A stretch of 64,000 nucleotides of DNA, taken from assembly GCF_014851805.1 (NCBI RefSeq), contig NZ_JACVAK010000005.1, forward strand, positions 124,001-188,000, given 5' to 3'. The first letter of the stretch is position 1, and every line of letters starts with the position of its first letter. Shown piece after piece: positions 1-64,000 of the stretch. The DNA comes from Pseudoxanthomonas sp. PXM02. GTDB taxonomy: Bacteria; Pseudomonadota; Gammaproteobacteria; Xanthomonadales; Xanthomonadaceae. Under the pieces are notes generated by a model, which searched no databases, had not been told where the DNA came from, and saw only the letters and a program-made list of their open reading frames with translations. A program made the position numbers and the translations under genes.

Positions 1-2248
1 GCACGTAGATGGCCTCGATGTTTTCCAGCACGTCCGGGTCGGGATCGAGCATGACGCTCTCGGTGATCTCCAGCGTGAGGTCTTCAGGCAGGAGTCCGTG
101 CTCGTCCAGCAGGTCGGAGATCTGCAGCGACAGCTGCGGATCGCGGAAGTTGATCGCGGACACGTTGACCGACACGCGCGGAATGTCGACACCGCGGCGG
201 CGCCAGTCGGCCATCTGCGCGCAGGCCTTGCGCAGTACCCACAGGCTGAGGTCGGCGATCAGGCCGCATTCCTCGGCGACGGGTACGAAGCGCGATGGTG
301 GAATCACGCCCAGGTCCGCGTGCTGCCAGCGCAGCAGCGCCTCGACGCCATACAGTTCCAGCCCGTCGCGACCGCCGACCTGTGGCTGGTAATGCAGGTC
401 GAGCTGGTCGAGCCGCAACGCCTCGCGCAACGCGGTCTCCAGCGAGACGCGTTCCTGCGCCAGGCGGTTCATGTCCACGCTGAAGAAGCGGAAACCGTGG
501 CCGCCGTCGGTCTTGGCGCGGTACATCGCCATGTCGGCATGGCGCACCAGCAGGTCGATGTCGCGGCCGTCGTCGGGGAACATCGCCACGCCGATACTGG
601 CGCTGGGATGCAGGGTCATCAGGCCGGCCGCGGTGGGTGCCGCGATCGCGCCCAGCAGGCGCTCGGCCATGCTGCCGGCCTGTTCGGTGCTGCACATCGG
701 CAACACCGCGACGAATTCGTCGCCGGCCTGGCGGCCGACGATGTTGATGCCACCCAGCTCCTCGCTCAGGCGCGCCGCGACATCGCGCAGCAGGCCGTCA
801 CCGGCCGCGTGGCCCTGTGCATCGTTCACCCGCTTGAAGCGGTCCAGGTCGATGAACAGCACGGCGGCCGTGCTGTTGGCCTGGGCGACGTTGGCCAGCG
901 CCTGTTCGGCCTTGGCACTGAACATGATGCGGTTCGGCAGGCCCGTCAGCGTGTCGTAGAACGCCAGCTGGTGCACGCGCTCGTTGGTCTGCTCGCGCTC
1001 CAGCGTCAGCGAGCACAAATGCAAGCAGGTGTCGGCCAGCCGCTCGTGCAGTTCGTCCGGTCCGCGGTTCTCGCGGTAGTAGAACGACAGCGTGCCCAGC
1101 ACGCGGCCGCTGCTCGACTTGATCGGATGCGTCCAGCATGCGCGCAGCCCCAGCGGGGTAGTCAGGTGCCGGGTGTTGGCGCACAGCGGGTCGCTGGCGA
1201 TGTCCTTCACCAACACCGCGCGACCGCGCCACGCGGCCACGCCGCTGACGCCCGCGCGCGGGCCGATCGGCAGGCCGTTGATCTTGCGTGCCCAGGCTTC
1301 CGGCAGGCTGGGCGAGGCGAGGGCATGCATCAGGCCCTCGCTGTCCACGGTGATGATGGAGACCGTCAGCTCCGGCGCGATGTGCTCCACCTCGCGGCAG
1401 ATCAGTGTCATCACGTCGGCGACGTTCCACTCGTGCACCAGCGCATCCAGCACCTTGTTGTGCAGTACCTGGTGCATCTTGGTCTGGGTGATGTCGCTGA
1501 GCACGCTGACCAGGCCCAGCAGCGAACCATCCTCGTCATGCACGGGGTTGATCGCCGTGGACAGCCAGAGCGGGCGGCCCGCCTTGGTGTACAGCAGCAC
1601 TTCGGTCTGCAGGCCTTCGCCGGCCGCCATCGCGCGGGTGATGCGCTCATCCAGCGAGGCATCGGTATGCGGGCCGGACAGCAGGTCCGCGGGCTTGATG
1701 CCGCGCAACTCTTCCAGCCGGTAGCCCAGCATGCGGGTGAAGCCGCTGTTGACGTAGACGACCTCGCGATCGGACGAGCTGATGAAGATGGCGTTGTCGC
1801 TGCTGTCGACCACGATCGACAGCTGCCGCAGCCGCGCCAGCTGCCGTTGCTGGTCGCTGGTATCGCGGACGAAGGCGGTGTGGAAGACGTGCTCGCCCAC
1901 CACGACCTTCGACATCGAGACCGAGCAGGCGCTTTCGCTGCCGTCCTGGCGCAGCAGCATGGCATCGCGATGGCTGCCGAGCAGCGCAGCCAGCGTGGCG
2001 TCGATGCTGCCGTCGGCCTGTGCATCGGCCAGCAGGCGGGTGAACGGAAGACCGTGGACGTCCTCGCGCCGGCATCGCCACAGGGCTTCCGCGGCCGGAT
2101 TGAACAGCACCACGCGGTGGCGTGCATCGATGACGAAGGCGGCATCGACCGACTGTTCAAGGACGTGCCACAGGCTGTCCTGCGCCGGTTCGACCGGCGC
2201 CTGGGCATCGCGCAGTGGCGTCAGCGCGTTCAACGTGCGACGCAGCAT
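1..2248 (-). CDS. PAS-PAS-GAF-GGDEF-EAL cyclic-di-GMP protein, 3' end outside window
   Basis: About 749 N-terminal residues are visible and the frame runs off the left edge inside the EAL domain. Reading from ATG at 2248 I see two PAS-type sensor domains (about residues 25-130 and 140-255), a GAF-like domain (about 265-410), a GGDEF domain with signature AGDEF at about 508-512, and an EAL domain beginning LELYGVEALLRW (EAL at about 636-638), followed by NVSAINFRDP and LEITES. These families make (GGDEF) or hydrolyse (EAL) cyclic-di-GMP. The EAL motif residues seen are intact. The GGDEF signature has Ala for the first Gly and no RxxD inhibitory site sits five residues upstream, so its cyclase activity is uncertain. 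No membrane segment precedes the PAS domains, so it is probably cytosolic. A sigma-28 promoter lies 100 bp upstream, placing it with motility genes. Confidence 0.88.
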   Translation of the reverse strand, partial: MLRRTLNALTPLRDAQAPVEPAQDSLWHVLEQSVDAAFVIDARHRVVLFNPAAEALWRCRREDVHGLPFTRLLADAQADGSIDATLAALLGSHRDAMLLRQDGSESACSVSMSKVVVGEHVFHTAFVRDTSDQQRQLARLRQLSIVVDSSDNAIFISSSDREVVYVNSGFTRMLGYRLEELRGIKPADLLSGPHTDASLDERITRAMAAGEGLQTEVLLYTKAGRPLWLSTAINPVHDEDGSLLGLVSVLSDITQTKMHQVLHNKVLDALVHEWNVADVMTLICREVEHIAPELTVSIITVDSEGLMHALASPSLPEAWARKINGLPIGPRAGVSGVAAWRGRAVLVKDIASDPLCANTRHLTTPLGLRACWTHPIKSSSGRVLGTLSFYYRENRGPDELHERLADTCLHLCSLTLEREQTNERVHQLAFYDTLTGLPNRIMFSAKAEQALANVAQANSTAAVLFIDLDRFKRVNDAQGHAAGDGLLRDVAARLSEELGGINIVGRQAGDEFVAVLPMCSTEQAGSMAERLLGAIAAPTAAGLMTLHPSASIGVAMFPDDGRDIDLLVRHADMAMYRAKTDGGHGFRFFSVDMNRLAQERVSLETALREALRLDQLDLHYQPQVGGRDGLELYGVEALLRWQHADLGVIPPSRFVPVAEECGLIADLSLWVLRKACAQMADWRRRGVDIPRVSVNVSAINFRDPQLSLQISDLLDEHGLLPEDLTLEITESVMLDPDPDVLENIEAIYV

Positions 2249-2346
2249 GCGGCCTCCTCGCGGGGCACGGGCGTCGGGCGTCGGGCGTCGTCGTGGGCGG
2301 TAGGTGCGACGGTCATCGGGGCGAGGGAGGAGGGCCTTCTGGTGAC

Positions 2347-2373
2347 GTATCGGCCGCGATCCGGATTACTTGA
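2347..2373 (-). promoter_or_regulatory. Sigma-28 (FliA) promoter of the GGDEF-EAL gene
   Basis: On the minus strand the -35 TCAAGTAA (2366-2373) and -10 GCCGATAC (2347-2354) are separated by exactly 11 nt, the flagellar sigma-28 layout (TAAAGTTT-N11-GCCGATAA). It sits about 100 bp before the ATG at 2248. Confidence 0.75.
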
Positions 2374-2411
2374 ACGCGGTCACGGGGCGGATGCGAAGCG
2401 GGTCCGACCGC

Positions 2412-4661
2412 TCAGAACTCCTGCCAGTCGCCGTCCGCCAGCGCCGGCTCGGGCTTGCGCGCGGCGGGTTTGCGGGCCACGGCCTTGGCTGCGGCTTTCG
2501 GTGCCGGCGTGGTGGCGACCGCGATGGCCTTGCGCACAGGCGCACTGACCGCGGCTTCGATCTTGAACACTGCCACCGATTCGCTCAGAGCCTGCGCCTG
2601 TTCTTCCATCGAACGGGCAGCAGCCGTGGCTTCTTCCACCAGCGCGGCGTTCTGCTGGGTGGTTTCGTCCATCTGGGTGATGGTCTGGTTGACCTGCTCA
2701 ATGCCGGCGCTCTGTTCCTGCGAGGCCGCAGAGATCTCGGCCATGATGTCGGTTACGCGCTGCACGCTGGCCACGATCTCGGCCATCGTCGCGCCGGCCT
2801 GGTTCACCAGCGCCGAGCCATCGGCGACCTTGTCGACGGACGTCTCGATCAGGCCCTTGATCTCCTTGGCAGCGTTGGCCGAGCGCTGAGCCAGCGTGCG
2901 CACTTCCGAAGCCACCACGGCGAAGCCACGGCCTTGCTCACCCGCACGGGCGGCTTCCACCGCGGCATTCAACGCCAGGATGTTGGTCTGGAAGGCGATG
3001 CCGTCGATGACCGAGATGATCTCGGCGATCTTCTTGGACGACTGTTCGATGTCGGACATGGTGGTGACTACCTTGCCGACCACCTCGCCACCCTGCGACG
3101 CCACGCTCGCCGCACCAATCGCCAACTGGTTGGCCTGACGGGCGGACTCGGCGTTCTGGCGGACGGTGGAGGTCAATTCCTCCATCGACGCAGCGGTTTC
3201 TTCCAGGTTGGCCGCCTGCTGCTCGGTGCGGCGCGACAGGTCGCTGTTGCCCGAGGCGATCTCGCCGGCGGCAGTGTTGATCGAGCCCGAGGCATCCTGG
3301 ATGCGGCCGACGATGTCGGTCAGCTGGGCGACGGTGGCGTTGGCGTCGTCGCGCATAGTGGCGAACACGCCGTGGAAGTCGCCTTCCATCCGCGCCGTCA
3401 GGTCACCATCGGCAATCGCGCGCAGCAGGGCGGACAGCTGCGCCAGGTTACGGTCGCTGGTCGCCATCATCGCGTTGAGGCCCTGCACCATCTGCAGGAA
3501 ATCGTGGCGGAAGCGGGTTTCGTCGCCGCGCGCGGTAAAGTCGCCGGCCGCTGCGGCCTGCGCCAGTCGCTTGATCTCGCCATTGATCGCCAGCAGGCTC
3601 TGCTTGGCGGCATCCATGGCCTCGTGCAGGAAGGCGCGCGTGCCGGGCAGGCGGCGCGCATCCTGGCTCAGGTCGCCACTGGCGTAGCGTTCCAGGATGC
3701 CGATCGCATCGCGGAACGCGTCCAGGTGCTCGAACATCATGGTGTTGATGCCGCCGGCCAACTCGCCGTACACGCCGGGGAAGTCCTCCGGCATGCGGTG
3801 GGCGATGTCTTCGGCCGCATGCAGGCGGATCATGTCGCGCGTCTCGTGCGAGAAGCGCTCCAGCATGTGCACCATCTCGTCGGTGGCCTTGAGCATCTGG
3901 CCGACTTCGTCGCGGCCATGGTGGCCGGTGCGCACGCTCAGGTCGCCGCGCGAGACGCCCTTGATCGCCGACAGCGCACGCGCCACCGGCTCCAGCACGG
4001 ACTGGCCGATGACCCAGCTGATCGCCATGCTCAGCAGCACGATCAGGCCACCGACGGCGGTCATGATGAAGGTGAACTGCAGCGCCTGCGCCTGCGTGTC
4101 ATCGAGGTAAACACCGGTGCCGATCACCCAGCCCCACTGCGGGTACAGCGCGGCGTAGGAGGTCTTCGCCACGGGATCTTCCTCGCCGGCCTTCGCCCAG
4201 GCGTAGTCCACGTGGCCGCCGCCGGCCTTCGCCACGCGCACGAATTCCGGGAAGATGCGCTTGCCGTCCGGGCTCAGCACGTCCTGCAGCGGCTTGCCGA
4301 TCAGGTCGGGACGCGTGGGGTGCATCAGCATGGTCGGAGCTTCGTCGGTGACGAAGAAGTAGTCCACGCCCTTGTTGGCCTGCATCGTCGCCAGCGTCGC
4401 GAGCGCGCGCGCTTTCGCTTCCGCTTCGTCCAGCGTGCCGGCCTTGGCCTGCTGGGCATAGCCTTCGATCACGCCGAGGGCCATTTCCGTCTGCGCCTTG
4501 AGTCCCGCCTGGCGCGTGCTGTTGAGATCCAGGTATTGCATGCGCGCCGCGATGACGGCCAGCGCGATGACGCCCACGGCGACCAGGGCGGTCTGGATCA
4601 GGAAGCGGCGCTTCAGCGGCAGGGAGGAGAGAGGAGCGGCGATCTTGGCGATGAACGACAT
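2412..4661 (-). CDS. Methyl-accepting chemotaxis protein, single-Cache, WQEF tail
   Basis: A 749-residue inner-membrane chemoreceptor. TM1 is about residues 18-38 and TM2 about 191-212. The periplasmic part between them resembles a single Cache (sCache_2) domain, with [17 protein letters not shown] and [20 protein letters not shown] and a HAMP-like relay follow, then the conserved signalling hairpin (tip [19 protein letters not shown]). The ligand cannot be read from sequence. A flexible Ala/Lys/Pro-rich linker ends in DGDWQEF, like the C-terminal pentapeptide that tethers CheR/CheB in other receptors. It has its own sigma-28 promoter (4724-4749) and lies downstream of cheW on the same strand. 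The signalling domain is almost identical to those of the receptors at 5464, 16939 and 19764, which suggests gene conversion. Confidence 0.95.
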
Positions 4662-4723
4662 GGCGATCTCGGACGACAGCAGGGGCGCAGGGAGGAGGAG
4701 GGGACCGTTACGTCCCGTGTTGT

Positions 4724-4749
4724 TTATCGGCGGCGCGGCGCAAACTTTC
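4724..4749 (-). promoter_or_regulatory. Sigma-28 promoter of the single-Cache receptor
   Basis: Minus-strand -35 GAAAGTTT (4742-4749) and -10 GCCGATAA (4724-4731) with 10 nt between them. The -10 is a perfect consensus match and the -35 differs at one base. It lies 63 bp before the ATG at 4661. Confidence 0.75.
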
Positions 4750-4808
4750 AGTCTTGTGAAGGGATTTGCGACGAACGGCAGTGCGGGGACGACAAGCCTG
4801 GAAAACGC

Positions 4809-4840
4809 GAAGACCGCGCACCTCGCGGCACGCGGTCTTC
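4809..4840 (-). terminator. Probable intrinsic terminator after cheW
   Basis: A perfect 10-bp inverted repeat (GAAGACCGCG, 4809-4818 with 4831-4840) encloses 12 nt. Reading the minus strand, a TTTT run follows shortly after. It begins 36 bp past the cheW stop and precedes the sigma-28 promoter of the next receptor, so it would insulate the two genes. Confidence 0.6.
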
Positions 4841-4875
4841 GATGGATGTCATCCTGCCGGTCGCCCGGCGACGGA

Positions 4876-5364
4876 TCAGGCGGCCGCCTGTTCCGGCAGC
4901 GGCTGGCCCAGGTCGGCGCTGTCGATCAGCGTTTCGATGTCGAGCAGGATCAGCATGCGTTCGTCCACCGTGCCGATGCCCGAGATGAAGCGGGTGTCGA
5001 CGCTGGCGCCGAATTCCGGCGTGGGACGGATCTGTTCGGCGTTCAGTGCCAGCACGTCCGACACGCTGTCCACGACGATGCCGACCACGCGGTCTTCCAC
5101 GTTCAGCACGATCATCACGGTGAAGGCGTCGTAGCGGGCTTCCTTCAGGCGCAGCTTCAGGCGCAGGTCGATCACCGGCACGATGGTGCCGCGCAGGTTG
5201 ATCACGCCCTTGATGTAGTCCGGTGCGTCCGGCAGGCGGGTCACCGAGTCGTAGCCACGGATTTCCTGGACTTTCAGGATGTCCACGCCGTAGTGCTCGT
5301 CCCCCAGGGTGAAGCTGAGGAACTCGTCCGCGCTCGCCGCGGCCTGGGTCTTCTTGTCGCTCAT
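4876..5364 (-). CDS. cheW: Chemotaxis coupling protein CheW
   Basis: A 162-residue cytosolic adaptor that links chemoreceptors to CheA. The CheW fold is clear: [25 protein letters not shown] at the start, [18 protein letters not shown] in the middle, and [14 protein letters not shown] towards the end, with the conserved NLRG Arg expected for CheA/receptor contact. Length is normal for a free-standing CheW. The ATG at 5364 has a strong ribosome-binding site (AGGAG, 8 nt upstream). It is transcribed from its own sigma-28 promoter (5429-5455) and followed by a terminator, so it is a single-gene unit between two receptor genes. Which of the two CheA proteins in the window it serves is not shown. 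Confidence 0.96.
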
Positions 5365-5428
5365 TCGTCGGGCTCCTGTTGCAGCCGGTAAGGGGTCGGG
5401 GTTCCCGGGGCGGAACCGGTCAAGGCCT

Positions 5429-5455
5429 AGATCGGCCCCGGGCGGGGTTTCTTTA
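5429..5455 (-). promoter_or_regulatory. Sigma-28 promoter of cheW
   Basis: Minus-strand -35 TAAAGAAA (5448-5455), 11-nt spacer, -10 GCCGATCT (5429-5436). It lies between the receptor stop at 5464 and the cheW start at 5364. Confidence 0.7.
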
Positions 5456-5463
5456 GGGGAACA

Positions 5464-8160
5464 TCAGGCGTGCGGTTCGGTCACCGGGTGGCGGGCGCCG
5501 CCGATACGGGAGACGCGCTCCTGCACCAGCCGCGCGACGCTGCCGTGGCCGTCCAGGCGGAAGGTCGACACGGCCTCGGCCAGGGCTTCCGCCTGTTCTT
5601 CCATCGAACGGGCGGCGGCGGAGGCTTCTTCCACGAGCGCGGCGTTCTGCTGGGTGGTCTCGTCCATCTGGGTGATGGTCTGGTTGACCTGCTCGATGCC
5701 TGCACTCTGTTCCTGCGAGGCGGCGGAGATCTCGGCCATGATGTCGGTCACGCGCTGCACCGATGCCACGATCTCGGCCATCGTCGCGCCGGCCTGGTTC
5801 ACCAGCGCCGAACCGTCGGCGACCTTGTCCACCGAGGTCTCGATCAGGCCCTTGATCTCCTTCGCTGCGTTCGCGGAACGCTGGGCGAGGGTACGTACCT
5901 CGCTGGCGACGACCGCGAAGCCACGGCCCTGTTCGCCCGCACGCGCGGCCTCCACCGCGGCGTTCAACGCCAGGATGTTGGTCTGGAAGGCGATGCCGTC
6001 GATGACCGAGATGATCTCGGCGATCTTCTTCGACGACTGCTCGATGTCGGTCATGGTGGTGACCACCTTGCCGACGACATCACCACCCTGTGAAGCGACC
6101 GAGGCGGCGCCGATGGCGAGCTGGTTGGCCTGGCGGGCGGACTCGGCGTTCTGACGCACGGTGGAGGTCAGTTCCTCCATCGACGCGGCGGTTTCTTCCA
6201 GGTTGGCCGCCTGCTGCTCGGTGCGGCGCGACAGGTCGCTGTTGCCCGAGGCGATCTCGCCAGCGGCGGTGTTGATCGAACCCGAGGCATCCTGGATGCG
6301 GCCGACGATGTCGGTCAGCTGGGCGACGGTGGCGTTGGCATCGTCGCGCATGGTGGCGAATACGCCATGGAAGTCGCCGTCCATCCGCGCGGTCAGATCG
6401 CCCTTGGACAACGACTGCAGCACGCCGGACACGGCCTCGACACTGCCGGAGATCGTGCCCAGCAGGCCATTGATCTGCTGCGACAGCGCCAGCAGGAAGC
6501 CCTGCTTGCCGGTTTCGGCGATGCGTCCGCTCAGGTCGCCCTGCACGGCGGCCCGCACGATGCGGCTGACCTCCTGCTCGACCATCACTTCGTGGGTGCG
6601 GTCCGCCCACTCGACCACGTAGCCGATGCGCTGGCCTTCGCCGTCGGTCACCGGATTGATGATCAGCTGCATGATGCGGCCGCCCACGCTGATCTGCGCG
6701 CGGTGCGTGCCCTGCAGCTGCGCCAGCATGCGCGACTGGTGTTCGGGCTTCTTGTGGAAGATGTCGATGCTGCTGCCGATCACGGTCTGCACGTCGAACG
6801 CCGGCAGGTCGCGGCGCAGGTCTTGCTCGACGTCCGTCAGCATCTTCATCAGCGGGCGGTTGGCGTAGACGATCGTGCGATCGGCGTCGGCGATCATGAC
6901 GTTGGTGGTCACGTCCTCCAGCGCGGTGCGGATGCGCAGGCTTTCCTTCGCCACCACGGCGTCGCGCTCGATGCGCTCGCGCAGGTTGCCCTGCATGCTG
7001 CGCATGGCCTTCATCAGCGTGCCGATCTCGTCGTCACCGCTCGCGTCGATCTCGCTGTCCAGCTTGCCGCGGGCGATGTCGTCGGCCACACGCACGGCAC
7101 CGGCCAACGGCTTGGCGACCTGGCGGCGCAGCAGCCAGAACACCGCACCGCAGAGCAGGGCGGCGCCCAGCGCGCCGACCGCCACCACGGTCCACAACAC
7201 GGCGCGGGCTTCCTTCATCAGCACCGCGCGCGGAACCACCACGCCGAGCGCGAAGCGCTCCTGGGCGGCGCCGATCTGCAGCGGCACATAGGCTTCCATC
7301 ACCGCCTCACCCGTTGCGTCGGTGGCTTCGCGGAACACCGGCTCGCCGGCTGCGATCTGCTTCATGACCTCGGCGGCCTGCGCGCCGGCATAGGGCTTGC
7401 CGACCGATGCCGCATCCTGGTCGGCGATCACCACACCGGCCGGGGTCAGCAGGCGCACGAAACCCGCGTCCATCGGGGTCAGCTTGGCGATGCGCTCCTG
7501 CAGCGACTGCAGGGCGAAGTCCACCGTCATCACGCCCACGTAGTTGCCGTCGTCCAGCACCGGCGTGGACAGGGTCGTCATCAGCACGTCCTTGCCCGCG
7601 ATCTTGTAGACGTAGGGCTCGGCGACCACCTGGCGCTTCAGCTCGCGCGGGCGCAGGTACCAGTCACCGGCACCGGGCACTTCGTAGTCGCGCAGGGCTT
7701 CCTGCAGCGGGGCGCCGTCGCTCCACGCCCAGTAGCTCATGAAGCGGCCGGTGTCGTCGTGGCCTTCCGCGGACACGTACTCCGCGTCCTTGCCGTCGAA
7801 CGCGTCGGGTTCCCACAACGTGCCCACGCCGACCCATTCCGGATGGGCTTCCAGCTGGCGCTTGAAGATGGTGCTGGCCGCCGCGCGGCTGATGCCGTCG
7901 CCGGCGCGTTGCGCGAGCAGGGCATGCGCGAGCGCTGCGTTGGTGTCGAACGCTCCGGTCAGTTCGCCGGAGATGCGCTGCGCTTCCAGATTGGCCAGTC
8001 CTTCCATCGTGGTGCGCGCACCGGCGAGCAGCGACTGGCTGCTGCGCAGGTAGCTGGCCGCGGCGGCAACGCCGAAGGCGAGCAGGGCGACGACGGCGGT
8101 GCCGTACATCACGCGCGTGGCGATGCTGCGGGAGGAGAAGCGGGTGGAAGCGGATGACAT
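5464..8160 (-). CDS. Methyl-accepting chemotaxis protein, double-Cache plus PAS, no tether tail
   Basis: An 898-residue receptor. TM1 is about residues 19-40. A large periplasmic region (about 45-310) has the look of a double-Cache (dCache_1) sensor, with [44 protein letters not shown] and [11 protein letters not shown]2 is about 318-340, followed by HAMP. A cytoplasmic PAS domain (about 410-525, [22 protein letters not shown]) then precedes the standard signalling domain (tip [19 protein letters not shown]). The PAS domain could add an internal redox or energy input; this is inference. Unlike the other three receptors it lacks the C-terminal WQEF peptide and ends in a Pro/Arg/His-containing stretch. 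A sigma-28 promoter lies about 90 bp upstream. Confidence 0.95.
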
Positions 8161-8251
8161 GGCGGCCTCGTGCAGATGGGGCGGTGCGATTCCCGGCGCA
8201 CGGGAATGGCCGCAGCGCAGCCACGCCTGTATGTCAGGAGCGTTACACGGG

Positions 8252-8278
8252 GTATCGGCGGCGGGTCGGCGGGGTTGA
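8252..8278 (-). promoter_or_regulatory. Sigma-28 promoter of the double-Cache receptor
   Basis: Minus-strand -35 TCAACCCC (8271-8278), spacer 11 nt, -10 GCCGATAC (8252-8259), about 90 bp before the ATG at 8160. The -10 is strong, the -35 weak. Confidence 0.6.
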
Positions 8279-8327
8279 GCCGGAGGCGGTCAGAACCGAC
8301 GGGTGGTGGTCGAAACGTCGACGCCGG

Positions 8328-9107
8328 TCACGCTGCGCCACGTTCGCGGGCGCTGCGCTGGCGCTCCAGCCGGAAGATGTAGCGCTGGATCAGCGCGTCG
8401 CCGCCACGCGGCATGTCGGTGAACTGGCAGCCGGCGCGCCAGCTCTCGCTGCCGTTCTGGTTGAGCTGGCGATGCAGGCTCTTCACCATCAGGCGGACGC
8501 TCAGCGGACCACTGTCGGGCAGGTGCAGCAGGCTGCCCGGAAACTCCTTGTACGGTTGCAGCGTCGGCTCTTCGGCCTGGACGGCCAGGGCGATGCCGCC
8601 GCCACTGATGTCCAGCACGCGGTAGTTGCGATAGGTCGTCTCGCCGTCGGGATGGCGCGTGGGGATGGCGCATTCCATCGGCTGCGTCACCGGCACCTGC
8701 AGCCGGTAGAACTCGCGACGCTGCAGGCGCAGGATGCTTTCCGGCAGAGCGGCGCGGAACGCGGTCTGTCCGTCCTTCTGCACGCGCTGGAGGTCGTACA
8801 GCTTGAACTGCACGTGGATGCGTTCCAGCCGCGACACACAGGTGACGTGGGTGGATTCCTCGATGCTGCGGTTGATCGTCTCCGAGGCGCTGCCATCGAT
8901 CAGCACGGCATCCTCGTCCTCCAGCACTTCCACCACGGAGGTGGGGAAGGTGTGGTTGCGCGGCATGGCGCAGCCGCTGACGAGCGCCCGCTTGTCGATC
9001 AGCGATTGCAGCAGCTGCCGGATCGCGTACTCGCCGTGCACCAGGTACTTTTCTTCATCGTCGTACCTGACGGGATCGGCCAGAGGGGCGTCGCTGGACT
9101 CGGTCAT
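8328..9107 (-). CDS. ycgR: YcgR-type PilZ protein, cyclic-di-GMP flagellar brake
   Basis: A 259-residue cytosolic protein with the two-domain YcgR layout: an N-terminal YcgR domain (about 10-130) and a C-terminal PilZ domain (about 135-250). The cyclic-di-GMP-binding signatures are present: RREFYR at the domain junction (RxxxR) and LDISGGG further on (D/N-x-S-x-x-G). In enterobacteria YcgR bound to cyclic-di-GMP slows the flagellar motor through the stator or switch proteins; the same role is likely here given the motility context. It stands alone behind a well-matched sigma-28 promoter (9147-9173). The GGDEF-EAL gene at the left edge and the cyclase at 47417 could supply or remove its ligand. 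Confidence 0.9.
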   Translation of the reverse strand: MTESSDAPLADPVRYDDEEKYLVHGEYAIRQLLQSLIDKRALVSGCAMPRNHTFPTSVVEVLEDEDAVLIDGSASETINRSIEESTHVTCVSRLERIHVQFKLYDLQRVQKDGQTAFRAALPESILRLQRREFYRLQVPVTQPMECAIPTRHPDGETTYRNYRVLDISGGGIALAVQAEEPTLQPYKEFPGSLLHLPDSGPLSVRLMVKSLHRQLNQNGSESWRAGCQFTDMPRGGDALIQRYIFRLERQRSARERGAA

Positions 9108-9146
9108 GCGGGCGGGAACATCAAGGCAGGGAAGGCGTCACAGGCT

Positions 9147-9173
9147 GTATCGGCGTGCGTCACAGGATCTTTA
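9147..9173 (-). promoter_or_regulatory. Sigma-28 promoter of ycgR
   Basis: Minus-strand -35 TAAAGATC (9166-9173), 11-nt spacer, -10 GCCGATAC (9147-9154), 40 nt before the ycgR ATG. One of the best matches in the window. Confidence 0.78.
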
Positions 9174-9287
9174 GGACGGTGCCCCGCCGACGCACGTCCG
9201 GATGGCCAGCGCAGCGTGGGCGCACGGACGCATCAAAGGGCGAACTACGCGTTACACTCCGGGTGTCCATATGCGCTGGGGAGCGCC

Positions 9288-10319
9288 ATGACGTCCTGCC
9301 GGGGAACGACGCCGAGATTCGCGTGGCTGCTTGGCGCTGCGCTGTTGATGTCCCTTCATCCGCTGGCTGCGGCGGAGCCGGAAGCGGACTCACCCAGCCC
9401 GAAGTCCGGTCCACGCACGCTGTCGGAGGCGGAGCTGGCCACGTTGCGCCAGCGGATCCAGACCGACAGGACGCGCCGTGCCGACGCGCTCAGCCGGGAG
9501 CAGGAAGCCGCCGAACAACAGCGCCAGCAGCTCGAACAGATGCAGATGGCGGCACTCGAGGAAGAGACGTACTGGGAGGAGGAGGCGCCAGCACCGGCGC
9601 CCAACCTGGCGGCCGTCTTCCTCAACACGCTGGGCAGCGAGATGGCCAAGCACCAGGCCGAACGCGAAGCGCAGGATGCGTTCATCCGTGACGTCGAGCG
9701 GCAACAGGCGATGATCGTCCAGCGGCGTCAGCGTGAGGAAGAACGCCAGCGACGCGATGCGGAGCGTGCACGACAGCAGCAATCCACCCATGCCGCGGTC
9801 GCGCCGTCGCCAGCCGCCAGTGCGCAGGACGTCGCGCGGAAGGCCGAGCAGGCACGCGCCGCCGAGGCACGGGACCGCGAACTCGCCACCCAGGCCGCCG
9901 CCGAGCGGGCGCGCCAGCAGCAACTGCGCGCGCAGCAGGCCACGTCAACGGCGGTAGCAGCCACGCCAGCGCCGTCGTCGTCCGACGCCGCCGTCAAACC
10001 GCTGCGCTTCATTCTCAGCATCAGCCTGCTCAACAAGCCCGGGGATACCGTCAATCCCATGTGCTACTCGAACGTCATCACCCGTCCCGGCCCGCCGGGG
10101 TGGGGTGGACCGGGTTTCCTGCCGCCGGGCTCGGGCAACCAGGCCCACGCGACCGTGCTGTCGATGAAGGACGCCTTCATCGCGCGTTGCCGTGCCAGCG
10201 GTCGCGAGATCACCAGCGAAGGCAACTTCAACTATTCCTGGAACCGCAGCCAGGGCGAAGAGGCCGGCATGCAGCAGGTGGGTCCGCGGCACCGTGAAGA
10301 CATTTCGGTGTCGCTGTGA
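9288..10319 (+). CDS. Exported coiled-coil protein of unknown function
   Basis: A 343-residue protein I do not recognise. The ATG at 9288 is chosen because GGAG stands a few nt upstream and a signal peptide begins at once (FAWLLGAALLMSLHPLAAA, cleavage probably near residue 29). Residues about 45-225 are rich in Glu, Arg, Gln and Ala, with runs such as REQEAAEQQRQQLEQMQMAA, typical of a long coiled coil. The C-terminal about 110 residues are different: a beta-type segment (LRFILSISLLNKPGDTV), a Gly/Pro loop, and two cysteines that could pair. The next gene follows after 38 nt with another signal peptide, so the two are probably co-transcribed. A periplasmic or envelope role is inference. Confidence 0.75.
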   Translation: MTSCRGTTPRFAWLLGAALLMSLHPLAAAEPEADSPSPKSGPRTLSEAELATLRQRIQTDRTRRADALSREQEAAEQQRQQLEQMQMAALEEETYWEEEAPAPAPNLAAVFLNTLGSEMAKHQAEREAQDAFIRDVERQQAMIVQRRQREEERQRRDAERARQQQSTHAAVAPSPAASAQDVARKAEQARAAEARDRELATQAAAERARQQQLRAQQATSTAVAATPAPSSSDAAVKPLRFILSISLLNKPGDTVNPMCYSNVITRPGPPGWGGPGFLPPGSGNQAHATVLSMKDAFIARCRASGREITSEGNFNYSWNRSQGEEAGMQQVGPRHREDISVSL

Positions 10320-10357
10320 TGCCGGGCATCCGTACCCGATACATCCAAGGGGAATCC

Positions 10358-11035
10358 ATGACCAAGACCGCTTCACTTCTCGGCGTCGCGTTCGTCGCCG
10401 CATGCCTCGCCCTGCCGTCGACGACCGCACGGGCGCAAAGCGCGCAGACGGCGGAAGGCGCGCAGGCATTCCTGGCCACCATGGCCAAGCGGGGTTTCTC
10501 GCGCGTCACGTTCCTGGACACGCTGGGTAGGCCCAACCACGTGACGGGCACGCACACGGTGGACATCAGCCGCATCAAGTTGTCCATCAAGGAAGAGACG
10601 AGCAGCAACGTGGTCGAGAAGTCGCTGGGCGAGTTCGTCGTCTCGGGCCTGTCGTCGGGCGATGCGCAGGGCGCGGTCGATGCCTGCACCACGCGGATCG
10701 ACAGCTTCCAGCCGCCGGCAGGCGTCTTCGAGAACAGCAGCACGACGTGGGAGGAACCGGGTTTCCTGGTATCGGTGACCGTGTTGAAGAGCGAGGTCTG
10801 GAACTACACGGAAGGCTTCAAGAAGTTCGTCACGCCGCAGTTCATCGACTGGCGGCAGGCCCAGGTCGTTCGCAGCAACGAAGGTGGCCGCATCGATGTG
10901 CGCGCCAAGGGGCAGGCGTTCGCCACCAATATCCTGTCGTTCTTGCCGGGCGATCCGGAACTGGCCGACCGTATCGAATACGCGACGAAATTCCTGCGGA
11001 TGAGCTGCGACGAGACGGCCGATACCGGATTCTGA
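10358..11035 (+). CDS. Exported protein of unknown function, 225 residues
   Basis: The start is set at ATG 10358, which has AAGGGGAA 5-10 nt upstream and opens a clear signal peptide (LLGVAFVAACLALPSTTARA, cleavage about residue 26). An upstream in-frame GTG at 10316 overlaps the previous gene and is less likely. The mature part is mixed alpha/beta with two cysteines (in DACTTRIDSF and MSCDETAD), which could form a disulphide in the periplasm. No catalytic motif or known family is recognisable. It follows the coiled-coil protein by 38 nt on the same strand, suggesting a two-gene unit. Confidence 0.72.
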   Translation: MTKTASLLGVAFVAACLALPSTTARAQSAQTAEGAQAFLATMAKRGFSRVTFLDTLGRPNHVTGTHTVDISRIKLSIKEETSSNVVEKSLGEFVVSGLSSGDAQGAVDACTTRIDSFQPPAGVFENSSTTWEEPGFLVSVTVLKSEVWNYTEGFKKFVTPQFIDWRQAQVVRSNEGGRIDVRAKGQAFATNILSFLPGDPELADRIEYATKFLRMSCDETADTGF

Positions 11036-11463
11036 TCGCTGCATCTGGCACGCAAGTGGTTGTCTGCGAACGCGGAAGTTAGCGCGACTGTCAGTTGCGC
11101 AGGTAAGAATGACTTCCGGGCTCTTTCAACCTCATTGATTTCATTGCGCGTTCGCGTAGTGCACACATGTATCTGACGAGCGGGGCGCGGAATTGTGTCT
11201 CGACGCGTCTGTGTGAGTGCAGACTGTTGGCAATGGCGCGATGTGCGCGTCTTGAAAGTGAAAGCCTGGAGAGAAGCGGTAGTCCGCTGATCAATCCGAT
11301 GGTGAAGTGCGTTGGTTGTGTTGGATGCAGCCGCGCGTGCCCACCTGCATCGGTCCCGTAACAGGAAGTCCTGGTAACGACGCGCATCCGCTGGTGCGGG
11401 TTCACGCCTTTCGAAATTGCAGATCTCTCTCGCAACGTCAGGAAAGACCGGCGGAGGATTGAC
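11036..11463. other. Non-coding stretch before the metalloprotease gene
   Basis: This 428-bp gap is visibly lower in G+C than its neighbours. I see no convincing reading frame, RNA gene, repeat or strong hairpin. It probably carries the promoter of the metalloprotease gene at 11464, but no promoter stands out. Confidence 0.5.
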
Positions 11464-13020
11464 ATGTTCCCGAGTACAGGCGTGCGCCGTCATGGGCGTG
11501 CACGGGTGTGCGCTGCGTCCGTGCTGCTTGTCCTGTTCTGCCTGCTGCCGTTGCAGGCGTCCGCGGATGAAATTCGCCAGGGTGTGCTGCAACTCCGCTG
11601 GGGCGATGCGGAGCCGGGTAGAGCCTCGCGGCCACCGCAACTCGAGGTCTGGCTGGATGCCGGACCGCGACAACGCTACCGGTTGGACGTGGATCAGGCG
11701 AGGCGCGCAGCGGGCGATCTCTATGCGCTGGCCAATCGCCGCGTTGCGGTGTCCTACGCAACGCGGCCGGATGGACGCACCGGACGCGCTGCCATGTTGA
11801 TCGATGCGATCGTGCCTGCCGATCGGCTGTCGGCGCGCGCACAGACGAGGGGTGTGGATGGCAGGGCGACGCTGTCGTTGCCACTGCAAGGCAACACGCG
11901 ATGGATCACCCTGATGTGCAAGTTCGGCGACATCGACACGGAGCAGAAGCCGCTTTCGTTCTTCCAGTCCCAGTACGGCAATGCGCCCGGCCAGCTGGGC
12001 CATTTCTGGTCGGAGGTGTCGTACGGCAACATCGATCTTGCCGGAAGCGATGCGTACGGCTGGTACACGCTGCCCAAGCCGAGATCGTCCTACGTGGAAC
12101 TCGTGGGCGGCAAGCTGAAGGTCGATCTGTCCCTGCTGTTCACCGATTGCACGGTACAGGCGGATCCCGATGTCGATTTCGACGGTATCCACGGCGTCAA
12201 CCTGATGTTCAACGACGAACTCGATGGATATGCGTGGGGAGGCGGTGCTTGCGCGACGCTGGACGGGGTCTATGTCTGTCCGCGTTCGACATGGAATCCG
12301 CCCTGGTCCTTCTCCCATCTCGCCTCGATGGCGCACGAGATGGGCCATGGCTACGGCCTGCCGCACTCCAACAACAGCGATGGCGACGGCGACACCTTCG
12401 ACAATCCCTGGGACCTGATGAGCGACGCGTGGCGCATGGCCAACAGCGATGCGACCTATGGCCTGCTGCCCAAGCACCTCAGCATGTTCCAGCGACAGCG
12501 GCTGGGTTGGGTGACGGAGGCACGTACGCTGACCCTTCCGGCAGAGGATGTCGGCACCCACGAGATCGTGCTGGATGCGGCAAGCCTGCATGATGCCGCA
12601 GGTGTGCAGTTGCTCGTGCTGCCGCTGCCTGCGCAACCGGATCCCTTCGCGACGGTCGTCTACACCGTGGAGGCCCGCCGACGGACCGGCAGTTACGAGT
12701 CCAGGCTGGCGGGCGATGCGGTCATCATCCATCGGGTGAACGACTACGGCATCGCCTACAGCATGGATGCCGACGTGCCGCCCGCCGATCACGCGTCCAA
12801 CGAGGGCTCGATGTTGAAGCCGGGTGAGCGCTTGACGCTGCCGGAGGGGCAGCACTGGGTGGAGGTGGTGGAAGAGACCGCGAACGGATTCATCGTGCGT
12901 GTCGGTCCACGTCTCCGTGTCATGAGTTCGCCCTTGCCGCCGCTGGTGAATCCGGTCGGTAGCGGGATGAAGTCCAGAAGGAGTGTTGTCGCTCCGCACA
13001 TCAGGCCGCGCAGCGACTGA
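11464..13020 (+). CDS. Secreted zinc metalloprotease, M6-like
   Basis: A 518-residue exported protein. ATG 11464 has GGAGGA 6 nt upstream and is followed by a signal peptide (VCAASVLLVLFCLLPLQASA, cleavage about residue 35). Residues 291-301 read HEMGHGYGLPH, an extended zinc site HExxHxxGxxH with Glu292 as catalytic base. WDLMSD about 25 residues later resembles the Met-turn region of immune-inhibitor-A/gametolysin (M6-like) peptidases. An Asp-rich stretch (NNSDGDGDTFDNP) beside the zinc site may bind calcium. A propeptide-like region (about 36-140) and a C-terminal beta-rich part flank the catalytic domain. Substrate is unknown. It stands alone, convergent with the small exported gene at 13090. 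Assignment to the zincins is firm; the exact family is less so. Confidence 0.85.
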   Translation: MFPSTGVRRHGRARVCAASVLLVLFCLLPLQASADEIRQGVLQLRWGDAEPGRASRPPQLEVWLDAGPRQRYRLDVDQARRAAGDLYALANRRVAVSYATRPDGRTGRAAMLIDAIVPADRLSARAQTRGVDGRATLSLPLQGNTRWITLMCKFGDIDTEQKPLSFFQSQYGNAPGQLGHFWSEVSYGNIDLAGSDAYGWYTLPKPRSSYVELVGGKLKVDLSLLFTDCTVQADPDVDFDGIHGVNLMFNDELDGYAWGGGACATLDGVYVCPRSTWNPPWSFSHLASMAHEMGHGYGLPHSNNSDGDGDTFDNPWDLMSDAWRMANSDATYGLLPKHLSMFQRQRLGWVTEARTLTLPAEDVGTHEIVLDAASLHDAAGVQLLVLPLPAQPDPFATVVYTVEARRRTGSYESRLAGDAVIIHRVNDYGIAYSMDADVPPADHASNEGSMLKPGERLTLPEGQHWVEVVEETANGFIVRVGPRLRVMSSPLPPLVNPVGSGMKSRRSVVAPHIRPRSD

Positions 13021-13053
13021 CTGCTGACGCCTGCGTGCTGTGGCGCCCGGGCT

Positions 13054-13085
13054 ATGGCGGTGGCCGGGTTGTCGACCACCGCCAT
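13054..13085. terminator. Hairpin between convergent genes, possible terminator
   Basis: A 10-bp perfect inverted repeat (ATGGCGGTGG, 13054-13063 with 13076-13085) around a 12-nt loop lies between the stops of the metalloprotease and the small exported gene. No T-run follows on either strand, so it is only a candidate. Confidence 0.4.
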
Positions 13086-13089
13086 TCGG

Positions 13090-13590
13090 TTACCTGACGA
13101 TCTTCCCGTTGATGATCGGGTAGTAGACGGAGGGTGTTTCCTCGTTCAGATCGATCTCGACCAGGCTGGTATCGGCGTGGTCCACCGTCAACTCCCAACG
13201 GCGCCGCTCACCCGCGACATAGGCTTCGATGTCGGGGAAGAGCTTCTTGATCAGTTCGCCGCGCGATGTCGGGAACGGCTTCGGTTCGGCTGGCGACACG
13301 CTGACGATGACGAAATCGTAGTTGCCGTCGAACTGGTGGCTACTCAGCACGTACAGCGTGCTGCTGATCGTGGTGCCATGCTTGATCTGCGCATCCATGA
13401 TCGGGCGGTGCCACTTCTTGTACAGCGCGAGCCATTCATCGTGCTTGCCGGGCGGCACCTTGTAGTAGCTGATGCCGACGCGCGGCCGGTCGGGCAGGGC
13501 GCGGCCGGCGAGGGCCTGGGCGGCGGCACTCTGGATCCCGGCGAGGGCCAGCGCCAGGATGGCCAGCGAGGTGAGCAGTCGGTTCTTCAT
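13090..13590 (-). CDS. Small exported protein paired with the TonB receptor
   Basis: A 166-residue protein with a clear signal peptide (LLTSLAILALALAGIQSAAA, cleavage about residue 25). The mature part, about 140 residues with ISYYKVPPGKHDEWLALYKKW and YDFVIVSVSP, alternates predicted strands and helices somewhat like small alpha/beta-barrel proteins, but I cannot name a family. It starts 30 nt after the stop of the TonB receptor gene on the same strand, with GGAGAT before its ATG, so the two form an operon and probably act together. A periplasmic role in handling the receptor's substrate is inference. Confidence 0.75.
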   Translation of the reverse strand: MKNRLLTSLAILALALAGIQSAAAQALAGRALPDRPRVGISYYKVPPGKHDEWLALYKKWHRPIMDAQIKHGTTISSTLYVLSSHQFDGNYDFVIVSVSPAEPKPFPTSRGELIKKLFPDIEAYVAGERRRWELTVDHADTSLVEIDLNEETPSVYYPIINGKIVR

Positions 13591-13620
13591 GTTCGATCTC
13601 CTTCAGGTGGTGGGGTGGTG

Positions 13621-16563
13621 TCAGAACTTCGCGGTCAGGCCGACGAAGTACTGGCGGCCGAAAATGTCGTAGGTGCTGGCATGCGTGGCGCCGGGCGTGC
13701 CGCCGACCTGCGGCGGCTCCTTGTCCAGCAGGTTGTTGATGCCCGCGCGCAGGGTGATGGTGTCGTTGAGCGCCCAGTCGCCGAACGCGTCGAAGTAGTG
13801 GTAGGCGTCCACGCCTGGCGTGGTCGAGGCGGGATTGGTGACCTTGGAGCTGTGCTGCTGCGCGCCGAGGTAGCGCCAGCGCAGGCCTGCACCGAACGTG
13901 CCCTGGCCGTAACGCAGTTGGCTGACCGCCTTCCACTCGGGCACGTAGCCGACCGTGCCGACGTAGTCGTACACGGTGCCGCCCTTGAGCGTCTGGACGT
14001 CATAACGGTCGACCCAGCTCAGCACCGAACTGGCGCGCAGGCTGGCTACGCCCTCCCATTGCCGGCTCCAGTCCAGCTGCACGTCCACGCCCTGCGTACG
14101 CAGGCTGCCCATGTTGTAGGTGGGCTTGAAGATGTTGTCGATGCGGCCCGTCGTGGCGTTGCGCTGGATCTGCTGGCAGTAGAAGTTGTCGACTGCGTAT
14201 CCCGGGTTGGCACCGTCCTGGTTGAAGCACGAAGCCAGCACCTGGGATGAGGTCAGCGTGCCGATGACGTCGGTCACCTTGATGTCGAACCAGTCCGCCG
14301 CCACCGAGAACCCGCTGCCGTCCGGGGACCACACCACGCCGACGGTGTAGGTATCCGCGGTCTCCGGTGTCAGGCCCGTGTTGCCGGCGATGGTCGCCAG
14401 CGACTCGCGCTGCGTGTCGATGTAGCCGGGCAGCAAGGCAGACGGAACCCCTTGCGCAAGGCAGAGCGCTTCGACCGCTGCGGCATTGGCGCCGCTACGC
14501 AGCGGGCTGCCGGCCTGGCACTGGTCGCCCTGTCCATTCGCCACCAGCCCGTAGCTGTTCGACTCGGTCTGTGCGGCGACATACAGCTCACCCACGCTGG
14601 GCGCACGCACGGCGCGCTGGTAGCTGCCGCGCAGGCGCAGGCTGTCGATCAGTGCCCAGGTGAAATCGAACTTGTAGGTGTCCGTGCCGCCCGACAGGTC
14701 GTAGTCGGAGTAGCGGTAGGCCAGGCCTACGTCCAGCGCGTGCGCGAAGGGTTTGCCGTACAGCAGCGGCACCAGGGCTTCCACATACAGTTCCTTGACG
14801 CTGGTGCTGCCGCCACTGGCGCCCTTGGCGGGAAGTCCGATCACGCCCCCTTGCTGGAGCAGGCGGTCGGGCTGGAACTCGTAGCGGTTGCGCCGCCAGC
14901 CCAGTCCGGTGGCGAAGCGCACCTCACCTGCCGGAAGATCGAACAGCCCGCCTTGCAGGTTCGCTTCCAGCACTTCCTGCTCGAAGACGGTCCGGCTGTG
15001 GGTCGTCGCGACCAGATAGTCGCGGCAGGCATCGGACAGCGTGGTGAGGCCGAACGGGTTGTAGCCGCCGGCGCACAGGCTGATGCCGCCGTCGGCGGCG
15101 TTGATGAGCGTGTTCAACGCCTGGGTGACGACCGCGCCATTGCTGATCTCGGACACATCGGTGCGGCCCTTGCTAGCGTAGACATCCCACGTGCCGTTGA
15201 GCGCTTCAAGACGGCCCTTGGTGCCGACGACGAACTGCCACGTATCGAAGTCGCGTTCGAAAGTGCGGGGGCCGGCTTCGCCGAAGCGCTTGTGCACGGT
15301 GAAGTTGGCGTTGGGGTTGGTGCGCGACGCGAGAATCGAGCGTAGATCGTCCGGAATGAAAGGGTTGGTGACCGGTACGCTGATGCCGGCGTTGCCGGCC
15401 TCTGCTGCCACATAGCTCTGCAGGTTGGACCAGCTGAACTGCCCGTAGGCCTGCACGTCATCGGTCAGCTGGAAGGTGGCGCGCCCGAAGGCGGTGTGCC
15501 GTTCCAGGGGTACCTGGATCAACGAGTCCTGGTTGAGGTTGTTGAGCTGGGTACCGGTGTTGAACAGCAGCGTGTCGGAGCCGCGCCAGTTGAACGGTCC
15601 CTTGTTCGCCAGGAACAGCGTGCCGTCGTCGTTGAAGCCGAGATAGGTGGTGGTGGTGACCGGCACGCGACCGGGTGCGGCTCCGTACTGGGCGAACACC
15701 TGGTCGACCGCGGCCTGACCCGGCAGGTTGGCGCCGAATTCGTAGGTGCCGGTCTGGATGCGGAAGTCGGTACCGCCCGGGCTCTTGCGGAAGAACTCCC
15801 GCGCCATGTAGTCCACGCCGTCGCGATCCGTCCACGAGAACGAGAGCACCGCATTGCCGCGTCCATCGGCGAAGTTCCCACCGAACGTCAACGACAGGTC
15901 GTGCGTGGTGCCGTCGCCCTCGGCGTACTGCGAAACCTGCGAGTCGAGCCGGACGCCCTCGAAGTCGTCCTTCAGGCGGACGTTCACCACGCCCGCGATC
16001 GCGTCCGATCCGTATACGGCCGAGGCGCCGCCGGAAATGATCTCCACGCCTTCGATCAACGCGCTGGGAATCCCGTTGATGTCCACCACGTTATCGGTCG
16101 TGGAGGGTTGCAGGCGACGGCCATCCAGCAGGACGAGGTTGCGCTGTGCGCCGAGCCCGCGAAGGTTGAGCGTCGACTGCCCCGTGCCTCCCCAGCCGGC
16201 GTTCGTCTTGTTCGCACCGAGTCCCAACTGCGGCAGCTGGTTCAAGGACTCTTCGAGGGTGCTCGTGCCGGTCGCCTGGATGTCTTCCGCCGAGACGGTG
16301 GTGAGCGGGCTGCTGCTCTCGTAGTCGAGGGCGGCGATGCGCGAGCCGGTAACGCTGACGGCATCCAGCTGGGTGGCCTTCGTCTCCCCTGGCGCTTGGG
16401 AAGCGGGTTCTTCGTTTGAGCGGGCCTGGGCGAAGGCCGGTGCGTTCAGCGCCTGGGCAACGAGCAATCCGAGAAGCGTCCGCTTCAGATGGGAGCGGGG
16501 CGGAAAAGAGGCGAAGCGGGATCGTGCCGGCCGCGATGCACGGGCCAGAAGCAAGAATGACAT
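13621..16563 (-). CDS. TonB-dependent outer-membrane receptor
   Basis: A 980-residue outer-membrane receptor if translation begins at ATG 16563 (MSFLLLARA); an in-frame ATG at 16602 would add 13 residues. A signal peptide runs to about residue 45 (LLGLLVAQALNAPAFA). Next come a TonB-box-like stretch (LDAVSVTGSRI), a plug domain with LEESLNQLPQLGLG, LNLRGLGAQRNLVLLDGRRL and IEIISGGASAVYGSDAIAGVVN, and a long 22-strand barrel ending in an aromatic residue (YFVGLTAKF). This is the large receptor type common in Xanthomonadaceae, which usually takes up oligosaccharides, peptides or siderophores; the substrate cannot be read here. The 166-residue exported gene follows in the same operon. No anti-sigma/ECF pair is nearby. 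Confidence 0.93.
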   Translation of the reverse strand: MSFLLLARASRPARSRFASFPPRSHLKRTLLGLLVAQALNAPAFAQARSNEEPASQAPGETKATQLDAVSVTGSRIAALDYESSSPLTTVSAEDIQATGTSTLEESLNQLPQLGLGANKTNAGWGGTGQSTLNLRGLGAQRNLVLLDGRRLQPSTTDNVVDINGIPSALIEGVEIISGGASAVYGSDAIAGVVNVRLKDDFEGVRLDSQVSQYAEGDGTTHDLSLTFGGNFADGRGNAVLSFSWTDRDGVDYMAREFFRKSPGGTDFRIQTGTYEFGANLPGQAAVDQVFAQYGAAPGRVPVTTTTYLGFNDDGTLFLANKGPFNWRGSDTLLFNTGTQLNNLNQDSLIQVPLERHTAFGRATFQLTDDVQAYGQFSWSNLQSYVAAEAGNAGISVPVTNPFIPDDLRSILASRTNPNANFTVHKRFGEAGPRTFERDFDTWQFVVGTKGRLEALNGTWDVYASKGRTDVSEISNGAVVTQALNTLINAADGGISLCAGGYNPFGLTTLSDACRDYLVATTHSRTVFEQEVLEANLQGGLFDLPAGEVRFATGLGWRRNRYEFQPDRLLQQGGVIGLPAKGASGGSTSVKELYVEALVPLLYGKPFAHALDVGLAYRYSDYDLSGGTDTYKFDFTWALIDSLRLRGSYQRAVRAPSVGELYVAAQTESNSYGLVANGQGDQCQAGSPLRSGANAAAVEALCLAQGVPSALLPGYIDTQRESLATIAGNTGLTPETADTYTVGVVWSPDGSGFSVAADWFDIKVTDVIGTLTSSQVLASCFNQDGANPGYAVDNFYCQQIQRNATTGRIDNIFKPTYNMGSLRTQGVDVQLDWSRQWEGVASLRASSVLSWVDRYDVQTLKGGTVYDYVGTVGYVPEWKAVSQLRYGQGTFGAGLRWRYLGAQQHSSKVTNPASTTPGVDAYHYFDAFGDWALNDTITLRAGINNLLDKEPPQVGGTPGATHASTYDIFGRQYFVGLTAKF

Positions 16564-16879
16564 CAGTGGTAGTCCTGGGTGGTGGCGACGTAGGGGACGC
16601 ACGGAACTCCGTGCCGCTACGCAATCGCCCGCACGGACCTCCCTCCCCAGGGCACGGTCACGCGCGCATCACCTCCGTGTGTCATCGCTCCCGACGTTGC
16701 GCAGCGGACGAACGTTATGCGGACACCACGCAAGCCGACCAATAACCTGCGCTCATGAATACATGGCGCCGCAGGGAATGAGGAAGGTTATGAGCATGGC
16801 ATGAGCAAAAAGCGATGTTGCTGGAAACCCATGTGCCGTCTCGATCAGCGATGCACGCACGGCACTTACCCCCGAAACG
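16564..16879. other. Upstream region of the TonB receptor
   Basis: About 315 bp without a supported gene. It should hold the receptor promoter on the minus strand; I see no clear Fur-type operator or flagellar promoter, and short frames here look like chance. Confidence 0.45.
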
Positions 16880-16908
16880 CACACGGCCCGGAATGACCGG
16901 GCCGTGTG
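16880..16908 (-). terminator. Terminator after the third chemoreceptor
   Basis: A perfect 12-bp inverted repeat (CACACGGCCCGG with its complement) around a 5-nt loop, about 30 bp past the receptor stop at 16939, followed on the minus strand by CGTTTCG. A nearly identical hairpin follows the next receptor (19703-19731). Confidence 0.7.
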
Positions 16909-16938
16909 GTTGAGCGGAGCCGTCTGATCAAGCAGGAA

Positions 16939-19578
16939 TCAGAACTCCTGCCAGTCGCCATCGGCGAGCGCGGGCTCCGGCGTGCGTGCGACCGGCTTGC
17001 GCGCCGCGGCCTTGGCCGGCTTGGGCGGCGTTCCACCGGTTGAAGCAGGCGCTTTCCGGGCCGGCGCACGCACGTTGGTGTGCAGCTTGAACACCGACAC
17101 CGACTCGGTCAGTGCGTGTGCCTGTTCTTCCATCGAGCGGGCGGCAGCGGAGGCTTCCTCCACCAGCGCGGCATTCTGTTGCGTCGTCTCGTCCATCTGC
17201 ACGATGGTCTGGTTGACCTGCTCGATGCCCGAGGACTGCTCCTGCGACGCCGCGGAGATCTCCGCCATGATGTCGGTGACGCGCTGCACGCTGGCCACGA
17301 TCTCGGCCATCGTCGCGCCGGCCTGGTTCACCAGTGCCGAACCATCGGCGACCTTGTCGACCGAGGTTTCGATCAGGCTCTTGATCTCCTTGGCCGCGTT
17401 TGCCGAACGCTGGGCGAGGGTACGCACTTCGCTGGCGACGACCGCGAAACCGCGGCCCTGCTCGCCGGCGCGGGCCGCTTCCACCGCGGCATTGAGCGCC
17501 AGGATGTTGGTCTGGAACGCGATGCCGTCGATGACGGAAATGATCTCCGCGATGCGCTTCGACGACTGTTCGATGTCGGTCATCGTGCTGACGACCTTGC
17601 CGACCACCTCACCACCCTGCGATGCCACACCGGCGGCGCCGATCGACAACTGGTTGGCCTGGCGGGCGGACTCGGCGTTCTGACGGACGGTGGAGGTCAG
17701 CTCCTCCATCGACGCCGCCGTTTCTTCCAGGTTTGCGGCCTGCTGCTCGGTGCGGCGCGACAGGTCGAGGTTGCCCGAGGCGATCTCGCCCGCGGCGGTG
17801 TTGATCGAAGCGGAGGCGTCCTGGATGCGGCCGACGATGTCGGTCAGCTGCGCGACCGTTGCATTCGCATCGTCGCGCATGCGGGCGAACACGCCGTGGA
17901 AGTCGCCTTCCATGCGGGCAGTGAGGTCGCCGCGGGCGATGGCCTGCAGCAGGGCCGACACGTCGGCCAGATTGCTGTCGGTGGTCTTCATCAGCTGGTT
18001 GAGGCCGCCGACCATCTCGCGGAAATCGTACTGGAAGCGGTCCAGGTCGCCGCGCTGGCTGAAGTCGCCGGACGAGGCGGCGTGCGCCAGGCGCTTGATC
18101 TCGGCGTTGATCGCCGACAGGCTGGCCTTGGTGGCGTCCATCGTTTCGGTCAGTACGGCCTTCTCGCCGGGCAGACGGTCCATGTCCACCGACAGGTCGC
18201 CGATGGCGTAGCGCTGCATCACTTCGATCAACCGCATCTTCACCGCGATGTGCTGGGCGACCAGCGCGTTGGTGTCGCGCACCATGCGGCCGTACTCGCC
18301 GGGGAAGCGGCTGTCGTCGATGCGATGGCTGATCTGGCCCTCGTCATGGCGCTGGGTCATCTCGGTCTGCGCGGCGATCACCGACACCACCTGCGTCTGC
18401 ACGTGGTGCATGGCGGTCAGCAACTGGCCGACTTCGTCCTGGCGCGTGGTGTCAATCCTGCCGTCGAGCCGGCCGGCCGCGACGTCCTCGGCAATGGCCA
18501 CCGCCGAGCGCAGCGGACGCGAAACGACGCGGCGCACACCGAGCGCGGTCAGCACGGCGATCGCGATCAGCGCCAGCAGCGACAGCGTCACGATGGCGAT
18601 GGTCAATGCGCGGCTGGACGCCAGCACGTTCGCGCGCGGCTCGACCGCGACCAGCGCCCATTTCCAGGGCGCGAAGCGCTTGACGGCCACCAGCGCGGGC
18701 ACGGCTTCGTCACCGGCCTTGGGCGCGATGTCGAGCACCGCCTGTCCGCTGTCCTGCTCCAGCAGCGCCTTGATCGCCGGCACGGAGTCCGCGTCGACCA
18801 CGGCCGTGTAAGGCGATTCCTGGCTGGCGGGATGCGCGGCCAGCATGCCCTGGTGGTCGCCCTCGGCCAGATCGACGACGAAGAAATAGCCGGCCTCGCC
18901 GAGCTTGGTGGTGCGCAGCTTGTCCTTCAGCGCGGCCAGGCCGTCGCCGTAGTTCTGGCCGACGAACAGGATGCCCACCGTGTTGCCTTCGGCGTCCTGC
19001 AGCGGCTGGTAGTGCGTCATGTAGTCGCGGCCGAACAGGCGCGCGCGACCGGTGTACGGCTTGTCCTCGAGCATCAATGCGTAAGCGGGATGCTTGTGGT
19101 CCAGCGCGGTGCCGATGACGCGGGCGTCTTCGGTATTGCGTAGCGAAGTCGTCGCACGGATGAATTCGTCGTCCTTGCGCACGAAGACCGTGGCGACCAC
19201 GCCGGTGGCTTCCGTGAAGCGGTCCACGGCGGTGAAGTCAAGGTTGATCGTCTGCTCGCCAAAGCGCAGCGCCGGTACGTCGAAGTCACCGATGGGCGTG
19301 CTGTTCTCGGCATCGACCGAGACGTCGCCCGACGGCAGGGCGGCGCGGAAGCTGCTCGCCATCCGCTGCGTGCCATCTGTCAGCGTGCTGTCGTACAGCG
19401 CAATCGATTGCTGCATCACCTGGGCGGCGACGTCCAGGTCGGCGAGCGCGCGGTCTTCAATGGCGCGGCTCGACTGCCGCTGGACCACCAGGGCCAGCAG
19501 GATGAGGACGATGGCCACGGCGGCGGTGACCTGGATCGACAACTTGCTGCCGAGCGAAAGACGCGCTGATCGAGTCAT
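16939..19578 (-). CDS. Methyl-accepting chemotaxis protein, large Cache sensor, WQEF tail
   Basis: An 879-residue receptor. TM1 is about residues 13-33. The periplasmic region (about 38-320) looks like the Cache_3-Cache_2 fusion: [58 protein letters not shown] and a second module with [12 protein letters not shown] and [15 protein letters not shown]2 is about 325-348, then HAMP and HAMP-like segments, then the signalling domain with the usual tip. It ends in DGDWQEF. Residues of the cytoplasmic HAMP-like region ([40 protein letters not shown]) match the next receptor closely, showing that the two are tandem duplicates with different sensor parts. A sigma-28 promoter precedes it. Confidence 0.95.
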
Positions 19579-19611
19579 AGGGCTGGGAAGGTGGTGGGAG
19601 GTTCCCGACTG

Positions 19612-19638
19612 ATATCGGCGTCACGGAATCGGCATTGA
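19612..19638 (-). promoter_or_regulatory. Sigma-28 promoter of the third chemoreceptor
   Basis: Minus-strand -35 TCAATGCC (19631-19638), 11-nt spacer, -10 GCCGATAT (19612-19619), 34 nt before the ATG at 19578. Confidence 0.68.
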
Positions 19639-19702
19639 GGGCCTGTCGGGACTTTCCCGACGAACGGTAAACACGTGTACGGGCTGCGGCCTGGCCTGAA
19701 CG

Positions 19703-19731
19703 CACACGGCCCGGAAAGTCCGGGCCGTGTG
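19703..19731 (-). terminator. Terminator after the fourth chemoreceptor
   Basis: An inverted repeat of 13 bp (CACACGGCCCGGA with its complement, 3-nt loop), 33 bp past the stop at 19764. It copies the stem of the terminator at 16880-16908, differing in the loop. Confidence 0.68.
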
Positions 19732-19763
19732 GGGTGACGCGATCAACCGCTGCGGACGTTGGC

Positions 19764-21983
19764 TCAGAACTCCTGCCAGTCGCCATCGGCCAGGGCCGGT
19801 TCCGGCTTGCGCGCGGCCGGCTTGCGGGCCACGGCCTTGGCGGCAGGCTTGGCTGCGACCGGCGCCGAGGCGGCCGCCGCGATGGCCTTGCGCACCGGCG
19901 CACTGACGGTGGCTTCCAGCTTGAACACGGCCACCGATTCGGTGAGCGCCTGCGCCTGTTCTTCCATCGAGCGGGCGGCGGCGGTGGCTTCTTCCACCAG
20001 CGCGGCGTTCTGCTGGGTCGCTTCGTCCATCTGGGTGATGGTCTGGTTGACCTGCTCGATGCCGGCCGACTGTTCCTGCGAGGCCGCCGAGATCTCGGCC
20101 ATGATGTCGGTGACGCGCTGCACCGAAGCCACGATCTCGGCCATTGTCGCGCCGGCCTGGTTCACCAAGGCCGAACCATCGGCGACCTTGTCGACGGACG
20201 TTTCGATCAGGCCCTTGATCTCCTTCGCTGCGTTCGCCGAGCGCTGGGCCAGCGTGCGGACTTCCGAAGCCACCACCGCAAAACCACGGCCCTGTTCGCC
20301 GGCACGCGCAGCTTCCACCGCAGCGTTGAGCGCCAGGATATTGGTCTGGAACGCGATACCGTCGATGACGGAAATGATCTCGGCGATCTTCTTGGACGAC
20401 TGCTCGATGTCGGTCATGGTGGTGACCACCTTGCCGACGACATCGCCGCCCTGCGAGGCGACCGACGCGGCGCCGATGGCGAGCTGGTTGGCCTGGCGCG
20501 CGGACTCGGCGTTCTGGCGCACGGTGGAGGTCAGTTCCTCCATCGAGGCGGCGGTTTCTTCCAGATTGGCGGCCTGCTGCTCGGTACGGCGCGACAGGTC
20601 GTTGTTGCCGGAGGCGATCTCGCCCGCCGCGGTGTTGATACTGAGCGCGGCGGTCTGGATGTCGCCGACGATTTCCGTCAGCTGGCCAACGGTGGCGTTG
20701 GCGTCATCACGCATGGTGGCGAACACGCCGTGGAAGTCGCCTTCCATTCGGGCCGTCAGGTCGCCGCGGGCGATGGCTTTCAGCAACTCGGACACTTCGC
20801 CGAGATTCTTGTCGGTGGTTTCCATCAGGTGGTTCAGGCCGGCCACCATGTCGCGGAAGTCGTACTGGTACTTGTCCACGTCGCCGCGCTGGCTGAAATC
20901 ACCCGAGGAGGCGGCATGCGCCAGTCGCTTGATTTCGGCATTGATGGCCGACAGGCTGGCCTTGGTGGCGTCCATCGTCTCGGTCAGGACCGCCTTCTCG
21001 CCGGGCAACCGGTCCATGTCCACCGACAGGTCGCCGATCGAATAGCGCTGCATGACCTCAGCCAGGCGCATCTTCACCGCGATGTGCGACGCGACCAGGG
21101 CATTGGTCTCGCGGACCATGCGGCCGTAGTCGCCCGGGAAGGCGCTGTCGTCCATCCGGTAGCTGATGCGGCCTTCGTCGTGGCGTGCCGCCATCTCGCT
21201 CTGTGCGGCGATGACCGACCTGACCTGCGTCTGCATGCGCTGCATCGAGCCGAGCAGGTCGCCAATCTCGCTGCGGTCGTCGATCGTGATCTGACGATCC
21301 AGTTGGCCACGTGCCACCGCGTCGGCGACGCTCGTGACGTCAGCCATCGGTCGTACGATCGAACGGGTGATGAGGATCGCGGCGGCGATGGCCAGCAGCA
21401 TCGCGACCACCACCAGCAGGCCGATCGCGCGGATGTTGCTGTTGTAGCCGGCCTGTTGCGCGGCCACGGCGTCGTCCAGCCCCTTCATCTTGTCATCCAG
21501 CATCCGGGCCACGGCGTCGGCGACCGCCTGGCGCAGGTCGCCGGCCCCGCTGGCAGGCGTCAGGTCGCCGACCTTGACCGATTCGATCAGCTGGCGGCTG
21601 TTGTCGAAGTACAGCGCGGATTTGGCCAGCATCTGCTGGTACAGCTCCTGCTCCTGCTTGTCGGAAATGCTGTCGCCGTACTTTTTCGAAAGTTCGTCGA
21701 ATGCCTTGCCGCCGGCGACCATCTCGCCGGTGTACTCGGCGACCTTGTCCGGATCCTCGTAGTTGGCAACGAGGCCGCGCTCGCTGACGCGGTACTCGGC
21801 CAGCATCGTGGCCAGGCGTCCCAGGTCGCGGATGGCTGGAACCTCCTTGTTCGTGATCTCGACCACCACGCCTTGGGCGACCCCCATCCGCTGCGCGGAA
21901 AAAGCCCCGGTGGCGACGATGAGCAGGACGAGCACGGCGAAGCCGATGGCCAGGCGTTTGCCGATCTTGAGGTGCTTGAACAT
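19764..21983 (-). CDS. Methyl-accepting chemotaxis protein, helical-bundle sensor, WQEF tail
   Basis: A 739-residue receptor if it starts at ATG 21983 ([15 protein letters not shown], the usual opening of such receptors); the frame is open for 14 more codons. TM1 is about 12-32 and TM2 about 200-222. The periplasmic segment is almost entirely helical ([39 protein letters not shown]), typical of a four-helix-bundle sensor. HAMP, a long relay shared with the preceding receptor, and the signalling domain follow, ending in DGDWQEF. No convincing sigma-28 promoter is visible upstream, unlike the other three; an AT-rich stretch with a GGTAAG-N4-CTTACC inverted repeat (22122-22137) lies about 140 bp before the start. 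Confidence 0.94.
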
Positions 21984-22147
21984 GAAGGTGGTCTCGATGG
22001 AGTTCAGCGGTTGGGCCGCGTGCATCAGGCGGAAGCGAGAGCTGTCCGCACCGTCTTGGTGCGACGTCTGCTATGGAGTAGCGGCGTCATGTGACAGTTC
22101 TTTATCACTGTCTGCGCGAAAGGTAAGCGGACTTACCAAACTGCCGC

Positions 22148-22182
22148 CGCACGCGCACGAAAATCGTGACGTGACGCGTGCG
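22148..22182 (-). terminator. Nested hairpin after the porin gene, possible terminator
   Basis: An outer 8-bp inverted repeat (CGCACGCG at 22148-22155, CGCGTGCG at 22175-22182) encloses an inner perfect 5-bp hairpin (CACGA-AAA-TCGTG, 22156-22168). It starts 17 bp past the porin stop. There is no T-run, so termination is uncertain. Confidence 0.4.
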
Positions 22183-22198
22183 AGGGGGGCAGAAAAGG

Positions 22199-23392
22199 TC
22201 AGAAGTGCATCTGTGCGCGCAGCTGGAACACGCTCGGGTCGGCAGAGAACGCACCGCGCGTGGCGTCCGTCTTCACGTAATTCGCTTGGAACTTGAAATA
22301 CGGCGACAGGTACCAGTTGGCACCCACGGTCCAGTTGTGTTCACGGCCACCGGCGATGCCGTCGCTGTCCAGGTCGATGCGGCTGTAGCGGGCGAGCAGC
22401 TCCACCGCACCGTACTTGCCCTTCGGCTTGGGGTTGGCGACGTTGCCGCCGCTGTAGCCGCGCGATTCGCCGGTCAGCAGCCAGCTGGCGAACACGTAAC
22501 CGCCATCGGCCGAATAGGAGGGCAGGCCCAGATCGCGCGTGGTCTTCTGGCGCAGGTACTCGCCCTGCAGCGACCACGGGCCGTGGATCCACAGCGCTTC
22601 CAGTCCGGTGCGGTCGATGCGGTCCACACGCGAGAGCGTGCCCGAATCCACCAGCCGCACGTCGGTCAGCGCGGCTTCCGGACGCGCGCGCCAGCGCACG
22701 CTGGGGTGCACGGTCACGCCGAGGCCATTGACCTCGCTATCCGGGCGCTCCTGCGCGCCGGCGATGCCCAGGTGCAGCACGTCGCCGGCGGCCTTGCGCG
22801 GCGTCCATGCCAGGCGGACTGCGGCGGTGTCGCCCTTGTTGTTGCCCAGCAGGTCGGACTCGAAGAAGTAGCCGGCGTTGGCGATGTAACGATCGCGTTC
22901 GAACGCCCAGTCGATGCCGCTGCGGCGGTTCTCGTAGAACGCCTGCGTGGGCAGCGCGCTTTCAAGGAAGCTGACGGCGCGGGTGGCGGTGTTGCCCTCG
23001 AAGCCCAGCGGCACCTTCATCTGGCCGATGCGTACCTTGCCCAGGTCGTGGCCGAACAGCGCCTTGGTCTCCACGCGCAGCGCCACGTCGTTCCAGCTCT
23101 TGGCGTGGAAGTCGTAGGTCACGCCCAGGTCGTAGACACCTTTCTTCCTCAGCGTCAGGCCCAGTTCCTGGCGGCGCCATGCGTCGTCGTCCTCCAGGTC
23201 CGCACCGTTGTAGCCGTCGCCGGAGAAGCGGTTGAGGTCGTATTGCAGGTTGCCGCCGAGGCTCAGCTCGGTGCCGCCGGCGAAGGTGATTTTCGGCGGC
23301 CACGCGGCGGCCGTGGTCTTGCCGTCATCGGCGCGGGCGCCGGCGTGCACGGCCAGCAGGGCGAGGGCGAGAGTGGAGAGCGCGTACTTCAT
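22199..23392 (-). CDS. OprO/OprP-type outer-membrane porin
   Basis: A 397-residue beta-barrel protein starting at ATG 23392 with a signal peptide (MKYALSTLALALLAVHAGARA). The mature sequence has the pattern of phosphate-selective porin O/P: FAGGTELSLGGNLQYDLNRF near the start, KVRIGQMKVPLGFEGNTATR, and a C-terminal run of amphipathic strands ending in FQLRAQMHF, with terminal Phe as needed for BAM insertion. In this family the barrel forms trimeric anion channels, often for phosphate or polyphosphate; the substrate here is not established. It lies between a chemoreceptor and cheA, all on the minus strand, but 88 bp separate it from cheA and I see no sigma-28 promoter. Its place inside the chemotaxis cluster is unusual. 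Confidence 0.85.
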   Translation of the reverse strand: MKYALSTLALALLAVHAGARADDGKTTAAAWPPKITFAGGTELSLGGNLQYDLNRFSGDGYNGADLEDDDAWRRQELGLTLRKKGVYDLGVTYDFHAKSWNDVALRVETKALFGHDLGKVRIGQMKVPLGFEGNTATRAVSFLESALPTQAFYENRRSGIDWAFERDRYIANAGYFFESDLLGNNKGDTAAVRLAWTPRKAAGDVLHLGIAGAQERPDSEVNGLGVTVHPSVRWRARPEAALTDVRLVDSGTLSRVDRIDRTGLEALWIHGPWSLQGEYLRQKTTRDLGLPSYSADGGYVFASWLLTGESRGYSGGNVANPKPKGKYGAVELLARYSRIDLDSDGIAGGREHNWTVGANWYLSPYFKFQANYVKTDATRGAFSADPSVFQLRAQMHF

Positions 23393-23479
23393 ACGGATAC
23401 CGGTAGTGTAGGGACGTGCGCCGCCGAACGTCGCCTGCGGGAGGCGACGCGGTCGGGAGCGACACAAGGGAGTGGGGCG

Positions 23480-25474
23480 TCAGGCCGCCTGCTGCAGGCG
23501 GCGCGTGCGTACCAAGCCGCCGACATCGACGATCAGGGCGACGCGGCCGTCGCCGAGGATGGTGGCGCCGGAGATGCCGTCGATGCGGCGGTAGTTGTTC
23601 TCGAGGTTCTTCACCACGACCTGCTGCTGGCCGATCAGTTCGTCGACTTCCAGCGCCAGCTTGTGGCCATCGGCTTCGACCACGACGACCAGCGGGTCGG
23701 CGTTGCGGTTTTCGCCGTAGCGGTAGTACTCGTTCAACGCGACGATCGGCAGGTACTCGCCACGCACGCGCAGCACGCGTCCGTCACCGGCCACGGTGCG
23801 CACGTCTTCGTCCTTCGGCTGCAGCGCTTCCAGCACGTAGGTCAGCGGCAGGATCAGGGTTTCGTCGCCGACCGATACCGCCATGCCGTCGAGGATGGCG
23901 AGCGTCAGCGGCAGGCGGATCACCACGCGGGTGCCGTGACCGGCCGCGCTTTCGAGCTGCACTTCACCGCCGAGCGCCTGGATGTTGCGGCGGACCACGT
24001 CCATGCCGACGCCACGACCCGACAGGTCGGTGACCGCTTCGGCGGTGGAGAAGCCCGGCTGGAAGATGAGGTCCCACACCTGCGCGTCGGTGGGATTTTC
24101 CGGCACGGCGAGGCCACGCTCGGCGGCCTTGGCGAGGATGCGGTCGCGGTTGAGGCCGCGGCCGTCGTCGCTGACTTCGATGACGATGTGGCCACCCTGG
24201 TGCGACGCGGCCAGCGTGATGGTGCCGGTCTCGTCCTTGCCCGCCTGTGCGCGCACGTCGGGCATTTCCAGGCCGTGGTCGATAGAGTTGCGGACCAGGT
24301 GCACGAGCGGATCGGCGATGCGTTCGATCAGGCCCTTGTCCAGCTCGGTGCCTTCGCCGATGGTGCGCAGGCGGACCTGCTTGCCCAGGCGTGCGGACAG
24401 GTCGCGGACCAGGCGCGGGAAGCGGCGGAACACGGCGTCGACCGGCAGCATGCGCACGCCGATGACGGCTTCCTGCAGGTCGCGCGTATTGCGCTCCAGC
24501 AGGTCGAGGCCGGCGAACAGGCGTTCGCACTGGGCCTGGTCGAGCAGGCCGGAGACCTGCTTGAGCATGGCCTGGGTGATGACGAGTTCGCCGACCAGGT
24601 TGATCAGCCCGTCGATCTTGTCGACGCTGACGCGGATCGAGGTTTCGGCGGCATCGTTGGCGGCGGGTGCGGCCGCCGTGGCAGGCGCCTGTGCGCCGCT
24701 GGCGACGACGGCGGCCACCGGTTGTGCAGCGACGGCGACGGCGTCGACCGGCACGGCGTTGCGCTGCATCGGCTGGATGTCGAGTTCGCAGTCGTCAACG
24801 ACCCACGCGAACACGTCGTCCACCGCGCTGCGCGGCACCTTGCCGATCAGGCCGAGGTCCCACGCCAGGTAGGCTTCCAGCGGATCGATCTGCTCGAAGC
24901 CGGGCAGGCGTTCCATGCGGCACGCGATTTCCAGCGGGCCGAGATGTTCCAGTTCGCGCAGGATGCGCAGCGGATCGTTGCCGCTCATGAACAGCGACGG
25001 TGCCGGCGTGAAGCCGATCTTCCAGCCGTCGGGTTCGGCCTGGGCCACTGCGGCAGCGGCGGGCGCGGCCGTCGCCGGCGCGTCCTGGCCGGACAGCACG
25101 GCGTTGAGGCGATCCTTCATGGCCTGCACGGCGGCGGGATCGGCCGGCGTGCCGTGTTCGGCTTCGGCCAGCAGGGCGCGCAGCACGTCGACCGAGGCGA
25201 GCATCGCATCGACGGCGGGCGGGCTGACGGCGCGCTGGCCGGCGCGCAGTTCGTCGAGCAGCGTTTCCAGCACGTGGGTCATGCCGGCGATGGCGTCGAA
25301 GCCGAAGGTCGCCGAGCCGCCCTTGATGGAGTGCGCGGCGCGGAAGATGGAATTGATCAGGTCGCCGTCACGGCTGCCCTGCTCCAGCGACAGCAGGCCG
25401 GCTTCCATGGCCTCCAGCCCTTCGCGGCTTTCCTCGAAGAACGTGGCGTGGAAGCGCTGCATGTCCATGTTCAT
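23480..25474 (-). CDS. cheA: Chemotaxis histidine kinase CheA of the STAS-cheY-cheA operon
   Basis: A 664-residue cytosolic kinase. Domains in order: HPt/P1 with His48 (AAHSIKGG), a linker, a region about 150-235 (WKIGFTPAPSLFMSGNDPLR, LEIACRMERLPGF) likely to be the response-regulator-binding P2, an Ala/Pro linker, P3 dimerisation, and the ATPase P4 with N-box HLVRNSIDHGLE and G-boxes DDGRGL and GRGVGMDVV. A CheW-like P5 ends the protein. It phosphorylates response regulators from receptor signals. It differs from the other CheA in the window (30179-31936), which has a shorter P2 region and a DDEFEALLD motif. It follows cheY by 48 nt in an operon with the STAS gene under one sigma-28 promoter, as in Xanthomonas. 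Confidence 0.95.
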   Translation of the reverse strand: MNMDMQRFHATFFEESREGLEAMEAGLLSLEQGSRDGDLINSIFRAAHSIKGGSATFGFDAIAGMTHVLETLLDELRAGQRAVSPPAVDAMLASVDVLRALLAEAEHGTPADPAAVQAMKDRLNAVLSGQDAPATAAPAAAAVAQAEPDGWKIGFTPAPSLFMSGNDPLRILRELEHLGPLEIACRMERLPGFEQIDPLEAYLAWDLGLIGKVPRSAVDDVFAWVVDDCELDIQPMQRNAVPVDAVAVAAQPVAAVVASGAQAPATAAAPAANDAAETSIRVSVDKIDGLINLVGELVITQAMLKQVSGLLDQAQCERLFAGLDLLERNTRDLQEAVIGVRMLPVDAVFRRFPRLVRDLSARLGKQVRLRTIGEGTELDKGLIERIADPLVHLVRNSIDHGLEMPDVRAQAGKDETGTITLAASHQGGHIVIEVSDDGRGLNRDRILAKAAERGLAVPENPTDAQVWDLIFQPGFSTAEAVTDLSGRGVGMDVVRRNIQALGGEVQLESAAGHGTRVVIRLPLTLAILDGMAVSVGDETLILPLTYVLEALQPKDEDVRTVAGDGRVLRVRGEYLPIVALNEYYRYGENRNADPLVVVVEADGHKLALEVDELIGQQQVVVKNLENNYRRIDGISGATILGDGRVALIVDVGGLVRTRRLQQAA

Positions 25475-25522
25475 TGCGACGGTGCCCTGGTGCGATCGGA
25501 AGGGAAGCGGAGGAAGAAGAAA

Positions 25523-25888
25523 TCAGCCCAGGACTTTCTGGACGGTGGCGACCAGTTGTTCCGGGTTGAACGGCTTGACCAGCCAGCCGGTGGCACCGGC
25601 GGCCTTGCCTTCGGCCTTCTTGTCGGCCGCGGACTCGGTGGTCAGCATCAGCATCGGTGTGAACTTGTAGTCCGGCAGGCCGCGCAGCGCACGGATCAGC
25701 GAGATGCCGTCCATGTTGGGCATGTTGACGTCGGTGACGACGGCATTGAACTTCTGGCCCTGCGCGCGCCCCAGCGCGACCTGGCCGTCTTCTGCCTCAT
25801 CCACCGCGAAACCCGCCGAGCTCAGGGCGAAGGCGACCATCTGTCGCATCGAGGCCGAATCGTCCACTACCAGAATGCGTGCGCTCAT
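25523..25888 (-). CDS. cheY: CheY-type single-domain response regulator
   Basis: A 121-residue receiver. ATG 25888 (MSARILVVDDSASMRQ) is chosen because it overlaps the STAS stop as ATGA and gives the standard CheY length; longer in-frame starts lie inside the STAS gene. The acidic pair (VDD), the phospho-acceptor in VVTDVNMPNMDG, the Thr in LMLTTES and the Lys in WLVKPF are all present. It is probably the target of the CheA encoded 48 nt downstream. It differs from the flagellar CheY at 32761, so the two may serve as output and phosphate sink; which is which is inference. Confidence 0.93.
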   Translation of the reverse strand: MSARILVVDDSASMRQMVAFALSSAGFAVDEAEDGQVALGRAQGQKFNAVVTDVNMPNMDGISLIRALRGLPDYKFTPMLMLTTESAADKKAEGKAAGATGWLVKPFNPEQLVATVQKVLG

Positions 25889-26196
25889 GCGGCGTTCTCC
25901 ACTTGTTGCGTGTTGTGTTCGTTGTCGTTGGTCAAGCCGAGCTGCGGCGCGATGCCGAGCAGGCGCGCGGCGTCGCGGAAACTCTGGCTGACCGCACTGA
26001 AGTCGGTGGCAAGGCCGGCCTGCTCGCGCTGGCGCACGAAGCTGCACAGCACCTGCAGGCTGGCGGTATGCACGCGCTGCACGGTGCCGGCGTCCAGCGC
26101 CAGCGGTCCCGGCTGCGCGACGTGCGGGGCCAGGTGCTGCTTGAGGTCGGTGGCGGCCTCGATGCCGAGGTCATCACCCAGTGGCACAGCGCTCAT
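25885..26196 (-). CDS. STAS-domain protein heading the cheY-cheA operon
   Basis: A 103-residue protein with the fold of a free STAS domain (anti-sigma-factor-antagonist family): LGIEAATDLKQHLAPHV, PLALDAGTVQRVHTASLQVL, then helices and a hydrophilic tail. In classical members a Ser in a D-S-S/A-G-L motif is phosphorylated; here the matching stretch is V-H-T-A-S-L-Q, so Thr would occupy the acceptor place and the preceding Asp is His. It overlaps cheY by four nt (ATGA) and is preceded by a sigma-28 promoter. Similar STAS genes occur in the equivalent Xanthomonas cluster. Its partner is unknown; a role in tuning this CheA/CheY pair is inference. Confidence 0.8.
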   Translation of the reverse strand: MSAVPLGDDLGIEAATDLKQHLAPHVAQPGPLALDAGTVQRVHTASLQVLCSFVRQREQAGLATDFSAVSQSFRDAARLLGIAPQLGLTNDNEHNTQQVENAA

Positions 26197-26225
26197 CGTG
26201 TCTCCGGAAAGGCGGCTCTAACGAG

Positions 26226-26252
26226 GTATCGGCGCGGCATGGCCGCTCTTGA
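26226..26252 (-). promoter_or_regulatory. Sigma-28 promoter of the STAS-cheY-cheA operon
   Basis: Minus-strand -35 TCAAGAGC (26245-26252), 11-nt spacer, -10 GCCGATAC (26226-26233), 29 nt before the STAS ATG. The rest of the gap up to the parP stop contains a weak 9-bp inverted repeat (26299-26307 with 26346-26354) that may end the parP transcript. Confidence 0.75.
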
Positions 26253-26368
26253 GGGGCGGGTGTGAATGTGTGACGGAGTTGGTAAAGCGCGGAGTGAGGG
26301 AGAGGAGCGAGGAGGGGCTGGGCGTCTGCTTTTCCTCACTTCCCACTCCTCTCCACCCGTTGCGCACT

Positions 26369-27460
26369 TCATTGCAGGATCCGCGAAGCATCCAGCAGGA
26401 TCACCGCGCAGTCGTTGAGGCGTGCCACGCCGCGGAACAGCGGATTGGCGATGCGACCAACGCGCGCGTTGTCGGGGGATTCGATCTGCTGGTCGGTGAG
26501 GTTGGCGACGTCCTCGACCGCGGTCACGCGCAGGCCCAGGGTTTCGCCGTGTTCTTCCAGCACCACGATGCGGGTGGTGGCGTCGGTCTCGATCGCGCGG
26601 CGGCCGAGATACAAGCCCAGGTCGATCACCGGCACCACCTGGCCGCGCAGGTTCATCACGCCCAGCATGTGCGGCGCGGCGCCACGCAACGGGAGCAGCG
26701 TGGCTGGCCGCACGACTTCCTGCACCTTCAGCAGTTCCAGGGCGTAGTGCTGCTGGTCGCACCGCAGGCGCAGCCAGCGGGTTTTGCGCTCGGTCGCGCG
26801 ACGGCGTTCGCCGGTGTCGAGCGCAGCCTGCAGGTACGGCTTGGCCGGCAGCGGTACGGCGGCGTAAGGCAACGGTGCGGCCTGCACCGGCGGCTTGGCG
26901 GCCGGTACGGGAGCGGGCGTGGCGACGACACGCGAGGTCGGTGCGGCACCGCCGTGCAGGTTGTCGAGCAGGGCTTCGAATTCGTCGTCGTCGATGACGT
27001 CCGCGCCGGGGCGGACCGGCGACACGGCGAGGGCGGGCGTCGCCGGCACGGCCGGTGCAGCGGATGCGACGGCGCTCGGTGCGGCATCGCCGTGCAGGGT
27101 GTCGAGCAGCGCCTCGAACTCGTCGTCGGTAATCAGGTCGGCTTCGCTGCCGGCGCGCACGGGCGCAACCGCGAGGGCCGGTGCGGGCGCAGGTGCCGGC
27201 GCGGTGTCCGCTGTCGCCACGGCGCCTGGCACGGCATCGCCGTGCAGCGTGTCCAGCAGGGCTTCGAATTCGTCGTCGGTAATCAGGTCGGCCTCGCTGC
27301 CGGCACGCACCGGCGCGACCGCCAGCGTGGGCGCGACGACCGGGGCGGGTTCGGGAACCGGAACGACCGTGGCCGCCGGCTCGGCGGCCTGCACGGGCGG
27401 CGCGGCGATATCGCCGAGCAGGTCCTGCAGGTAGTCGTCGAGGACGGCGGGGGTGGTCAT
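26369..27460 (-). CDS. parP: ParP-like protein: triple docking repeat plus CheW-like domain
   Basis: A 363-residue protein. The C-terminal about 140 residues (from RWLRLRCDQQHYALELLKVQ) form a CheW-like domain with NLRGQVVPVIDLG. The N-terminal part is a low-complexity Ala/Pro/Val region carrying DDEFEALLDTLHG at residues 62-74 and 112-124 and DDEFEALLDNLHG at 158-170, plus an N-terminal AVLDDYLQDLLGDI. The gene follows the ParA-like gene with an ATGA overlap and precedes the chemotaxis genes, the context of ParP, which in Vibrio tethers CheA arrays to the pole through a CheW-like (AIF) domain and is itself placed by ParC. The DDEFEALLD motif is otherwise known in CheA proteins; here it is in ParP three times and in CheA once. 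A plain CheW-like adaptor is the alternative. Confidence 0.85.
   Translation of the reverse strand: MTTPAVLDDYLQDLLGDIAAPPVQAAEPAATVVPVPEPAPVVAPTLAVAPVRAGSEADLITDDEFEALLDTLHGDAVPGAVATADTAPAPAPAPALAVAPVRAGSEADLITDDEFEALLDTLHGDAAPSAVASAAPAVPATPALAVSPVRPGADVIDDDEFEALLDNLHGGAAPTSRVVATPAPVPAAKPPVQAAPLPYAAVPLPAKPYLQAALDTGERRRATERKTRWLRLRCDQQHYALELLKVQEVVRPATLLPLRGAAPHMLGVMNLRGQVVPVIDLGLYLGRRAIETDATTRIVVLEEHGETLGLRVTAVEDVANLTDQQIESPDNARVGRIANPLFRGVARLNDCAVILLDASRILQ
26933..27322 (-). repeat. Three-unit coding repeat within parP
   Basis: Three tandem units of about 48-50 codons each begin AVAPVRAGS or AVSPVRPG and contain D-D-E-F-E-A-L-L-D-x-L-H-G. Units 1 and 2 are exactly 50 residues apart and very similar in DNA. 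Unit 3 is more like the copy in cheA at 31436-31483. Confidence 0.85.
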
Positions 27461-28239
27461 GCGGCCTGCTCCGTGTCGCGGGCTTCCGTCAGCAGCAGCC
27501 AGTCGAGCGCGCGGCGATAGGCCGACAGACCGCGGCCCGGGTAGGCGGCGGCCGGGCTGGAACGCGTCAGCACGTCGACGCTGCAGATGCGGGTGTCGTT
27601 GGGAATGGCGTCGTTCCAGACGCGCTCGCCGTACTCGTCCTGCATGGCCTTGAGCGTGTCGGCACCGGTACGCGTGCGCTTGTCGTGCAGCGTCGGCAGG
27701 ATCGACACCGGCAGTTCGCGGTGGCGCGAACGCTGGATCATCTCGGCGGTGCGGCACATGCCTTTCAGGCCGTGCAGTGCCAGCGGTTCGGTCTGCGTCG
27801 GAATGATGACGTGGTCGGCCGCGGCCAGTGCGTTGACCATCAGCAGGCCGAGCGTGGGCGGGCAGTCGAACAGCACGTGGTCGTAGGCGTTGCCGCTGCG
27901 GGCCAGCGCATTGGACAGCGCCAGGCCGAGACCCGGCTGGGTGGCGCTGCGACGTTCCAGCGTGGCCAACGGCGTCTGCGCGGCCACGAAGGACAGGTTT
28001 TCGATTTCGGTGGGGCGCGCCACGCTGGACAGCGTGGGCGGCTGTTCGTCGAACAGGTCCAGCACGCCGGTGGGCTGCGGATCGGTGGCGACGCCGAAGG
28101 CGCGCGTCAGCGAGGCATGCGGATCCAGGTCGATCAGCAGCACGCGATGGCCGCGCATGGCCAAGCCGCGCCCGAGGGCGAGGGTGGTGGTGGTCTTGCC
28201 GACGCCACCTTTCTGGTTGGCGATTGCCCACACGCGCAT
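27457..28239 (-). CDS. parC: ParA-family ATPase ParC for polar chemosensory arrays
   Basis: A 260-residue MinD/ParA-like ATPase. The deviant Walker A motif KGGVGKTTTT is near the N-terminus, Walker A' LLIDLDPHAS follows, and FDCPPTLGLL forms Walker B. No DNA-binding extension or ParB partner is present, so chromosome or plasmid partition is unlikely. Its place between motD and the ParP-like gene is that of ParC in Vibrio and Pseudomonas, which recruits chemotaxis arrays to the flagellated pole. The start is ATG 28239, overlapping the motD stop by one nt (TGATG); a GTG one codon upstream is possible. It overlaps parP by four nt. Confidence 0.92.
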   Translation of the reverse strand: MRVWAIANQKGGVGKTTTTLALGRGLAMRGHRVLLIDLDPHASLTRAFGVATDPQPTGVLDLFDEQPPTLSSVARPTEIENLSFVAAQTPLATLERRSATQPGLGLALSNALARSGNAYDHVLFDCPPTLGLLMVNALAAADHVIIPTQTEPLALHGLKGMCRTAEMIQRSRHRELPVSILPTLHDKRTRTGADTLKAMQDEYGERVWNDAIPNDTRICSVDVLTRSSPAAAYPGRGLSAYRRALDWLLLTEARDTEQAA

Positions 28240-29201
28240 CACTGGACTCCTTCATGGACCTGGGGCGCCGGCGGCGCTCCGGGCATGGGCGACGCGGCGT
28301 GGGTCGGCAGCGGCGGCAGCGAGATCACTGACGGCGGTGCGACGGCCTGTTCCTGTGCCTGCAAGTTCGGTGCCGGACCGGTGGGGCTGGCCAGGATGAT
28401 CAGCAGGACGCGGCGGTTGGCGTTGCGGCCTTCCTGGGTCGTGTTGTCGGCGACCGGGCGGAACTCGCCGTAACCGATCATCGCCAGCCGCTCCGGCGGA
28501 ATCCCGTCGCGGACGAACAGGTGCACCACGCTGGCGGCACGGGCCGACGACAGTTCCCAGTTGGACGGGAACTGGGCCGTGCGGATCGGGCGGTCGTCGG
28601 TATAGCCCTCGACGCGGACCGAGTTCGGCACGCCGGCGAGCACTGCGCCCAGCTTGCCGACCGTTTCCTGCGCCTGCGGATCGAGCGCGGCCGAACCGGT
28701 GGCGAACAGGATGTCGCTGTTGATCTGCACTTCCAGCCACAGCGTGGAGCGCTTGATGGTCACCAGCTTCTCGTCGATCAGCGGCGCCAGCGCGCGCTCC
28801 AGGTCGTCGGCGATGCGCTTGAGTTCGCCCTGCGCGGCCTGCAGGCCGTTGGCGTCCAGCGACATGTTCATCTGCGAGGCCATCGCCGCCAGCAGGGTGA
28901 CGTTGGGCGACGGCGAGGGTGCGGACGGTCCTTCCTTGGCGCCGGACTTGATCGGCGAGGGCCGGTCGAAGTCCGCGCCCTGCAACTGGTGGTTGCCGAC
29001 CTGCACCGGATTGATCGTGCGCGGCGCGCCGCCGAAGGCGGCGGTGAGCGCATCCGCCACGACGCGGTACTTGCCCTCGTTGACGGTGGAGATGGCGTAC
29101 ATCACCACGAAGAAGGCGAGCAGCAGCGTCATCAGGTCGGCGTAGGGGATCGCCCAGGCCTCGTGGTTGGCGTGCTCTTCGTGCTTCTTCCTGCGTGCCA
29201 T
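28239..29201 (-). CDS. motD: Flagellar stator protein MotD (MotB homologue)
   Basis: A 320-residue stator subunit. A single TM segment near residues 15-40 contains the proton-carrying Asp in YADLMTLLLAFFVVMYA. A plug/linker region follows and then an OmpA-like peptidoglycan-binding domain (VEGYTDDRPI, NWELSSARAASVVHLFV, GYGEFRPVADN, NRRVLLII). The last about 40 residues are Pro/Ala-rich and longer than in enteric MotB. Together with MotC it forms the ion channel that powers rotation. It follows motC by 18 nt. I call it MotD rather than MotB because of the motCD-parC-parP context seen in Pseudomonas; a second motAB pair would be elsewhere. Confidence 0.93.
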   Translation of the reverse strand: MARRKKHEEHANHEAWAIPYADLMTLLLAFFVVMYAISTVNEGKYRVVADALTAAFGGAPRTINPVQVGNHQLQGADFDRPSPIKSGAKEGPSAPSPSPNVTLLAAMASQMNMSLDANGLQAAQGELKRIADDLERALAPLIDEKLVTIKRSTLWLEVQINSDILFATGSAALDPQAQETVGKLGAVLAGVPNSVRVEGYTDDRPIRTAQFPSNWELSSARAASVVHLFVRDGIPPERLAMIGYGEFRPVADNTTQEGRNANRRVLLIILASPTGPAPNLQAQEQAVAPPSVISLPPLPTHAASPMPGAPPAPQVHEGVQ

Positions 29202-29219
29202 CGCCGTCGTCCCGCGCGC

Positions 29220-29960
29220 TCAGTGCAGGAAGCCGGCCAGCTTGGCCTCGATGTTGCGCGGGTTCTCGCCCTGCGCGATGGCGATCAGGCCTTCGATGAT
29301 CATCTCCTGTTCGCGGCTGCGACCACCGATCACGCTCTTGAGCTTGCTGGCGACGGGCAGGAAGAACAGGTTGGCTGAGGCGATGCCGTAGATGGTCGCG
29401 GTGAACGCCGCGGCGATGCCATGGCCCAGCTTGCTGGGATCGGCGAGGTTCTTCATCACCGCGATCAGGCCGAACACGGCACCGATGATGCCCAGCGTGG
29501 GTGCATAGATGCCCATCGCCTCGAACACCTTGGCGGCGGCGAGGTCCTGGTGTTCCTGGCCGTTGAGGTCGATTTCCATCATGTGGCGGATCGCCTCCGG
29601 CTCCACGCCGTCGACCAGCATCTGCAGGCCCTTCTTCAGGAAGGGGTCGTCCTGCTGGTTGACCACCGGCTCAAGCCCGAGCAGGCCCTGCTTGCGCGCG
29701 ATGTTGCTCCACTCGACGATCTGCGCGACCAGCGCATCGCCGTCGTTGCCCGGCGGCCGGATGATCCAGCGCATGATGCCGAGGGCGCGCTTGAACACCG
29801 GCGGCGGCGTATGTACCAGGATCGCGGCGATCGTGCCGAGGATGACGATGACGAACGCCGCCGACGACCACAGCGACGACAGGCCGGCACCCTTGAGGAT
29901 GCTGCCACCCACCAGGGCGACCAGTGCCAGCAGGAGTCCGATGAGGCTGAAGATGTCCAT
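29220..29960 (-). CDS. motC: Flagellar stator protein MotC (MotA homologue)
   Basis: A 246-residue inner-membrane protein with four TM segments: about 1-20, 30-50, 150-172 and 180-203. A cytoplasmic loop between TM2 and TM3 carries the charged residues that contact FliG. PTLGIIGAVFGLIAVM and GIAAAFTATIYGIASANLFFLPV are the conserved TM3/TM4 motifs of the MotA/TolQ/ExbB superfamily. It pairs with MotD downstream. The ATG at 29960 has no recognisable ribosome-binding site, and a strong sigma-28 -10 element ends only nine nt upstream, so the main transcript would be almost leaderless. Confidence 0.94.
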   Translation of the reverse strand: MDIFSLIGLLLALVALVGGSILKGAGLSSLWSSAAFVIVILGTIAAILVHTPPPVFKRALGIMRWIIRPPGNDGDALVAQIVEWSNIARKQGLLGLEPVVNQQDDPFLKKGLQMLVDGVEPEAIRHMMEIDLNGQEHQDLAAAKVFEAMGIYAPTLGIIGAVFGLIAVMKNLADPSKLGHGIAAAFTATIYGIASANLFFLPVASKLKSVIGGRSREQEMIIEGLIAIAQGENPRNIEAKLAGFLH

Positions 29961-29968
29961 GGTGTGAT

Positions 29969-29995
29969 CTATCGGCCCCGTTCAGGTGGACTTGA
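29969..29995 (-). promoter_or_regulatory. Sigma-28 promoter of motC, giving a near-leaderless mRNA
   Basis: Minus-strand -35 TCAAGTCC (29988-29995), 11-nt spacer, -10 GCCGATAG (29969-29976). The motC ATG follows the -10 by eight nt, so transcription starting about seven nt downstream would begin at or within a couple of bases of the ATG. Confidence 0.72.
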
Positions 29996-30006
29996 GGTGA
30001 CGCGGG

Positions 30007-30149
30007 TGTGGGAGCGACGCAAGTCGCGACCTTGATCACATCCGTATGTCAGGTGTGGGAGCGACGTAAGTCGCGAGCTCTTTCCTTCAGACGCCGGGAT
30101 CCGGCCCGGTCCCGTCTCGCGGCCATCGCGACTTACGTCGCTCCCACAA
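30007..30149. repeat. REP cluster: two direct and one inverted copy
   Basis: Copies of GTGGGAGCGACGTAAGTCGC (one with GCAA in the loop) occur at about 30007-30030 and 30053-30077, with an inverted copy at 30126-30149 and a partial one just after. Each holds a GCGAC-GTAA-GTCGC hairpin next to a GTGG head, the structure of REP elements mobilised by RAYT transposases. It lies between cheA and motC and may also stop cheA transcripts. Confidence 0.8.
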
Positions 30150-30178
30150 CAGCCGTGCTCCCACAACCGCTCAGTGGG

Positions 30179-31936
30179 TCACGCCGTCGCGCGCAGTCCA
30201 TCGACATCGAGGATCAGCGCCATGCGGCCGTCGCCGATCAGGGTGGCACCGGCGTAGCCGGGCAGGCCGCGTACCGCGCGCGGTAGCGGCTTGATGACGA
30301 CTTCCTCGCGGCCGCGCACCTGGTCGACGATCAGGCCGAAGCGCTGTTCGCCCATCTGCAGCACCACGATGGTGAGCAGGGGCGCCATCACCGGATCCAC
30401 GCGCAGCCATTGGCGCAGGTCGACCAGCGGCAGGGTATGGGTCTGGCGGTCCAGCACGGCCTGGCCATCGAACCAGCGCAGGCTTTCGGAGGGGGCGTGC
30501 AGCACTTCCATCACGCGCGCCAGCGGCAATGCGTAGACGGGATCGCCGGCCTGCACCAGCAGCGTGGGCAGGATCGCCAGCGTCAGCGGTACACGGATGA
30601 CGAAGCGGCTGCCGCGGCCCACGTCGGAATGGATGGTGATCTGGCCGCTGAGTTCGCGGATGCGCGACTGCACCACGTCCATGCCGACGCCACGGCCGGA
30701 AATGTCGGTGACCTCGGCCTTGGTGGAGAAGCCCGGCAGGAAGATCAGCTGCAGGCACTCGTCGTGGCTGAGGCGTGCGGCGGACTCGGGATCGATCAGG
30801 CCTTTTTCCAGCGCCTTGGCGCGCAGGCGCTCGGGATCGATGCCGGCACCGTCGTCGCGGATCTCGATGGTGACGAAGTCGCCTTCCTGCTGCGCCGACA
30901 GGCGCACGTGGCCGGCGCGCGGCTTGTTGCAGGCTTCGCGCAGCGACGGCACTTCGACGCCATGGTCGATCGCGTTGCGCACCAGGTGCACCAGCGGATC
31001 GGCCAGGGCTTCGACCAGGTTGCGGTCCAGCTCGGTGTCGGCGCCGACCAGTTCCAGGTCGACTTCCTTCTGCAACTGGCGGGCGACGTCGCGCGCCACC
31101 TTGGGGAAGCGCGAGAACACCTTGCCGACCGGCTGCATGCGCGTGCGCATGACGGCGGTCTGCAGGCGCGCGGTGGCGATGTCCAGGCTGCTGACGGCGC
31201 GGTCGAGTTCTTCGTCGCGGATGCGTGCGCGCAGTGTCTTCAACCGGTTGCGCGACAGCACCAGCTCGCCGACCAGGTTGACGATGGCGTCCAGCCGCTT
31301 GGTGTCCACGCGGATGGTCTGTTCGACGTCACCGCCGGCCTTGGCAGCGGGTTTGGGCGCAGCCGGTTTCGCAGGCGCGGACGCCGGAGCGGCCGGCGCC
31401 GGTGCGGGGGGCGCCACGCTGGTCGGTGCAGCGCCGCCATGCAGGTTGTCGAGCAGGGCTTCGAATTCGTCGTCGCTGATCAGGTCGCCACCGGCCGCCG
31501 CCGTCACGGGTACCGCGACCGCGGCCGCTTTCTGCGTGGGCGCGGGCGCGGGCGCACCGCCGTGCACGTCGAACTGGTCGATCAGTGACTGCGGAGCATG
31601 CGGCGGTTCTTCACTGGCGCCGATGGCGTCCAGCATCTGCTGCAGCCAGTCCAGCGACTGCTGGGCGGCGTCGAAGTGCTGAGATTCGAGCGTGGCCTGT
31701 CCTGCGCGCACCAGCCCGAGCGTTTCTTCGGCCGCGTGGCACAGGTTGACCATGGGCTGGATGCCGAGGAAGCCGGCACCGCCCTTGAGCGTATGGAAGC
31801 CGCGGAACACCGCGTTGAGCTGTTCGCTGTCGGACGGGTCGTGTTCCAGCGTGACCAGCTGTTCGCCGAGCCGGTCGAGGATCTCCTGCGCTTCGATCAG
31901 GAAGTCGGCGGCGATTTCAGGCGTGACGGCGGACAT
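30179..31936 (-). CDS. cheA: Chemotaxis histidine kinase CheA, flagellar operon
   Basis: A 585-residue kinase. HPt/P1 carries His48 (RGFHTLKGGAGF). A short linker region (about 110-215) contains DDEFEALLDNLHG at about 155-167, the same motif that is tripled in ParP. P3 (VDTKRLDAIVNLVGELVLSR), P4 (HLVRNAIDHGVE, DDGAGI, GRGVGMDVV) and a CheW-like P5 follow. It phosphorylates the flagellar CheY encoded upstream. The gene is last in the fliA-cheY-cheZ-small protein-cheA series. In Pseudomonas cheB follows cheA here; in this window cheB is absent and motC comes next after a REP cluster. The classical P2 domain of E. coli CheA is not evident. Confidence 0.96.
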   Translation of the reverse strand: MSAVTPEIAADFLIEAQEILDRLGEQLVTLEHDPSDSEQLNAVFRGFHTLKGGAGFLGIQPMVNLCHAAEETLGLVRAGQATLESQHFDAAQQSLDWLQQMLDAIGASEEPPHAPQSLIDQFDVHGGAPAPAPTQKAAAVAVPVTAAAGGDLISDDEFEALLDNLHGGAAPTSVAPPAPAPAAPASAPAKPAAPKPAAKAGGDVEQTIRVDTKRLDAIVNLVGELVLSRNRLKTLRARIRDEELDRAVSSLDIATARLQTAVMRTRMQPVGKVFSRFPKVARDVARQLQKEVDLELVGADTELDRNLVEALADPLVHLVRNAIDHGVEVPSLREACNKPRAGHVRLSAQQEGDFVTIEIRDDGAGIDPERLRAKALEKGLIDPESAARLSHDECLQLIFLPGFSTKAEVTDISGRGVGMDVVQSRIRELSGQITIHSDVGRGSRFVIRVPLTLAILPTLLVQAGDPVYALPLARVMEVLHAPSESLRWFDGQAVLDRQTHTLPLVDLRQWLRVDPVMAPLLTIVVLQMGEQRFGLIVDQVRGREEVVIKPLPRAVRGLPGYAGATLIGDGRMALILDVDGLRATA

Positions 31937-31963
31937 GGGCGGGGCGGGTACCGGTACGGGCGA

Positions 31964-32107
31964 TCAGCGGGAAGGGTCAGGCAGGTGCAGGGCGTGGGCG
32001 TGGCGGCGACGCAGGAAGCGTCCGATCACCACATCGCAGACCAGCAGCAGGCCGACGAACAGCAGGACGACGGGATGACGGGAGCGGCGGGCGGATGCGG
32101 CGGGCAT
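31964..32107 (-). CDS. 47-residue single-pass membrane protein between cheZ and cheA
   Basis: A small frame: ATG 32107, TGA at 31964. The predicted product begins MPAASARRSRHP, has one hydrophobic segment VVLLFVGLLLVCDVVIG (about residues 13-29), then a basic/His stretch RFLRRRHAHAL and a short tail. An unusually good ribosome-binding site (AGGAG, eight nt before ATG) supports translation. It sits 36 nt after the cheZ stop and 27 nt before the cheA start, in the same operon. The positive residues on both sides make topology uncertain. No family is recognised. It could be a small regulator or anchor for CheZ or CheA at the membrane; that is inference. Confidence 0.65.
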   Translation of the reverse strand: MPAASARRSRHPVVLLFVGLLLVCDVVIGRFLRRRHAHALHLPDPSR

Positions 32108-32143
32108 GGACAGTCTCCTGTTCCGCATCGCCCATCCCCCGGG

Positions 32144-32761
32144 CTACAGGCCCAGGCCGGACAGCAGGTCGTCGGCGTCACCCTGCGAGAACGCGTTGCG
32201 GTCAAGACCAGCAACGGCCGGACCGGCGAGTTCTGAAGGCTTGTCGCGGTTTTTTTCCGGCGGCGGCAGGCCGAGCGCACCAAAACCCTCGTGCACGCGG
32301 CGGACGATGCCGGCCACGCGGCGGATGATCTGTCCGGTGAGGTCCTGGTAGCTCTGCGCCAGCGCCATCTCCGACAGGCCCTTGCCGATGCTGTCCACCA
32401 GCGCGGCCTGGTCGGCCGACAGCGGCGTGGCTTTCAGCTGCGTGGCGTAGCCGCGGCATTGCTCGGCCAGGTCCAGCGTCTTGTGGCTGGCCTGTTCGGT
32501 CATCTCGACCACGTGGTCCAGGCGCGCGCAGGCATCGTCGAGTTCACCGGCGTCGGTCGGCGGCAGTTCGCCCAGCGTCTGCGCCAGCTCTCGGGCCAGG
32601 CGGCCGAGGCCCTGCATCATCGGCTGCGTGCGCCAGGCGGCGATCGCATCCAGTTCGCGGCGCCAGCCGGCTTCGTCGCCCTGTTCCAGGGCGTCGAGCG
32701 CGTGTTGCAGTTTCTCCACCAGCGCCGCGCGGGCACCGGTGGCGTCGGCGACGGCGTTCAT
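32144..32761 (-). CDS. cheZ: CheY-phosphate phosphatase CheZ
   Basis: A 205-residue, mostly helical protein. The active-site helix SYQDLTGQIIRRV carries the catalytic Asp and Gln equivalent to E. coli CheZ Asp143 and Gln147. The C-terminus DADDLLSGLGL matches the CheY-binding tail peptide. It speeds dephosphorylation of CheY-P. Its ATG overlaps the cheY stop by one nt (TGATG), so the two are translationally coupled. Confidence 0.95.
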   Translation of the reverse strand: MNAVADATGARAALVEKLQHALDALEQGDEAGWRRELDAIAAWRTQPMMQGLGRLARELAQTLGELPPTDAGELDDACARLDHVVEMTEQASHKTLDLAEQCRGYATQLKATPLSADQAALVDSIGKGLSEMALAQSYQDLTGQIIRRVAGIVRRVHEGFGALGLPPPEKNRDKPSELAGPAVAGLDRNAFSQGDADDLLSGLGL

Positions 32762-33159
32762 CAGGCGGCCGCTCCCAGACGTTCGAAGATCTTGCCGAGC
32801 TTCTCTTCCAGTGTCTGTGCGGTGAACGGCTTGATGATGTAGCCATTCACGCCGTTCTGCGCCGCTTCGATGATCTGCTCGCGCTTGGCTTCGGCGGTGA
32901 CCATCAGCACCGGCAGCGTCTTGAAGCGATCGTCAGCACGGATGGCCTTCAGCAGCTCGATGCCGGTCATGCCGGGCATGTTCCAGTCGGTGACCACGAA
33001 GTCGAAACTGCCCTGGGCCAGCGCCGTCAGCGCGGTGTTGCCATCGTCGGCCTCGGCGGTGTTGGTGTAGCCCAGGTCGTTGAGCAGGTTCTTGATGATG
33101 CGGCGCATGGTGGAGAAGTCGTCCACGATCAGGATGCGCATGTTCTTGTTGGCGGTCAC
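32761..33159 (-). CDS. cheY: Flagellar response regulator CheY
   Basis: A 132-residue receiver that, when phosphorylated, binds the FliM switch. I start it at GTG 33159 because GGAG lies six nt upstream; ATG 33141 ([14 protein letters not shown]) has no ribosome-binding site but is possible and would give 126 residues. The acidic pocket (VDDFSTM), phospho-Asp in [12 protein letters not shown], Thr in MVTAEAK and Lys in IIKPF are all present, and the sequence is close to enteric CheY. It is coupled to cheZ by a one-nt overlap. A sigma-28-like promoter overlaps the end of fliA upstream. Confidence 0.94.
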
Positions 33160-33234
33160 ATCGAACTCCGGTAAAGCGCCCCCGGCGAGGGGCAACGGCA
33201 AGGCAGGGGCTGCACGTGGCGGCCTACCGGGGCT

Positions 33235-33261
33235 TTATCGGCAGGCCGCGGGGTTTCTTCA
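33235..33261 (-). promoter_or_regulatory. Sigma-28 promoter of the cheY-cheZ-cheA operon
   Basis: Minus-strand -10 GCCGATAA (33235-33242) is a perfect match; the -35 TGAAGAAA (33254-33261) is weaker and overlaps the fliA stop codon. Spacer 11 nt. FliA would thus activate the genes directly behind its own. Confidence 0.65.
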
Positions 33262-34011
33262 GTCTTCGTCTTCCAGGCCGGCGTCGGCCTTCTCGAACAC
33301 CTGCAGGCGACCGCGCAGGCGCACCATCGCCTGGCCGTGGATCTGGCAGACGCGCGACTCGCTGACGCCGAGCACCGCGCCGATCTCCTTCAGGTTGAGC
33401 TCCTGCTCGTAGTACATCGACAGCACCAGCTGCTCGCGTTCGGGCAGGTGGCCGATGGCCTTGACCAGCTGCTGGCGGAACTCGCTGCGTTCCAGGTTCT
33501 GCTGCGGCGACGGGCCGCCGGTGCGCGAGGTGTTCGGCTCGCCGTGGTCGTCGATATGCGATTCCAGGCTCAGCACCTGGCCACGCGCGGCGTCTTCCAT
33601 CAGGCGCAGGTACTCGGGCAGCGGCATGTCCATCGCGCTCGCCACTTCGGTGGCGATGGCGGCGCGGCCGGTGCGCTGTTCGATCTCGCGCACGGTGGCG
33701 GCGGCCTGGCGCGCACGGCGGTGCACCGACCGCGGCACCCAGTCGCCGCGGCGGATCTCGTCGATCATCGAGCCGCGGATGCGGATCGATGCATACGTCT
33801 CGAACGAGGCGCCCTGTTCGGCGTCGTAGCTGCGCGAGGCTTCCAGCAGGCCGATCATGCCGGCCTGGATCAGGTCGTCGATCTCGACACTGGCCGGCAG
33901 GCGCGCTGCCAGGTGGTGCGCGATGCGGCGGACCAGGTCCGCGTGCTGGGTGACGAAGTCGTTGGCGGTCGTGCGCTGCACGGCGCGGTATTGGGCGGCG
34001 GCGGTGTTCAT
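33259..34011 (-). CDS. fliA: Flagellar sigma factor FliA (sigma-28)
   Basis: A 250-residue sigma-70-family factor. Region 2 (IDDLIQAGMIGLLEASRSYD, FETYASIRIRGSMIDEIR), region 3, and region 4 (LPEREQLVLSMYYEQELNLK, LGVSESRVCQIHGQAM) are complete. It directs RNA polymerase to late flagellar and chemotaxis promoters; nine candidates of its class are present in this window. Its ATG overlaps the fleN stop by four nt (ATGA). FlgM, its anti-sigma factor, is not in the window. Confidence 0.97.
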   Translation of the reverse strand: MNTAAAQYRAVQRTTANDFVTQHADLVRRIAHHLAARLPASVEIDDLIQAGMIGLLEASRSYDAEQGASFETYASIRIRGSMIDEIRRGDWVPRSVHRRARQAAATVREIEQRTGRAAIATEVASAMDMPLPEYLRLMEDAARGQVLSLESHIDDHGEPNTSRTGGPSPQQNLERSEFRQQLVKAIGHLPEREQLVLSMYYEQELNLKEIGAVLGVSESRVCQIHGQAMVRLRGRLQVFEKADAGLEDED

Positions 34012-34886
34012 GCGGCCACCCCGCGCTGGATCAAGCGTTCGACGAAGAACTCCACGTTGCCGCGGGCGCCGACCGGCGGCTGCCAGCGGGCGGTGGTGCG
34101 TGCGATCTCGGCGATGGCGCGTGCCGACGGGCTGCCCGGGTAGGCCTTCACGACGGGTTGCTGGCGCTGCACGGCGCGGCGCAGCCAGTCGTCCTGCGGC
34201 ACGGCACCCAGGTAGTGCAGGGCGACGTCGCCGAGGAAGCGTTCGCAGACGCGGGCGAGTTTTTCGTACAGCTTCCGGCCTTCGTTGGGGTCACGGACCA
34301 TGTTGGCGATGACGTGCACGCGGTCCAGGCCGCGCTCGCGCGCCAGCACCTTGATCAGCGCGTAGGCGTCGGTGATCGAAGCCGGTTCGTCGCAGACCAC
34401 CACCACGGTGTCCTGTGCGGCTTGGCAGAAGGTCAGCACGCTGTCGCTGATGCCGGCGGCGGTGTCCACCACCATGAAGTCGAGGGCGCGCTGCAGTTCG
34501 GAGAACACGTTGACCAGGCCGACGTGTTCGGCCGGGGTCAGTTCGGCCATGTGGCGGAAACCCGACGAGGCCGGCACCACCAGGACGCCTTCCGGGCCCT
34601 CAAGCAGAACGTCTTCCAGACCGCAGCGGCCGGCGATCAGGTCGGCCAGGGTGAACTTCGGCGAAAGGCCGAGCAGCACGTCCACGTTGGCCAGGCCCAG
34701 GTCGGCGTCCATCAGCAGCGTGCGCTTGCCCATCTCGGCCAGCGACACGGCGAGGTTGACCGACACATTGGTCTTGCCCACGCCACCCTTGCCGCCGGTG
34801 ACGGCGACGACACGCACGGGATGGAAGGCGCCGGGCAACGGCGGGTTGCTGCGGGGGTTGGTCTGCAGCGGGTGATCAGGCGACAT
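34008..34886 (-). CDS. fleN: Flagellar number regulator FleN (FlhG)
   Basis: A 292-residue MinD/ParA-type ATPase with deviant Walker A TGGKGGVGKTNVSVNLA, LLMDADLGLANVDVLLG and FMVVDTAAGISDSV. It limits flagellar number by restraining FleQ and stimulating FlhF GTP hydrolysis in polar flagellates. In many homologues a DQAxxLR peptide at the N-terminus activates FlhF; here the start (DHPLQTNPRSNPPLPGAF) does not clearly contain it. It overlaps flhF by 11 nt and fliA by four, so the three are closely coupled. Confidence 0.95.
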   Translation of the reverse strand: MSPDHPLQTNPRSNPPLPGAFHPVRVVAVTGGKGGVGKTNVSVNLAVSLAEMGKRTLLMDADLGLANVDVLLGLSPKFTLADLIAGRCGLEDVLLEGPEGVLVVPASSGFRHMAELTPAEHVGLVNVFSELQRALDFMVVDTAAGISDSVLTFCQAAQDTVVVVCDEPASITDAYALIKVLARERGLDRVHVIANMVRDPNEGRKLYEKLARVCERFLGDVALHYLGAVPQDDWLRRAVQRQQPVVKAYPGSPSARAIAEIARTTARWQPPVGARGNVEFFVERLIQRGVAA

Positions 34887-36570
34887 GGGTGGCCTCGGTC
34901 GAGCAGGGTTCGTCGGCTTCGCGGCGCAGCTGGTCCAGCCGCAGCACGAGGTGGGCGCTGTTGGCGCGGTGGAGGTCGTCGGGGACGCGCTGGCCGTCGG
35001 TCACCCAGGTCATCGGCAACTGGTGGTCGACGACCACGCTCAGCGCGCTGCCCAGGCGTCCGGTTTCGTCCAGCTTGGTCAGCACCACGCCTTGCGGCTG
35101 CACGGTGCTGAAGCGGCGGACCACTTCGTCCAGGTCGGAGAAGTGCGAATTGGCCGGCAGGCACAGCAGGGTCTTCACCTGGCCCGACGCACGCAGCCAG
35201 TTGAGCTGGCCGACCAGGTTGCGGTCGCGCTGGCCCAGGCCAGCGGTGTCGATCAGCACCAGTTTGTAGTCGCGGAGGCGCTCAAGCACCAGCGCCAGGG
35301 TCTGCACGCTGTCGGCTTCGTGTACGGCGATGCCGAGCTGGCGGCCGTAGCCGTGCAGCTGCTCGCGGCCGCCGACACGCACGGTGTCGGTGGTGACCAG
35401 CGCCACGTCGCGGGCGTTGTGGCGCTGCGCGAAGCAGGCGGCCAGCTTGGCGATGGTGGTGGTCTTGCCGGCGCCGGTGGGACCGACCAGGGCGATGACG
35501 CCGCCGGTGTCGAGCAGGTCGGTGTCGAGCACCGGCAGCTTCTTCGACAGCAGGCCCAGCATCAGGCCGCGGCCGCGGTGCAGTTCGGTATCGGCAGGAA
35601 TCTGCAGGGCGATGTCGCGGGTGATGCCGGCATCGAAGCCGTAGTCTTCCATCAGCTCCATCGCCTGCATGCGCACCGGCGAACCGCGCAGGCGTTCGTC
35701 GGTGAGGCGGTGCATCTCGCGCTCGATCATCTCGCGCATGGCGGACAGTTCGCCGCGCATCTGCACCAGCTGTTCGTCGCTCTCGCGCGCGTCCGCGGCG
35801 TTGTCGGTGACGACCGTCAGCGTCGGCACGGTGACGGCGGCGGGCGCCGGGACCGGTGCGGCCGCGGTCACGCGGGTGGCGTGCAGGGCGACGACCGGGG
35901 CCGGTTCGGGTTCCGGCAGCGACAGCGGCGGGGCAATCGAAGGCAGCAGCGCATCCAGGTCGAGCGTGTCGTCGATCTCGGCACGGTGCGAGGCCGGGCG
36001 GCGCGGGATCGCGGCCGGCTCGATCCTGGCGACCGGTTCGTTGGCCGGTGCGGGCGGCAGGCAGGCCGCCAGCTTGGCGGCGAAGGATTCGGGTTCGATC
36101 AGTTGCGGCGCGATGTCACGGAGGACCGGTGCCGGAATCTCGTCATGGATCGGCGCGGGCGTGGCGGCGACCGGCGCACGCGACGGCGCGATCGGCGCAG
36201 GCGGTGCGATCGGGGCCGGCGCGACGGGAGCGGGCTTCACGGCGTCGGCACGCGGCGCGGCCGGCGCTGCCGGCTGGCGGCGGGCGAAGTAGCTGGCGGC
36301 GGCTTCGGCCGGCGACAGGGCCGGCGCGCTGGCGGTCGGTGCCTGCGGCGCCGGATCGAGCAGCGGATGCAGCGGGGCGCTCGGCGCGGCGGGGCGCATG
36401 GCGTCCAGCGTGCGCTGCACGAGGGCTTCGTCGTAATTGCTGGCGGCGACGATCTCGACACCGTCCTCGGTGACCCGGTTGGACAGGATCACCGCATCCG
36501 GGCCGTGTTCCTGCCGGACCATCGCGAAGGCGGTGCGCATGTCGGGGGCGACGAAGCGTTTGATTTTCAT
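34876..36570 (-). CDS. flhF: Flagellar placement GTPase FlhF
   Basis: A 564-residue SRP-type GTPase. The N-terminal B domain begins MKIKRFVAPDMRTAFAMVRQ, followed by a long Ala/Pro-rich linker (about 75-250), the N domain (ELMEDYGFDAGITRDIALQI) and the G domain with P-loop GPTGAGKTTTIAKLA, DTAGLGQRD and TKLDETG. It recruits FliF to the pole and sets where the flagellum is built. The linker accounts for its length, greater than in Bacillus. It lies 48 nt after flhA. Confidence 0.96.
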   Translation of the reverse strand: MKIKRFVAPDMRTAFAMVRQEHGPDAVILSNRVTEDGVEIVAASNYDEALVQRTLDAMRPAAPSAPLHPLLDPAPQAPTASAPALSPAEAAASYFARRQPAAPAAPRADAVKPAPVAPAPIAPPAPIAPSRAPVAATPAPIHDEIPAPVLRDIAPQLIEPESFAAKLAACLPPAPANEPVARIEPAAIPRRPASHRAEIDDTLDLDALLPSIAPPLSLPEPEPAPVVALHATRVTAAAPVPAPAAVTVPTLTVVTDNAADARESDEQLVQMRGELSAMREMIEREMHRLTDERLRGSPVRMQAMELMEDYGFDAGITRDIALQIPADTELHRGRGLMLGLLSKKLPVLDTDLLDTGGVIALVGPTGAGKTTTIAKLAACFAQRHNARDVALVTTDTVRVGGREQLHGYGRQLGIAVHEADSVQTLALVLERLRDYKLVLIDTAGLGQRDRNLVGQLNWLRASGQVKTLLCLPANSHFSDLDEVVRRFSTVQPQGVVLTKLDETGRLGSALSVVVDHQLPMTWVTDGQRVPDDLHRANSAHLVLRLDQLRREADEPCSTEATHVA

Positions 36571-36618
36571 GGCGTGCTATCCGGTTCGATGTCGCGTCGG
36601 GTTCTGCTGCTCCGGGCC

Positions 36619-38703
36619 TCAGCTGATCGTGCCGACCAGCTTCAACCGCTTGTCCTCGGGAACCTCGCTGTAGGCCAGCACCGACAGCGAGGGGACGCTG
36701 TGGCGGACCAGGCGGGCGAGGGCGGCGCGGACCGTTCCCGGTACCAGCACCACCGCAGGCTCGCTGCGGGCTTCCTGCTTGGTCACCACGTCGGCGAGGC
36801 TCTGGTGCAGGCGTTCCGCCAGTCCCGGTTCCAGCGCCGCGCCGGTTCCCTGGGTACTGTCCTGCAAGACGCGTTCCAGATTCGGCGCCAAGGTATAGAC
36901 GGGCAGTTCCGGGGCCATGCCGGAGATCTCTTGCACGATGAAACGGCCCAGCGACGTGCGCACGGCGGCGGTAAGCGCGGCCGGATCGGTGTTCTGCGGG
37001 GCGAACTCGACCAGCGCCTCGGCGATGCGGCGCAGCTGGCGGATCGGCACGCGCTCGATCAGCAGGTTCTGCAGCACACGCACCACGGTGGCCAGCGGCA
37101 GCGCCTTCGGCGTGAGGTCCTCGACCAGCTTCGGCGCGCTGCGGCCCAGCTGCGCCAGCAGTTGCTGGACTTCCTCGTGGCCGAGCAGTTCCGGCGCGTG
37201 TTCGCGCACCAGATGGGAGAGGTGGGTGGCCATCACGGTGGCCGGGTCGACCACGGTGTAACCCAGTGATTCGGCGGTGGCCTTCTGGTGCGCCTGGATC
37301 CACACCGCGTCCAGTCCGAACGCCGGATCCTTGCCGGGGATGCCATCGATGGTGCCGAAGGCGCCACCGGGATCGAGGGCGAGTTCGCGGTCGGGGTGGA
37401 TCTCCGCCGATGCCACCGGCACGCCGTGCACCAGTAGGCGGTAACCGTTGGACGGCAGTTCCAGGTTGTCGCGGATATGCACCGGCGGCACCAGGAAACC
37501 GAGGTCCTGGGTCAGCTTGCGGCGCACCGCCTTGATGCGCGACATCAGCTCGCCGCCCTGGTTCTTGTCGACCAGCGGGATCAGCCGGTAACCGACTTCC
37601 AGGCCCAGCGGGTCGACCGGACGCAGTTCGTCCCAGGTCAGTTCGGCATTGCGGTCGGGTGCCGCGCCCGGGCCGGTCAGCGCAGGCACGTCGCCGGCCG
37701 CCGCCTCGGGGCCCTCCTGGGTCCGCTTCCACATCTTCCAGGCCAGGTAGCCGATGCCGGCGGCCAGCGTCAAAAAGGCGACGTTGGGCATGCCGGGCAC
37801 CAGCCCGACCAGGCCCAGCACGCCGGCAGCCACCGCCAGCGCCTTGTGCTGACCGAAGGCCTGGCCCATGACGGCCTTGCCCATGTCTTCCGAGCGGGAG
37901 GCGCGCGTGACCAGCATGGCCACGGCCGACGAGACCAGCAGCGCGGGCAGCTGGGCGACCAGGCCGTCGCCGATCGACAGCAGGGTGTAGGTGGAGGCCG
38001 CTTCGGCGGCCGGCATGCCGTGTTGGAGCATGCCCACGGCGAAACCGCCGATGAGGTTGATGAACAGGATCAGGATGCCGGCGATGGCGTCGCCGCGGAT
38101 GAACTTGTTGGCACCGTCCATCGAGCCGTAGAAGTCGGCTTCCGCGCGGACTTCCTCGCGGCGGGCCTTGGCTTCCTCGCGGGTCAGCACGCCGGCGTTG
38201 AGGTCGGCGTCGATGGCCATCTGCTTGCCGGGCATCGCGTCCAGGATGAAGCGCGCCGACACTTCGGCGATGCGTCCGGCACCCTTGGTGATCACCACGA
38301 AGTTAATGATGGTCAGGATGGCGAACACCACGATGCCGACCGCGTAGTTGCCGCCGACGACGAACTCGCCGAAGGCCGCGATGACCTTGCCGGCCGCGTC
38401 GTGGCCGTTCTGGCCGTTGAGCAGGATCACGCGGGTGGACGCCACGTTCAGCGCCAGCCGCAGCATCGTGGTCATCAGCAGGATGATCGGGAAGATCGTG
38501 AAGTCCAGCGGACGCCGCACGTAGATCACCGCCAGCAGCACCACCAGCGAGATGGCGATGTTGAAGCTGAAGAGGGCGTCCAGCACCGGCGGCGCCAGCG
38601 GCACCACGATCATGGCCAGCAGCGCCAGCACGACCAGCGGCGCGCCGAGGCCGTTCTTCAGCATGTCCATCCAGCGCATGCCGCCGGCAGGCTGGGCGCT
38701 CAT
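36619..38703 (-). CDS. flhA: Flagellar export apparatus protein FlhA
   Basis: A 694-residue inner-membrane protein, the largest component of the flagellar type III export gate. Eight TM segments occupy about residues 15-330, with the conserved FHIPEP loop (LDAMPGKQMAIDADLNAG, DFYGSMDGANKFIRGDA). The C-terminal half is the cytoplasmic ring that docks chaperone-substrate complexes. Length is normal. It overlaps flhB by four nt and is followed by flhF. Confidence 0.97.
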   Translation of the reverse strand: MSAQPAGGMRWMDMLKNGLGAPLVVLALLAMIVVPLAPPVLDALFSFNIAISLVVLLAVIYVRRPLDFTIFPIILLMTTMLRLALNVASTRVILLNGQNGHDAAGKVIAAFGEFVVGGNYAVGIVVFAILTIINFVVITKGAGRIAEVSARFILDAMPGKQMAIDADLNAGVLTREEAKARREEVRAEADFYGSMDGANKFIRGDAIAGILILFINLIGGFAVGMLQHGMPAAEAASTYTLLSIGDGLVAQLPALLVSSAVAMLVTRASRSEDMGKAVMGQAFGQHKALAVAAGVLGLVGLVPGMPNVAFLTLAAGIGYLAWKMWKRTQEGPEAAAGDVPALTGPGAAPDRNAELTWDELRPVDPLGLEVGYRLIPLVDKNQGGELMSRIKAVRRKLTQDLGFLVPPVHIRDNLELPSNGYRLLVHGVPVASAEIHPDRELALDPGGAFGTIDGIPGKDPAFGLDAVWIQAHQKATAESLGYTVVDPATVMATHLSHLVREHAPELLGHEEVQQLLAQLGRSAPKLVEDLTPKALPLATVVRVLQNLLIERVPIRQLRRIAEALVEFAPQNTDPAALTAAVRTSLGRFIVQEISGMAPELPVYTLAPNLERVLQDSTQGTGAALEPGLAERLHQSLADVVTKQEARSEPAVVLVPGTVRAALARLVRHSVPSLSVLAYSEVPEDKRLKLVGTIS

Positions 38704-39830
38704 GCCTTGCCCCCGTGTTCATCCACGTCGAGCGACGGCAGGTCGGGTAGGGGGGCTTCGCCCACGCGCCAGGCACGCAGCTGGTACACGTAGGACAGGA
38801 TCTGGGCGACGGCGGCGTACAGTCTCACGGGTATCTCCCGGCCAAGCTGACCTTCGCGATACAAGGCGCGTGCCAAAGGCGGGGCGGAGACGATGGCGAT
38901 GCGGTGGGCGTCGGCGATTTCGCGGATGCGCAGGGCCATTTCGTCCAGGCCTTTGGCGACCACGGTGGGGGCACCCATCTGGCCGGCCTGGTACTTCAGC
39001 GCGACGGCGTAATGGGTCGGGTTGACCACGATCACGTCGGCCTTCGGCACGTCCTCCATCATCCGGCGCTGCGACATCTGGTGCTGCATCTGGCGGATGC
39101 GGCCCTTCACTTCCGGGCTGCCCTCGCTTTCCTTCATCTCCTTGCGCAACTCTTCGCGGGTCATCTTCAGCTTCCGCAGCCAGTTCCACTTCTGGTACGG
39201 CGCGTCGATCGCGGCCAGCAGGATCAGGCCACCGGTGGTGGCCAGCAGCAGGGTGCTGGTGAACTTCAGGCCGCTGCGCACCGCCTGCTCGAGCGGCATG
39301 GTCAGCAGCTCGCGCAGGGGGTTCAGGCCCATCTTCAGGCAGATGGCGGCCGCGCCGCCGATCAGCGCCACGCGCAGCAGGGACTTCAGCAGTTCGGCGA
39401 TGCTCTCCGCGCCGTACAGGCGCTTGAGGCCGGAGGCGGGGTTGAGTCGCTTGAAATCGGGCATCAGCGACTTCTGTGAGAACTGCAGACCGCTCATCAG
39501 GGCCGGCGCCGCCAGGCCGGCCAGCACGCAGATGGCCGCGACCGGGGCGATCGCGACCAGCAGCTTCAGCATCATGATGCCGACATAGCCGAACAACTGG
39601 TCCGGCTGGCGCATCAGCAGCGGGTCGGGCGTCAGCGCGATCTTCATCCAGCCCAGCGCGTTGCGCGCCAAGCCCGGACCCATGCCGATGATCGCCAGCA
39701 CGCCCGCACCGAACACCGCCGCCGTCGCCAGCTCGCGCGAACGCGGGATGTTGCCCTGTTCCCGGGCTTCGCGAAGTCGTTTCTCGGTGGGTAATTCAGT
39801 GCGTTCGCCGCTTTCGTCCTGCTCAGACAT
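38700..39830 (-). CDS. flhB: Flagellar export switch protein FlhB
   Basis: A 376-residue inner-membrane protein with four TM segments (about 30-215) and a cytoplasmic domain holding the autocleavage site in VIVVNPTHYAVALKY (Asn-Pro-Thr-His). Cleavage switches export from rod/hook to filament substrates, in response to FliK. It heads the flhB-flhA-flhF-fleN-fliA series; a sigma-54 promoter is 33 bp upstream. In many relatives it directly follows fliR; here the metal island lies between them. Confidence 0.97.
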   Translation of the reverse strand: MSEQDESGERTELPTEKRLREAREQGNIPRSRELATAAVFGAGVLAIIGMGPGLARNALGWMKIALTPDPLLMRQPDQLFGYVGIMMLKLLVAIAPVAAICVLAGLAAPALMSGLQFSQKSLMPDFKRLNPASGLKRLYGAESIAELLKSLLRVALIGGAAAICLKMGLNPLRELLTMPLEQAVRSGLKFTSTLLLATTGGLILLAAIDAPYQKWNWLRKLKMTREELRKEMKESEGSPEVKGRIRQMQHQMSQRRMMEDVPKADVIVVNPTHYAVALKYQAGQMGAPTVVAKGLDEMALRIREIADAHRIAIVSAPPLARALYREGQLGREIPVRLYAAVAQILSYVYQLRAWRVGEAPLPDLPSLDVDEHGGKA

Positions 39831-39862
39831 GGCGCATTTCCGACGGGGTCGGAGGCCTGTCG

Positions 39863-39879
39863 TGCAAGAGCTGTTCCAG
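39863..39879 (-). promoter_or_regulatory. Sigma-54 promoter of flhB
   Basis: Minus strand reads CTGGAACAGCTCTTGCA, with the GG and GC doublets ten nt apart (consensus TGGCACG-N4-TTGC). It fits RpoN/FleQ control of the flhB operon. Confidence 0.65.
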
Positions 39880-39914
39880 TGCGGCGACGGCTCGCCGCCA
39901 TCGGGAAGCGCGGG

Positions 39915-40187
39915 CTACTTCAGGTAGCGACGCATCAGGTCGGCGACCAGTGCGGCCTCTTCGGCACGCCGGGGTTCGTCGGCTTCCTCGACCACGTGCG
40001 CCTGCAGGTGGTCGTTCAGCACTTCCATCATCAGGCCGTGGACGGCGCCGCGCACGGCGGCGACCTGGGTCAGCACCGCGGTGCAGTCGGCGTCGGCTTC
40101 GAGCGCCTTTTCCAGCGCGGACACCTGGCCACCGATGCGGCGGACGCGGGCGAGGAGTTTGTTCCGGTTCGAATGGATGTGCGCCAT
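39915..40187 (-). CDS. dmeR: DmeR/RcnR-type nickel/cobalt-sensing repressor
   Basis: A 90-residue all-helical regulator of the CsoR/RcnR family. It aligns along its whole length with Rcn[41 protein letters not shown], and an MxxYIK-like end. All four metal ligands known in RcnR are present: His3, Cys35, His60 and His64, which points to Ni(II)/Co(II) rather than Cu(I) (CsoR) or formaldehyde (FrmR). It is divergent from dmeF with a 44-bp gap holding one G/C-tract palindrome, as in rhizobial dmeRF. The apo-protein would repress both genes and metal would release it. Confidence 0.9.
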
Positions 40188-40198
40188 GGGATCGAATC

Positions 40199-40219
40199 AT
40201 ATACCCTAGGGGGGTATAT
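40199..40219. promoter_or_regulatory. DmeR operator
   Basis: An 8-bp inverted repeat ATATACCC-TAGGG-GGGTATAT sits midway between the two divergent starts. AT-rich arms around a G/C tract are the known form of RcnR/DmeR-type sites. It must overlap the promoters of both genes. Confidence 0.75.
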
Positions 40220-40231
40220 AGGAATGCCGCC

Positions 40232-41188
40232 ATGAACCACGATCTGCTCGCCGGCGAAGCCCGGTCCCGCGTCCACCCGCACCGGTTCGACACCGGCAAC
40301 CCGCTTGCCGAGCGCAACACCCGCCGCGCGCTGTACCTGACGGCGGTGATGATGGTGGTCGAGATCGTCGGCGGCTGGTGGTTCAACTCGATGGCGGTGC
40401 TGGCCGATGGCTGGCACATGAGCTCGCACGCCATCGCGCTGGGACTGGCGGTGTTCGCCTACGCCTGCGCGCGCCGCTGGTCTCAGGACGCGCGCTTCAC
40501 CTTCGGCACGTGGAAGATCGAGATCCTCGGCGGCTACACCAGCGCGCTGCTGTTGCTGGCCGTGGCCGCACTGATGGCCGTGCAGTCGGTCCAGCGCCTG
40601 GCCAACCCCAGCCCGATCCATTACGACCAGGCCATCGCGATCGCCGCGGTGGGTCTGGCAGTGAACCTGGTGTGCGCGTGGCTGCTGCGTGGCCATCACG
40701 ATCACCACCATGGGCATGGCCACGATCATGGCGATGCCCACCATCACGATCTCAACCTGCGCTCAGCCTACCTCCACGTTCTCGCCGACGCGGCGACCTC
40801 GGTGCTGGCGATCGTGGCGTTGACCGGCGGCAAGGTATGGGGCGCCGCGTGGCTGGACCCGACCATGGGCATCGTCGGCGCCGTGCTGGTGACCGTGTGG
40901 GCCTGGAGCCTGCTGCGCGACTCCGGCCGCGTGCTGCTGGACGCGGAAATGGATGCGCCGGTGGTGGACGAAGTCCGCCAAGTCATCGAACAAGGCACGG
41001 TGCCCGCACGCATCACCGACCTGCACGTATGGCGGGTGGGGCGGGGCCACTACGCCTGCGTGGTGAGCCTGGTGACCACGGCGCCGGTCGATGCCGCGTT
41101 CTTCCGCAACGCCCTGCAGGTACACGAAGAGCTGGTGCACGTAACGGTCGAAGTGGTGCACGTGCCGGCCGCGGCCGTGATTGCCTAA
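40232..41188 (+). CDS. dmeF: Cation-diffusion-facilitator DmeF, Co/Ni (Zn) efflux
   Basis: A 318-residue inner-membrane metal exporter with six TM segments. The DmeF-type motif ADGWHMSSHA (about residues 58-67, TM2) and HVLADAATSV (TM5) form the transport site. A His-rich cytoplasmic loop (about 153-172, HHDHHHGHGHDHGDAHHHD) between TM4 and TM5 would gather metal, and the C-terminal domain has the usual alpha/beta fold. Such proteins exchange divalent cations for protons. ATG 40232 follows AGGAA by eight nt. Divergence from dmeR and the shared operator indicate metal-induced expression. Cobalt or nickel is the likely main substrate by family. Confidence 0.92.
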   Translation: MNHDLLAGEARSRVHPHRFDTGNPLAERNTRRALYLTAVMMVVEIVGGWWFNSMAVLADGWHMSSHAIALGLAVFAYACARRWSQDARFTFGTWKIEILGGYTSALLLLAVAALMAVQSVQRLANPSPIHYDQAIAIAAVGLAVNLVCAWLLRGHHDHHHGHGHDHGDAHHHDLNLRSAYLHVLADAATSVLAIVALTGGKVWGAAWLDPTMGIVGAVLVTVWAWSLLRDSGRVLLDAEMDAPVVDEVRQVIEQGTVPARITDLHVWRVGRGHYACVVSLVTTAPVDAAFFRNALQVHEELVHVTVEVVHVPAAAVIA

Positions 41189-41218
41189 CACCTGAGGGCT
41201 TGGTTAGCATCGCCGCCG

Positions 41219-41605
41219 ATGAGGCATCGTCTTCTCCAGCGCTTTTCCCGCGTGCTGCGCCTGCCGGCGCTGGCGGTGCTGCTGTTGGCGGTGCTGGTGA
41301 ATCCCGTGTTCGCCTCGCTCGGCGATCTGCATGAGCTGGGGAGCGGGAGCGATCACCTGCATGCTGTCAGCGATCATGAAGCGACCGGCAGCGGTCACGA
41401 TCATGCCGATGGCGATGCAGGCGAGGGCGACCTGCTGCATGCGCTGATGCATGCCAGCCACTGCTGCGGCCACCTGACCGCCATCGTCCCCGCGCCCTTG
41501 CTGCTGCAGGGCGTGCTGTTGCCATCCGTGGCGCTGGCGGCCGACGCTGTCCCGTTGCCGACCGCGCGTCCCGCATCCTTGCTGCGTCCTCCGATCGTCG
41601 CGTGA
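41219..41605 (+). CDS. Small His-rich exported or membrane protein before czcCBA
   Basis: A 128-residue protein. A hydrophobic N-terminal segment (LPALAVLLLAVLVNPVFA, about 15-32) may be a signal peptide. Then comes a His/Asp-rich stretch (SDHLHAVSDHEATGSGHDHA, then HALMHASHCCGH) likely to bind metal, and a second hydrophobic region (LTAIVPAPLLLQGVLLPSVALA). It starts 30 nt after dmeF and lies 62 nt before czcC. The size, His content and place are like CzcI of the Cupriavidus czc operon, a proposed regulator of the efflux system. The resemblance is in composition and context, so I give no symbol. Confidence 0.72.
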   Translation: MRHRLLQRFSRVLRLPALAVLLLAVLVNPVFASLGDLHELGSGSDHLHAVSDHEATGSGHDHADGDAGEGDLLHALMHASHCCGHLTAIVPAPLLLQGVLLPSVALAADAVPLPTARPASLLRPPIVA

Positions 41606-41667
41606 TGGCCGTGCCGGGCTGACGTCCTGTCGCCCGCGTTCCCTCACCGACGTTCCGGAGACTTCCC

Positions 41668-42953
41668 ATGTGGTTGCGATTGGCGGCATTGGCCGCCTTC
41701 GCGATCGCGCCGTGCGTGCACGCACAGGCGCCATCGCCTGCTGTTCCCCCTGACACCCTGACGCTGGACGACGCCATGGCGCGCGTCGCCCGCGCCCATC
41801 CCGACCTGCGCCTGTTCGGCGCACGCACCGATGTCCTGCTCGCCGAACGCGACGTGGCCCTGCTGCGTCCCGCCCTGCGCGCCGGCCTCGACCTCGAGAA
41901 TGTCCTCGGCACCGGCGACGCCAGTGGCATCCGCCAGGCCGAAGCCACGCTGACGCTGGCCGGCGTGCTGGAGCGCGGCGGCAAGCTGGACGCGCGCCGC
42001 ACGCTGGCGCAGGCCCGCATCGATGCCCTGGCGATGCAGCGCGAAACGCAGCGCCTCGATCTGTTGGCCGATGTCGCACGCCGCTATCTGGCCGTCGCCG
42101 GCGCACGTGCGCAACGGGCCATCGCCCAGCAGGACATCGCGCAGCGTCGGCGTACCGTTGCCGCCGCGCGTCAGCGTCTGCAGGCGGGCGCATCGCCCGA
42201 GTCGGTCGTGCTGACCGCGCAGGCGGCGTTGGCGCGTGCCGAACTGGCGCTGGCACGCGCTGACCAGCAGGACGCTGCGGCACGCCAGCATCTGGCCGCG
42301 CTATGGGGCGAACGCGCACCGCGCTTCGATGTGCTCGCAGGCGATCCGCTGGCGTTGCCCGCGATCGACGATGTCGATGCATTGGCCTCGCTGCTGGAGG
42401 GTACGCCGGAACTGACGCAGTTCGCCGACGAGCGCCGTATCCGAGAGGCACGCATCCGGCTGGCACGCGCCGCGTCCACGCCCGACCTCGACTGGCAGGT
42501 CGGCGTGCGCCGCATGCAGGACGGGCGAGACACCGCGCTGGTCGGCGGTATCTCGGTGCCACTCGGCGGTGCGCGCCGCGCGGTGCCGGAGATCCGTGCG
42601 GCCGAAGCGGACCTGGCAGCACTGGAGATCGAGCGCGAATCGCGCGACATCGCGCTGTACTCCACGCTCACCGATGCGCATGGCCGCTACCGCGTGGCGC
42701 AACTGGACGTGCAGCGCACGCGCGACGACGTGCTGCCCCGGCTGCTGCGTGCCGAACAGGCCGCCGAACGCGCCTATCGAGGTGGCGCCATCAGCTACCT
42801 GGAATGGGCGCAGCTGCAGTCCGAGACCACGGCGACGCGTCGCCAGCAACTGGACGCCGCGCTCGACGCGCAGGCGGCCCTGATCGAAATCCAGCGGCTC
42901 ACCGGGCAGACCTTTGTCGCCGCTCCCGCCGCTCAAGAAGAAGGAACGACCCC

Positions 42954-42957
<4 letters not shown>
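41668..42957 (+). CDS. czcC: CzcC-type outer-membrane factor of metal efflux
   Basis: A 429-residue TolC-family outer-membrane channel. The signal peptide is MWLRLAALAAFAIAPCVHA. Two similar halves of long helices (LDDAMARVARAHPDLRLF; ADERRIREARIRLARAA) and a beta-barrel stretch between them are visible. It ends in LIEIQRLTGQTF. It forms the exit duct for the CzcB-CzcA pump. GGAG stands upstream of the ATG, and the stop overlaps the czcB start as ATGA. Confidence 0.92.
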
Positions 42958-47409
<4,452 letters not shown>

Positions 47410-47416
47410 CGCCAGG

Positions 47417-48400
47417 TCAGAACAGGTCGTCCGCGATCACGTAGCTGTCGCGGCCGGCCATCTTCGCGCGATACAGCGCCGCATCGGCACGGGAGAACCA
47501 GTCGTGCCAGGTCTTCTCCTGTTCCCGCAGCAGGGCCGCACCCAGTGAAATGGTGATGCGGCCACCGGGTCCGCGCAGGGCGCCGCGCACCGCCTTGCGT
47601 AGCCGCTCGGAGGCTGATTCCAGCGCCTCGCGACTCTCCAGTTCCAGCAGCGCCACGAACTCTTCGCCGCCGAAGCGGAACACCTGGTCATTGCGGCGCA
47701 TCTCGAAGCGCAGGATCGAGGCGAGGTCGGCGATCGCGGCATCACCGGCCGCATGACCGTACTGGTCGTTGACGTCCTTGAAGTGGTCCAGGTCGAGCAC
47801 CACCAGCCCGAAGCAGCATTCGCCGCGCTGGAACCGGTCGACGGCGTCAGCCAGCGCACGCTCCATGCTGCGCCGGTTCGGCACGCCGGTGAGTGAATCG
47901 ATCGCGGCCAGGCGCTCGAGCTGTACGCGGTCGTCCTGCGTGCGCGAGGCGAAGATCAGCGAGAACACGGTGATCAGCCCCGCGCTGACGAATACCGACA
48001 CCGCATGCACGCCATCGTGGAAGAAGCCGGGGATCAGCTGCATGCCCAGGATCAGCGCGACGTTGCAGCCCACCGCCATCCAGCGGTGGGCGACGAAGAA
48101 GTTGGTCAGCAGCACCAGGTATGTCCAAGCGAGCGCCGTGTGGCCCAGCATCAGGCAGGCACCGAACGTCGCACAGGAATTGAGTGCCGCCAAAACATTG
48201 CCGGCGCGCAGGCTGTCGCCACCGCGCCAGGCGTAGAGCACGGGCGCCGCGACTGCGGCCACGACGATCAGGTCGAAGGCGGCCTGCGACCAGTTTCCTT
48301 GCCAGCCGCGGTACGCACCGAACGAAGCGATCGTTACCGCCGTGATGGAACCCAGCAGGACGATGATGTCCAGGCGGAAGTCGCGGCGTTTCGGCTTCAT
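47417..48400 (-). CDS. Membrane-bound diguanylate cyclase
   Basis: A 327-residue protein starting at ATG 48400 (MKPKRRDFRLDIIVLLG); an in-frame TTG at 48448 would add 16 residues. Five or six TM segments fill about residues 10-160. The GGDEF domain follows: DSLTGVPNRRSMERAL, LDLDHFKDVNDQYGHAAGD, FRFGGEEFVALL. GGEEF is an active signature, and RRND five residues before it is a complete RxxD product-inhibition site. It should make cyclic-di-GMP in response to an unknown membrane signal. It is convergent with czcA. The product could act on YcgR or FleQ encoded nearby. Confidence 0.92.
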   Translation of the reverse strand: MKPKRRDFRLDIIVLLGSITAVTIASFGAYRGWQGNWSQAAFDLIVVAAVAAPVLYAWRGGDSLRAGNVLAALNSCATFGACLMLGHTALAWTYLVLLTNFFVAHRWMAVGCNVALILGMQLIPGFFHDGVHAVSVFVSAGLITVFSLIFASRTQDDRVQLERLAAIDSLTGVPNRRSMERALADAVDRFQRGECCFGLVVLDLDHFKDVNDQYGHAAGDAAIADLASILRFEMRRNDQVFRFGGEEFVALLELESREALESASERLRKAVRGALRGPGGRITISLGAALLREQEKTWHDWFSRADAALYRAKMAGRDSYVIADDLF

Positions 48401-48641
48401 CGATAAGGCCGGGTGCGGACGGTGATGGTCGGGAGGTGACGTGCTCAACGGAAATCGGATAAGCGGACGGAACAGCGCCGCGCGGGCCCGCGCAGTGTAG
48501 GCGGTTGCAGAATGAGGGGAGTGATGGAGATCACGCTTGCCGGGGAGCGGAAATGCGCGGTAATGCGCGTTCTGCGGCGCCTCATCGCGTATTCACCGGG
48601 GACGACGAAGACTCGCGCCCACCCTTGAGAGGAAGTGTTGC

Positions 48642-49259
48642 ATGAAGACATTGAAGATCGCGGCCGTGGCGGCATTGCTCGTCTGGGCCATCGCATCAAC
48701 CGTGCCGGCCAAGGCGCAGACCGTGGGCTACAACGTCCGTACCGGGGATGTATGGGTCGACACGCGGCTCGGCGAGATCAACGATTACGGACGGCGGTAC
48801 CACGATCCGTTCGTGTCGGAGATGACCGGCCACTACGGCGCCCCGCGTTCACTCGTCCTTGACCTGCTGGACCGTCGGGGCTGGGCACCGGCGGATGTGT
48901 ACTTCGCTTGTGCCATCGCGCGTGCGCTGGGGATTCCCTGTCTAGACGTGGTGAATCGCTATGAGCGGAATCCCGGACAGGGCTGGGGCAACCTGGCAAA
49001 GCAGATGGGAATCAAGCCCGGTTCGCCGGCTTTCCATGCACTGAAGAATGGTGCGGTGGGCACCTATGACCGGTGGGGCTATCCGATCCGCATCGATCAG
49101 CGCGTCAGCGTCGACTGGGCGCAGCACGGGCCAGGCCGCGGCAAGTCTTCTTCGCCGGGCCAGGGCGGCAAACCTGACCACGCAGGCCACGCGGGTAAAG
49201 GCAACGGCAACAAAGGCAATGGGAAGGGCAACAACGGCAAGGCCAACGGTCGCGATTGA
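48642..49259 (+). CDS. Exported protein with Gly/Lys/Asn-rich tail
   Basis: A 205-residue protein I cannot assign. ATG 48642 has AGGAAG upstream. The signal peptide is MKTLKIAAVAALLVWAIASTVPAKA. The central part (about 28-165) has DVWVDTRLGEINDYGRRY, VYFACAIARALGIPCLDVV and NLAKQMGIKPGSPAFHALKN, mostly helical with two cysteines. The last about 40 residues are GKGNGNKGNGKGNNGKANGR-like, strongly basic and disordered, as in proteins that bind nucleic acid, polysaccharide or the cell surface. It stands alone on the plus strand and ends at a bidirectional terminator. Function unknown. Confidence 0.75.
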   Translation: MKTLKIAAVAALLVWAIASTVPAKAQTVGYNVRTGDVWVDTRLGEINDYGRRYHDPFVSEMTGHYGAPRSLVLDLLDRRGWAPADVYFACAIARALGIPCLDVVNRYERNPGQGWGNLAKQMGIKPGSPAFHALKNGAVGTYDRWGYPIRIDQRVSVDWAQHGPGRGKSSSPGQGGKPDHAGHAGKGNGNKGNGKGNNGKANGRD

Positions 49260-49283
49260 GCGATCTTTCCAACGCCGTAAAGA

Positions 49284-49309
49284 GAACGGCCTCCGCAAGG
49301 AGGCCGTTC
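49284..49309. terminator. Bidirectional terminator
   Basis: A perfect 11-bp stem (GAACGGCCTCC with its complement) and GCAA loop between convergent genes. On the minus strand TCTTTAC follows; on the plus strand GCATTCTTGT follows. Confidence 0.75.
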
Positions 49310-49344
49310 GCATTCTTGTAAACGTATTTCCGGTGGGCGCTGCT

Positions 49345-49935
49345 TCAGGCCGACAGCGCTTCCAGCGTCTTGAACACTTGCGGCACGGCCATCGCCGGCG
49401 TGCCGCCGTTGACGGACACCGCACGCAGGCCGTGCTGGTAGCTTTGCCAGATCATCTCGTCGGCGTGCTGGATGTCGACGCCGCGGAATTCGCCGGCGCC
49501 CATGCCGCGACTCAGTTCGAGACGCACCGGTTCGCGCATGCGGCGCAGGGCGGAATTCATTTCGGCTTCGACCGCCGGCGACCAGCGTGCCGACACGCTC
49601 CACAGGGCGGGGAAGGCGATGAAGTTGGCGGCGTCTTCGCGTGCCGTCCAGAAATAGAAATCGAGGATGCGCTGCGCATGCGTCGATCCCTGGGGACGTT
49701 CCACCATCGGTGCCTTGCGCGCGGTGTAGTCGCGGATCAGCAGCGTGGCGATGATGTCGGCCTTGGTTTCGAAGTGCAGGATCACACCGCGGGCGCTGAG
49801 TCCCGTTTCCTCGCCCAGGTCCATCAGCGTGGTCTGGTCGAATCCTTTGGTGAAGAAGAGCCGGCGTGCGGCGGCGAGCACGGCCTCCCGCGTTTCCTGA
49901 CTGGTGCGTCGCTTGTGGGTCGGGCTGTGGTTCAC
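49345..49935 (-). CDS. TetR-family transcriptional regulator
   Basis: A 196-residue repressor-type protein. I start it at GTG 49935 (then NHSPTHKRRTSQETR), since AAGGAG stands seven nt upstream; longer in-frame starts lack such a site. The N-terminal helix-turn-helix is clear (AAARRLFFTKGFDQTTLMDL, GLSARGVILHFETKADII). The C-terminal ligand domain has no recognisable family. No gene lies divergently beside it, so its target is not evident from context; fliR is 200 bp upstream on the same strand. Confidence 0.88.
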   Translation of the reverse strand: MNHSPTHKRRTSQETREAVLAAARRLFFTKGFDQTTLMDLGEETGLSARGVILHFETKADIIATLLIRDYTARKAPMVERPQGSTHAQRILDFYFWTAREDAANFIAFPALWSVSARWSPAVEAEMNSALRRMREPVRLELSRGMGAGEFRGVDIQHADEMIWQSYQHGLRAVSVNGGTPAMAVPQVFKTLEALSA

Positions 49936-50147
49936 AGGCAATCTCCTTTTCGCGGGGGGAGCGCCACTGCGTCGGGCTGGATCAGCTCCAGTCCGTGCGC
50001 AGGCGTATGTTGCAGCTCCCTCGTCCCCATTCTGCACAAATTCATGCATTTAGTGGAACAGGGAACGCAAACGCGATGTGAAAGCGACACGCGATGCCCG
50101 CCAACTGTGCGTTTCAGCACTGTTTTACAAAGGTAACCACGATTTCT

Positions 50148-50939
50148 TTATGCGGTGAGTTGCCGCGCCGCATCAAAGGAAAGGTCAAAAACGCGCTGCA
50201 CGGGAGGACCCAGTTCACCCGCCAGCAACGCCAGCAGGAACAGGCCCAGCAGCAGCGCAGTGGGCAGGCCGAGCTGGATGGGGTTCAGTGCGGGCGCGGC
50301 GCGGCCGAGCACGCCGAACGCCAGGTTCACGGCCAGCATCGCCACCATCACCGGCAAGGCTAGGCCCACGGCCGCGCGCAGGATGTGGGTGAACAGCATC
50401 GGCGCGACTTCCAGCATCTGTTGCACATCGGGCAGCGCGGTGCCGATCGGCAAGGAGCGATAGCTGTCCACCAGCAGCGACACCAGCGCAAGGTGGCCGT
50501 TGACGGTGAAGAACAGCAGGCCGAACGCCAGGTAGAACCACTGGCCGACCACGCCCGAGTTCACGCCACGCAGTGGATCCGACATCTGCGCAAACGCCAG
50601 GCCCGTGCCTTGCGAGATCAGTTCACCGGCCATCGCGCCGGCTTCGAACGCGAGCCGCAGCATGAAGCCCATGCTGGCGCCGACGGCGAGTTCGCGCGCC
50701 ACGTTGAGCACGGTGCTGGCATCGAAGGCGATGCGGTCGGGCGTGCCCGGCAGCAACGGTGCCAGCGCCATCGCCAGCGCGCCTGCGATGATGACGCGCA
50801 CACGCACCGATACCGCGCGCGTGCCGATCAGCGGTGCCGCCATCAACAGCGCGCCGGTACGCAGCATCGTCCACAGGATGGCGTTGATCATGCCGAAGGC
50901 CTGCTGGCCATCGATCACCATCTGGGTGGCGGCATCCAT
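50148..50939 (-). CDS. fliR: Flagellar export gate protein FliR
   Basis: A 263-residue inner-membrane protein with six TM segments; the order PLIGTRAVSVRVRVIIAGAL, GASMGFMLRLAFEAGAMAGE, FAQMSDPLRGVNSGVVGQWF is typical. With FliP and FliQ it forms the entrance pore of the flagellar type III export apparatus. It closes the fliL-M-N-O-P-Q-R operon. The 212 bp up to the TetR start hold nothing that I recognise beyond a low-G+C stretch. Confidence 0.96.
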   Translation of the reverse strand: MDAATQMVIDGQQAFGMINAILWTMLRTGALLMAAPLIGTRAVSVRVRVIIAGALAMALAPLLPGTPDRIAFDASTVLNVARELAVGASMGFMLRLAFEAGAMAGELISQGTGLAFAQMSDPLRGVNSGVVGQWFYLAFGLLFFTVNGHLALVSLLVDSYRSLPIGTALPDVQQMLEVAPMLFTHILRAAVGLALPVMVAMLAVNLAFGVLGRAAPALNPIQLGLPTALLLGLFLLALLAGELGPPVQRVFDLSFDAARQLTA

Positions 50940-50957
50940 CGCGTCGTATCCGCTGCG

Positions 50958-51227
50958 TCAGCCGATCAGGTGCGGCAGGCGCTGGAACAGCGTGGTGGTG
51001 TACTCCACGAGTACGCCGAGCAGGTAGCTGCCGGTGGCGAACAACGCGGCCGTCAGCGCGATGGCCTTGGCGACGAAGGCGATGGTGGGTTCGTTGAGCT
51101 GCGTCGCGGCCTGGATCACGCCGATGACCACACCGACGACGAGGACGACCAGCAGCAGCGGACCTCCGACCCAGAGCGCGATCTCCAGGCCACCGCGAAG
51201 TTCGGTGAGGGCGGTTTCGGGACTCAT
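50958..51227 (-). CDS. fliQ: Flagellar export gate protein FliQ
   Basis: An 89-residue protein with two TM hairpin helices (GPLLLVVLVVGVVIGVIQAATQ and IALTAALFATGSYLLGVLVE). Normal length. It packs around FliP in the export pore. It is ten nt from fliP and 18 nt from fliR. Confidence 0.96.
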   Translation of the reverse strand: MSPETALTELRGGLEIALWVGGPLLLVVLVVGVVIGVIQAATQLNEPTIAFVAKAIALTAALFATGSYLLGVLVEYTTTLFQRLPHLIG

Positions 51228-51237
51228 CGTGGGCTCC

Positions 51238-52053
51238 TCAGACGCCGTTGAAGCTGGCGGCGAGCGAGCCGACGATCAGCACCCAGCCGTCGACCAGCAC
51301 GAACAGCAGGATCTTGAACGGTGCGGACACCAGCATCGGCGACAGCATCATCATGCCCATCGACATCAGCACGCTGGCCACGACCAGGTCGATGATCACG
51401 AACGGGATGAAGATCAGGAAGCCGATCTCGAACGCGGTCTTCAGTTCGCTGGTGATGAACGAGGCGACGACGATCGGGAACGGCACGTCGGCCGGACCCG
51501 TGTAGCTGGTGTGGCCCGCCAGGCCGGCGAAGGTCATCAGATCGGTTTCGCGGACCTGCGCCAGCATGAAGTCGCGCAGCGGGCCGGTGGTCAGCGTCCA
51601 CGCGGTGGAGAAATCGATCTGGCCGTTGAGGTAGGGCGCCATGCCCTGTGCCCAGGCTTTTTCGCCGACCGGCATCATCACCAGCATGGTGAGGAACAAG
51701 GCCAGGCCCACCAGCACCTGGTTGGACGGCGTCTGGCCGGTGCCCAGTGCCTGGCGCAGCAGGCCCAGCACGATGATGATGCGGGTGAAGGCGGTCATCG
51801 CCAGCAGCGCGGACGGGATCAGCGTGATCGCCGTCATCAGCAGCAACGTCTGCAGCGGCAGGCTGACGGTGTTGTCGCCGACCTGGCCGACGTTGACGTT
51901 CGGCAGCGTCGGCAGTGCGGGCGCCGTCGGTGCGGCAGGCGCAGCCGGTGTGGCAGCCGGCGCAGCGGCAGGCGTGGTGGTGGCCTGCGCGAACGCCAGC
52001 GTCGGCGCGGCCAGCCACAGCAGGCAGATCAGGGAGAGGATGAAGCGACGCAT
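51238..52053 (-). CDS. fliP: Flagellar export gate protein FliP
   Basis: A 271-residue membrane protein with a cleavable signal peptide ([22 protein letters not shown]) and an Ala/Pro/Thr-rich linker before the core. Core motifs [40 protein letters not shown] and [16 protein letters not shown] are present. Five copies form the main ring of the export pore. The linker makes it a little longer than the enteric protein. It follows fliO directly. Confidence 0.96.
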
Positions 52054-52054
52054 C

Positions 52055-52447
52055 TCAGGACTCTTTACGCAGGCGCTTGGCCAGCAGTTCGGCGAAGTTG
52101 GGCATCGTCGGCGCGGGCGCGACGACCAGGGGTTCGGGCAGCGTGTGCAGCGTGGTGATGCCGCCGGCGCTCACGCCGATCAGCAGTTGTTCCTTGCCGA
52201 CTTCGATCACCATCACGCGCTCCTTGGCGCCGACCGACAGCATGGACACCACGCGCAGCTGTTCGCTGGGGCGGATGCCGAGGCCGGCGCCGGGCATGCG
52301 CTTCAGCAGCCAGGCCAGGCCGAGGATCAGGCCCAGTACCAGGATCAGGCCGACCAGCGCACCGCCGATGCCGGGCGTGGATGGCGCGTGCTGTCCGATC
52401 TTCTGGGCGGGAGCGGCCGCGGTGGCGAGCAGGGCGAAGGCGTGCAT
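52055..52447 (-). CDS. fliO: Flagellar assembly protein FliO
   Basis: A 130-residue protein with one TM segment ([21 protein letters not shown], about 28-48) followed by [20 protein letters not shown] and a small cytoplasmic domain ([20 protein letters not shown]). FliO helps FliP assemble. It is the least conserved member of the operon, but the position between fliN and fliP makes the call firm. Confidence 0.92.
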
Positions 52448-52457
52448 GGCGATCGGC

Positions 52458-52805
52458 TCAGCGCAGGCGACGGATGCGTTCGCTGGGGCTGACCACGTCG
52501 GTCAGGCGCACGCCGAAGCGGTCGTTGACCACCACGACTTCGCCGTGCGCGATCAGCGTGCCGTTGACGAATACGTCGAGCGGTTCGCCGGCGCCGCGCT
52601 CCAGTTCCACCACCGAGCCCTGGTTGAGCTGCAGCAGATTGCGGATCGGCATGCGGGTGCGGCCGACTTCAAGCGACAGCGTCACCGGCACGTCGAGGAT
52701 GACGTCCAGGCTCATGTCGGCGTCGTGCGCGGCATGCGCCTCGCTGGTGGCGAGCTCGGTGTCGCCGAAGGCGGTGGCGAGGGCTTCTTCGTTCTCGGGA
52801 ATCAT
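52458..52805 (-). CDS. fliN: Flagellar motor switch protein FliN
   Basis: A 115-residue protein with a short acidic N-terminus and the SpoA domain: LDVPVTLSLEVGRTRMPIRN, GSVVELERGAGEPLDVFVNG, GEVVVVNDRFGVRLTDV. It forms the lower C-ring and binds FliH. It overlaps fliM by four nt. Confidence 0.96.
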   Translation of the reverse strand: MIPENEEALATAFGDTELATSEAHAAHDADMSLDVILDVPVTLSLEVGRTRMPIRNLLQLNQGSVVELERGAGEPLDVFVNGTLIAHGEVVVVNDRFGVRLTDVVSPSERIRRLR

Positions 52806-53842
52806 GGCGTGGCGTCCTGGAAGGCGACGGGTGCAAGGGCGTGGCGGGCGGGAGCGGACGGGTGGCGGCTGCCGGGCGGGTGATGGGCGGTGATCTTCAC
52901 GGCGTTCCGGCCGTTGGAGATGCCGAACTCGCCGCTGAACACCGGCACCTGTTCGACACAGACCGGCACCGACTTGGGCAGGTCGATCGGCAGGATGTCG
53001 CCGACCTTGAGGCGGGTCAGTTCGCGCAGGTTGATGCGCTTCTCGGCCAGTACGCTGGAAACGGTGACTTCGGCGGTGCGCAGCTGCTCGTGCATGGTGA
53101 CGCGGAAGCTGTCGTCGTCATGCACGCGGTCGGACTGGATGCCGGCGTCGAGCAGTTCGCGGATCGGCTCCAGCATCGAATAGGGCAGGGTGACGTGCAG
53201 GTCGCCGCCACCGCCGTCCAGCTCCACGTGGAAGCGGCTGACGACCACGTACTCGCGCGGGCTGACGATGTTGGCGAAATGCGGATTCACTTCGCTGGTG
53301 ATGTATTCGAAGTCCACCGGCATCACCGGCGCCCAGGCGTCGACCAGGTCGGCGAAGGTCTGCTTCAGCAGCAACTGGATCACGCGCATCTCGGTAGCGG
53401 TGAACTCGCGGCCTTCGATCTTGGCCGGGTAGCGGCCGTCGCCACCGAAGAAGTTGTCCACCATGGTGAACACCAGCTTCGGTTCGAACACGATCAGGCC
53501 CACGCCGCGCAGCGGCTTGAACTTGACCAGGTTGAGGTTGGTGGGCACGTACAGCGAATGCAGGTAGTCGCTGAACTTGATGGTCTCGATGCCGCGCACC
53601 GACAGTTCGGCCGAGCGGCGCAGCAGGTTGAACAGGCCGATGCGCCACGTGCGCACGAAGCGCTCGTTGATCATCTCCAGCGTCGGCAGCCGTCCGCGCA
53701 CGATGCGGTCCTGGCTGGCGAAATCGTAGGTCCGCGCGACGGTCGGGTCGTGCGGCGGCTCCTCGGTCTCGATCGCGCCGGAATCGACGCCGTTGAGCAG
53801 GGCGTCGATCTCGTCTTGCGACAGCAGGTCACTGGTCATCAT
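52802..53842 (-). CDS. fliM: Flagellar motor switch protein FliM
   Basis: A 346-residue C-ring protein. The N-terminal CheY-P-binding motif reads SDLLSQDEIDALLNGV. The middle domain binds FliG (GGDGRYPAKIEGREFTATEM) and the C-terminal SpoA domain is FliN-like (LTRLKVGDILPIDLPKSVPV). Two adjacent ATG codons (53842, 53839) are possible starts. The last about 25 residues are Pro/His-rich and longer than in E. coli. Confidence 0.97.
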   Translation of the reverse strand: MMTSDLLSQDEIDALLNGVDSGAIETEEPPHDPTVARTYDFASQDRIVRGRLPTLEMINERFVRTWRIGLFNLLRRSAELSVRGIETIKFSDYLHSLYVPTNLNLVKFKPLRGVGLIVFEPKLVFTMVDNFFGGDGRYPAKIEGREFTATEMRVIQLLLKQTFADLVDAWAPVMPVDFEYITSEVNPHFANIVSPREYVVVSRFHVELDGGGGDLHVTLPYSMLEPIRELLDAGIQSDRVHDDDSFRVTMHEQLRTAEVTVSSVLAEKRINLRELTRLKVGDILPIDLPKSVPVCVEQVPVFSGEFGISNGRNAVKITAHHPPGSRHPSAPARHALAPVAFQDATP

Positions 53843-53857
53843 GGCGGCGGGGTTCCG

Positions 53858-54385
53858 TCACTGCATCACGAAGCTGGTGAACAGGAGCGACTCGGCGCTG
53901 GGCTTGCCGGTTTCGGCCACCAGCAACGCCTTCACTTCGCCGAGGGCGGCGTTCTGCAGGCGCTCCTTGCCCTCGCGCGACATCAGGCCGGCGGCATCCT
54001 GCTGGGCGAACAGCATCAGCAGGCGCGCGCGGATCGCCGGCGCGTGCAGTTCGATGGCCTTCAGCGACTCGGGGTCGCGGGTCATCAGCTGCACTTCCAC
54101 CTGCAGGTAGCGCGCGCCGCCGGTCTCACCGACCAGGTTGACGACGAAAGGCGGTTCCAGCGCGAAGTACTGGGCCGGTGCCGGCACTTCGCCGGGCTTC
54201 TTCGCGGCGGGGGCTTCGGCCTTCTCTTCCTTCGCACCGTGGCTGGTGAAGTACCAGGCACCGCCACCGGCGGCGCCGGCGGCAATGACGGCCACCAGAC
54301 CGATGGTCAGCATCGACTTGCCGCCCTTGGGCTTGTCGCCCTTGTCGGACTTGGACTTGCTTGCGTTCTTGTCGGCGGCTGCCAC
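53858..54385 (-). CDS. fliL: Flagellar basal-body protein FliL
   Basis: A 175-residue protein starting at GTG 54385, with AGGAG ten nt upstream. A Lys-rich cytoplasmic N-terminus, one TM segment (SMLTIGLVAVIAAGAAGGGAWYF, about 24-46) and a periplasmic stomatin-like domain (PPFVVNLVGETGGARYLQVE, LEDE-type ending replaced by LLFTSFVMQ) are seen. It surrounds stator units and supports swarming torque. It heads the operon fliL-R; a sigma-54 promoter is about 35-50 bp upstream. Confidence 0.94.
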   Translation of the reverse strand: MAAADKNASKSKSDKGDKPKGGKSMLTIGLVAVIAAGAAGGGAWYFTSHGAKEEKAEAPAAKKPGEVPAPAQYFALEPPFVVNLVGETGGARYLQVEVQLMTRDPESLKAIELHAPAIRARLLMLFAQQDAAGLMSREGKERLQNAALGEVKALLVAETGKPSAESLLFTSFVMQ

Positions 54386-54419
54386 GGCGGTGGATCTCCT
54401 GAGGGGTCAGCCCAGGTGA

Positions 54420-54437
54420 TGCAAGCGGTGTGCCGTG
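54420..54437 (-). promoter_or_regulatory. Sigma-54 promoter of the fliL-R operon
   Basis: Minus strand reads ACGGCACACCGCTTGCA, with GG and GC doublets ten nt apart and the core GGCAC / TTGCA intact, about 35-50 bp before fliL. Confidence 0.7.
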
Positions 54438-54491
54438 ATGGACGGGGAAGGCCGACGGAGTTTTGACGGGACGTCAGCCGAGACGGTTTTC

Positions 54492-54594
54492 GGTGTGGGA
54501 GCGACGTAAGTCGCGATAGCCGTCACGCATCGCCTGGTCTCCGATGCGCCCGGCCACCCGGAGACGGCGTTCGCGACTTACGTCGCTCCCACAA
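54492..54594. repeat. Inverted pair of REP elements
   Basis: GTGTGGGAGCGACGTAAGTCGCGA at 54492-54515 and its reverse complement at 54571-54594, 55 bp apart, lie between fliK and the fliL promoter. They are the same element as the cluster at 30007-30149, and the pair could fold into a long stem ending the fliK transcript. Confidence 0.8.
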
Positions 54595-54618
54595 TCGGGT
54601 CCACCGGCAGGTGAACCA

Positions 54619-55839
54619 TCAGGCGTACGCGTCCACCAGTCCGCGCGCCGTCATGCGGACGCTGCGCGGTGCTTCGGAGGCGGGTTCTCCTGCGTCGCCG
54701 CTGCCGTCACCGGCGTGCGAGCCACCGCCCTGCGAGGGCGGGGCGTGCTGCTGGCCCACGTCGGCGTGGGCGAGCTGGAAGCCGTGCTGGCCCAGCATGT
54801 CGCGCAGGCGGGGCAGGCTGCTTTCCAGGGCCTGGCGGACGTCGGCCTGGGCGCTGGCGAAGTCCGCATGCACGCGGTCGCCCTCCAGGCGCAGGCGAAT
54901 CTCGACCGTGCCCAGCTCGTTCGGGGTGACCTTGATGTGGGCGTGGCCGATCTTCTGGTCGGCCATCCAGCGCACGGCATCGCCGATGTCTTCGTCGAAG
55001 TGGCCACCCTGCAGGTCGGCGCTGGGCGCTTCCATCGCGTTGACGGTTTCGGTGCGCGACAGGCCGAGCGATCCGTTCGATGCGCCCACGCCTGCCAGCA
55101 CGTTGGTCGTCGGGGCCGCGTCGCCGTCCTCGTTGCGGAAGGCATCGACGAGGTCGCGGCCCAGGTTGATCGCGTCCGGCACCGCGGCCGCCACTTGCCC
55201 GGAGGCCAGGTGCGCGGCGAACGACAGCAGGTTCTGCAGTGGCGCCTTGCTGTCGCTTGCGGCCGCGGCTGCAGTCGGCAGGGACGATGTCGCGTCTGTC
55301 GTGGCGGGCTGGGCGGCGTCGCCGGCCTCCGGAGAGGCGATGGCCGGGGCGGCGCCGAGGGCGCCGGGCAGCGCCGACAGGGCGGCGCGAGCGCCGGACA
55401 GCAGAGCATCGGGCGTGGCGGTGCCGGCGGCGGGCTGGGCGCCACCGAGAAGCGGATTGCCGAGCGGATCGGTCAGTGCGGGGGCTGTGGCGTCGGTGGG
55501 CAGCGCCGCGAGGATCGGCGGCAGTTCCAGCAGGGTCGGTGGCGCGGCAGGGGCGGCGTCAGTGTCTTCCGGCTTGTCGTCGTCGCCTTTCGTACGCGTG
55601 GTGTCGTCCTGCTTGCGCGCGGCGGTGTCGGCGCGCTGCCTGACGGGTTCCTTGGCCCCGTTGGCGCGCGTCTCGGGCGTCCGTGGTGCGTCATCGCGCT
55701 TCGCAGGACGGCGGACCATGTCGTCGAACGCCGGCTTCTTCGCTGCGGAGGCGTCGTCGTTGGCCGCGACGCCGCTGCCGGACGGCGCGGACGCGGGAGC
55801 CTTGGTGGCGAAGGACAGCGCGGACGTCGGTGACGGCAT
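54619..55839 (-). CDS. fliK: Flagellar hook-length control protein FliK
   Basis: A 406-residue exported ruler. The N-terminal two thirds are Ala/Asp/Pro-rich and of low complexity. The C-terminal domain (about 275-375) is the conserved substrate-switch domain: WMADQKIGHAHIKVTPNELG, VEIRLRLEGDRVHADFAS, RQALESSLPRLRDMLGQHGF. It measures hook length and triggers FlhB to change export class. Its start overlaps the fliJ stop by one nt (TGATG). Confidence 0.93.
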   Translation of the reverse strand: MPSPTSALSFATKAPASAPSGSGVAANDDASAAKKPAFDDMVRRPAKRDDAPRTPETRANGAKEPVRQRADTAARKQDDTTRTKGDDDKPEDTDAAPAAPPTLLELPPILAALPTDATAPALTDPLGNPLLGGAQPAAGTATPDALLSGARAALSALPGALGAAPAIASPEAGDAAQPATTDATSSLPTAAAAASDSKAPLQNLLSFAAHLASGQVAAAVPDAINLGRDLVDAFRNEDGDAAPTTNVLAGVGASNGSLGLSRTETVNAMEAPSADLQGGHFDEDIGDAVRWMADQKIGHAHIKVTPNELGTVEIRLRLEGDRVHADFASAQADVRQALESSLPRLRDMLGQHGFQLAHADVGQQHAPPSQGGGSHAGDGSGDAGEPASEAPRSVRMTARGLVDAYA

Positions 55840-56291
55840 CAGGCGTCCTCGTTCTCGCGAGCGGTGGCGGCCAGGCGTGCGCGGCGCGCGCCCACGTCGT
55901 CCATCTCGCGCTGGTCGCGGCGGTCGACGATCAGTTTTTCCTGCACGCGGTAGCTGGCGGCCAGCTGTTCCAGCACCTGCTTGTCGCGGCTGGCCAGCAG
56001 CAGACGGTCGCGTTCGATGTCCACGCTGGCGCGGCTGCGGTCGACGTTCTGCAGCTGCTGCTTGAGCGCCTGGTCGATGCGCTCGAGGAAGGCGCGGCGA
56101 TTGGCCAGCTGCGCCGGGCTGGTCGCGGCCATCTGGCTGTTGGCGTAGTCCTCGGCGTACTGGCGCAGTTCCTCCAGGCGGGATTCGTGCTGCGCCAGCG
56201 TGTTCTGGCGCTCGGCCAGGTCGCGGGCGACGGAATCCTCGTGCTCCTGCGCGCGGCGCAGCAGGGGATCGATTCGGCGGGACTGCATCAT
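55839..56291 (-). CDS. fliJ: Flagellar export chaperone FliJ
   Basis: A 150-residue, highly charged coiled-coil protein (DSVARDLAERQNTLAQHESR, ERIDQALKQQLQNVDRSRAS). It is the stalk-like partner of the FliI ATPase. Two adjacent ATG codons (56291, 56288) could start it. It lies 18 nt after fliI. Confidence 0.93.
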   Translation of the reverse strand: MMQSRRIDPLLRRAQEHEDSVARDLAERQNTLAQHESRLEELRQYAEDYANSQMAATSPAQLANRRAFLERIDQALKQQLQNVDRSRASVDIERDRLLLASRDKQVLEQLAASYRVQEKLIVDRRDQREMDDVGARRARLAATARENEDA

Positions 56292-56309
56292 CGTGGGGGT
56301 TCCTTGGCG

Positions 56310-57707
56310 TTACTGCAGGCCGGGCGGCAGGGGAATGCCGGCGGCGAGGTTGCGTTGGATCAGGGATTCCAGGGCGGCGCGGCTGCTCGGCAGGTCGGCG
56401 GCGTGCGCCACGTCCTGGCCGAGGAACTCGACGATCTCCGGCCAGCGTTCCAGTGCCTCGTCCACGGTCGGATCGTTGCCGCGCTGGTAGGCGCCGATGG
56501 CGATCAGGTCGCGGTTGCTGTTGTAGGCCGACAGCAGGCGCTTGAGCTTGCGGATGCGGTCGCGCCAGGTCTCGTCGGCGATTTCGGTGACCACGCGGCT
56601 GACCGACGACTCCACGTCGATCGCCGGATACAGGCCGGCGTCGGCGACGCGGCGCGACAGCAGGATGTGGCCGTCGAGGATCGCGCGCGCGGCATCAGCG
56701 ATCGGATCCTGCGGATCGTCGCCTTCGGTCAGCACGGTGTAGAACGCGGTGATCGAACCACGACCCTTGGCACCGTTGCCCGCGCGTTCAACCAGCGCCG
56801 GCAGGCGCGCGAACACGGAAGGCGGATAACCGCGCGTGGTGGGCGGCTCGCCGACCGACAGGCCGATCTCGCGCTGCGCCTGGGCGAAGCGGGTCAGCGA
56901 GTCCATCAGCAGCAGCACGTTGAGGCCCTGGTCGCGGAACCATTCGGCGATCGCGGTCGCGCGGTACGCGCCCTGCAAGCGCGCCAGCGGCGGACGGTCG
57001 GCGGGACTGGCCACGACGACGGCACGCGCCAGGCCGGCGGGACCCAGCGTGGTCTCCACGAAGTCGCGGACTTCGCGACCACGTTCACCGATCAGGCCCA
57101 CGACGATGACGTCCGCGGCGGTGTACTTGGTCATCATGCCCAGCAGCGTGGACTTGCCGACGCCGGAGCCGGCGAACAGGCCGACGCGCTGGCCGCGGCC
57201 GATCGGCAGCAGCGCGTTGATCGCGCGCACGCCGACATCGAGCGGCTGGGTGATGGGTTCACGCGACAGCGGATTGATAGCCACGCCGGCCAGACTGACG
57301 CTGCCTTCGGCGCGGATCGGGCCGCGGCCGTCGAGCGGGATGCCATCGCTGTCGATGACGCGGCCGAGCAGGCCTTCGCCGACTTCCACGCCGCCGCGGC
57401 GACGCGACGGCACCACGCGCGCGTTCGGCAGCAGGCCGTGCAGTTCGGCGCTGGGCATCAGATAGGTACGTTCGCCCGAGAAGCCGACGACTTCGGCATC
57501 GACCCAGCCGCCGTCGACGACTTCGACCTTGCAGGTCGCGCCCATCGGCGCTTCGCAGCCGATCGCTTCCAGGGTCAGGCCGACGGCGCGGCGCAGGATG
57601 CCTTCACGGATCAGGCCGCGGCCGCCCAGTTCGGGATTGATCTGCGACAGCCGCGCCGACAGGCGCAGGTCGCGTGCAGTGAGCCACTCGAGCGGCTGTG
57701 CACTCAT
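56310..57707 (-). CDS. fliI: Flagellar export ATPase FliI
   Basis: A 465-residue F1-beta-like ATPase. Walker A is FAGSGVGKSTLLG, Walker B NVLLLMDSLTRFA, and the catalytic GERGREVRDFVE stretch is present, as is the type III ATPase motif RGYPPSVFARLPALVERAG. It powers release of chaperones and early export. It overlaps fliH by four nt. Confidence 0.97.
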   Translation of the reverse strand: MSAQPLEWLTARDLRLSARLSQINPELGGRGLIREGILRRAVGLTLEAIGCEAPMGATCKVEVVDGGWVDAEVVGFSGERTYLMPSAELHGLLPNARVVPSRRRGGVEVGEGLLGRVIDSDGIPLDGRGPIRAEGSVSLAGVAINPLSREPITQPLDVGVRAINALLPIGRGQRVGLFAGSGVGKSTLLGMMTKYTAADVIVVGLIGERGREVRDFVETTLGPAGLARAVVVASPADRPPLARLQGAYRATAIAEWFRDQGLNVLLLMDSLTRFAQAQREIGLSVGEPPTTRGYPPSVFARLPALVERAGNGAKGRGSITAFYTVLTEGDDPQDPIADAARAILDGHILLSRRVADAGLYPAIDVESSVSRVVTEIADETWRDRIRKLKRLLSAYNSNRDLIAIGAYQRGNDPTVDEALERWPEIVEFLGQDVAHAADLPSSRAALESLIQRNLAAGIPLPPGLQ

Positions 57708-58321
57708 GCGCGTGCCCCGCGGTTCAGGACGGTTTCCAGCGCGCCGCGCAGGCGGGCTTCCAGCGTGCCGTCGATGCGGACGCTCTCCGCATGCACACGC
57801 AGGTCGCCGCGGCTCAGCGACGTGTCGGCCGTCAGGCGGGTATGGGCGGTCATCGCCAGCACCGGCGTCAGCGCGGCGATGTCGTCCGGGTGCAGGCGCA
57901 GTTCCACTTCACGCTGCGAACCGCCGACGGCGTCCAGCGCGGTGGTGGCCAGTTCCTGCAGCAGCACGGGATCGGTCTGGTAGGCGCGGCCGACCAGTGC
58001 GCCGGCGATGCGCACGGCGAGTTCGGACAGCGCGGCGACGACTTCGTTTTCCAGCCGGTCGAGCGGACGCGAGAAGTTGTCGAGGATGCCTTCCATCTGC
58101 GCGGCGAGGCGACGCACGTCGGCCTGGCCCTGGGCGAGACCGTCGGCATGGCCTTCGGCCAGGCCGCGTTCCAGGCCTTCGCGGTACGCGGCGTCCTGGA
58201 TCGCCTGGATCTCTTCCAGGGTCGGCGGCACCAGCGGCGGCGCATCCTGTTCGACGACAGTGTCGGACACCACCACGTCGAGCGGGGCCGGCATCCAGCG
58301 CAGCGGCGAGGGCGTGCTCAT
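57704..58321 (-). CDS. fliH: Flagellar export ATPase regulator FliH
   Basis: A 205-residue cytosolic protein. A short N-terminal part with a Trp (PLRWMP), the Gly-rich coiled coil YREGLERGLAEGHADGLAQG (GxxxG repeats), and the C-terminal V1-ATPase-E-like domain (LRLHPDDIAALTPVLAM, RVDGTLEARL-like end) match FliH. It holds FliI at the C-ring through FliN. It overlaps fliG by four nt. Confidence 0.95.
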   Translation of the reverse strand: MSTPSPLRWMPAPLDVVVSDTVVEQDAPPLVPPTLEEIQAIQDAAYREGLERGLAEGHADGLAQGQADVRRLAAQMEGILDNFSRPLDRLENEVVAALSELAVRIAGALVGRAYQTDPVLLQELATTALDAVGGSQREVELRLHPDDIAALTPVLAMTAHTRLTADTSLSRGDLRVHAESVRIDGTLEARLRGALETVLNRGARA

Positions 58322-59328
58322 ACCATCTCCTCGGCGCTGGCGGTGAGGGCGATGACGCCCTGGTCAGCCAGGCGGCGGACGATGGCGAGGATTTCCTTCT
58401 GCGCGCCTTCGACGTCGGACAGACGCACGGGGCCGCGCGCTTCCATGTCCTCGAGCAGGATCTGCGCGGCGCGCTGCGACATGTTGCGGGTGATCTTTTC
58501 CTTCACCTTGGCGTCGGCGCCGCGCAGCGCCAGCCCCAGGCGATCGTTCGGGACTTCGCGCAGCAGCGCCTGCAGTTCGCGGTCGCCCAGGTCGGCCAGG
58601 TTGTCGAACACGAACATCAGGTCCTGGATGCGCGAGCCGAGGTCGGCGTCGACCTGGGTGATGTTGCCCAGGATCACCTGGTCCTGGCCGGAATCCATGA
58701 AGTTGAGGATGTTGGCCGCGACCTTCACGCCGCCGATGCTGGAGGCCTTGAGGTTCTGGTTGCCGGCGAACTGGCGCTCCATGATCTCGTTGAGCTCGTT
58801 CAGCGCGTTCGGCGGGATGCCGTCCAGCGTGGCGATGCGCAGCAGCACGTCGGTGCGGGTGCGCTCGGGCAGCAGCTTCAGCGTGTCGGCGGCCTGGTCG
58901 CTGTCGAGGTGGGCGAGCACGATGGCGATGATCTGCGGGTGCTCGTTGCGGACCAGGTCGGAGATCGCGCGCGGGTCCATCCACTTCAGCGTGTCCAGGC
59001 CGGTGGTGTTGCGGCCCAGCAGGATGCGGTCGATCAGGCTGCCGGCCTTGTCTTCGCCCAGCGCCTGCACCAGCACCTTGCGCACATAGTCGTCGGCGCC
59101 CATGCCCAGCGAGGTCTGCTTGTCCAGCGCCTCGCCGAAGTTGGACATCACCTGCATCACCTGCTCGCGGCTGATGCCGGAGATGGTGGCCATGGCGATG
59201 CCGAGCTTCTGCACCTCCTTGGCGTTCATGTGCTTGAGCACTTCGGCGGCGTCTTCCTCGCCCAGCGAGAGCAGCAGCACGGCGGCGCGCTGCACGCCGG
59301 TCAGCGAGGTGTCCGGTACGTTATTCAT
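58318..59328 (-). CDS. fliG: Flagellar motor switch protein FliG
   Basis: A 336-residue C-ring protein with three domains. The N-terminal part binds FliF, the middle has the EHPQ motif (RNEHPQIIAIVLAHLDSDQA), and the C-terminal torque helix carries charged residues (LADLGDRELQALLREVPNDR). It meets the MotC stator loop. It overlaps fliF by eight nt. Confidence 0.97.
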   Translation of the reverse strand: MNNVPDTSLTGVQRAAVLLLSLGEEDAAEVLKHMNAKEVQKLGIAMATISGISREQVMQVMSNFGEALDKQTSLGMGADDYVRKVLVQALGEDKAGSLIDRILLGRNTTGLDTLKWMDPRAISDLVRNEHPQIIAIVLAHLDSDQAADTLKLLPERTRTDVLLRIATLDGIPPNALNELNEIMERQFAGNQNLKASSIGGVKVAANILNFMDSGQDQVILGNITQVDADLGSRIQDLMFVFDNLADLGDRELQALLREVPNDRLGLALRGADAKVKEKITRNMSQRAAQILLEDMEARGPVRLSDVEGAQKEILAIVRRLADQGVIALTASAEEMV

Positions 59329-61000
59329 CGCTGGCCACCCAGTCCTTGACCACCTGCGCGACCTGCTTGGAGTCGGTCTTCACCGCTTCGCGGGCCTGGC
59401 GCAGGCGATCTTCGTAAGCGTCGGAGGGCAGGGCGCGCATCGGCGGCGCGTGTTCGTGCGACAGCGTGGCGACCACGCCGTCCTCGTCGCCGTCCTCGTC
59501 CATCACGCTGACGTCGATGCCTTCATCGTCGTCGCGCTTGTGCTTGGTGGCCGGGCTGATGATCTGGCGCATGGCCGGGCGCAGCACGCCGAACAGCAGC
59601 GCGATGACGACCAGCGCGCCCAGGCCGTAGCGCGCGATGTCGCGCACCATCGGGTTGTGCAGCCACGGGCTCTCCCAGAACGGCACGTCCACCGGCGCTT
59701 CGGCCTCGCGGACGAACGGGGCATTCATGACCGAAACCGAGTCGCCGCGGGCGGCGTCGAAGCCGACGGCTTCCTTCACCAGCGCCTCGATGCGCGTCAG
59801 CGTAGCGGCGTCCAGCGCGGTCATCACGGTCTTGCCGTTCTCGCCGGTGCGCGGCACGTGGTCGACCAGCACGGCGGCGGTGACGCGGCGCACGCGACCG
59901 GCCGGCTGGCGCGTGTGCTGCAGCGTGCGGTCCATCTCGAAGTTGCGCGTGGCGCTGCTGGAGGTTTCCACCGGTGCGGCGGGATTCGGCGCGGCGGCGG
60001 CCGCGGCGTTCGGGCCGGGTGGCGTGTTGCTGGTCGCGCCGGGCACGCCCTCGGGGCCGGTGCCGGCGTTGGTGGTGTTCTGGCTGACCTGCTCGCTGCG
60101 GATCTTGGCCGGATCGTTGGCGAAGGTCTCGCGGGCTTCCTCGGTGACCGAGAAGTCCATGTCCACGGCGACTTCGGCGTTGACGCGGCCGGGGCCGGTC
60201 AGCGGCTCCAGCAGTTCGCGGATGCGGTCGTTGAACGAGGTTTCCAGCTTGCGCACGCGTTCGAACTGCGCAGCGTTGAGCGCGGCCTCGCTGTTCGGAT
60301 CGCTGATGGTCAGCATGCGGCCGCTCTGGTCGACCACGGTGACGCGCTCGGGCGCCAGGTCGGGGATCGACGACGACACCAGGTGCACGATGGCGTCCAC
60401 CTGGTTGCGTTCCAGCATGGCGCCGGAGCGCAGGTCCAGCACCACCGACGCGCTGGCGACTTCGCGCTGGCGGGTGAAGGCGGACGGCTTGGGGATGGCC
60501 AGGTGCACGCGCGCGTCGCGGACCGGGCGCAGCGTGGTGATCGTGCGGACCAGTTCGGTTTCCAGCGCGTGCTGGTAGCGCGCGTTCTCGACGAACTGGC
60601 TGACGCCGAAGCCCGGGTCGCGCTCCATCATCTCGAAGCCCAGGCGGCCGCTTTCGGCCAGGCCGGCGCCGGCCAGCTTCAGGCGGGCGTCGTGCAGGTT
60701 TTCTTCCGGCACGGAAATCGCGCCGGTGCCCTGGTCCAGCTGGAACGGGATCTGCGCCGCGCGCAGCATGTCGGTCGCTTCGGCGGTCGCCTTGGCGTCC
60801 AGGCCGGTGTAGAGCGGGGTGTAGGCCGGCTTCTGCGACCAGAAGAACACCATCATGCCCACGGCCACCGCGCCGGCGATCAGCAGCAGCGTGCCCATCT
60901 GCTTGAACACGCGCGCGTCCTGGATCTTGGTCAGCGCTGCGCCGGCCTTGTCGGCGGTCAGCGATTCCTTCAGGGCTTCCTTGGAGAGCGTGAGGGCCAT
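59321..61000 (-). CDS. fliF: Flagellar MS-ring protein FliF
   Basis: A 559-residue protein with two TM segments (about 32-52 and 445-468). The periplasmic ring-building domains lie between (GLDAKATAEATDMLRAAQIP, LAGAGLAESGRLGFEMMERD, VTVVDQSGRML), with a Gly/Pro/Ala-rich loop at about 300-345. The cytoplasmic tail binds FliG. It is the first structure assembled and the target of FlhF. Confidence 0.97.
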   Translation of the reverse strand: MALTLSKEALKESLTADKAGAALTKIQDARVFKQMGTLLLIAGAVAVGMMVFFWSQKPAYTPLYTGLDAKATAEATDMLRAAQIPFQLDQGTGAISVPEENLHDARLKLAGAGLAESGRLGFEMMERDPGFGVSQFVENARYQHALETELVRTITTLRPVRDARVHLAIPKPSAFTRQREVASASVVLDLRSGAMLERNQVDAIVHLVSSSIPDLAPERVTVVDQSGRMLTISDPNSEAALNAAQFERVRKLETSFNDRIRELLEPLTGPGRVNAEVAVDMDFSVTEEARETFANDPAKIRSEQVSQNTTNAGTGPEGVPGATSNTPPGPNAAAAAAPNPAAPVETSSSATRNFEMDRTLQHTRQPAGRVRRVTAAVLVDHVPRTGENGKTVMTALDAATLTRIEALVKEAVGFDAARGDSVSVMNAPFVREAEAPVDVPFWESPWLHNPMVRDIARYGLGALVVIALLFGVLRPAMRQIISPATKHKRDDDEGIDVSVMDEDGDEDGVVATLSHEHAPPMRALPSDAYEDRLRQAREAVKTDSKQVAQVVKDWVASDE

Positions 61001-61049
61001 GGCGACGGGTCGGTTCTAGGTAGGAGGGTGGGCGTGGAAGGGGCGCCGC

Positions 61050-61409
61050 TTACAGCGGCATGTTCATGACGTCCTGGTAGGCCTGCACCAGGCGGTTGCG
61101 TACTTCGACGGTGGCGCGGAATGCGACCTGCGACTGCTGCGCGGCCACCATCACCCGCGCCAGGTCCGCGCGCGGATCACCGAGTTCGAAGGCCTGTGCC
61201 AGCGCGCCGGAGGTCTTCTGCGCGTTGTTCACGCCTTCCAGCGCGTTCTGCAGCGTGTCGCCGAAACTCGGCGCCTTGACGCCCGGCTGCTCCAGGCCGA
61301 CCCGGTTGGGCGTGAACGCGCCCGGATTCGGCATCGGCTCCAGCGCACGCGTACCGACCTGGTGCTGGTAGCTGCGGATCTGCGAGAGGATGGAGGTGAC
61401 GTCGGACAT
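61050..61409 (-). CDS. fliE: Flagellar rod adaptor FliE
   Basis: A 119-residue protein that joins the MS ring to the rod. The conserved C-terminal part is FELGDPRADLARVMVAAQQS, QVAFRATVEVRNRLVQAYQD and VMNMPL. It heads fliE-F-G-H-I-J-K. A good sigma-54 promoter is about 40-60 bp upstream, directly downstream of fleQ. Confidence 0.95.
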   Translation of the reverse strand: MSDVTSILSQIRSYQHQVGTRALEPMPNPGAFTPNRVGLEQPGVKAPSFGDTLQNALEGVNNAQKTSGALAQAFELGDPRADLARVMVAAQQSQVAFRATVEVRNRLVQAYQDVMNMPL

Positions 61410-61450
61410 GGGCGGGTGCTTCGGTCGTCGGAATGTCTTGCCTGATCAGT

Positions 61451-61468
61451 TGCAAGACCCGTGCCGGA
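61451..61468 (-). promoter_or_regulatory. Sigma-54 promoter of the fliE-K operon
   Basis: Minus strand reads TCCGGCACGGGTCTTGCA, matching GGCACG-N4-TTGCA with GG and GC ten nt apart. It is the best -24/-12 match in the window. Confidence 0.8.
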
Positions 61469-61486
61469 AACCACGCCCGCCGCCAG

Positions 61487-62945
<1,459 letters not shown>

Positions 62946-62953
<8 letters not shown>

Positions 62954-63326
62954 GGCGGCTGTCTTTGAATTTTTCGAGGATGGGCAAGACTTCCTGGATG
63001 TAGGAAAGCTTGCTGACGAAGTCGTCGGCGCCGGCCCGCATCGCGTGTTCGCGGTGTTCGGCGTCGTCGAAATGGCTGGCGATCACGATGAAAGGCGGTG
63101 CGTCCTGCGTCTTGATCAGGCGGGTGGCCTGCAGGCCACCCATCTCCGGCATGGCCAGGTCCATCAGCACCACGTCCGGACGCAGGGTCTCGGAGCGCTC
63201 GATGGCTTCCAGGCCGTTGCTGGCGCGGCCCACGACGTCCAGCCACTCCACCTTGCGCAGGTGGCGCAGGGCGGCGTTGATGAAACCTTCGTGGTCGTCC
63301 ACCAGCAGTACGGTGATCTTGCTCAT
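62946..63326 (-). CDS. vemR: VemR, single-domain response regulator
   Basis: A 126-residue receiver with acidic pair (LLVDDHEGF, Asp10/Asp11), phospho-acceptor Asp56 in [13 protein letters not shown], Ser in IVIASHF and Lys in FVSKLS. It lacks an output domain. Its place between rpoN and fleQ is the rpoN2-vemR-fleQ locus of Xanthomonas, where VemR affects motility, exopolysaccharide and virulence and interacts with FleQ. Its histidine kinase is not adjacent. It lies 15 nt after rpoN and overlaps fleQ by eight nt, so it is co-expressed with both. Confidence 0.9.
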
Positions 63327-63341
63327 TACGGTCGTGCTCCG

Positions 63342-64000
63342 TTATCCAGCCTTGGCCAAGACGGATACGGTAGCGCGTCGGCGTTCCCGGGCGGGAGCGA
63401 TATCGAGCTGTTCCCGGTACTTCGCCACAGTTCGGCGGGCGATGTGGATGCCCTGGCGGGCCAGCAGGCCGGCGATCGCCTCGTCGGCCAGCGGCTTGCC
63501 GGCCGGCTCGGAGTCGATCAGGCGGCGCACCATGGCGCGCACGGCCGGGCCGGACACGTTGGCGCCTTCCAGGCGCACCGCGAAGAAGTGCTTCAGCTCG
63601 AAGGTGCCGCGCGGGGTCTGCATGTACTTGCCGGTGGTGATGCGCGAGACCGTGGACTCGTGCATGCCGATGGCGTCGGCGACTTCCTTCAGGGTCAGGG
63701 GGGCCATCGCCTCGTCGCCCTGGGTCAGGAAGCCGGCCTGGCGCTCGACGATGGCGCGCGCGGTGCGCAGCAGGGTGTCGTAGCGGATCGACAGGCCACG
63801 GGTCAGCCAGCGGGCTTCCTGCAACATCTCGCGCAGCTTGCCGGCGCCTTCCGACGGCTCGGCCTGGTCCAGGGCGCGCTCCTGCATGGCATTCACGCGG
63901 ATGCGCGGCGTGGTGGCCGGGTTCAGCGCCACGCGCCAGGCGCAGTCGGCGTGCCAGGCAACCACGTCCGGCACGATGTAGCCGGTCGGGGCGGGGGCCA
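63342..64000 (-). CDS. rpoN: RNA polymerase sigma-54 factor RpoN (RpoN2), 5' end outside window
   Basis: The C-terminal about 220 residues are visible; the frame is open to the right edge (upstream reading TGYIVPDVVAWHAD). The core-binding/HTH region (LTLKEVADAIGMHESTVSRI) and the RpoN box ARRTVAKYRE that contacts the -24 element are intact. It directs transcription from the -24/-12 promoters found before flhB, fliL and fliE. Since Xanthomonadaceae usually have two rpoN genes, the one next to vemR-fleQ is rpoN2; that number is by analogy. Confidence 0.94.
   Translation of the reverse strand, partial: APAPTGYIVPDVVAWHADCAWRVALNPATTPRIRVNAMQERALDQAEPSEGAGKLREMLQEARWLTRGLSIRYDTLLRTARAIVERQAGFLTQGDEAMAPLTLKEVADAIGMHESTVSRITTGKYMQTPRGTFELKHFFAVRLEGANVSGPAVRAMVRRLIDSEPAGKPLADEAIAGLLARQGIHIARRTVAKYREQLDIAPARERRRATVSVLAKAG

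Follow-up and report, generated by a model that had tools for sequence, protein, structure and literature searches.

Peptides of the FliM/CheZ type bind the α4-β5-α5 face of CheY, and bind better when it is phosphorylated. FliM has been placed on this face (PMC3774744; a title in its reference list has CheY binding CheZ, CheA and FliM through overlapping surfaces). In PDB 2FMF, the CheZ peptide of E. coli, QDQVDDLLDSLGF, is bound to CheY as a helix (PMC5760072). Within CheA, the P2 domain is described as a dock for CheY and CheB alike (PMC11978298), and the affinity for CheY is given as ~900 μM for isolated P1 versus 0.5 μM for P2 in CheA, so that a CheY dock is worth having (PMC5705603). According to a 2023 survey, P2 is absent from nearly 52% of CheAs; the survey describes P2 HMMs as insensitive and concludes that the dispensability of P2 may be no surprise, and its main text contains neither the word FliM nor the word motif (PMC10782961). 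The CheA of P. putida has been described as a five-domain protein with a CheY-binding P2 part (PMC11978298), which could be the motif-bearing linker reported here. At the P. aeruginosa pole, CheY-EYFP overlaps CheA-CFP (PMC12410967), so the array of this species, whose CheA lies outside the CheAs read here, would need some CheY site. In Vibrio, the AIF domain of ParP binds a region of CheA called LID through W305 (PMC5706961); this region is situated between P2 and P3, and its reported occurrence is limited to species that have ParC/ParP (PMC7534058, PMC5706961).

The window, by which we mean the whole 64,000-nucleotide stretch of Pseudoxanthomonas DNA analysed, carries on its minus strand cheY (32761..33150; its product is the proposed ligand of the motif), cheZ (32144..32761), cheA (30179..31936), two motor genes identified by eye, parC (27457..28242) and parP (26369..27460), with a second CheA beyond. 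CheA is of the flagellar F6 type with the order P1-linker-P3-P4-P5; no P2 was found in it by Pfam, and the low-confidence AlphaFold2 model contains no folded domain in the P1-P3 linker. The class names F6 and F7 come from PMC7184735 and general knowledge, and classes were assigned by similarity and position, with no class model. The C-terminus of CheZ, FSQGDADDLLSGLGL (core 32162-32179), is the counterpart of the CheY-binding peptide of E. coli CheZ, and the N-terminus of FliM, MTSDLLSQDEIDALLNGV (53780..53839, minus strand; core 53795-53812), served as the other reference CheY-binding peptide. ParC is a ParA-like ATPase (PF13614, E 3.8e-44) that adjoins ParP, and ParP lies 2.7 kb from CheA. 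The 363-residue ParP consists of an N-terminal helix LDDYLQDLL, a disordered Ala/Pro-rich linker and a C-terminal CheW-like (AIF) domain (PF01584, E 1.1e-31), so that the parC neighbour, the putative N-terminal ParC-interaction segment, the long Pro-rich linker and the C-terminal CheW-like domain that identify a ParP are all present. ParC together with the ParP C-terminus groups with P. japonensis and with Pseudoxanthomonas sp. PXM01, to which it is 97% identical over 411 columns. The window ParP also shares 97% identity with the best segment of a ParP fragment from P. mexicana.

The sequence DDEFEALLDxLHG occurs three times in the disordered linker of ParP and once in CheA. The ParP cores DDEFEALLD lie on the minus strand at 27251..27277 (residues 62-70; wider sequence LITDDEFEALLDTLHG), 27101..27127 (residues 112-120; wider sequence again LITDDEFEALLDTLHG) and 26963..26989 (residues 158-166; wider sequence VIDDDEFEALLDNLHG), and the single CheA core lies at 31448..31474 on the same strand (residues 155-163, P1-P3 linker), in a region that reads GDLISDDEFEALLDNLHGG. 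An earlier note on this DNA had described a motif tripled in a disordered part of ParP at spacings of 50 and about 46 residues, and both points hold: the cores start at residues 62, 112 and 158, 50 and 46 residues apart, and the region is Ala/Pro-rich with an AlphaFold2 pLDDT of mostly 30-40 per ten-residue block. The models place isolated helices exactly at residues 62-72, 112-123 and 158-168 of ParP and at residues 155-165 of CheA, on the motif and with no fold around it; both models are poor (mean pLDDT 43 for ParP and 55 for CheA, from alignments of 6 and 16 sequences, respectively). A SHOCT domain in ParP (residues 59-71), which Pfam matches at 4e-5, below its cut-off, was rejected as a look-alike of a short acidic helix.

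Among frames of the window open for at least 90 codons, the pattern [DE]-[FILVMAY]-[DE]-[ADES]-L-L matches seven sites, namely the three in ParP, those in CheA, the FliM N-terminus and the CheZ C-terminus, and an unrelated one at 35944; the recurrence of the motif in ParP and CheA exceeds chance. As DNA, parP aligns with itself at 79.8% identity over 252 columns, and the CheA cassette aligns with ParP copy 3 at 84.9% identity over 93 columns (E 1.8e-21), silent positions included, which suggests copying between cheA and parP.

To place the motif more widely, 100 regions around CheA, each no longer than 20 kb, were taken from 94 genomes within a phylum sample of 397, and 106 CheA ORFs with a length of 450 residues or more were read, the window's two among them; the F6 CheAs of loci L003 and L107, cut by a contig end, were left out of the counts. 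The earlier note had described the motif as known from CheA linkers of Pseudomonas and Vibrio. It is indeed a CheA-linker motif, and is repeated there too: 40 of the 106 ORFs carry one to four tandem copies (one in 2, two in 5, three in 24 and four in 9), at least 120 copies in total, and these counts are lower bounds, as the pattern misses EFEAILD (L016) and EFEKVLD (L236 and L237, at least two copies in each CheA). The variant of Vibrio type is EFEKLLD, and the CheAs of L023, L028 and L032 carry the motif on reading of their linkers. The consensus is I/M-T/S-D-D-E-F-E-A/S/K-L-L-D-x-L-H-G; over 120 copies, the Phe and the first Leu are invariant, the second and the last Leu are each kept in 118, and the Glu before the Phe in 117, and the motif stays constant while the surrounding linker varies. 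The motif is real and conserved, and very probably a docking motif. In CheA it commonly forms a tandem array, and it is the ParP array that is unusual; since the motif is so widespread in CheA, copying would have run from cheA to parP. Six short F6-type CheAs (L036, L041, L042, L044-L046) show by eye at most one degenerate [DNE]WxxL[YHF] version, which was not picked by the FliM/CheZ profile described below.

P2 was searched for in 80 of the 94 genomes, 14 from outside the window's class being left out. The P2 family PF09078 was found in 12 of the 80 and PF07194 in none, and no P2 was detected in any of the 39 searched genomes with a motif CheA. Motif and detectable P2 are thus mutually exclusive in the sample. 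The enteric-type P2 of L080 has homologues in the P2 chains of the structures 1a0o, 1eay and 2lp4.

We then compared the linkers with a 13-position profile made from 31 FliM N-termini (of 40 fetched) and 54 CheZ C-termini, comprising 11 and 34 distinct 13-mers, respectively, with no CheA or ParP included. The best match in the linker was the motif itself in all 40 motif CheAs (scores 10.1-18.4, median 12.8; p 0.005-0.025 against 200 shuffled linkers), and the window ParP scored 11.8 (p 0.02). Column-permuted profiles reached the real median in 3 of 1000 cases (1 of 1000 for FliM alone and 16 of 1000 for CheZ alone), the CheZ-only profile being weaker than the FliM-only one. The median score was 6.8 for P2 CheAs and 0.7 for the other 54 CheAs, which have neither motif nor P2; only two of these 54 (L076 and the second CheA of L002) reached 10, as did one P2 CheA off its P2 helix (L097). 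The specificity of the profile is not high, since a score of at least 10 was also reached by 52 of 1677 other ORFs, not all of which are real genes. When the scan was extended over the end of P1, the motif was no longer the best match in L227 and L230, and L235-L237, L239 and L241 scored below 10. In 9 of the 12 P2 CheAs, the best match was the P2 helix DDIxAV[LMC]CF, which we take to hold the E. coli CheY-contact residues D207 and F214; four of these nine matches scored at least 10 (p 0.005-0.01) and five scored 2.0-7.3 (shuffle p 0.05-0.41). The N-terminal LxxYLDALL of ParP was also considered as a CheY dock and set aside for its weak profile score, up to 7.4.

On these sequence comparisons, DDEFEALLDxLHG is probably a CheY-docking helix of the FliM/CheZ type, which would replace P2 in F6 CheAs and which occurs in ParP as well. 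Other partners also come into question, as the motif may dock the receiver of CheB, CheV, CheZ or a VemR-type regulator, instead of or besides CheY: P2 is itself described as a dock for CheB as well as CheY, and any CheY-like face could in principle read FliM-like helices. However, the profile that finds the motif was built from known CheY-binding peptides, and we hold this alternative to be improbable.

The relation to polar localisation was examined through the occurrence of ParC and ParP. If the motif were the CheA LID bound by the AIF domain of ParP, the copies in ParP would be bound by the AIF domain of the same or of other ParPs, which would cluster arrays at the pole. The reported place of LID and its reported restriction to species with ParC/ParP agree with this, as does the distribution of ParC, which shares the locus with 37 of the 40 motif-bearing CheAs and, for L004 (genome G031), lies elsewhere in the genome. 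The wider survey of the window's order argues against it. There, an F6-like CheA was found in 34 of 121 genomes (E ≤ 1e-70; all 34 best matches below 1e-114), and ParC (E ≤ 1e-40) in 25 of these 34, whose CheA was read in part of them. The nine without ParC all belong to a sister family, f2, which is probably Rhodanobacteraceae, and all nine (including G182 and G386) carry two to three motif copies in CheA. With a ParP of the same family as query (E ≤ 1e-3), a search that could miss a very divergent ParP, ParP was detected in none of the nine and in all four ParC-bearing members of the family; the motif in CheA is independent of detected ParC/ParP. Weak ParC-like matches in G386 and G182 were taken as chromosomal ParA, as they lie beside a gene identified by eye as rsmG. 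Conversely, no motif was found in the CheA of four Lysobacteraceae with ParC in the locus, namely two Xanthomonas (L123 and L132) and Stenotrophomonas ginsengisoli (L155), all three with ParP, and the Xanthomonas-like L242, for which only ParC was counted, its ParP frame being broken by unread bases; docking would be dispensable or otherwise done in these four. Finally, W305 was recognised in two Vibrio-like ParPs as the Trp of RPWLAG, the sole Trp with a Leu (residue L209, in AVPL) 96 residues before it, and no Trp stands at the aligned position in any of 13 aligned Lysobacteraceae ParPs. These three observations weaken the polar-localisation reading of the motif, and we regard a LID role as unlikely. 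Of the proposal in the earlier note that ParP binds in a multivalent manner something that normally recognises CheA, the binding of a partner of CheA is plausible for the motif copies, but the identification of this partner with the polar-localisation machinery was not supported.

The motif in ParP is confined to a narrow set of relatives. Among 34 other gammaproteobacterial loci, none of the ORFs in the place of ParP contains the motif, by pattern or by profile; because phmmer (W-domain query, E 1e-4) missed most ParPs outside Lysobacteraceae, the ORF adjoining ParC was taken as ParP in these loci, and it is possible that a few of these ORFs are not genuine ParPs, those of L019, L037 and L040 having a divergent look. 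Within Lysobacteraceae, the sample was the best 80 of 123 named loci, of which ten (L105, L108, L112, L121, L128, L131, L133, L152, L155 and L178) had no scorable ParP. Of the 70 ParPs scored among the best 80 of 123 loci, ten carry one to three copies and 60 none, and the ten come from nine Pseudoxanthomonas and one Lysobacteraceae MAG. The absence of the repeats from close relatives, one half of what the earlier note had named as speaking against its reading, was thus found in 60 of 70 scored relatives with ParC/ParP (best 80 of 123).

On the trees, all seven rows of the window's own clade, the window included, have two to three ParP copies, and the other motif ParPs are those of the pair L107/L109 (one copy), P. 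composti L110 (three) and the MAG L117 (three, placement unsure). In the tree without L117, the ParP-motif label needs three changes, two of which are forced by starred branches; as the deep forks are unresolved, gains and losses cannot be separated. CheA has a single copy in all eight cases, again including the window, in which ParP has two to three copies and CheA is readable, and L109 has one copy in ParP and two in CheA. In the rows without ParP copies (best 80 of 123), CheA has two copies in 29, one in 7 and none in 2, CheA not having been read in 23 such rows. Since the rows are related, this relation of copy numbers is a pattern and not a test.

The ParP copies could be functionless and have arisen neutrally when GC-rich Ala/Pro linkers recombined with each other. 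Linker repeats turn over fast, the ParP linkers of Xanthomonas and Stenotrophomonas having quite different repeats, and DNA identity between the cheA and parP repeats reaches 85%, both of which fit such an origin. Yet, over ten related loci, the 30 copies in CheA and ParP differ mostly at synonymous positions (pS 0.45, pN 0.012, a count biased by the choice of copies by motif), and the copies are present in ParP in all seven rows of the window's own clade. We consider a neutral origin quite improbable.

Under the preferred CheY-docking reading, each copy of the motif would become helical on CheY, at the face to which FliM and CheZ also bind. In F6 CheAs that lack P2, the motif, which usually stands as tandem copies in the disordered linker between P1 and P3, would do the job of P2; the CheA copies would hold CheY next to phosphorylated P1, with a predicted gain in phosphotransfer, and several weak sites in a row would increase the local amount of CheY, with no need for high affinity. 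In the Pseudoxanthomonas of the window, the simplest account is that the ParP cassette was copied from cheA and multiplied to three, with CheA keeping one. ParP would be anchored in the same array baseplate via its CheW-like domain, and, because it shares the baseplate, its copies may raise local CheY at the array and present CheY to CheA in trans. A broader version, to which we give somewhat less than an even chance, is that P2-less flagellar CheAs have swapped P2 for FliM/CheZ-like helices, mostly in tandem, that some lineages have moved part of the docking array into ParP, making this scaffold of the polar array a source of CheY for the kinase in trans, and that FGFF[DE] in F7-type CheAs and PEQIAASLLAEMD in Xanthomonas ParPs may be further docking arrays.

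Several other repeats were observed in the linkers. CheAs of F7 type or related to it have one to five linker copies of [FY]G[FLY][FL][DE], mostly FGFF[DE], in 10 of the 106 CheA ORFs (including L061, L062, L074, L076, L084, L087, L093, L094 and L097), and the narrower FGFF[DE] matches two other ORFs; the FGFF[DE]-type repeat may be another docking repeat. Long CheAs outside the window's class (L047, L051, L058 and others) have a single VSLDELERxFRET-like segment between P1 and P3, and this alpha-type segment did not match the FliM/CheZ profile. By eye, the Xanthomonas ParP linkers (L114, L119, L123 and L132) have ~4-6 tandem repeats of another kind, for example PEQIAASLLAEMDSDPAFG (L123) and PEQIAAAVLAEADSDPALAG (L119), and Stenotrophomonas-type ParPs have EPTWDDLPDEVIYET-like repeats, three in L001 (5621-6700) and one in L002 (13420-14310). 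The Pseudomonas-type ParP linkers (L005, L007-L010 and L014) each contain one DEF[EQ]AAV segment, which is distantly motif-like and was not picked by the profile.

The CheY-dock reading yields a testable prediction from sequence alone. Should the motif prove to be a minimal CheY dock, P2-less F6 kinases would have a dock after all, with a tunable copy number. This would help explain the gathering of CheY at the polar arrays of Pseudomonas-type bacteria, and perhaps the differences reported at P2-facing residues between the CheYs serving F6 and F7 CheAs (PMC7184735). It would also set a docking role of the CheA linker apart from the ParP-binding role of LID, and the motif in ParP would be a small natural experiment on where a docking site has to be.

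Neither by sequence nor by topic did we find a report of such a CheA/ParP motif in the openly accessible literature. As a CheY-binding helix, the motif would be ordinary in kind, and apparently new in its place, in tandem in CheA instead of P2 and in ParP. Like the CheY-binding peptides of FliM and CheZ, it has the form hydrophobic-[DE]-x-L-L-x-x-[LV] with an acidic N-side, that of a predicted acidic amphipathic helix, as seen within the window in LLSQDEIDALL of FliM versus LISDDEFEALL of CheA; unlike those peptides, it is internal and mostly tandem, lies in the disordered linker of CheA or ParP, and has an invariant Phe and a trailing HG. Like the P2 of CheA (PF09078, PF07194), whose helix is likewise the best profile match in 9 of 12 cases, it lies between P1 and P3, but P2 is a folded domain, whereas for the motif, often repeated, the low-confidence model shows a helix alone, with no fold around it. 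Like the Vibrio LID, the motif sits in the same linker of the same class of CheA, and ParP is the partner gene here; unlike LID, it is present without detected ParC/ParP and can be absent where ParC is present, and W305 of ParP is not conserved.
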